Shown: positions 1-21,649 of the stretch, in pieces | Numbering within the stretch: position 1 is the stretch's first letter | How the letters are laid out: each line of letters begins with the position of its first letter | DNA from: a virus | DNA length: 21,649 bases | Strand: one strand, 5' to 3' | IMG/VR virus record: IMGVR_UViG_3300008448_000779 | Location: 1-21,649 of that record | Translations under genes and position numbers: made by a program | Notes under the pieces: generated by a model | What the model was told of the DNA's origin: nothing | Database searches by the model: none | Seen by the model: the letters and a program-made list of their open reading frames with translations, nothing else

Positions 1-77
1 CGGCAGCAAAGAACCCAGATCTATATCATATTCTTGCACACGAAAAACCTGTGATCCATACTCTTGGTGAAATGTGA
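1..77 (+). CDS. 3' end of an upstream gene (partial)
   Basis: An open frame enters from the left edge, reads AAKNPDLYHILAHEK and on to HTLGEM, and stops with TGA at 75-77. The stop overlaps the ATG of the next gene (TGATG), the junction type used throughout this window, which is why I accept it as coding. Only 24 residues are visible and no family can be assigned. Confidence 0.6.
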   Translation, partial: AAKNPDLYHILAHEKPVIHTLGEM

Positions 78-262
78 TGGAAAAAGAATTTGATAAATGG
101 TTTAATGAATTAGTAGGATTTTCTTTCCGTTCCGAATGGTTCTATGATGACTTTGATTATGCTGCCAAAACAAACGATTATAAAAAAATTGTTGAGTGGT
201 TGCAAACAGCATATGAGGTAGGATATAATGATGGGAAACGACTTTATGGAGGAACTGAATGA
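77..262 (+). CDS. Small conserved-type cyanophage protein, 61 aa
   Basis: The product is acidic and rich in aromatic residues (MEKEFDKWFNEL, then SEWFYDDFDYA), with a likely helix EWLQTAYEVGYNDGK near the C-terminus. I chose the ATG at 77, which overlaps the previous stop, rather than the in-frame GTG one codon earlier. Its own stop overlaps the next ATG at 259. It resembles small hypothetical proteins common in T4-like cyanophages. No catalytic motif, signal peptide or membrane segment is visible and the function is unknown. Confidence 0.75.
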   Translation: MEKEFDKWFNELVGFSFRSEWFYDDFDYAAKTNDYKKIVEWLQTAYEVGYNDGKRLYGGTE

Positions 263-420
263 ACTTTACACCTGAACAATACAAACTCATCTACACTGCT
301 GTGCGTCGGTATCAGTATGATAAGACCGTGCTGAACAGCAAAGAGTATCATACATGTAGTGAGGTACTTGACGAACTGTTTGATACCGTGTATACTCAAC
401 GTGTTGAACAACCTACCTGA
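259..420 (+). CDS. Small hypothetical protein, 53 aa
   Basis: The frame opens with ATG at 259, four bases before the end of the preceding gene, and ends with TGA at 418-420, whose last base is the A of the next ATG. The protein (MNFTPEQYKLIYTAVRRYQY...) is probably helical and has a single Cys. The support is the tight overlap on both sides and the absence of a competing frame. No family is recognised; translation is probably coupled to its neighbours. Confidence 0.65.
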   Translation: MNFTPEQYKLIYTAVRRYQYDKTVLNSKEYHTCSEVLDELFDTVYTQRVEQPT

Positions 421-593
421 TGGATCGTACTGAAGAATTTCCTTTTGACCAATTTCCCTGGAAATTAATTTATAAAGATGGAAATGAAACTCGTAAGTGT
501 TACTTTGATAGTGAACACAATCGTCAAAAACACATCGATCGTTACAAACTCAAAAAGAAAGACATTAAACTAAGTTACAAATTTGAAGAATAA
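420..593 (+). CDS. Small basic protein, 57 aa
   Basis: It starts at ATG 420, overlapping the previous TGA by one base, and ends at TAA 591-593, two bases before the dehydratase ATG. The first half is aromatic and acidic (MDRTEEFPFDQFPWKLIYKD). The second half is strongly basic, with QKHIDRYKLKKKDIKL, which could contact nucleic acid, although that is only inferred from charge. No known domain is recognised. Confidence 0.65.
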   Translation: MDRTEEFPFDQFPWKLIYKDGNETRKCYFDSEHNRQKHIDRYKLKKKDIKLSYKFEE

Positions 594-595
594 TT

Positions 596-1624
596 ATGAC
601 TAAACGAGCTCTCATTACTGGTGGTGCAGGTTTCATTGCCCATCATTTAATTGGTGAAGTGTTAAAGAACACTGATTGGGAAGTCGTTACTCTTGATCGA
701 CTCGATTACAGTGGAAACCTTAATCGTCTTCATGATTTGATGCTTTCATTTGACTTAGAAGTTCGTAAGAGGGTTAAAGTTGTTCATCATGATCTAAAAG
801 CAGAACTTAATCCTCTTATTAGATTTGAAATTGGTCAGGTTGATTATATTCTGCATCTTGCTGCTGGTTCTCATGTTGACCGCAGTATTGAATACCCTAT
901 GGAGTTTGTACTTGATAATGTTGTGGCAACGTGCAACATTCTTGAATTTGCAAGAACTCAAAAAGACAACCTAGAAAGGTTCATTTACTTTAGTACCGAT
1001 GAAGTATTTGGTCCTGCCCCAAATGGAATCAAATATAAAGAGAATGATCGGTATAATTCAACCAACCCTTATAGTGCGACTAAAGCAGGTGGTGAAGAAC
1101 TTGCGGTTGCTTATGAGAATACTTATGGTCTGCCGATTTACATCACCCATACGATGAATGTGTTTGGTGAACGTCAGCATCCTGAGAAGTACATTCCAAT
1201 GTGTATCAAACGGATTCGTGATGGTGAAACTGTGACTATTCACAGTGATTCTACTCGAACGATTCCTGGTTCTCGTCATTACATTCATGCTGAAGATGTT
1301 GCATCTGCTGTTCTATTCCTATTGAATTATGAGGGTGAGTTTGAACCTACTTGGGGTAACTCTAAATGCCCTAAGTTTAACATTGTTGGTTCGGAAGAAC
1401 TCAACAATTTAGAACTTGCAAAGATCATTGCAGAAGCACAAGGAAAAGAATTAAAATATGATCTTGTAGATTTTCATTCTTCTCGTCCTGGACATGATTT
1501 GCGTTATGCTCTTGATGGTGATAAAATGAAGCAACTGGGTTGGGTTCCTGCCAAATCGGTAAAAGAACGCATCGCAGAAGTTACTCAATGGACTCTTGAA
1601 AATAATCGTTGGATTACTCTATGA
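596..1624 (+). CDS. rmlB-like: dTDP-glucose 4,6-dehydratase-like NAD-dependent epimerase/dehydratase
   Basis: This 342-residue protein is an extended short-chain dehydrogenase/reductase of the sugar-nucleotide type. The N-terminus carries the Rossmann NAD-binding motif GGAGFI (residues 9-14) and a conserved Asp at the end of beta 2 (TLDRLDYSG). FSTDEVFG at 132-139 supplies the Thr-Asp-Glu triad typical of RmlB, and YSATK (159-163) gives the catalytic Tyr and Lys. Length and motif order match dTDP-glucose 4,6-dehydratases (about 320-360 aa), which convert dTDP-glucose to the 4-keto-6-deoxy sugar. No other nucleotide-sugar gene is visible, so it may tap the host pathway to alter surface glycans or decorate the virion. 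Its stop overlaps the next ATG. The family is confident; the exact substrate is inferred. Confidence 0.88.
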   Translation: MTKRALITGGAGFIAHHLIGEVLKNTDWEVVTLDRLDYSGNLNRLHDLMLSFDLEVRKRVKVVHHDLKAELNPLIRFEIGQVDYILHLAAGSHVDRSIEYPMEFVLDNVVATCNILEFARTQKDNLERFIYFSTDEVFGPAPNGIKYKENDRYNSTNPYSATKAGGEELAVAYENTYGLPIYITHTMNVFGERQHPEKYIPMCIKRIRDGETVTIHSDSTRTIPGSRHYIHAEDVASAVLFLLNYEGEFEPTWGNSKCPKFNIVGSEELNNLELAKIIAEAQGKELKYDLVDFHSSRPGHDLRYALDGDKMKQLGWVPAKSVKERIAEVTQWTLENNRWITL

Positions 1625-1800
1625 CAACTAGAAACTTTGTTGATAAAAATGGCAATTCATGGGAGTGGGAAGAAACTCCTGAAACTATCAAAGCAATTAA
1701 GCAACTTCATGAAACTGTAAAGCAAGTAAATAAAATTAAATTTGCTGGAAATTATTCTGGACCACTTTATGCTCCTCATCCAGATTTAAAAAATGGATAG
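1621..1800 (+). CDS. Small hypothetical protein, 59 aa
   Basis: The start chosen is ATG 1621, overlapping the dehydratase stop (ATGA), rather than an in-frame TTG at 1609. The product has a Trp/Glu-rich patch (NSWEWEETPETIKAIKQL) followed by a Lys-rich segment and a Pro-containing C-terminus ending HPDLKNG. No family is recognised. Its last bases overlap the start of the next gene at 1793. Confidence 0.65.
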   Translation: MTTRNFVDKNGNSWEWEETPETIKAIKQLHETVKQVNKIKFAGNYSGPLYAPHPDLKNG

Positions 1801-2317
1801 TGCAACAAAATCTATTATTAGAGAATCTTTAACAGAAAATTTTACAAAAGAAAATAGTAAAGTTTTTTCTTTATCAGATCAAACGACTAAAGATTATCTA
1901 ACAGTAAATAATTATATTCATGCATTTAGACAAAAAAATATAAGTGAACTAAAATCAATTTTATCAGAGAATATTCTTTTATATACACGCAATGAATATT
2001 TTTCAGATAAAAATTCTGCTATTAAAATGTTACTTTCATGTCTAAGTACTTTCAATCCTAAAAATTTTCCTATTGAAAATATTAATCTGAGCATTAAAAT
2101 GATAATGAGTACAGGTGGTGGATTTTCTTCAACCTATAATTGTTGTCCAGAATCTAATGATGTAGATGATCATCTTTTTATTGTTCCTTGGGAACATATG
2201 TTTTCTTGCATGATTAAATTTAAGTATACTGATATCGTTACACCATTAAATATGAATCACATATTAAAGTTTGATGATCATGGAAAAATTAGTAATATTA
2301 TTTTATATACAATGTGA
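1793..2317 (+). CDS. Probable NTF2-like / SnoaL-like fold protein, 174 aa
   Basis: A helix-rich start (YIHAFRQKNISELKSILS) is followed by beta segments and the closing strand HILKFDDHGKISNIILY. This arrangement is typical of NTF2-like alpha+beta cone proteins (SnoaL, steroid isomerase and scytalone dehydratase relatives), and the phrase of a strand, an Asp/Gly turn and a second strand near the C-terminus is characteristic. I cannot name a substrate or catalytic residues. Composition is odd: the gene is much richer in A+T, with many ATT/TTA/AAT codons, than either neighbour, suggesting recent acquisition. It overlaps the preceding gene by 8 bp and is followed two bases later by the next ATG. 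Confidence 0.6.
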   Translation: MDSATKSIIRESLTENFTKENSKVFSLSDQTTKDYLTVNNYIHAFRQKNISELKSILSENILLYTRNEYFSDKNSAIKMLLSCLSTFNPKNFPIENINLSIKMIMSTGGGFSSTYNCCPESNDVDDHLFIVPWEHMFSCMIKFKYTDIVTPLNMNHILKFDDHGKISNIILYTM

Positions 2318-2319
2318 TT

Positions 2320-2526
2320 ATGGAAAAGAAACTAATTGACGATTGTTTTTATGTTAAACAAGGGCGATTTCTCTGGGATAGTTATGACAAAGAAGGAAAT
2401 GGATTGGTCTCGGCTCTCACTGAAGAGCAATGTATATCAGGAACCCGTTTTTATCTTAAAGGACGGCAGGAAGGTTGGCCTGAACCCGAAAAAGTTCATT
2501 CGGGTGTAGTGGATGGAAAACTCTGA
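2320..2526 (+). CDS. Small hypothetical protein, 68 aa
   Basis: The ATG at 2320 lies just after the previous TGA (2315-2317). An in-frame GTG at 2314 is possible but less likely. The sequence (FYVKQGRFLWDSYDKEGN...LTEEQCISGTRFYLKGRQ) alternates hydrophobic and polar residues like a small beta/alpha domain and is of a type seen in cyanophages. The function is unknown. The 3' end overlaps the next gene by 14 bp. Confidence 0.65.
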   Translation: MEKKLIDDCFYVKQGRFLWDSYDKEGNGLVSALTEEQCISGTRFYLKGRQEGWPEPEKVHSGVVDGKL

Positions 2527-2677
2527 ATACCCATATCATGAGTTAGATCCTACTACTCCTTGGTATGAGTGGTTGTGTTATTGTGAGATTTGTCATCAAC
2601 TTAATGTTCCTAACCAACCAAAGTGGCAAAGGTATGCTGCCTATCGTAATTATTTGAGAGAAGTTGGAGTATTATGA
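2513..2677 (+). CDS. Small Trp/Tyr-rich protein with a CxCxxCH cluster, 54 aa
   Basis: The frame begins at ATG 2513 inside the end of the previous gene and stops at TGA 2675-2677, overlapping the following ATG. It contains PWYEWLCYCEICHQ, a Cys-x-Cys-x-x-Cys-His cluster that could bind a metal, then an aromatic/basic tail (KWQRYAAYRNYLREVG). A single cluster is not enough for a classical zinc finger, so metal binding is a guess. The overlap pattern supports it being real. Confidence 0.55.
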   Translation: MENSEYPYHELDPTTPWYEWLCYCEICHQLNVPNQPKWQRYAAYRNYLREVGVL

Positions 2678-2907
2678 TTATTAAACAATTTGTTGATTGG
2701 ATCTTTGCACCATCAATTAAACCCCTCTCAGATGAACCTATTTTTATTGACGAACTTTATGACCGTCTTGTTGATCTTGAGGCAAGAGTCAAAGTGTTAG
2801 AAGAAGAAAACATAGAGACCACCAATGAACTCTATCGGATGGAAAACTCTCTGGATGCCCGCATAGATATTCTTGCCGAACATTGTAGGATTAATACCGA
2901 TGTATGA
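2674..2907 (+). CDS. Coiled-coil protein, 77 aa
   Basis: After a short hydrophobic start (MIIKQFVDWIFAPSI), residues from about 25 to 70 form heptad-like repeats (IDELYDRLVDLEARVKVLEE, then NELYRMENSLDARIDILAEH) that predict a coiled coil. It probably oligomerises. The gene overlaps its neighbours by 4 bp upstream and 8 bp downstream. No specific family is recognised. Confidence 0.7.
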   Translation: MIIKQFVDWIFAPSIKPLSDEPIFIDELYDRLVDLEARVKVLEEENIETTNELYRMENSLDARIDILAEHCRINTDV

Positions 2908-3085
2908 ACTAGATTGTTTTGAGAAAGCACTAGCACACTTTGGAACTCGTGTAGATATTATTATTGCCCTTGAAATAGGTGATAAGATTGATAGTGATGC
3001 TGCCTATAAGATGATCAAGGAAGAACTAAAACAACTCAAAAAGATTCGTAAAAAACATAAGGATAGTGACTGCGATGAGTGCTGA
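2900..3085 (+). CDS. Conserved-type small cyanophage protein, 61 aa
   Basis: ATG 2900 (MYELDCFEKALAHFGTRVDI) is preferred over an upstream TTG at 2873 because it gives the 8-bp overlap typical here. A hydrophobic helix (VDIIIALEIGDKI) is followed by a Lys-rich helix (EELKQLKKIRKKHKDSD) and a C-terminal DCDEC. I recognise the general sequence type from T4-like cyanophages but no function is known. Confidence 0.72.
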   Translation: MYELDCFEKALAHFGTRVDIIIALEIGDKIDSDAAYKMIKEELKQLKKIRKKHKDSDCDEC

Positions 3086-3236
3086 TAGTCTTAAGATAAC
3101 AGAAAATGAGGATGGATCCTTTTCGATGGAATGGAATAAAGAAGACCCAAATTGGAAATGGTTGAATGGGTTGACTTCCAAAGAGATTCAGGTTATAGTA
3201 GAACAAGCAATCAAAGACCACCTCAATGACCGTTGA
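3075..3236 (+). CDS. Conserved-type small acidic protein, 53 aa
   Basis: It starts at ATG 3075 within the end of the preceding gene and stops with TGA at 3234-3236, overlapping the next gene by 11 bp. The pattern EDGSFSMEWNKEDPNWKWLN, followed by LTSKEIQVIVEQAI, matches a widespread cyanomyovirus hypothetical family: a strand pair, a DPxWKWLN turn and one helix. The role is unknown. Confidence 0.72.
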   Translation: MSADSLKITENEDGSFSMEWNKEDPNWKWLNGLTSKEIQVIVEQAIKDHLNDR

Positions 3237-3909
3237 TTACCAGAAAGTTTGGCGCACAATGAATGACCTTGAGCAGGTCATTGCAAAGGTCGTTTCTGCC
3301 CGTGAAATGATTGACATTGCAAATGAATGTTGTAGTTCAAATCAACAAGAACGTGCTGAAAGTATGACTATGGCAGCATATGAGTTTCTCGGATACTTTA
3401 TTGAAGAGTTTGATGAGAAGTTCAAGGATGCCTGGCAGGCAACTGTAGGTGACTTGCGTAGTGGTGATGGATGTGACTATACTGCAACTGGTGAAAAGTT
3501 TCCACGTATTTGTGATAGGGATGACCAGTCTCCTGAATGTAAAGGTGCTTGGAATTCTTTCTGGGGAGATGTTAATAATTGGTCAGAAGAACCTCAACAA
3601 TATACTGAAGAAGAACTGAATGCTATGTGTGATAAAGCAGAACTTGATGCTGAAGTCGAACGAATCCGTCAAGAAGGTGGATATGATTGGACACCTAGTA
3701 CAAAACCTGATAAAGTAAAGAAATGGATTCTTCCTGTAGAAGAGTGTAAAGATGCTGATACCGATGAAATCGAATACTTTGTATCTTTTCCAGATGACTT
3801 GTTAGAAGCAGCAAACCTTAAAGAAGGTGATCAGATTGAGTGGGTAGATAATGCTGGTTCTTACACTTTGAAAAAAGTTACCAAACCTCTTGGACCCGAT
3901 GAGTGCTGA
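3226..3909 (+). CDS. Hypothetical protein with AbrB/MazE-like C-terminal segment, 227 aa
   Basis: The N-terminal half (1-75) is helical and Cys-containing (IANECCSSNQ). The middle is acidic and low in structure. Residues about 183-217 read YFVSFPDDLLEAANLKEGDQ and then IEWVDN...SYTLKKV, which fits the swapped-hairpin AbrB/SpoVT/MazE fold (strand, L-x-x-A-x-L-K-x-G-D, strand, strand). Such domains usually bind DNA as dimers. The fusion to an unrelated N-terminal part suggests a phage regulator or structural adapter rather than an antitoxin, and no toxin lies beside it. The C-terminal fold is suggested by motif only. Confidence 0.68.
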   Translation: MTVDYQKVWRTMNDLEQVIAKVVSAREMIDIANECCSSNQQERAESMTMAAYEFLGYFIEEFDEKFKDAWQATVGDLRSGDGCDYTATGEKFPRICDRDDQSPECKGAWNSFWGDVNNWSEEPQQYTEEELNAMCDKAELDAEVERIRQEGGYDWTPSTKPDKVKKWILPVEECKDADTDEIEYFVSFPDDLLEAANLKEGDQIEWVDNAGSYTLKKVTKPLGPDEC

Positions 3910-4148
3910 TGTATACACTCTATATGCTACAAGGTCTTGCTCCATTTGTTGGAGGTTTATGCCTTGAAAACTTTATTACCAGACAAGGAGAACTCTGTAA
4001 TGTTAGAGATTATCCTCCAAATGTGGTAAAATATGATAAACCAAACCCAGAACATGCTTGTTATCGTGACGGCATCTTCTACCCCCGTTGTAAAGACTTG
4101 GAGAACCCCGAAGTATGGCACTATCACAATCTGTTGAAGAATCCCTAA
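3909..4148 (+). CDS. Small Cys-containing hypothetical protein, 79 aa
   Basis: ATG 3909 overlaps the preceding TGA (TGATG); an in-frame GTG two codons earlier is less likely. The N-terminus is mildly hydrophobic (MYTLYMLQGLAPFVGGLCLE) and could be a weak membrane or signal segment. The remainder is polar with three more Cys and a C-terminal NPEVWHYHNLLKNP. The 34-bp overlap with the next gene is large for the window but both frames look genuine. The function is unknown. Confidence 0.6.
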   Translation: MYTLYMLQGLAPFVGGLCLENFITRQGELCNVRDYPPNVVKYDKPNPEHACYRDGIFYPRCKDLENPEVWHYHNLLKNP

Positions 4149-4345
4149 AAGAGGCAGAACAATCTCTGCGTAATGCACTTGCTTATGCTGCCCGTCAAGA
4201 ACGTCCGATGGTATGTTCAGTCATTGCCGATCTTATCAGTCGCATTGAGTCTGTGATGACCACTGATTCTCTGCTTGATAAACTTGAAAACCGCAAACCA
4301 GGAGACTCTGGTTTCTTTGGAACTATCTTTGGAAAAGATGACTGA
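4115..4345 (+). CDS. Conserved-type small helical protein, 76 aa
   Basis: The product is mostly amphipathic helix (SVEESLKEAEQSLRNALAYA, then CSVIADLISRIESVM) with a flexible GDSGFFGTIFGKDD tail. It resembles a conserved hypothetical of T4-like cyanophages. It sits inside a translationally coupled chain, overlapping the previous gene and the next one (ATG 4338). No enzymatic motif is present. Confidence 0.72.
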   Translation: MALSQSVEESLKEAEQSLRNALAYAARQERPMVCSVIADLISRIESVMTTDSLLDKLENRKPGDSGFFGTIFGKDD

Positions 4346-4697
4346 ACAACCCAGCAATCTACGAAAGCATTTAGAGCAATGGTATGCTTCTGATGCCTGC
4401 AAAGAACTTCAAAAGGCAAGTGAAGAAGCAAAACAACGTGCAGTAGGAAAGTATTTTATGCTTTCTGAAGAAGATAAAATTGATATGGTCCAAGCAATCA
4501 CTTACATTATGTGTAAGGCAGAAAGTGAAGGAACTAGTCATCGTGGTCTTCAATCTGAACTTGGCATCTATCCTGCTGGTTTCTGGGTTGATCACCTGAT
4601 GGATGTTCATAATGCTCTCTGGTCTTATTATCATGATAAGAAAAGGGAACAAGAACTGAAAGATGATCTTGATGCACTTGATGACTTCATTAAGTAA
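4338..4697 (+). CDS. Conserved-type cyanophage protein, 119 aa
   Basis: ATG 4338 is chosen because it overlaps the previous stop by 8 bp; the frame is also open upstream to 4275 but that part runs over the preceding gene. The sequence is helical: HLEQWYASDACKELQKASEE, then LSEEDKIDMVQAITYIMCKA, then AGFWVDHLMDVHNALWSYYH, ending in the acidic LKDDLDALDDFIK. I recognise it as a typical cyanomyovirus hypothetical. There is no known activity. It closes the first long coupled gene chain. Confidence 0.75.
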   Translation: MTEQPSNLRKHLEQWYASDACKELQKASEEAKQRAVGKYFMLSEEDKIDMVQAITYIMCKAESEGTSHRGLQSELGIYPAGFWVDHLMDVHNALWSYYHDKKREQELKDDLDALDDFIK

Positions 4698-4739
4698 TGT
4701 AACGTGATCCCAAAGAAAACATTAAGTTACTAGATACTA

Positions 4740-4958
4740 ATGTATTGGAATGCTAATATTGGGACACATCGCAAAACACCTATGACTCTAGCAAAAACTG
4801 GTCCTAAAAATCTTACTCAAGAGGAATGGGATGAACTTGTAGCACTCAAAGATGCTATAACTTATCGTCCCCAGTCAGTTTCTGCTGAAAAGATGGAAAA
4901 ATTCACTGAACTTATGGTTCGTTCACTTGAAGGAAAAGGTGATTGCACTCCTAGATAA
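4740..4958 (+). CDS. Conserved-type small protein, 72 aa
   Basis: The likely core is LTQEEWDELVALKDAITYRP, then VSAEKMEKFTELMVRSLEGK, two helices joined by a Pro-containing turn, a pattern I associate with small cyanophage proteins. ATG 4740 is used, but MTLAKTGPKNLTQ at 4782 is a plausible alternative start because the first 14 residues are less family-like. A short 42-bp gap precedes it, including GATACT just before the ATG. The function is unknown. Confidence 0.7.
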   Translation: MYWNANIGTHRKTPMTLAKTGPKNLTQEEWDELVALKDAITYRPQSVSAEKMEKFTELMVRSLEGKGDCTPR

Positions 4959-4966
4959 AATAAATA
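4959..4966 (+). promoter_or_regulatory. T4-late-type promoter upstream of cp12
   Basis: AATAAATA at 4959-4966 fits the NATAAATA late promoter motif of T4-like cyanophages (T4: TATAAATA). It overlaps the stop codon of the previous gene (4956-4958) by adjacency and lies 20 bp before the CP12 ATG, a suitable distance. The motif is short and AT-rich, so chance occurrence is possible. Confidence 0.45.
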
Positions 4967-4986
4967 TATTATCACGATACAAAACC

Positions 4987-5199
4987 ATGGATAACATCGA
5001 CCAACATATTCAGAAAGATGAAGATCTTCTGAGTGATCCAACAATTTCTCCACAATCAAGGAGACATACTGAAGAAGAATTAGAAGCACTGAAAGCATAT
5101 AAAGAACATCATCCTGGTGAGTCACACGATCCAACACCTTTAGAACTCTACTGTGACACTCATCCTGATGCAGCAGAGTGTAAAATCTATGATGATTGA
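4987..5199 (+). CDS. cp12: CP12-like Calvin cycle inhibitor (auxiliary metabolic gene)
   Basis: The 70-residue protein ends in HDPTPLELYCDTHPDAAECK plus IYDD. This is the C-terminal CP12 signature, a Cys pair (C56, C65) framing a Pro turn followed by an acidic end, which docks onto glyceraldehyde-3-phosphate dehydrogenase. The middle EEELEALKAYKEHHPG replaces the helical AWDxVEEL core, and the N-terminal Cys pair of cellular CP12 is absent, as in other phage versions. CP12 assembles GAPDH and phosphoribulokinase into an inactive complex; phage CP12 is thought to divert host carbon flux from the Calvin cycle to the pentose phosphate pathway, making NADPH and nucleotides. ATG 4987 gives the family length; an in-frame upstream start would extend into the previous gene. 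Confidence 0.87.
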   Translation: MDNIDQHIQKDEDLLSDPTISPQSRRHTEEELEALKAYKEHHPGESHDPTPLELYCDTHPDAAECKIYDD

Positions 5200-5202
5200 A
5201 GA

Positions 5203-5220
5203 CAGTTTTAAAACTGGCAC
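5203..5220 (+). repeat. Palindrome and AACTGGCAC element after cp12
   Basis: Four bases after the CP12 stop lies the perfect 14-bp palindrome CAGTTTTAAAACTG (5203-5216), running into AACTGGCAC (5212-5220). The same AACTGGCAC string recurs behind other genes (near 7995, 9049 and 18643), always next to a GC-rich hairpin. It looks like the conserved right arm of the intergenic cassette described under findings. Confidence 0.5.
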
Positions 5221-5224
5221 ACTG

Positions 5225-5250
5225 GGGGAGTAGTACTCCCCTTTTTTATT
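5225..5250 (+). terminator. Rho-independent terminator after cp12
   Basis: GGGGAG (5225-5230) pairs with CTCCCC (5236-5241) around the loop TAGTA, immediately followed by six T residues (5242-5247). This is a textbook intrinsic terminator for the CP12 transcript and separates it from the methyltransferase genes. Confidence 0.85.
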
Positions 5251-5278
5251 GTAAAATATTAAAGATTCAATTTAAATT

Positions 5279-6520
5279 ATGAAAGTTCGAGAAAAGAATC
5301 ACATTTACGTCCATACCACAAAAGAATGGAGAAAATGTAGTGAACTTATCGGTGGATCAGAGTATCCAATTGGTCTTGATGTTGGTATGACCGAACATCG
5401 CATGTTTGAATATAGGTTTGCAAATGGAGATTATTCTCATTTTTTCACCAAACCAGAAGTTTATGCGATGTTAGAAGTTCATCCTGATCTGACTGACTAT
5501 GCCGTTCATGATCGGATGCTTTCTCACCATTTTTTGAAGAATCCAGATAAAGAAGGTTCTCATGACTTTTTTGTAACTTTTACTCATCAAAGTTATGAAG
5601 ATGCAATTGAAGATATTGTTAAAATCATTCGCAATTTGAATGATTATTACTACGAGTACGAGAAAAAGACTGGGCAATCGCCTGGTAAGTTTCTGAGGGA
5701 GAGAAAAGGTAGAAAGGGTGAAGCACATAGAGTCGTGCCAATGGAACTGATTATCTACCAAACAAATCTATTGCAAAATCTTCCAAAAAATGTTAAAATA
5801 TTTGTTCCTTATGATGCCCATGGTGCATATTGTGAGTATCTAATCAATCAAGGATTTGTGAATATTTTCACTCATAATGTTGAAGAAAATTCTTCTTTGC
5901 CATTGTATGTCAGTGAAAATGAAAATGTAAATCTTATTTCAAACGATGAGTTTATGTCTCAAGCATTTAATGTTGTAATTGGCAACCCACCTTATGGTAA
6001 TGCTGGTAATCTTGCAATTCGTTTCTTGAATTGTGCAGCAGATCGTGTTGTTCCTGGTGGTATTATTAGTCTTGTTTTGCCCACTTCTATTCGTAAACCA
6101 TCTAGTCAAAATAAAATCAGAAAAGATTTACATTGTGTAGAAGACATTGATTGTGATGATAAGTCTTTTCCTGGTGGTATCAATGCAGTTGTCCAACGAT
6201 GGGAAGTTAGGTCTGAACTAAGAACTAAAATTGAAACTTATAAAACTCATCCAGACTTTGAATTTGTCAAGAAAGGTGACCCTAGTGCTAATCTGTTTGT
6301 GATGAGAACTGGTCATGCGGGCAAAGTTCTTACAGAAAATTTTCAACACTATGAATATTCTCACTTTTTTATTCATGCAAAAACTCAACAAGTGATTGAT
6401 ACTATCAAAGAACTTGAACCAAAACTGATTGAACTTGCATCACAAACTAACGGTAGAAATCACGTCTCAAAGCATGAACTTATCGAATCCTATATCGAAT
6501 ACCAAGAACAAGCACAATAA
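5279..6520 (+). CDS. Adenine-specific DNA methyltransferase-like protein (motif IV subunit), 413 aa
   Basis: FNVVIGNPPYG (residues 230-240) is the catalytic motif IV (NPPY) of N6-adenine or N4-cytosine DNA methyltransferases, followed by a VPGGIISLVLPTS strand like the post-catalytic region. Upstream, VKIFVPYDAHGAYCEYLINQ (172-191) sits where a motif I would be but lacks the Gly-x-Gly of an S-adenosylmethionine loop; EcoRI-methylase-type enzymes have a similarly divergent motif. The first 150 residues are not recognised. The next gene carries a perfect motif I and no motif IV, so the two may work together. A short AT-rich leader (5251-5278) follows the cp12 terminator; no clear promoter is visible. 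It may protect phage DNA from restriction or mark it. Confidence 0.75.
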   Translation: MKVREKNHIYVHTTKEWRKCSELIGGSEYPIGLDVGMTEHRMFEYRFANGDYSHFFTKPEVYAMLEVHPDLTDYAVHDRMLSHHFLKNPDKEGSHDFFVTFTHQSYEDAIEDIVKIIRNLNDYYYEYEKKTGQSPGKFLRERKGRKGEAHRVVPMELIIYQTNLLQNLPKNVKIFVPYDAHGAYCEYLINQGFVNIFTHNVEENSSLPLYVSENENVNLISNDEFMSQAFNVVIGNPPYGNAGNLAIRFLNCAADRVVPGGIISLVLPTSIRKPSSQNKIRKDLHCVEDIDCDDKSFPGGINAVVQRWEVRSELRTKIETYKTHPDFEFVKKGDPSANLFVMRTGHAGKVLTENFQHYEYSHFFIHAKTQQVIDTIKELEPKLIELASQTNGRNHVSKHELIESYIEYQEQAQ

Positions 6521-6902
6521 AGAAGTTGGATCTAAAATTGAGAGATCTGATGAAAGAATCAAGATCACTCAAGAAGTGTTCACACCAATGGAAGTTTGTC
6601 AAAAAATGGTCAGTGATCTGCCAGAAGATGTACTGAAAGATCCTACTTCTAAATTTTTAGACAATTCTGCTGGCTCGGGCAACTTTATGGTTGCCCTGCG
6701 GGACAAATTACTTGAATATCACAGTTTAGACCACATTCTTGAAAATATGCTCTATGCTGTTGAACTTATGGAAGATAATCATAAGGAATTGTGTGAAAGA
6801 CTAGGTGTTTCTACCAATCATGCTCACTATATCTGTCACAATGCCCTCACATATGATTATAGTTTCGGTGAACCCATAGGAGTTGAGAAGTATTTTGGGT
6901 GA
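6474..6902 (+). CDS. DNA methyltransferase SAM-binding part (motifs X and I), 142 aa
   Basis: ITQEVFTPMEVCQKMVSDLP (31-50) matches the FTPxxV element at the start of gamma-type N6-adenine methyltransferases. FLDNSAGSGNFMVAL (61-75) is a textbook motif I binding S-adenosylmethionine. YAVELMED (94-101) fits motif II with its acidic residue, and NALTYDYSF (123-131) is where motif III ends. The protein then stops, just before NPPY would be expected, while the preceding gene supplies NPPYG. The frame is +1 relative to that gene; ATG 6474 overlaps it by 47 bp (an in-frame TTG exists at 6429). Either this is a split enzyme, a frameshifted single enzyme, or a fragment. Confidence 0.72.
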   Translation: MNLSNPISNTKNKHNKEVGSKIERSDERIKITQEVFTPMEVCQKMVSDLPEDVLKDPTSKFLDNSAGSGNFMVALRDKLLEYHSLDHILENMLYAVELMEDNHKELCERLGVSTNHAHYICHNALTYDYSFGEPIGVEKYFG

Positions 6903-6918
6903 CAGTTTGATAACTGTC
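6901..6918 (+). repeat. Short hairpin over the methyltransferase stop
   Basis: GACAGTT (6901-6907), loop TGAT, AACTGTC (6912-6918) forms a perfect 7-bp stem that overlaps the TGA at 6900-6902. No T-run follows. It occupies the same position as the stop-associated hairpins elsewhere in the window. Confidence 0.6.
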
Positions 6919-6950
6919 CACTCTGCCCCTGCCCCTGCCTTGTTTGGCAC

Positions 6951-6980
6951 TATAATTACAAGGTAATCGACAGACACCCC
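6951..6980 (+). promoter_or_regulatory. Sigma70-type promoter with conserved leader
   Basis: TATAAT at 6951-6956 is a perfect -10 box, followed by TACAAGGTAATC and then ACACCCC before ATG 6981. Nearly the same leader follows TATAAT at 9882 and, with changes, at 11539. No good -35 is seen at 17 bp; the region upstream is C-rich. This is probably an immediate-early promoter read by the host polymerase. Confidence 0.65.
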
Positions 6981-7388
6981 ATGGCAACCCGTTCTCGCAT
7001 TGGCATTGAACTCAAAGATGGTTCAATTCTTTCTGTTTATTGTCATTGGGACGGTTATCCTGAGTTCAATGGTGTTAAACTCAAAGAACATTTCAACACT
7101 CGTGCTAAAGTTTCACAACTGATTGATGGTGGTGATATCTCTGCACTCTGGACAAATGTAGGTTGGGATAATGAAACTCTGCCTACAACTGGTCCTCTGT
7201 ATTACTCTACTCGTGGTGAAGTAACTGAACCTAGGCACGATAAAGACCTGGCAGAGTATCTTCAGAATGGTGAAGAGTTTGCCTATCTCTATACTCAATC
7301 TGGTGAATGGTTGTGCTATGATACCTGCCAATGGCACGATTCATATATGGAAGGTGTTGAAATTCCCTCTGGTGCTCTTGCTGCTTGA
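6981..7388 (+). CDS. Conserved-type cyanophage protein, 135 aa
   Basis: It begins MATRSRIGIELKDGSILSVY and continues CHWDGYPEFNGVKLKEHFNT, a start shared by a widespread phage hypothetical family recognised by RSRIGI...LxDGSI and HWDGYPxxxG. The remainder is acidic and aromatic with Cys residues in LCYDTCQWHD. ATG 6981 follows the conserved promoter/leader. There is no known biochemical activity. It is the first gene of the 6981-7984 unit. Confidence 0.78.
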   Translation: MATRSRIGIELKDGSILSVYCHWDGYPEFNGVKLKEHFNTRAKVSQLIDGGDISALWTNVGWDNETLPTTGPLYYSTRGEVTEPRHDKDLAEYLQNGEEFAYLYTQSGEWLCYDTCQWHDSYMEGVEIPSGALAA

Positions 7389-7391
7389 TCT

Positions 7392-7583
7392 ATGAAAACT
7401 ACTACTGCTCTTGGTGTTGTATTTGCTGCTGTTGTTATTGTAACGGCAAGCATTTTGTTTGAAGCATGGTTGCTTGGTTTGATTCTGTCCTGGTTTAGTA
7501 TATCGTTGACCTTTTGGCAGAATCTTGCTATTATCATCCTTGCCAACATGATCTTTAAAAACTCTGGAGTTTCCTCAAAATGA
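7392..7583 (+). CDS. Small integral membrane protein, 63 aa
   Basis: Two hydrophobic segments (about residues 5-30, ALGVVFAAVVIVTASILFEA, and about 33-55, SWFSISLTFWQNLAIIILAN) predict a helical hairpin in the inner membrane. The gene starts 3 bp after its upstream neighbour and overlaps the SPFH-like gene by 4 bp (ATGA), so the two membrane proteins are probably co-translated. No family is recognised. Confidence 0.72.
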   Translation: MKTTTALGVVFAAVVIVTASILFEAWLLGLILSWFSISLTFWQNLAIIILANMIFKNSGVSSK

Positions 7584-7984
7584 AAGAAGATAACACTATG
7601 CGGAACGCCACAATTATTGGTGCTTCCTTTATTCTCTCTCTGTTTATTATCAATGCTGTGGTTGGTCCTCTCTATAATGTGTGGGCACAATCTCTGCAAG
7701 GTAAAGCAGAACTTCAGAAAGCAGAATATACTCGTCAGGTAGCAGTTCTGGAAGCACAAGCAAAGAAAGATTCAGCACAACAACTTGCTGATGCTGAGGT
7801 GATTCGTGCTCAAGGTGTTGCAAAAGCAAACCAAATCATTGGTAACAGTTTGAAAGATAACCGTGAGTATCTTCAGTATCTTTATATCACTGGGCTGGAA
7901 GAAGGATCGAATAAAGGTAACGTGACCATCTATGTTCCTACGGAGAATGGTCTTCCTGTACCAACTTTGCAAATGAACAAGTGA
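7580..7984 (+). CDS. Truncated SPFH/prohibitin-like membrane protein, 134 aa
   Basis: An N-terminal membrane helix (residues 10-32, TIIGASFILSLFIINAVVGP) precedes an Ala/Gln/Glu-rich coiled coil (LEAQAKKDSAQQLADAEVIR) and the signature AQGVAKANQIIGNSLKDN, YLQYLYITGLEEG, TIYVPTENGLPVP. These match the C-terminal part of band 7/prohibitin proteins known from cyanophages. At 134 residues it is shorter than cellular SPFH proteins and lacks most of the globular SPFH domain. It may form oligomeric scaffolds or tune host proteases at the membrane. Starts at 7580 and 7598 are both possible; the ATGA overlap favours 7580. Confidence 0.75.
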   Translation: MKEDNTMRNATIIGASFILSLFIINAVVGPLYNVWAQSLQGKAELQKAEYTRQVAVLEAQAKKDSAQQLADAEVIRAQGVAKANQIIGNSLKDNREYLQYLYITGLEEGSNKGNVTIYVPTENGLPVPTLQMNK

Positions 7985-8031
7985 CACTCTGACAACTGGC
8001 ACACTAACCCTTGCGAAAGCAGGGGTTTTTT
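7981..8031 (+). terminator. Stop-associated hairpin plus intrinsic terminator
   Basis: GTGACA (7981-7986), 10-nt loop, TGGCAC (7997-8002) is a one-mismatch copy of the repeated stop hairpin. Immediately after it, AACCCTTGC (8006-8014) pairs over nine positions, one of them G-T, with GCAGGGGTT (8019-8027) around a GAAA tetraloop and is followed by T residues to 8031. It ends the SPFH transcript. Confidence 0.85.
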
Positions 8032-8039
8032 GCTATTAT
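8011..8039 (+). promoter_or_regulatory. Promoter overlapping the terminator stem
   Basis: TTGCGA (8011-8016), 17-bp spacer, TATTAT (8034-8039). The -35 lies inside the terminator stem, so termination and initiation elements are interleaved as in PeSL cassettes. The transcript would start about 8046 and serve ATG 8063. Confidence 0.6.
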
Positions 8040-8062
8040 AACTGAGTGATTGAGGAACTTTC

Positions 8063-8188
8063 ATGAATCTGTCTGAACTGATTGAGGAACTGCGGGAGAT
8101 TGAAATTTATGAAACTGACCCTCAAGATTGGATGGGATACCTAAAAGATGACAGCACCTGGGTGCCAGATGTGGAACTGGCATACTGA
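8063..8188 (+). CDS. Very small acidic protein, 41 aa
   Basis: The frame (MNLSELIEELREIEIYETDP, then QDWMGYLKDDSTW) is highly acidic and predicted helical. It has its own terminator-flanked promoter upstream, a plausible ATG 17 nt after the predicted start site, and a hairpin and promoter at its 3' end (stop 8186-8188), so it reads as a complete single-gene unit. It is a candidate early effector; the family is unknown. Confidence 0.65.
   Translation: MNLSELIEELREIEIYETDPQDWMGYLKDDSTWVPDVELAY
8162..8183 (+). repeat. GTGCCA / TGGCA stem-loop, 10-nt loop
   Basis: GTGCCA (8162-8167), loop of exactly 10 nt, TGGCAT (8178-8183); five of six pairs form. It lies in the last codons of the 41-residue ORF, three bases before the stop. 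It belongs to the recurring stop-hairpin family. Confidence 0.6.
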
Positions 8189-8206
8189 CCTGCCAGACCC
8201 CTCTGG

Positions 8207-8219
8207 GATGCCCTATAAT
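8207..8219 (+). promoter_or_regulatory. Early promoter -10 with GATGCCC box
   Basis: GATGCCC directly precedes TATAAT (8214-8219). The same GATGCCCTATAATA string occurs at 9081-9094, and GATGCCCTAATG at 18675. Its product would have a leader of about 15 nt before ATG 8241. No convincing -35 is visible. Confidence 0.6.
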
Positions 8220-8240
8220 ACACTCATACGCAACAAACCA

Positions 8241-8681
8241 ATGACTACCACCTTTGCCGAGTATTCTGCCCAGCAAGAAGCACGAAACAACATTGCAGAG
8301 GCAGTTCTGGGGCACACCTATGCTCTCTGTGAGGCACTGCGTCAGAACTTTGTTGATTACAGCATCAAGTCTCATCAAAAGTTTGTTGATGATGCTGACA
8401 CTCAAGAGTATCATCAAAAGCAGATTATCAAACTGAAAGAGGGTATTTCTGACTATGAGTTCTACCCTGAAACGGGTCGTAAGTATCACAAAATCATTAT
8501 GGTTGCCAATGGTTCCCGTAGTGTTCATGCTTTTGTGGATAAGAAGACGGGAGAAATTTATAAAAGTGCCAGTTGGAAAGCACCTGCCAAAGGTGTTCGA
8601 TATGATCTTCGCATCATTGAGCAGCGTGAATGGTTGCTGGAAAATGCGGACTGGAGTGGGGCATATTTGTACGCACGATGA
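8241..8681 (+). CDS. Conserved-type cyanophage protein, 146 aa
   Basis: An N-terminal helical part (TTTFAEYSAQQEARNNIAEA) is followed by GRKYHKIIMVANGSRSVHAF, VDKKTGEIYKSASWKAPAKG, VRYDLRI. This compact beta-rich segment (SVHAFVDxxTGxxYKxASWKAPAK) is a frequent cyanomyovirus module. ATG 8241 is used; the frame is open further upstream but that region is the promoter. The last 16 residues, WLLENADWSGAYLYAR, are repeated exactly at the end of a tiny ORF at 8966-9037. The function is unknown. Confidence 0.78.
   Translation: MTTTFAEYSAQQEARNNIAEAVLGHTYALCEALRQNFVDYSIKSHQKFVDDADTQEYHQKQIIKLKEGISDYEFYPETGRKYHKIIMVANGSRSVHAFVDKKTGEIYKSASWKAPAKGVRYDLRIIEQREWLLENADWSGAYLYAR
8631..8681 (+). repeat. 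Duplicated gene end, copy 1
   Basis: The last 16 codons plus stop of the 146-residue gene encode WLLENADWSGAYLYAR. Copy 2 at 8987-9037 encodes the identical peptide with six third-position differences, all synonymous. Confidence 0.85.
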
Positions 8682-8794
8682 TTTACTTCCTTATCATTGC
8701 CGCTAGTGTTGCGTGGGCAGCACTAGCACTATTCTCTCCTCGGTTTAATCATCTTGACAAAGAAAATGAATCCTACAAAAGAAAAACTGATTAA
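8678..8794 (+). CDS. Small membrane peptide, 38 aa
   Basis: ATG 8678 overlaps the previous stop (ATGA). The first 20 residues (MIYFLIIAASVAWAALALFS) form one hydrophobic helix followed by a polar tail (PRFNHLDKENESYKRKTD), consistent with a single-pass membrane peptide. It overlaps the next gene by 29 bp in another frame. Peptides of this shape are common in early regions of T4-like phages, but evidence here is only the overlap and composition. Confidence 0.5.
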   Translation: MIYFLIIAASVAWAALALFSPRFNHLDKENESYKRKTD

Positions 8795-8969
8795 CGCACT
8801 TGTTAAGGAGTATGAGTTTCTCTGTCACGATGACTTTGATCCAGATTCCGACATTTCTCCAGAAGATTATCGTTTCCTTTTGAGAGATCTTAGCATTGAT
8901 GAGTTGATTGAAGAAACTAGCACTGGAGAAGACTATTCACTCAAAGAGTATTTGGAGCACTGGGCATGA
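8766..8969 (+). CDS. Small acidic protein, 67 aa
   Basis: MNPTKEKLINALVKEYEFLC is followed by DDFDPDSDISPEDYRFLLRD and LSIDELIEETSTGEDYSLKE. It is helical and strongly acidic, with repeated short helix-turn units. ATG 8766 is preferred; a TTG at 8754 is in frame. The stop TGA (8967-8969) overlaps the next ATG. The sequence type (SIDELIEETSTGEDYSLKEY) is familiar from cyanophage hypotheticals, and no role is known. Confidence 0.7.
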   Translation: MNPTKEKLINALVKEYEFLCHDDFDPDSDISPEDYRFLLRDLSIDELIEETSTGEDYSLKEYLEHWA

Positions 8970-9037
8970 TGACCATTATACTTTGGTGGTTGCTTGAGAA
9001 TGCTGATTGGAGCGGGGCATATTTGTACGCCCGATGA
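8966..9037 (+). CDS. 23-residue peptide ending in a duplicated tail
   Basis: The ORF reads MMTIILW followed by WLLENADWSGAYLYAR. The last 16 residues are identical to the C-terminus of the 146-residue protein at 8241-8681, with only synonymous nucleotide differences. It starts by ATGA overlap with the previous gene. It may be a remnant of a second, otherwise lost copy of that gene, or a genuine small peptide sharing a functional tail. The absence of amino-acid change favours selection on the peptide. Confidence 0.45.
   Translation: MMTIILWWLLENADWSGAYLYAR
8987..9037 (+). repeat. Duplicated gene end, copy 2
   Basis: This copy pairs with 8631-8681: 45 of 51 bases match, and every difference is a synonymous third-position change. 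Confidence 0.85.
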
Positions 9038-9046
9038 ACCACTTCG

Positions 9047-9099
9047 ATAACTGGCACACGGGGGCGCTCACCTGCCCCCAGATGCCCTATAATAATATC
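9047..9099 (+). promoter_or_regulatory. Hairpin plus leaderless-type early promoter
   Basis: AACTGGCACAC (from 9049) is followed by GGGGGC (9060-9065), an 8-nt loop and GCCCCC (9074-9079), a GC-rich hairpin without a T-run. The box GATGCCC then precedes a perfect TATAAT (9088-9093). Exactly six bases (AATATC) separate the -10 from ATG 9100, so the predicted transcript starts at the A of the ATG. Confidence 0.65.
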
Positions 9100-9345
9100 A
9101 TGTTCAACACATCACCCGCCATGGACACCATCAAAGAACTGACTGTTACCAAGTCTCTCAAACTGCTGCGTGATGGTTTCAAGAATGAGTTTGCTACTTC
9201 AGTATTCGCAGATGAGCGAATGACTGACCTCTTGCAGCAACTTGCATCGGAGTTTGTTGAAACTAACATTCCTCTGGTTGATGAGGATCATCAGATTGAA
9301 CTTGCTCTGATGTTGATGGAGACTTTGGATATTGTTGCACGTTGA
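9100..9345 (+). CDS. Conserved-type small acidic protein, 81 aa
   Basis: The core MDTIKELTVTKSLKLLRDGF, VFADERMTDLLQQLASEFVE, IPLVDEDHQIELALMLMETL is an all-helical protein of a type conserved in T4-like cyanophages. ATG 9100 fits the leaderless promoter; ATG 9121 (MDTIKEL...) matches the usual family start and would have a 20-nt leader, so the start is uncertain between the two. The function is unknown; the promoter class suggests immediate-early expression. Confidence 0.72.
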   Translation: MFNTSPAMDTIKELTVTKSLKLLRDGFKNEFATSVFADERMTDLLQQLASEFVETNIPLVDEDHQIELALMLMETLDIVAR

Positions 9346-9347
9346 GT

Positions 9348-9482
9348 ATGACTGCTAAGGAAAAACTCCTGTTTGTTTCTTCGTTCATTTGGTTTTTGCA
9401 CTGGGGTCAATGTCTTACATCACGCATTCTGGATATGGTTATCGCAAGCGGACCTGTGAGGATGTTACCTCTTGGTTTCTGA
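9348..9482 (+). CDS. Possible small membrane peptide, 44 aa
   Basis: MTAKEKLLFVSSFIWFLHWG is a basic start followed by one hydrophobic helix, then a short tail ending MLPLGF. ATG 9348 follows the previous stop by two bases, but the 3' half (73 bp) lies inside the start of the peptidase gene in another frame. The N-terminal half looks real; the C-terminal part may simply be overlap. It could be a phage membrane peptide. Confidence 0.4.
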   Translation: MTAKEKLLFVSSFIWFLHWGQCLTSRILDMVIASGPVRMLPLGF

Positions 9483-9886
9483 ATCGATTCTTCCCACGCC
9501 ATAAGATTACGGTGGATATTGTTCATCGTGGTCTGAATCGTGAGCAGGTTTATGGATATTGTGACGTTGTGGGTGAGACCTATCGTCCACGTCACTTTCT
9601 GATTGAACTGAATACCCATATGGATGATGAGTTGTATATAAAAACTCTTTTACATGAACTGACCCATCTGCGGCAGTGGGTAGTCGGTTCACTGCGGTTG
9701 CGAAGCGGAAAAATGTATTATGGTAAAGAATGCATGGAAAATATGGATTATTGGCATCAACCACACGAAATAGAGGCACGGGAGCAAGAAGAAACCCTAT
9801 ATCTGGACTATTTGTACGATGAATTGAATGTGCCAGAACTGCAAGTGGCACATCCCTTTGGCAACCGACTTTGTTCGGCAGTATAA
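9410..9886 (+). CDS. SprT-like / zinc metallopeptidase, 158 aa
   Basis: LLHELTHLRQW (81-90) carries the HExxH zinc-binding and catalytic motif (H82, E83, H86). HEIEAREQEETLYLDY (119-134) supplies an acidic helix in the position of the third ligand, as in SprT-like/gluzincin peptidases. The preceding strand RHFLIELNTHMDDELYIKTL is also typical. The size is that of a minimal peptidase domain. The substrate is unknown; possibilities include host proteins or a phage maturation step. ATG 9410 is selected because the frame upstream overlaps the small membrane ORF. The stop TAA (9884-9886) lies inside the next gene's -10 box. Confidence 0.75.
   Translation: MSYITHSGYGYRKRTCEDVTSWFLNRFFPRHKITVDIVHRGLNREQVYGYCDVVGETYRPRHFLIELNTHMDDELYIKTLLHELTHLRQWVVGSLRLRSGKMYYGKECMENMDYWHQPHEIEAREQEETLYLDYLYDELNVPELQVAHPFGNRLCSAV
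9830..9851 (+). repeat. GTGCCA / TGGCAC stem-loop, 10-nt loop
   Basis: GTGCCA (9830-9835) and TGGCAC (9846-9851) pair perfectly around exactly 10 nt. Here the hairpin is inside the coding region, about 35 bp before the stop, and upstream of the next promoter. Confidence 0.65.
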
Positions 9887-9913
9887 TTACAAGGTAATCA
9901 AGAGAACACCCCC
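9858..9913 (+). promoter_or_regulatory. Sigma70-type promoter with conserved leader
   Basis: TTGGCA (9858-9863), 18-bp spacer, TATAAT (9882-9887), then TACAAGGTAATC and ACACCCCC before ATG 9914. The -10 plus leader nearly duplicates the one at 6951-6980. The -10 contains the stop codon TAA of the peptidase gene. Confidence 0.7.
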
Positions 9914-10105
9914 ATGGCACTCTCTTTTCCCTCTAAGGCACACCACGTTGCTGCTCTGTATGATGCCTGTGCTCTGATTGTAGACACTTATCGGCAATCT
10001 GATGTGTTCAAGATCTACAGTGATGAAGGTCTTGAGGATCACATTAACTTTGCTGCCACTGCCCGTGAGATCATGGGTTTGATTGCCGAGGGTGACATCA
10101 AATGA
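9914..10105 (+). CDS. Small hypothetical protein, 63 aa
   Basis: MALSFPSKAHHVAALYDACA, IVDTYRQSDVFKIYSDEGLE, DHINFAATAREIMGLIAEGD: a helical protein with an acidic C-terminal half, driven by the promoter at 9858-9887. Its stop overlaps the next ATG (ATGA). No family is recognised. Confidence 0.7.
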   Translation: MALSFPSKAHHVAALYDACALIVDTYRQSDVFKIYSDEGLEDHINFAATAREIMGLIAEGDIK

Positions 10106-10269
10106 TTACCAATATGGATAAACCAATTCTAATTAAACAGTTTGCAAATCGTTGGTATTTGCACTGGGCAGATAATGGTCGGACGATTGCATCGTTTGCA
10201 ACTCAATTTGAGGATTACTCTGCACGACGATCTATGATAGAATATAACAAGAAAGGAGGAATCTCATGA
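10102..10269 (+). CDS. Small hypothetical protein, 55 aa
   Basis: The sequence IKQFANRWYLHWADNGRTIA, SFATQFEDYSARRSMIEYNK suggests a short beta hairpin then a helix. ATG 10102 overlaps the previous stop; an internal ATG at 10114 is possible. Its last codons contain the ribosome binding site of the next gene. The function is unknown. Confidence 0.62.
   Translation: MITNMDKPILIKQFANRWYLHWADNGRTIASFATQFEDYSARRSMIEYNKKGGIS
10252..10260 (+). promoter_or_regulatory. Strong Shine-Dalgarno site
   Basis: AAAGGAGGA at 10252-10260 precedes ATG 10266 with an ideal gap. It is the best anti-16S match noticed in the window, where most starts depend on coupling or lack an SD. Confidence 0.75.
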
Positions 10270-10424
10270 GTTATTACTGGACACCTAAACTGAATACTGC
10301 AACCAATCGTCGATTGGAAAAACTAGAAAAAGAAAATATTTTGATTGATACTGAGACACATCAAGGTCGTAAATTAATTGGATATAATTATCTGGAATTT
10401 GTGGGAGATGAAATTAAGGAATGA
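10266..10424 (+). CDS. Small hypothetical protein, 52 aa
   Basis: MSYYWTPKLNTATNRRLEKL, EKENILIDTETHQGRKLIGY, then NYLEFVGDEIKE. It has a strong SD upstream and overlaps both neighbours by 4 bp (ATGA). The Lys/Glu-rich middle suggests one helix followed by a strand. No family is recognised. Confidence 0.68.
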   Translation: MSYYWTPKLNTATNRRLEKLEKENILIDTETHQGRKLIGYNYLEFVGDEIKE

Positions 10425-10735
10425 TTGAAACTTTGATTGCTGGTCTTGCATGTGGCATCACTACATTTTATGGAATTGGTGATGGTTTTCATGGACAAAC
10501 TACTGCAAACGGAGAACGATTTGATGCTTACCGTTGGACTGCTGCTCACCCTTACCTTCCTATGGGAACTAAAATTAGAGTTACAAACCAAGACAACGGA
10601 AAACAAGTAATCGTTCGTGTAAATGATCGTGGTCCATATTCTCATGCTGACCTTGATCTGTCTTATGCTGCCTTTGCCCATATTGCTTCTACAAGTAAGG
10701 GCAATGCTGTTGTTTGTTGGAGAGTAATTGGATGA
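10421..10735 (+). CDS. RlpA-like double-psi beta-barrel protein, 104 aa
   Basis: The whole protein is one RlpA/expansin-like double-psi beta-barrel: TANGERFDAYRWTAAHPYLP (28-47) followed by MGTKIRVTNQDNGKQVIVRV and NDRGPY (68-73), then DLDLSYAAFAHIA. The D of NDRGPY and the TANGExFD motif are the conserved family positions. RlpA proteins bind or cleave septal peptidoglycan. A phage copy may act on host cell wall or serve as a virion part. The N-terminus (ETLIAGLACGITTFYGI) is mildly hydrophobic and might be a poor signal peptide. A signal-peptide gene follows, overlapped by 4 bp. Confidence 0.82.
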   Translation: MIETLIAGLACGITTFYGIGDGFHGQTTANGERFDAYRWTAAHPYLPMGTKIRVTNQDNGKQVIVRVNDRGPYSHADLDLSYAAFAHIASTSKGNAVVCWRVIG

Positions 10736-11115
10736 AAAAACTTTTTCTTATCATGTCATTGCTGGTCACATCACCAGCACTTGCACAGACTGCACCACCT
10801 GCACCTAAAGTCTATCGACCATTTGTATATGAAACTCCCTGTGTACTTGAAGCAGGACTTCAAACCTATCCTGATGTCTGTAAGGTTGTCGAAACCCGTG
10901 AGACTGGTGGAGCACTTCGCACCCGTAATATCTTTTCTAACAAACATAAGTTGACGATCAAAGGTCGTTTTGATAAAGTGAAGGGGTACATGACTTGGGA
11001 CAGTCACAACAAATATGAGTATAAGTGGGAATATAAGGTCGGTGGAAGCACTGACACTGGTGCCTGGACATATGTGATGCCTGGGTTCTTACTTCAAAAT
11101 GTTTCTTGGGATTGA
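10732..11115 (+). CDS. Exported protein with Sec signal peptide, 127 aa
   Basis: MKKLFLIMSLLVTSPALAQT is a classical signal peptide with a predicted cut after ALA (residues about 17-19). The mature part has two Cys (PCVLEAG, DVCKVVE) that could form a disulfide and then beta-rich sequence (KLTIKGRFDKVKGYMTWD, KYEYKWEYKVGG). ATG 10732 overlaps the RlpA-like stop, so both probably function in the periplasm. No family is assigned. Further upstream extension in frame is not needed. Confidence 0.72.
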   Translation: MKKLFLIMSLLVTSPALAQTAPPAPKVYRPFVYETPCVLEAGLQTYPDVCKVVETRETGGALRTRNIFSNKHKLTIKGRFDKVKGYMTWDSHNKYEYKWEYKVGGSTDTGAWTYVMPGFLLQNVSWD

Positions 11116-11117
11116 AT

Positions 11118-11336
11118 ATGAAAGAAGTTGTTGTTTATCCAAGTTTTATTTTAACTGCCGTGCTTGGATTCATTACTGGGGGTGCTTTTTATAGCCAGTC
11201 ATCTTATAATGATGCACTCAAACTTTGTAATCAAAAACCATTAGAGTGTAAGTTTAAGTATGATATTATCAATTATAATGAGACTGGTAGAATTCCCTAT
11301 ACCAAACCTGTAGTAAAGGAGACTGAAAAGAAATGA
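11118..11336 (+). CDS. Small membrane-anchored protein, 72 aa
   Basis: A membrane helix or uncleaved signal at residues 7-28 (YPSFILTAVLGFITGGAFYS) is followed by a soluble tail with two Cys (LCNQKPLECKFKYDIINYNE). The tail would lie in the periplasm. ATG 11118 starts two bases after the previous TGA. Together with the two preceding genes it forms an envelope-directed set (10421-11336). No homolog is recognised. Confidence 0.68.
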   Translation: MKEVVVYPSFILTAVLGFITGGAFYSQSSYNDALKLCNQKPLECKFKYDIINYNETGRIPYTKPVVKETEKK

Positions 11337-11536
11337 CTGAAACACAAGTAAATCTAAATGTTCATGAACTTGGTGTGATTCTATCTGCACTGCAAGAACT
11401 CAATCTCCGTGAAGAAAATAGAATCGCACGGGAATATGGGAGTGTGCCTGCACTGTATAACAAACTCTATTCCGTTTGGGAGCAGATGGACACTTCCCAA
11501 ACTGGACTACGCAACGACGTGGTGCCGTCTTTCTGA
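11333..11536 (+). CDS. Small helical hypothetical protein, 67 aa
   Basis: TETQVNLNVHELGVILSALQ, ELNLREENRIAREYGSVPAL, YNKLYSVWEQMDTSQTGLRN: a helix-turn-helix-like arrangement of amphipathic segments, without a DNA-binding signature. It overlaps the previous gene by 4 bp. The 3' end contains degenerate pieces of the stop hairpin (AACTGG ... GTGCCG) before the next promoter. Confidence 0.68.
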   Translation: MTETQVNLNVHELGVILSALQELNLREENRIAREYGSVPALYNKLYSVWEQMDTSQTGLRNDVVPSF

Positions 11537-11538
11537 CC

Positions 11539-11568
11539 TATAATACAGAGGTAATCGGGACACACCTC
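11539..11568 (+). promoter_or_regulatory. Early promoter with conserved leader
   Basis: TATAAT (11539-11544) is followed by ACAGAGGTAATC and ACACACCTC before ATG 11569. This is the third copy of the -10 plus GGTAATC leader seen at 6951 and 9882. A -35 is not convincing. Confidence 0.62.
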
Positions 11569-11832
11569 ATGCCTGACTTCCCCACCCTGCAATCTAAAGA
11601 TGGCACCATGCTGATCGGTTTCTACCCTGTTGCTACTCCGTTCGGTGACATCTCAGAAGAATGGTGTATGCAAATTCTTTCCTGGAAAGGTATTGATCAG
11701 ATCTCCAAGAAGTATCTGAACCGTGTGGAGAAGGCAGTTGCCATTCGTGAACGTCTTGCTTATGATTATGTGGTGACTGGTGACAATCAAAACTCTCCTC
11801 AAGAGGGTAATCCTTTTTATGGTGCCTGCTGA
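11569..11832 (+). CDS. Hypothetical protein, 87 aa
   Basis: MPDFPTLQSKDGTMLIGFYP, EEWCMQILSWKGIDQISKKY, RVEKAVAIRERLAYDYVVTG. It has a short beta start then two helices and a Pro/Asn-rich C-terminus ending GNPFYGAC. ATG 11569 is set by the conserved leader, although the frame is open upstream. The stop overlaps the following ATG by one base. Unknown function; probably early. Confidence 0.7.
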   Translation: MPDFPTLQSKDGTMLIGFYPVATPFGDISEEWCMQILSWKGIDQISKKYLNRVEKAVAIRERLAYDYVVTGDNQNSPQEGNPFYGAC

Positions 11833-11969
11833 TGAAAAAGAAATATATTGCTTATGCTGCTGTTGCGGCAATTACCATTATTGGTTATAATATCTTTCTG
11901 ATCCAACGTGATCAGAAGATGTATGATGCCTACTACTGTCAAACGATTGGATGCGCCAATGAACGATGA
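11832..11969 (+). CDS. Small membrane or exported peptide, 45 aa
   Basis: MKKKYIAYAAVAAITIIGYN is a positively charged start followed by one hydrophobic helix, and the tail contains two Cys (AYYCQTIGCANER). It could be a single-pass membrane peptide with a periplasmic disulfide. ATG 11832 shares its A with the previous stop. The 3' end overlaps the next gene. No family is recognised. Confidence 0.6.
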   Translation: MKKKYIAYAAVAAITIIGYNIFLIQRDQKMYDAYYCQTIGCANER

Positions 11970-12162
11970 AGAAATCACTCAATTCATGAATGCCTTTGAT
12001 GATTTTATGAAGCACGCTCAAGTTCAGGAAATGTATCATCTTGCCAAGCAACGGTATCTTGAATATGAAAATCAAGCTCAAAAGATTATTGATAATGAGA
12101 TTGAGAGGAAAGCAGCAGAACTTGAGGTGACTTGTGATTATTACATTGCAGAGTTCATGTGA
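11959..12162 (+). CDS. Small helical hypothetical protein, 67 aa
   Basis: MNDEEITQFMNAFDDFMKHA, QVQEMYHLAKQRYLEYENQA, then a Glu/Lys-rich helix and CDYYIAEFM. It is predicted almost entirely helical, possibly a coiled coil. ATG 11959 gives an 11-bp overlap; MPTTVKRLDAPMNDE at 11926 is an alternative upstream start. The stop overlaps the next ATG. The function is unknown. Confidence 0.65.
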   Translation: MNDEEITQFMNAFDDFMKHAQVQEMYHLAKQRYLEYENQAQKIIDNEIERKAAELEVTCDYYIAEFM

Positions 12163-12341
12163 TGGATAGAAAAATGCAACTAACTCTTGCTCTGATGCAA
12201 GTGGAGAACATTCGTGAACTGTTAAAAGACGGTCCCTATGCTGGTTTCTTTACTTCTCATCTATTGCCCATTAAGTTTGAAATTGAAAGGCAACAAACTC
12301 TATTGACAAACACAAAACATTCATCTACAATCAAGGAGTAA
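12162..12341 (+). CDS. Conserved-type small protein, 59 aa
   Basis: MDRKMQLTLALMQVENIREL, LKDGPYAGFFTSHLLPIKFE, IERQQTLLTNTK. The LKDGPYxGFFxSHLLPIKxEIERQ part is a pattern I associate with cyanophage small proteins. A promoter for the next gene lies inside its last 13 codons. No activity is known. Confidence 0.7.
   Translation: MDRKMQLTLALMQVENIRELLKDGPYAGFFTSHLLPIKFEIERQQTLLTNTKHSSTIKE
12303..12331 (+). promoter_or_regulatory. Near-consensus sigma70 promoter
   Basis: TTGACA (12303-12308), a 17-bp spacer, TACAAT (12326-12331): a perfect -35 and a 5/6 -10, inside the end of the preceding gene. CAAGGAGTAAT follows directly and resembles the AAGGTAATC leader of other promoters here. The AAGGAG lies about 16 nt from ATG 12355, too far for a normal SD. 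Confidence 0.8.
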
Positions 12342-12354
12342 TTTACAAGTAACA

Positions 12355-12600
12355 ATGAAATACATTTATCTAGTTGATTATTGGGTTCCATTTCCTTCTT
12401 CTGAATATGGTGGCATGATCAGTGTGATTGCATCCGATGATCAAGAATGCTTTGATCTTCTGACAAATAAAAATGTTCATGAAACTTCATGTTTTGATGT
12501 TAACTATGAAGATCGCATTATGCCAAATATTGTGAAGGCACCCAAATTTGCCCTTGCAGAAGATGAAGAGTCCCGACTTGTTGATGTATTTCTGACCTGA
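12355..12600 (+). CDS. Conserved-type cyanophage protein, 81 aa
   Basis: MKYIYLVDYWVPFPSSEYGG, MISVIASDDQECFDLLTNKN, DRIMPNIVKAPKFALAEDEE, ending in SRLVDVFLT. The start YIYLVDYWVPFPSSEYGG is a strongly recognisable cyanomyovirus family, probably a small alpha/beta domain. It has its own consensus promoter. The biochemical role is unknown. Confidence 0.78.
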   Translation: MKYIYLVDYWVPFPSSEYGGMISVIASDDQECFDLLTNKNVHETSCFDVNYEDRIMPNIVKAPKFALAEDEESRLVDVFLT

Positions 12601-12602
12601 TC

Positions 12603-12764
12603 ATGACCGAAACAACTTACTATAAAATCGTACAAGTATTCACCCAAGGGTGGGAAGTGACCGACACTAAACTTACAAAAGAAGAGTGTAGTGTACGTCT
12701 TCAGGGTTATCTTGCCGATGGAGTGAATCCTGCCTATCTGAAAGCACTTATCGACGAAGATTGA
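12603..12764 (+). CDS. Small hypothetical protein, 53 aa
   Basis: MTETTYYKIVQVFTQGWEVT, DTKLTKEECSVRLQGYLADG, VNPAYLKALIDED. A strand pair followed by two short helices; the shape (YYKIVQxxxxGWEVxDxxLTKEEC) recalls a small phage family. It starts two bases after the previous stop. The function is unknown. Confidence 0.68.
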   Translation: MTETTYYKIVQVFTQGWEVTDTKLTKEECSVRLQGYLADGVNPAYLKALIDED

Positions 12765-12766
12765 TC

Positions 12767-13066
12767 ATGTTTCTGAGTCTTTTCGGTTTTCTGTTTGCCG
12801 CACTATCCTTTGTACAAGTACCTCAATGGGACAATGACTGGAAAAAATGTTCTGTATTCGTCCCTGACACTGCTTGCCATTGGTATGTGGTCAATCCTGA
12901 TAATACTTTTGGCAAGGGATTTAGTTGGATTACTGCACCAACCTACGATGTTGAAGCAGTGTATGACATTGGAAAGACTCATGAATTGACAGTTGCCAAA
13001 GGGTTTCAAACTACTGTAGAATTGCTCAATGCCGAATCAGGACTCAAGTATGGCGATGACTATTGA
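12767..13066 (+). CDS. Exported or membrane-anchored protein, 99 aa
   Basis: MFLSLFGFLFAALSFVQVPQ is a hydrophobic signal-like start. The rest (WKKCSVFVPDTACHWYVVNP, DNTFGKGFSWITAPTYDVEA) has two Cys and looks beta-rich, as expected of a small secreted domain. ATG 12767 follows the previous stop by two bases; a TTG at 12761 is in frame. It overlaps the next gene by 17 bp. No family is recognised. Confidence 0.62.
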   Translation: MFLSLFGFLFAALSFVQVPQWDNDWKKCSVFVPDTACHWYVVNPDNTFGKGFSWITAPTYDVEAVYDIGKTHELTVAKGFQTTVELLNAESGLKYGDDY

Positions 13067-13337
13067 ATTCCCTCACAAAGCACCTAAAGGTTATCATTAT
13101 GAACAAAAACAATTTCAAAGAAATATTGTTGGAATCTGGATTCATTTTGATCGCAGTTTTGACTATAACCTTGGTGATAAAGTCAGTTGCATCTGGGGCT
13201 TCTACAACACCAAAACCAAACAATATCACTCCCCCATCAATTCAGGAAAGGTCGGGGACGTTGTTAGTATAAATGATACGTCACCCTATTCTGCAATGGT
13301 GCCGAAGAAAACTGTACTGGAGTCTTGCTTTGTATGA
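13050..13337 (+). CDS. Conserved-type hypothetical protein, 95 aa
   Basis: MAMTIEFPHKAPKGYHYEQK, QFQRNIVGIWIHFDRSFDYN, then SGKVGDVVSINDTSPYSAMV. The KVGDxVSINDTxPYxAM segment is a motif I recall from cyanophage proteins; it suggests a small beta-barrel. Starts at 13050 and 13056 are equivalent. The stop overlaps the next ATG (ATGA). Confidence 0.7.
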   Translation: MAMTIEFPHKAPKGYHYEQKQFQRNIVGIWIHFDRSFDYNLGDKVSCIWGFYNTKTKQYHSPINSGKVGDVVSINDTSPYSAMVPKKTVLESCFV

Positions 13338-13627
13338 GTTATACACCCGAAGTCAATCATTATGTCTATTGGAATCACAAGGTTGAGGGATGGGTGTATT
13401 TCAAGGGCAAAGAATATATCACGATTGAATTAAACGTCAAACCGAAGAATTATGAGAACTATGCAGCATGTAATCTGCATCGTAATGATCGGTTGTTAGT
13501 TTTGTGCTATAATAATCAATGGAATGAACTCCAATATGTAAGATCAAGAGAATCAGTCTATGAAGAAGAAAAAGAATATGTGGAGGTTATGGGCGAAGGC
13601 ACTTGGTCAGAAGGCGACGAAAAATGA
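13334..13627 (+). CDS. Conserved-type hypothetical protein, 97 aa
   Basis: HYVYWNHKVEGWVYFKGKEY, ITIELNVKPKNYENYAACNL, DRLLVLCYNNQWNELQYVRS form a compact all-beta domain of a type conserved in T4-like cyanophages (VYWN...GWVYF...YITIE...LVLCY...WNEL.YVR). The acidic C-terminal tail (EEEKEYVEVMGEG) overlaps the next gene by 68 bp in another frame. No function is known. Confidence 0.74.
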   Translation: MSYTPEVNHYVYWNHKVEGWVYFKGKEYITIELNVKPKNYENYAACNLHRNDRLLVLCYNNQWNELQYVRSRESVYEEEKEYVEVMGEGTWSEGDEK

Positions 13628-13769
13628 CAGAGAAGCAGACCACATTGCTTGTTTACGGACTCTTATATTTCTCACTTATCTCATTACTAATCTTTTTATT
13701 GTTGCGGGGGTCATAAGACATTGGAATGATGTGTACTATCAACAACCTGTGAAGCATGAACAAATATAG
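13560..13769 (+). CDS. Small membrane protein, 69 aa
   Basis: MKKKKNMWRLWAKALGQKAT, KNDREADHIACLRTLIFLTY, LITNLFIVAGVIRHWNDVYY. The basic amphipathic start, the NMWRLWAKALGxKA motif and one membrane helix at about 34-52 followed by RHWND are characteristic of a cyanophage membrane protein. Despite a 68-bp overlap with the previous gene the frame is convincing. It overlaps the oxygenase gene by 14 bp. Confidence 0.75.
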   Translation: MKKKKNMWRLWAKALGQKATKNDREADHIACLRTLIFLTYLITNLFIVAGVIRHWNDVYYQQPVKHEQI

Positions 13770-14376
13770 AAAGATTATCTTTCCGACTTACATTTATCAA
13801 TACAGTCTTCGGGAGAAGAATCAAGTTCTCAAAGAACTTCTTCTTCCGAAGATATTGCAGTATCAGAAAGATCATCAGATTGATAAACCTGCTGGTTGGA
13901 TTACAGATAAGGTTTATACAACATTTGAGCAGGATAACATCAATTATAAAATGTTTATTCAACCCTCAGAAGTTCGACAGAACTATGAGAAACATTTCAG
14001 TCAGGTATTCGGTAAAGGTACAGAATTTCAGTTCACGACTGCATGGTTTAATTACTATGAGAACGGTGAATATCAGGAAGAGCACGATCATATTGGAATG
14101 TCATTTAATGAACCTGATGCACACTTTTCCGCAATTCATTTCTTACAATTCGATCCAGAACGTCATGTACCCGTGACATTCATTGATTCACTCAGTAAAT
14201 TGAATCGAAGGTATAATAATTTCTATGTGTACAATCCACAGATTCGTGAGGGTGATTTGATTATCTTTCCTGCACATTTGGGACATCGGGTGAGACCATC
14301 ACAACCGACACCAGATTATCCTAGAATCACGGTTGCATTTAATTTACACATTCGGTCAACGATTCATGCAAATTAA
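13756..14376 (+). CDS. 2-oxoglutarate/Fe(II)-dependent oxygenase, 206 aa
   Basis: The N-terminus IIFPTYIYQYSLR matches the IFPTPI-type start of phage 2OG-Fe(II) oxygenases (TIGR02466-like). AWFNYYENGEYQEEHDHIGM (96-115) holds the metal motif (H110, H112 or D111). REGDLIIFPAHLGHRVRPSQ (164-183) supplies the distal His (H177), and R190 in PRITVAFNL would bind the 2-oxoglutarate carboxylate. HFSAIHFLQFD is the typical core strand. Such enzymes hydroxylate proteins or small molecules using O2 and 2OG. It is the first of three oxygenases bracketing the glycine-rich virion protein, so a virion target is plausible but unproven. Confidence 0.82.
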   Translation: MNKYRKIIFPTYIYQYSLREKNQVLKELLLPKILQYQKDHQIDKPAGWITDKVYTTFEQDNINYKMFIQPSEVRQNYEKHFSQVFGKGTEFQFTTAWFNYYENGEYQEEHDHIGMSFNEPDAHFSAIHFLQFDPERHVPVTFIDSLSKLNRRYNNFYVYNPQIREGDLIIFPAHLGHRVRPSQPTPDYPRITVAFNLHIRSTIHAN

Positions 14377-14845
14377 TTTTGTCGATAACTTTTTAACCAA
14401 ACCAGAGCATCAGAGAGTATATCAATACTGTCTGAGTGCGAATTATCATTATGGTGAACCTGATATTGTTGGTTATCCTCCGACAGGTATGGTGCATCAT
14501 ATTTCTGGGCATGAATTTGTCTATAAGTTATTCAGTCGAAAGATTATAGAAACATTTGATTTTCTTGGATCTTTGAAGATGTATCGAATGTATGTGAATT
14601 GTTTTGCACCAGGAGAGAATCCTTATTTTCATATTGATGATCAGACTGGTTATACCTTGTTGTATTATCCACATTTAGAATGGAATCTGAATGATGGTGG
14701 TGAGACACAATTTTATATGGATGATAGTATTCAGGGTATTTGTCCATTACCAAATCGATTATCAATTTTTGATGCATCGATTTTACATCGTGCGACAACA
14801 TTTCGAAATCGTCATCGGTTCACGGTTGCGATCAAATATCGGTAA
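14366..14845 (+). CDS. 2OG-Fe(II) oxygenase (prolyl-hydroxylase-like), 159 aa
   Basis: NPYFHIDDQTGYTLLYYPHL (86-103) contains the HxD pair (H89, D91); DGGETQFYMD is the canonical GGET strand; SIFDASILHRATTF has the distal His (H141), and HRFTVAIKYR gives Arg (R151) for 2OG. All four ligands are intact and in family spacing, so it should be active. ATG 14366 overlaps the previous oxygenase by 11 bp. An AT-rich late-type promoter and the glycine-rich gene follow directly. Confidence 0.84.
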   Translation: MQINFVDNFLTKPEHQRVYQYCLSANYHYGEPDIVGYPPTGMVHHISGHEFVYKLFSRKIIETFDFLGSLKMYRMYVNCFAPGENPYFHIDDQTGYTLLYYPHLEWNLNDGGETQFYMDDSIQGICPLPNRLSIFDASILHRATTFRNRHRFTVAIKYR

Positions 14846-14849
14846 TGAG

Positions 14850-14857
14850 TCTAAATA
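14850..14857 (+). promoter_or_regulatory. Late-type promoter before the virion protein gene
   Basis: TCTAAATA (14850-14857) resembles the T4-like late motif (TATAAATA) and lies 29 bp before ATG 14887. The intergenic space is only 41 bp. Late control would suit a structural protein. Confidence 0.45.
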
Positions 14858-14886
14858 TCTAAAAATAGACATCTATTCTTGTCGCA

Positions 14887-16146
14887 ATGCCTGTTAATAC
14901 GACACAGACCAAATACTTTCAAGATATTGGGCCAGGTGTGGGAGCACTGAGTTTCAGTACGATTGCCTCTACAATGGGTAGACCTGGGACAAATATTCGA
15001 TTTGGTGATTATCGCAGAAAGACAGGTGCAAATGAAGTCTTTGCGGATGTTAATGCAAATCCCGATGAGAAAGCAGCGGCAACTGCGATTGTACCCGATG
15101 CCTATGAGAATCAGACTTGTGGTGTCGATGGTGCAGGAGTTACCGCTGCGAATAATCATAAAGTTTCATCATTGAAAAATATGATCAAACGTTATGATGT
15201 ATCTTATACGGGTGGAAGTAATAGTCAGGTTGATATTAGTCCTGGTGGAGGACAAATTGGTGATAACTGGTCATCCAACATTGATTTAAATGTACCTAAG
15301 AGAGTTACATTTGATAATTCAACATGGAAGGGAAGCACGACAGGTGCTCATGCCATTGTCTTTTCTGCATCCGCACTGAATTTAGATTTGACATTTGCCG
15401 CGACGAAAGTATTAGGAAGAGAAGGAACGGGTGGATCTGGTCAAACCGTCAATTCTGCCGCGACAAATGGTAATAGTGGTGGTGGTGCATTGTATCTGAG
15501 AAATACGACAAGTCGCACGACAGGGAATGCATCGACCATTAACTTAAATCTATCCAATACGGCACTGATTGCAGGTGGTGGAGGTGGTGGTGCTGGTGGG
15601 CCATTTGGTAATGTCAGTGGCACGACAATTTGTTCTAATTATTATTCTTATCAGACGACATTTAACTGGGACTGGTGGGCAGGTTGCCCAGGTAGTTGTG
15701 CGGCTGGAGAGACACAAAACTATTGTAATGCAGGTGGAAGTGTGACCTATTTCAGAGGACAAAGATCCCAGGGTGTCTGGTATTTTACACCATGGTATTT
15801 GGGATGTAGTGGTGGATCAGACACGAACATTGGGTCTGCAGCTGCCGCCGCAGGTGGTGGTGGAGGTACGGGACAAGGATCAAACAATACCGCAGGGCCA
15901 GTTGGTGGTAATTCACCAGGATCTGCTGCTTCATTAAATTGTGGTGGTGGATATTCGGCACAGAATCAGACATCGAATACCAGTGCAGGTTTTAATGGCG
16001 GTGCAGGTGGAACCTATGGTGCCGCTGGTGGTTCAACAAACGTCGCCAATGGTGGTAGTGCTGGCCCATGGTTGAATGTATCCAATACTCGTTGGGCAAA
16101 CAAAGGTGCATCAGGAGCACTGGTACAGAGATCAAACATTGCTTGA
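14887..16146 (+). CDS. Glycine-rich virion protein / adhesin candidate, 419 aa
   Basis: The first 200 residues look like a phage fibre or baseplate-attached domain (SFSTIASTMGRPGTNIRFGD, then YDVSYTGGSNSQVDISPGGG). From about 196 on, Gly-rich runs recur: LIAGGGGGGAGGPFG (227-241), AAGGGGGTGQGSN (321-333), NCGGGYS (351-357), FNGGAGGTYGAAGGST (369-384). Between them is an aromatic, Cys-containing insert (WDWWAGCPGSCAAGETQNYC, 261-280). Stacked Gly-rich motifs alternating with variable loops recall polyglycine-helix tips of T4-like adhesins. Cys and Trp loops could contact the host receptor. ATG 14887; the stop codon overlaps the next -35 box. Confidence 0.66.
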   Translation: MPVNTTQTKYFQDIGPGVGALSFSTIASTMGRPGTNIRFGDYRRKTGANEVFADVNANPDEKAAATAIVPDAYENQTCGVDGAGVTAANNHKVSSLKNMIKRYDVSYTGGSNSQVDISPGGGQIGDNWSSNIDLNVPKRVTFDNSTWKGSTTGAHAIVFSASALNLDLTFAATKVLGREGTGGSGQTVNSAATNGNSGGGALYLRNTTSRTTGNASTINLNLSNTALIAGGGGGGAGGPFGNVSGTTICSNYYSYQTTFNWDWWAGCPGSCAAGETQNYCNAGGSVTYFRGQRSQGVWYFTPWYLGCSGGSDTNIGSAAAAAGGGGGTGQGSNNTAGPVGGNSPGSAASLNCGGGYSAQNQTSNTSAGFNGGAGGTYGAAGGSTNVANGGSAGPWLNVSNTRWANKGASGALVQRSNIA

Positions 16147-16171
16147 CATTTCAGCATCAGAATGTTATAAT
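16143..16171 (+). promoter_or_regulatory. Perfect-consensus sigma70 promoter
   Basis: TTGACA (16143-16148), exactly 17 bp, TATAAT (16166-16171). The -35 contains the TGA stop of the glycine-rich gene. Transcription would start near 16178, 11 nt before ATG 16189. It should be strong with the host RNA polymerase. Confidence 0.88.
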
Positions 16172-16188
16172 CAAAGAATTCAATTGAA

Positions 16189-16512
16189 ATGAGTATGGAA
16201 CTATCAGAGTTTGTCTTTCATATTGTGTGTGAAATGAACGATGCAAAGTTCTTGTTTCCCGTTCATCCCGAAGAAGAAAAGAAACGATTAGATCATTGTC
16301 TTGATTGTAAACATTATCATGCAGAGAATCAAGGTTGTATTCTGTGCAATTGTTATGTGCCGAATAAGGTGAAACATTTGTATGAAGAATGTCCGATCGA
16401 AAAGTGGGGACGTAATGTCGAATCATGGAATGAGACGTATTATGATTTGTTTGTGAATAAGGTGATTGAAAAGTATCCAGAAGCAGAACAATGGAAGAAT
16501 CTACACAATTAA
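16189..16512 (+). CDS. Cys-rich zinc-binding-type protein (DUF6171-like), 107 aa
   Basis: CLDCKHYHAENQGCILCNCY followed by VPNKVKHLYEECPIEKWG forms a CxxC...CxxCxC...CP array expected to bind zinc. The same array appears in the gene at 17077. The N-terminal half (ELSEFVFHIVCEMNDAKFLF) is helical and not recognised. It is driven by the perfect promoter at 16143-16171 and ends 22 bp into the oxygenase gene. A role as an adaptor or chaperone for tail-fibre assembly is conceivable but unsupported. Confidence 0.68.
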   Translation: MSMELSEFVFHIVCEMNDAKFLFPVHPEEEKKRLDHCLDCKHYHAENQGCILCNCYVPNKVKHLYEECPIEKWGRNVESWNETYYDLFVNKVIEKYPEAEQWKNLHN

Positions 16513-17090
16513 AAGGAACGTATGAAGACTTCATCGGCACATACGAAAATATATTAAGTTTTGATCTGTGTGATGAGATCGTATCCGCATTTGATTATTA
16601 TCATGATATGGATGCCGTCTTTTGTGAAGATCATCAGTTTGAGAATAGTAATGCAGGACGATTTGATTGGGCACTTGATCTAGGTGAACTCGGTGCTCAT
16701 ATTAAACCGACAAATCCACAACAACAGGTTAATGAAGTTCTAAAACAATGTCTGTCTGAGTATACGACCGTGTTTGGACATCTTAAACCAATTACCTTGT
16801 ATTCGATCAATCAAAAGGTACAAAAGACTCCTGCTGGTGGTGGTTATCATGTCTGGCATGATGAGAACAGTGCCATGCAACATTCGGCAAGAGTTGCTGT
16901 TTGGATGTTTTATTTGAATGATGATTTTGAAGGTGGAGAGACTGAGTTTCTGTATTATAAGAAGAGAATCAATCCAAGCAAAGGAACATTACTTATTTGG
17001 CCTGCTGGTTTAACACATTGTCATCGTGGTGGATTAGTCTTAAAAGGAACAAAGTATGTAATCACAGGGTGGTTCTATGTCGGACAATAA
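16491..17090 (+). CDS. Prolyl-4-hydroxylase-like 2OG-Fe(II) oxygenase, 199 aa
   Basis: GGGYHVWHDENSAMQHSARV (116-135) carries the metal ligands (H123 and E125 in the WHxE form). AVWMFYLNDDFEGGETEFLY (136-155) is the signature P4H strand; KGTLLIWPAGLTHCHRGG has the distal His (H176), and K188 in KYVITGWFYVG replaces the usual Arg that binds 2-oxoglutarate, as in prolyl-4-hydroxylases. It overlaps the Cys-rich genes on both sides (22 and 14 bp), so the three are likely co-translated. Substrate unknown; virion protein or host factor. Confidence 0.85.
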   Translation: MEESTQLKGTYEDFIGTYENILSFDLCDEIVSAFDYYHDMDAVFCEDHQFENSNAGRFDWALDLGELGAHIKPTNPQQQVNEVLKQCLSEYTTVFGHLKPITLYSINQKVQKTPAGGGYHVWHDENSAMQHSARVAVWMFYLNDDFEGGETEFLYYKKRINPSKGTLLIWPAGLTHCHRGGLVLKGTKYVITGWFYVGQ

Positions 17091-17340
17091 AGAAGAGTTT
17101 CCGTCATTAGTTGAGCAAGGAAAGAATCTTGCACAGTTTACATTTGAAGTTGTCAAGGATGCAATGATGCCTATAGAACATCAGATCTATGCCAGTGATC
17201 AGTTAAGGGAAGAACGATTGAATACATGTAAGACCTGTGAATATTATCATGAACAACAGAAACGTTGTAGACATTGTGGTTGTTGGTTAGAACATAAGGT
17301 GAAGTTTGTGGCAGCCTATTGTCCAGTGCAAAAATGGTAG
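17077..17340 (+). CDS. Cys-rich zinc-binding-type protein (DUF6171-like), 87 aa
   Basis: CKTCEYYHEQQKRCRHCGCW, then LEHKVKFVAAYCPVQKW, aligns with the Cys array of the 16189 gene (CxxCxxYHxxxxxCxxCxC, KVK, CPxxKW), so the two are paralogs with different N-termini. Here the start is acidic and helical (DNKEEFPSLVEQGKNLAQFT). It ends the unit; a long repeat-filled non-coding region follows. Function unknown. Confidence 0.72.
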   Translation: MSDNKEEFPSLVEQGKNLAQFTFEVVKDAMMPIEHQIYASDQLREERLNTCKTCEYYHEQQKRCRHCGCWLEHKVKFVAAYCPVQKW

Positions 17341-17410
17341 TGATTGATACAAAATAAGGTTAAAGTTAATTAAAAAAGGTATTAAAAAATATATGTTATT
17401 GTTTTATAAC

Positions 17411-17463
17411 ATTCTCAATAAGATGATAATTATTGAGAATCAATTGAGAATATAGTTGAGAAT
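17411..17463 (+). repeat. ATTCTCAATAA palindrome with three phased half-sites
   Basis: ATTCTCAATAA (17411-17421), 8-bp spacer, TTATTGAGAAT (17430-17440): a perfect 11-bp inverted repeat. TTGAGAAT half-sites then occur at 17433, 17444 and 17456, spaced 11 and 12 bp, about one helical turn. Related palindromes lie at 18152-18205 and 18920-18947. This looks like a protein-binding operator. Confidence 0.75.
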
Positions 17464-17467
17464 AGGT

Positions 17468-17547
17468 CTTCTAAATGCCTTCTAAACCCTTCTAGGACTT
17501 GTGTTTAATACCTTCTAAAAGTCTCATAAATGCCTCTAGGACTTGTG
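17468..17547 (+). repeat. Helically phased CTTCTA repeats
   Basis: CTTCTAAA at 17468 and 17479, CTTCTAGG at 17489, CTTCTAAA at 17512 and CCTCTAGG at about 17533: spacings of 11, 10, 23 and about 21 bp, close to whole helical turns. TCTAGGACTTGTG occurs twice (17491-17503 and 17535-17547). No gene uses this stretch. Confidence 0.65.
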
Positions 17548-17594
17548 AGTTAAGTCTGCGGATTATAACACACGAAGGTCTCAATGTCAAGACC

Positions 17595-17879
17595 CCCGAC
17601 GAGATATTACGAGACCCACACAAATCTCGACGAGACTTATAAGCATTTCTTAACAAATCTCGACAAGAATACATATATATCATTATGATCTCGACGAGAC
17701 GGTGCATCATAAGGCTTGCAAACTCGTCGAGACTATGCTATACTACATCTAGTTACACAATCTCGACGAGCATTATGTACGACGATTACGATCTCGACTA
17801 CACTTTCAGTAACGATTATAATCTCGACGAGGATACGTATTACGAGAATTATGCACAACGTGACGTAGACATCGACGAG
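17595..17879 (+). repeat. CTCGACGAG palindrome array (about nine copies, mostly 30-33 bp apart)
   Basis: A near-palindromic 9-mer CTCGACGAG (central A) recurs with centres at 17599, 17630, 17663, 17694, 17727 (inverted), 17766, 17797, 17827 and 17875. Intervals are 31, 33, 31, 33, 39, 31, 30 and 48 bp. Four or five copies are exact; others differ by one or two bases (CCCGACGAG, CTCGACAAG, CTCGACTAC, ATCGACGAG). The last three copies are inside the acidic ORF. Confidence 0.8.
17716..17744 (+). promoter_or_regulatory. Promoter with an array repeat in its spacer
   Basis: TTGCAA (17716-17721), 17-bp spacer, TATACT (17739-17744) with an extended -10 TG. The inverted array copy CTCGTCGAG (17723-17731) sits in the spacer and another copy (17762-17770) in the leader just before ATG 17775, ideal for repression by a palindrome-binding protein. 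Confidence 0.65.
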
Positions 17880-17936
17880 GATTATGCACGAGATACGCAA
17901 GACTATGATACACTTGCGTATAGACATTATGCATGA
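17775..17936 (+). CDS. Very acidic, Tyr-rich small protein, 53 aa
   Basis: MYDDYDLDYTFSNDYNLDED, then TYYENYAQRDVDIDEDYARD, TQDYDTLAYRHYA. It has 14 Asp, 3 Glu and 11 Tyr against 3 Arg and no Lys, a net charge near -14. The array repeats within it encode the phrases LDY, LDED and IDED. A good promoter precedes it. Possible roles are a DNA-mimic or anti-restriction protein, or a small host-takeover effector; there is no homology evidence. It is also possible that the ORF is only a by-product of the repeat array, since three array copies shape its codons. Confidence 0.55.
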   Translation: MYDDYDLDYTFSNDYNLDEDTYYENYAQRDVDIDEDYARDTQDYDTLAYRHYA

Positions 17937-17967
17937 TAGAATGTAGCACACCACGCACGAGAATCAC

Positions 17968-18126
17968 ATGCCTGCGACACACACAAAGCGTATGGTACGC
18001 GTCACACTAGATCTCATGTGTTATGATGATTTAGAACTAGAAGATCTCAATTGGCGAGATATCCTAGGACTAGAATCTGACGAAGATGTACATGCTAGCA
18101 TCAAGGAATTCGATATCGATTGGTGA
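17968..18126 (+). CDS. Conserved-type small protein, 52 aa
   Basis: A basic start (MPATHTKRMVRVTLDLM) is followed by CYDDLELEDLNWRDILGLES, DEDVHASIKEFDIDW. The pattern TKRMxRVTLDL...YDDLELEDLNWRDILGLExDEDV is a familiar cyanophage small-protein family: a strand, an acidic Asp/Leu loop, NWRDILxL, a closing strand. It starts 31 bp after the acidic ORF, with no distinct promoter, so the two may be co-transcribed. Function unknown. Confidence 0.72.
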   Translation: MPATHTKRMVRVTLDLMCYDDLELEDLNWRDILGLESDEDVHASIKEFDIDW

Positions 18127-18128
18127 AT

Positions 18129-18147
18129 GTGCCAGTTGATTAATTGG
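18129..18147 (+). repeat. Degenerate stop-hairpin
   Basis: GTGCCA (18129-18134), 10-nt loop, TGG (18145-18147): only the CCA/TGG core pairs. It lies two bases after the stop at 18124-18126, the position of the intact hairpins. Confidence 0.4.
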
Positions 18148-18151
18148 TCTT

Positions 18152-18205
18152 ATTCTCAATAACAGTACTCTTATTGATTCTCAATAATATTTTCTTATTG
18201 AGAAT
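18152..18205 (+). repeat. Two tandem TTCTCAATAA-type palindromes
   Basis: ATTCTCAATAA (18152-18162) with a partial partner TTATTGA (18171-18177), then a perfect copy: ATTCTCAATAA (18177-18187), spacer TATTTTC, TTATTGAGAAT (18195-18205). The second copy's 28-bp core (18178-18205) is identical to 18920-18947. No U-run follows, so it is unlikely to be a terminator. Confidence 0.75.
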
Positions 18206-18218
18206 GGCAGCTGCCCGT

Positions 18219-18240
18219 GTGCCAATCCACGTGGTGGCAC
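18219..18240 (+). repeat. GTGCCA / TGGCAC stem-loop, 10-nt loop
   Basis: GTGCCA (18219-18224) and TGGCAC (18235-18240) are perfectly paired around 10 nt that themselves contain CCACGTGG. It lies between the palindromes and the next promoter, followed by a C-tract. Confidence 0.7.
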
Positions 18241-18248
18241 AGACCCCC

Positions 18249-18277
18249 TTGCGGATTGCTGAAAAATATTTTATGTT
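18249..18277 (+). promoter_or_regulatory. Promoter of the 18328 gene
   Basis: TTGCGG (18249-18254), 17-bp spacer, TATGTT (18272-18277). The C-tract followed by TTGCG repeats the arrangement at 8006-8016. A leader of about 45 nt would follow before ATG 18328. The -10 matches only four of six positions. Confidence 0.5.
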
Positions 18278-18327
18278 GGTTTCGTGGTTGAGGAATTCTC
18301 TACAACAACCCGCCACACAAAACAACA

Positions 18328-18642
18328 ATGGAACTGACCAAATCTTTCCCTCCTGCTGATGCTTTCGTGGAGATGATCGCCGAGATTGATTATAAGAAAC
18401 ACTTCAACACTTTCATGGATGGTGTTGAGATCTTCTGTGCATTCGTTGCTGCAATTGCTATGATCACTGCTGAGAAGTGGCAAGAGCACAATATGACCGA
18501 ACGGACTCAACTTTTCGTGCTTCGTGTCATCGAAGGTGCCAAGACTTTCTGGGCATGGGTCAAGAACGTGTTCGTGCCTGAGTGTAAGGCACTGTACCAA
18601 GATTGCCGCAATGTTTACAACTACGTGTGTGCCAATCGTTGA
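18328..18642 (+). CDS. Conserved-type membrane-associated protein, 104 aa
   Basis: A soluble start (MELTKSFPPADAFVEMIAEI) is followed by a hydrophobic segment at about 34-47 (VEIFCAFVAAIAMITAEKW) and an aromatic, Cys-containing C-terminal half (KTFWAWVKNVFVPECKALYQ, DCRNVYNYVCANR). It resembles small membrane proteins of T4-like cyanophages. The gene has its own promoter, and its stop sits in the loop of the next hairpin. Codon use is more GC-rich than in the 1-5000 region. Function unknown. Confidence 0.72.
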   Translation: MELTKSFPPADAFVEMIAEIDYKKHFNTFMDGVEIFCAFVAAIAMITAEKWQEHNMTERTQLFVLRVIEGAKTFWAWVKNVFVPECKALYQDCRNVYNYVCANR

Positions 18643-18651
18643 ACTGGCACA
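18628..18651 (+). repeat. Stop-enclosing stem-loop
   Basis: TGTGCCA (18628-18634), 10-nt loop containing the TGA stop (18640-18642), TGGCACA (18645-18651). Seven perfect pairs. A C6 tract flanked by CACAA and TTGTG follows. Confidence 0.75.
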
Positions 18652-18658
18652 ACCCCCC

Positions 18659-18693
18659 TTGTGCTGTGCCCCCTGATGCCCTAATGTGTACAC
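18659..18693 (+). promoter_or_regulatory. Leaderless-type early promoter
   Basis: TTGTGC (18659-18664), 17-bp spacer containing GATGCCC, TAATGT (18682-18687), then six bases (GTACAC) to ATG 18694. The -10 to ATG distance equals that of 9088, 20344 and 20574. Confidence 0.5.
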
Positions 18694-18900
18694 ATGAACA
18701 ACACCACTGCGATGCCTACTGCTACTGAGGTTCACCAGTTCGATCTCGACATTGCTCCCGCCCTGCGTGATTTTATGTGCAACAATCACACTGATCTGAA
18801 TGATTGCGTGGATTGGGTTTGTGAGGTGTTTGATGTAAACGCCACCGATTGGTTGATTGATCGCATTGCTGATGTTTACGAAGAATTCTTTGGTCAGTAA
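18694..18900 (+). CDS. Small acidic protein, 68 aa
   Basis: MNNTTAMPTATEVHQFDLDI, APALRDFMCNNHTDLNDCVD, WVCEVFDVNATDWLIDRIAD, ending VYEEFFGQ. It is acidic and helical with three Cys. It is the only gene of its hairpin-promoter unit; an IR element follows. No family is assigned. Predicted leaderless and early. Confidence 0.68.
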   Translation: MNNTTAMPTATEVHQFDLDIAPALRDFMCNNHTDLNDCVDWVCEVFDVNATDWLIDRIADVYEEFFGQ

Positions 18901-18919
18901 GTAACACTAACTGTTTCCG

Positions 18920-18947
18920 TTCTCAATAATATTTTCTTATTGAGAAT
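18920..18947 (+). repeat. TTCTCAATAA palindrome, identical copy
   Basis: TTCTCAATAA (18920-18929), spacer TATTTTC, TTATTGAGAA (18937-18946) plus T. All 28 bases match 18178-18205 although the flanks differ, so the element is conserved or mobile as a unit. Confidence 0.8.
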
Positions 18948-18960
18948 CGGAGCGGACCCT

Positions 18961-19041
18961 GTGCCAGTTGGGGAACCGTACACTAAACCCCCATGGGGCA
19001 CCGAGATCGTGTATTGTATTCAAGTCGTCAGAAATTGAACC
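18961..19041 (+). promoter_or_regulatory. Degenerate hairpin and leader of the 19042 gene
   Basis: GTGCCA (18961-18966), loop GTTGGGGAAC, then CGTACAC: only GTG/CAC and GTT/AAC can pair. A C5 tract (CCCCCATGGGGCACC) follows. TATTGT (19012-19017) may be a weak -10, with no clear -35. It is the equivalent cassette position for the next gene. Confidence 0.4.
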
Positions 19042-19167
19042 ATGTTTGATGAACTTTGGAGTGAGATTCAGGACATGCCTGGTGAAATCTTCGACATGGA
19101 CATTCCTGAACTCAAAGATGAAAAGTTCGATGTGAATGAGTACCTGAACGGAAACTACGATTACTGA
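19042..19167 (+). CDS. Very small acidic protein, 41 aa
   Basis: MFDELWSEIQDMPGEIFDMD, IPELKDEKFDVNEYLNGNYD, Y. Highly acidic with hardly any basic residues. It is the first of four closely spaced small acidic genes (19042-19719), likely one transcript. No family is recognised; host-takeover effectors often look like this, but that is inference. Confidence 0.6.
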   Translation: MFDELWSEIQDMPGEIFDMDIPELKDEKFDVNEYLNGNYDY

Positions 19168-19172
19168 AAACA

Positions 19173-19322
19173 ATGCCTGAAGTTCTTGAACTAAACCAAG
19201 CAGAGATTCGTGCTCTGCTGGATCTCATTGAGTTTCATGAAGATTGGGATGAAGTGAGTGAACAACTGGGTGTGAATGTCGCCCAGTTGTATGATAAAGT
19301 TTCCGCACTGGTGACCTACTGA
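19173..19322 (+). CDS. Small acidic helical protein, 49 aa
   Basis: MPEVLELNQAEIRALLDLIE, FHEDWDEVSEQLGVNVAQLY, DKVSALVTY. The arrangement (helix, EQLGV turn, VAQLYDKVSAL helix) is like a minimal helix-turn-helix, but no further support exists. It starts 5 bp after the previous stop and shares the A of its stop with the next ATG. Confidence 0.65.
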   Translation: MPEVLELNQAEIRALLDLIEFHEDWDEVSEQLGVNVAQLYDKVSALVTY

Positions 19323-19528
19323 TGCAATTCCAAGTTACTGAAATCGCCTTTGATTTTAGCGATGATGCTTATGATGAACCCGTCACTGATGAATACAAAG
19401 AAGAACTCCGTGATGTTGTGTTTGGTACAATCTGGGAAGCAGATGATGAAGATGACCTCGTAGAAGAGATCACATTTGCTACAGGTTGGTGCATCAAATC
19501 CATTGATTATCGTATCATTCTTAACTGA
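19322..19528 (+). CDS. Small acidic protein, 68 aa
   Basis: MQFQVTEIAFDFSDDAYDEP, VTDEYKEELRDVVFGTIWEA, DDEDDLVEEITFATGWCIKS, ending IDYRIILN. A strand-helix-strand-strand layout with a very acidic centre and the phrase EEITxATGWCIKSIDYRI, a recurring small-protein form in cyanophages. ATG overlaps the previous TGA. Function unknown. Confidence 0.72.
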   Translation: MQFQVTEIAFDFSDDAYDEPVTDEYKEELRDVVFGTIWEADDEDDLVEEITFATGWCIKSIDYRIILN

Positions 19529-19533
19529 AACTC

Positions 19534-19719
19534 ATGAACCGTTCTGAACTTCAAGATCAACTCATTCAGCAGATGTTGGATGACATGGATCTCAAAACAA
19601 TGACCCAACTCTGTTATGATTATCTGGATGAGGGTTATGCTAAGTATTCGGACGAAGAATTGATCACTGAGTGTCAAGAATACTACCCTGAACTGGTGGA
19701 GGATGTGCCAATCGACTAA
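19534..19719 (+). CDS. Small acidic helical protein, 61 aa
   Basis: MNRSELQDQLIQQMLDDMDL, KTMTQLCYDYLDEGYAKYSD, EELITECQEYYPELVEDVPI. SDEELITECQEYYPELVE is typical of cyanophage small proteins. The TAA stop (19717-19719) is in the loop of the stop hairpin at 19705-19726, which marks the end of this unit. Confidence 0.72.
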   Translation: MNRSELQDQLIQQMLDDMDLKTMTQLCYDYLDEGYAKYSDEELITECQEYYPELVEDVPID

Positions 19720-19726
19720 GTGGCAC
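19705..19726 (+). repeat. Stop-enclosing stem-loop
   Basis: GTGCCA (19705-19710), 10-nt loop ATCGACTAAG with the TAA stop, TGGCAC (19721-19726). It is followed by AAGGGGGGTTG, the reverse complement of the C-tract behind the hairpin at 18628-18651. Confidence 0.75.
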
Positions 19727-19734
19727 AAGGGGGG

Positions 19735-19763
19735 TTGCAATGCCTCCCGATCTGGTCCATACT
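19735..19763 (+). promoter_or_regulatory. Promoter of the 19789 gene
   Basis: TTGCAA (19735-19740), 17-bp spacer, CATACT (19758-19763). The -35 is identical to that at 17716. The start site would be about 19770, 19 nt before ATG 19789. Confidence 0.6.
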
Positions 19764-19788
19764 ACCTTTGTTCACACGAAACGGACTC

Positions 19789-20136
19789 ATGCGTAAGATC
19801 GAACGTGAAATGAACAATGCCATTTCTAACAACCTGAACTGGCATTGTGACAATACCGAAGTTACTTACGATTCCGAAACTAACGAGTCTACTGTATACC
19901 TTCACGGTAACAAGATTGCAGTCGTTGGTGATGACTTCGTGCAAATCTTTGACGGTGGTTATCAGTCAAAGACAACTAAGTCCCGTCTGAATGCTATTCT
20001 TTCGGAGCACGGAATCAAGGGTGAATGTGTATTTCAAAAGAACTTCAATTGGTTCATTCACAAGTTCATCGGGCAGGCAGGAACTTCCCCTGTGTTTAAC
20101 TGCTACGACTTCGAAGATGGGTTCATGTTTGCATAA
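19789..20136 (+). CDS. Hypothetical protein, 115 aa
   Basis: MRKIEREMNNAISNNLNWHC, TEVTYDSETNESTVYLHGNK, IAVVGDDFVQIFDGGYQSKT, TKSRLNAILSEHGIKGECVF, FNWFIHKFIGQAG. A helix then a beta-meander (STVYLHGNKIAVVGDDFVQIFDG) and a TKSRLNAIL helix: a recognisable cyanophage small-domain pattern. ATG 19789 is fixed by the promoter; the frame is open upstream through the hairpin. A strong terminator follows its TAA. Function unknown. Confidence 0.75.
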   Translation: MRKIEREMNNAISNNLNWHCDNTEVTYDSETNESTVYLHGNKIAVVGDDFVQIFDGGYQSKTTKSRLNAILSEHGIKGECVFQKNFNWFIHKFIGQAGTSPVFNCYDFEDGFMFA

Positions 20137-20143
20137 AGAATTC

Positions 20144-20167
20144 GGGGGCATTCGTGCCCCCTTTTTT
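20144..20167 (+). terminator. Strong intrinsic terminator
   Basis: GGGGGCA (20144-20150), loop TTCG, TGCCCCC (20155-20161), then six T. A 7-bp GC stem with a stable tetraloop and U-tract, seven bases after the stop. Confidence 0.92.
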
Positions 20168-20355
20168 ATAGTTTTTATTTTTTATTTTATGGCAGGGGAG
20201 GTGTCGATCATTTTCGTCTTCGGGGTTACCTCACCCCTCTCTCCGTTGTGCCCTTAGTATAAGATCTCAGGGCACCCCCAGCGGCTGACCCTGTGCCACT
20301 TCGTGGACTGGACACCAAACCCCCACAGCACCCCCAGACCCCCTATACTAAGAGC
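20168..20355 (+). promoter_or_regulatory. Intergenic cassette with hairpins and leaderless-type promoter
   Basis: After a T-rich stretch come a hairpin (GGGGT 20222-20226, ACCCC 20233-20237), an inverted repeat GTGCCCT (20248-20254)/AGGGCAC (20269-20275) enclosing TAGTATAAG, and the stop-type hairpin GTGCCA (20293-20298), 10-nt loop, TGGACAC (20309-20315). TATACT (20344-20349) lies six bases before ATG 20356. No ORF is seen in the 219-bp gap. Confidence 0.6.
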
Positions 20356-20565
20356 ATGAACAGCACCGAACTCAAGGCATTGAACTTCTCCATGACCCTG
20401 CAGGACCGTTGCATCGCACTCGCTGAGATCCTGGCAGGTGAGATCAATGGTGACCTCTCCTACGTGCCTGAGGAGGATGCGGAGCGTATCCTGGCACGTC
20501 TGACCCCTGACAACCTGCAAGAGACGGCAGAGGAACTGGCACAACTTGCCTACTGGTTCAACTGA
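20356..20565 (+). CDS. Small helical acidic protein, 69 aa
   Basis: MNSTELKALNFSMTLQDRCI, ALAEILAGEINGDLSYVPEE, DAERILARLTPDNLQETAEE, LAQLAYWFN. Three amphipathic helices; ATG 20356 lies six bases after the TATACT -10 box. The codons are GC-rich with many CTG/CTC. Its 3' end contains GAACTGGCACAAC, part of the hairpin family. Function unknown. Confidence 0.7.
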   Translation: MNSTELKALNFSMTLQDRCIALAEILAGEINGDLSYVPEEDAERILARLTPDNLQETAEELAQLAYWFN

Positions 20566-20573
20566 TCACCCCC

Positions 20574-20585
20574 TATACTAAGAGC
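20574..20585 (+). promoter_or_regulatory. Leaderless-type early promoter
   Basis: CCCCCTATACTAAGAGC ATG, identical from -10 to start codon with 20340-20358. TATACT is at 20574-20579, six bases before ATG 20586. No convincing -35 is seen. Confidence 0.6.
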
Positions 20586-21482
20586 ATGAAAAACACACAC
20601 CTCGAACACCCCGAAGATGAGATCCTCACGGGCAATCTTGATGTTCTGGATTGGTTCACTGCTGCTGGCACTCTCAGTGTTAAGATTGACGGTGCTCCCG
20701 CAATTGTATGGGGCACAAACCCTGCAACTGGTAAGTTCTTCATTGGCACCAAAGCAGTCTTCAACAAAGTAAAGATTCGCATTGCACACAATCATGAAGA
20801 AATCGATCAATTCTATGATGGTGAAGTTGCAAAAATTCTGCACGTTTGTTATGATTGCCTTCCTCATTCAGACTCCATTCTGCAGGGAGATTTTATCGGG
20901 TTTGGTGGATCTGATGAATACAACTCCAACCTACTCACTTACAAGTTCCCAGAGGTAGTAGATCAACAGGTGATCATTGCACCTCACACTCGTTATGAGG
21001 CAATTGCAGATCTTCGTGATAGTTGGGCAATCCCTCTCACGGTGAATCTGGAGTCTACTGATTCCGTGCTATTCGTGAAACCTGATGCATGGATTGCACA
21101 CGGTCAAACCCGATTTGCTGATGTAGAGGAAGTCTGCAACTTTGCCCGACAGATGGCAACCACTGCCACCTTTGTAACTGATAAAGAGGCAGCAAAGATT
21201 AAGCAACAGATCAATGCCTGCATTCGTGCTGGTGAGGAAGTCAACCCTGAAGACTTCGATTGTGATACCAACCTGCTGCGTTTGTGGGCACTGGTGAAGT
21301 CTATCAAAGATGACTGCCTCTATCTCTGCCGCAACAATGGTCCTGCAGCATACCTCTACGGGAATCGCATTGATGCCGAAGGTTATGTACTGACCAATGA
21401 GTTTGGTATGTTCAAACTGGTGAATCGTGAGGTCTTTTCTAATGCTAATTTCAACCACGGTCGTTTCCAGTGTGCCGCATGA
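20586..21482 (+). CDS. Nucleotidyltransferase / polynucleotide ligase-like protein (KxDG), 298 aa
   Basis: VKIDGAPAIVWGTNPATGKF (32-51) contains the KxDG active-site motif I (K33) where ATP- or NAD-dependent ligases and capping enzymes form a lysyl-AMP or lysyl-GMP intermediate. LQGDFIGFGG (99-108) fits motif III, AEGYVLTNEFG (264-274) motif IV (EG) and MFKLVN (275-280) motif V with K277. Order and spacing agree with the RNA/DNA ligase superfamily, although the KIDG-to-motif III distance includes a family-specific insert. It resembles the DUF6267-type phage proteins. It may join nucleic acid ends or be a nucleotidyltransferase of unknown target. ATG 20586 is six bases after the -10 box; stop is in the hairpin loop at 21468-21497. 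Confidence 0.7.
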   Translation: MKNTHLEHPEDEILTGNLDVLDWFTAAGTLSVKIDGAPAIVWGTNPATGKFFIGTKAVFNKVKIRIAHNHEEIDQFYDGEVAKILHVCYDCLPHSDSILQGDFIGFGGSDEYNSNLLTYKFPEVVDQQVIIAPHTRYEAIADLRDSWAIPLTVNLESTDSVLFVKPDAWIAHGQTRFADVEEVCNFARQMATTATFVTDKEAAKIKQQINACIRAGEEVNPEDFDCDTNLLRLWALVKSIKDDCLYLCRNNGPAAYLYGNRIDAEGYVLTNEFGMFKLVNREVFSNANFNHGRFQCAA

Positions 21483-21497
21483 GGGAGTGGCACACTG
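21468..21497 (+). repeat. Stop-enclosing stem-loop, 9-bp arms
   Basis: CAGTGTGCC (21468-21476), 12-nt loop holding the TGA stop (21480-21482), GGCACACTG (21489-21497). Perfect 9-bp arms, the longest of the family. Confidence 0.8.
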
Positions 21498-21525
21498 CTG
21501 CCCCTAAGACCCCCCTCTGACCCCT

Positions 21526-21531
21526 TATACT
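21526..21531 (+). promoter_or_regulatory. Early promoter -10
   Basis: CCCCTTATACT: TATACT at 21526-21531 downstream of the stop-hairpin and a C-rich stretch. The next ATG is at 21555, giving a leader of about 16 nt. Confidence 0.5.
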
Positions 21532-21554
21532 GATCTCAGTTCAGACAACCACCG

Positions 21555-21649
21555 ATGAATCACTACCTTGCTGCCGCTCTCCTGATGATCGTCGCCATCG
21601 GTTTCCCCATGATGTGTGCCGCCTTGGGCATGAAGGTCAACACCCGCAA
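21555..21649 (+). CDS. Membrane protein, N-terminus only (runs off the window)
   Basis: MNHYLAAALLMIVAIGFPMM, then CAALGMKVNTR, in an open frame to the window end. The first 25 residues form a hydrophobic helix or signal. ATG 21555 follows the promoter at 21526. The rest is not visible, so no family can be assigned. Confidence 0.6.
   Translation, partial: MNHYLAAALLMIVAIGFPMMCAALGMKVNTR

Follow-up and report, generated by a model that had tools for sequence, protein, structure and literature searches.

What do two overlapping phage genes encode when a DNA methyltransferase motif set is spread over both of them, in reversed order? The window analysed here is the whole stretch of 21,649 nucleotides in IMG/VR record IMGVR_UViG_3300008448_000779. 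This 21.6-kb virus fragment has Synechococcus phages as its best DNA matches, and its source is a cyanobacterial virus. A 74.7-kb IMG/VR contig carries both genes, gene 1 and gene 2, at 100% identity. Their profile matches, phrog_5172 for gene 1 (E 8e-69) and phrog_4376 for gene 2 (E 6e-74), are both labelled 'unknown function' in PHROGs; in isolate genomes, the two genes are mostly labelled 'hypothetical protein'.

Table 1. Features of gene 1 and gene 2, in window coordinates.
Feature	Position	Strand	Basis
Gene 1, putative catalytic/recognition subunit (P0001, 413 aa)	5279..6520	+	ORF; phrog_5172
N-terminal GIY-YIG/T5orf172-like domain of gene 1, putative nuclease	5297..5578	+	profile match; moderate confidence
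Degenerate SAM-binding lobe of gene 1 (pseudo X-I-II-III)	5726..5956	+	model strands
Pseudo-motif I of gene 1, VPYDAHGAY	5804..5830	+	replaces D-x-x-x-G-x-G
Motif IV of gene 1, NPPYG	5984..5998	+	sequence; GN[PY]P[YF]G in 32/32 relatives
C-terminal target-recognition-like region of gene 1	6221..6517	+	M.TaqI structural alignment to model residue 412
47-bp overlap, gene 1 3' end and gene 2 5' end	6474..6520	+	sequence
Gene 2, putative stand-alone SAM-binding lobe (P0002, 142 aa)	6474..6902	+	ORF; phrog_4376
Motif X of gene 2, FTP	6579..6587	+	alignment: F and T invariant, P at least 90%
Motif I of gene 2, DNSAGSGNF	6660..6686	+	alignment of relatives
Motif II of gene 2, AVELMEDN	6756..6779	+	alignment of relatives
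Motif III region of gene 2, NALTYDY	6834..6854	+	sequence; protein ends shortly after

Gene 1 and gene 2 divide the methyltransferase motifs between them. The initial annotation had described gene 1 as having NPPYG with a poor motif I, and gene 2 as an overlapping +1-frame gene with FTP and a perfect motif I that ends before motif IV; each of these observations holds (Table 1). Motifs X and I of gene 1 are degenerate, and its own chain has no intact motif I ahead of motif IV. Gene 2 begins with an ATG at 6474. Jointly, the two genes contain motif IV ([DNS]PP[YFW]) and motifs X and I. The same division is found among relatives: at IMG/VR loci, motif I is kept in 80 of 80 gene 2 copies and motif IV in 0 of 80, while in 60 of 60 distinct upstream partners motif I is absent from its usual place, with no GxG there. 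Three regular-expression matches to motif I among these 60 lie downstream of the pseudo-motif and are spurious. Two exceptions lie outside this set: one partner in S-CAM7 (L095), whose motif I (DPAMGGGQY) is close to canonical, and a distant locus (L118), where a canonical gamma enzyme is paired with a gene 2-like lobe. Gene 2 is present in 43 phage records and more than 100 IMG/VR stretches. A bacterial genome scan returned no close gene 2, its best match being 39% over generic motif I regions, and alignment scans with distant gene 2 queries gave nothing beyond the Aeromonas phages already known.

The pair is conserved as a unit. The same gene order occurs in S-SKS1, P-SSM2, P-SSM5 and S-CAM7 and in dozens of IMG/VR contigs, and the paired genes nearly always overlap or touch. 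Among 58 distinct gene 2 loci preceded by 900 nt or more of sequence, 53 have an N[PY]P[YFW] gene no more than 1.3 kb upstream, compared with 2 of 274 control ORFs of the same contigs; for five gene 2 loci, no NPPY neighbour was detected. Distances among the gene 1 copies correlate with those among the gene 2 copies (Mantel r 0.62, 0 of 5000 permutations), a result that shared inheritance alone could also produce.

Each gene lacks part of the canonical motif set, as would be the case for unrelated or decaying methyltransferase remnants, or for a single gene cut by a sequencing error. We nevertheless regard such an origin as extremely improbable. The pair recurs in isolate genomes and in dozens of independent contigs; its junctions differ in length and phase (-4, -1 and +1 all occur); the motifs are invariant; and dN/dS is about 0.03-0.12 for both genes in close pairs. 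Both genes are under purifying selection. A programmed +1 frameshift at the overlap, yielding one fused protein, merits hardly any credence either. Gene 2 is indeed in the +1 frame at 70 of 91 junctions, but this common phase is explained by a single inherited overlap, whose bases in several relatives encode both the gene 1 end 'EQA(Q)' and 'KNKH' of gene 2. The -1 phase (ATGA, TAATG) is seen at other junctions, and in ACG-2014f, gene 2 has its own start and occurs without an upstream partner. Remnants and both kinds of frameshift had been listed by the initial annotation next to a two-subunit enzyme; the sequencing frameshift and the unrelated remnants are contradicted by these data, and the programmed frameshift is made unlikely.

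The AlphaFold2 model of gene 1 (pLDDT 83) has a methyltransferase fold: its residues 151-412 align with M.TaqI (2adm_A) at Z 14.8 and rmsd 3.8, with 249 aligned residues. The strands of the pseudo-lobe are at residues 173-176, 195-199 and 217-220. The model predicts the window's gene 1 to be a fold-complete gamma-class protein whose lobe is devoid of the SAM residues; its C-terminal region may serve target recognition. Since the model shows the whole gamma-class fold, gene 1 is more than one half of an enzyme. The expectation that two structurally complete proteins would speak against a shared enzyme therefore applies in part: the fold of gene 1 is complete, and its SAM lobe is degenerate. The S-SKS1 homologue matches gene 1 across 99% of its length. 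As a VPxDAxGxF pseudo-motif is conserved in the long-type partners, the pseudo-lobe is not simply decaying. By profile comparison (hhalign E 2e-5, probability 77), the N-terminal ~100 residues of gene 1 resemble the N-termini of partner helicases, one of which is identified as T5orf172 by Pfam; searched against Pfam directly, the N-terminal domain of gene 1 gave no match. Judged from these alignments, the likeness of the gene 1 N-terminus to GIY-YIG/T5orf172 domains is suggestive only.

The catalytic partners of gene 2 are of several kinds. The shortest, of ~190 aa, have motif IV in their first residues, such as PSSM2_036 ('MKFTLAIGNPPYG'); starting exactly at motif IV, they are entirely without a SAM lobe. 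Window-like partners (413-480 aa) have an N-terminal domain and a degenerate lobe. Partners of 1000-1180 aa contain a helicase (ResIII) followed by late methyltransferase parts, and several of them are GIY-YIG/helicase/methyltransferase fusions. Gene 2 is also found after a helicase, a 418-aa methyltransferase and a ~190-aa protein, as in Bellamy, or after a T5orf172-helicase and a ~330-aa methyltransferase. Split forms occur in Straboviridae as well (Shigella PSD9_103/102, Vibrio phi-ST2 0371/0372).

In ACG-2014f, gene 2 is located at ~36 kb in all isolates. It is adjoined there by a methyltransferase-helicase set, by a GIY-YIG-like helicase and a gene 1 type protein, or by nothing. Isolates with no adjacent partner have a 301-aa partner (P0005) ~100 kb away; it starts with 'MKFDVVIGNPPYQ' and therefore has no SAM lobe of its own. 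A catalytic partner was present somewhere in the record in 10 of the 10 gene 2 records searched. The gene 2 list of 43 cyanophage records agrees with the partner lists for 42, the remaining one being a 14-kb fragment cut at gene 2.

Several further arrangements were seen around these loci. At five of them (L021, L024, L051, L015 and L018), tandem catalytic genes (NPPF and NPPY), each with motif I degenerate or missing, lie upstream of a single gene 2. In the ACG-2014f C24 partner (L086 7551-8564), the C-terminal region of gene 1 is duplicated internally. In Klebsiella phage KpV477 (L090 1493-2978), the PSD9_103-like partner is apparently broken into ORFs 030 and 029, and the gene 2-like lobe (028) is intact. 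A 2OG oxygenase gene is placed between the catalytic gene and gene 2 at five loci (L028, L030, L034, L038 and L039); the window has three 2OG-Fe(II) oxygenase-like genes (Pfam 2OG-FeII_Oxy_5 / _Oxy_3) at 13756-14376, 14333-14845 and 16491-17090. Bellamy and several contigs have a DUF6267-like gene immediately 3' of gene 2; in the window, a DUF6267 gene (Pfam 4e-76) is found at 20586-21482. The window also encodes, at 596-1624, a nucleotide-sugar epimerase/dehydratase with 83% DNA identity to Synechococcus phage S-SRM01.

The phrog_5172 family also includes one-chain N6-adenine methyltransferases, as in E. coli rV5-like phages and Cronobacter phage GAP32. They share the catalytic lobe of gene 1 and the overall motif set of the pair, but are single chains of gamma order (X-I-IV) with motif I intact; no separate SAM lobe is annotated beside them in these phages. 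On a canonical one-chain relative of 269 residues, a short gene 1 covers residues 83-263 (hhalign E 4e-23) and gene 2 covers residues 8-54 (E 2e-4). By these alignments, a short gene 1 and gene 2 tile the canonical enzyme, with their order swapped.

A natural fusion of the two modules exists in 26 records of T4-like Aeromonas phages, in two groups that are ~36% identical. The modules stand there in the same order as in the window. In the fusion protein (383-415 aa), the first element is the strand that leads into NPPY (residues 9-12), and the chain terminates beyond motif III; in Aeh1 ORF084, NPPY is at residue 9 and the gene 2 module spans residues 275-396. Gene 2 matches the fusion's C-terminus with an hhalign E-value of 1e-32, and gene 1 its N-terminus at motif IV with 8e-7. 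The AlphaFold2 model of the Aeh1 fusion is modest (mean pLDDT 62.8, 7 aligned sequences). Its whole-chain match to M.MboIIA (1g60) has Z 9.6 and rmsd 3.1 with 143 aligned residues; the other whole-chain matches are M.RsrI, CcrM and EcoP15I. Gamma enzymes match the model one half at a time, with Z ~5. The fusion has its motifs in the order IV, X, I, and its top whole-chain matches are exclusively beta-class. These matches predict that the two modules fold together as a single sheet, arranged as in the window. This agrees with the earlier proposal that the joined genes would have a reversed, beta-like permuted order. Since both modules are gamma-class by sequence, the beta-like order is a separate permutation.

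Our preferred reading, to which we assign a probability of about three in four, is that the pair is a split N6-adenine methyltransferase, with gene 2 supplying the SAM lobe in trans. The two-subunit option put forward initially is consistent with the conserved pair, the natural fusion in the same order and the beta-class topology predicted for it. We infer physical association and methylation, as well as the target base and the biological role of the pair; adenine is proposed on account of the NPPY motif and the family. Gene 2 would be a free SAM-binding lobe, made of the motif X helix and strands 1-3 with motifs I-III. Gene 1 would provide strands 4-7, the catalytic motif IV NPPY and the recognition region. 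The gene 2 lobe would dock beside strand 4 of the catalytic subunit, completing the SAM pocket. As the gene 1 model includes the pseudo-lobe, the trans lobe would have to displace it or sit beside it in window-type partners, where the attached decayed lobe may form an accessory surface. In P-SSM2-type partners the attached lobe would have been lost; in the Aeromonas phages, the trans lobe would have been joined to the C-terminus, giving a single-chain permuted enzyme.

The main rival to a lobe supplied in trans is a heterodimer in which the altered lobe of gene 1 stays in place, inactive or with unusual SAM binding, and gene 2 has an accessory or regulatory role, as in METTL3-METTL14 or MTA1-MTA9. 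The complete fold of the gene 1 model, the pseudo-motif conserved in long types and the few partners that retain a near-intact motif I beside gene 2 all point that way. We still consider it unlikely: the lobe-less partners and the single-chain fusion need the lobe of gene 2 to complete the fold, and gene 2 is only half a Rossmann domain, unlike METTL14 or MTA9. In METTL3-METTL14 and MTA1c, methyltransferase-fold subunits cooperate, with SAM binding and catalysis unevenly shared (PMC9174199), but these subunits are complete Rossmann domains.

With a lobe supplied in trans, the pair resembles several known systems and differs from each. Beta-class amino-methyltransferases (M.MboIIA, M.RsrI, CcrM, EcoP15I Mod) have motif IV and then X-I-III, like the window pair; they do so in one chain, whereas the window pair is split over two ORFs, its halves being gamma-like by sequence. 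M.AquI and M.EcoHK31I are natural two-polypeptide C5-cytosine methyltransferases (PMC3404938). They build one methyltransferase from two polypeptides, as the window pair would, but the division of these C5 enzymes lies close to the recognition region or motifs IX-X, whereas the window pair is an apparent amino-methyltransferase cut between motifs III and IV, in reversed order and with an exchangeable partner. Circularly permuted, single-chain M.EcoKI-like DAMs have been noted in jumbo phages (PMC7824862); they are permuted gamma-like adenine methyltransferases in phages, as the Aeromonas fusion and the window pair are predicted to be, and neither a split lobe nor partner exchange came up in the passages searched of that paper. 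Type ISP enzymes (LlaGI) combine nuclease, helicase and methyltransferase in one chain and resemble, in domain layout, the 1000-1180-aa GIY-YIG/helicase/methyltransferase partners; for the latter, the SAM lobe is a separate downstream gene. We found no description of the split pair among open-licence papers.

A broader proposal, which we hold to be somewhat better than an even bet, is that gene 2 is a universal, constant SAM-binding subunit shared by the exchangeable catalytic/recognition subunits of T4-like phages, sometimes 100 kb apart, and that the same group of phages retains the steps of a natural circular permutation. The proposed series runs from an intact enzyme, through one with an extra lobe, a decayed lobe and a lost lobe, to a lobe re-fused at the other end; it is an ordering of the observed forms, with a putative direction. 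Linkage to GIY-YIG and helicase modules points to a restriction-modification or selfish system carried by the phage, and restriction, anti-restriction and selfish maintenance are candidate roles of the pair.

Candidate permutation intermediates coexist in sequenced phages and can be tested singly. With gene 2 constant and its partners different, a change of partner would change the target sequence. If this is true, DNA-methylation specificity could be altered by a new route, in which the cofactor lobe stays constant and the catalytic subunits are swapped; such an arrangement would also be a compact natural scaffold for split methyltransferases.
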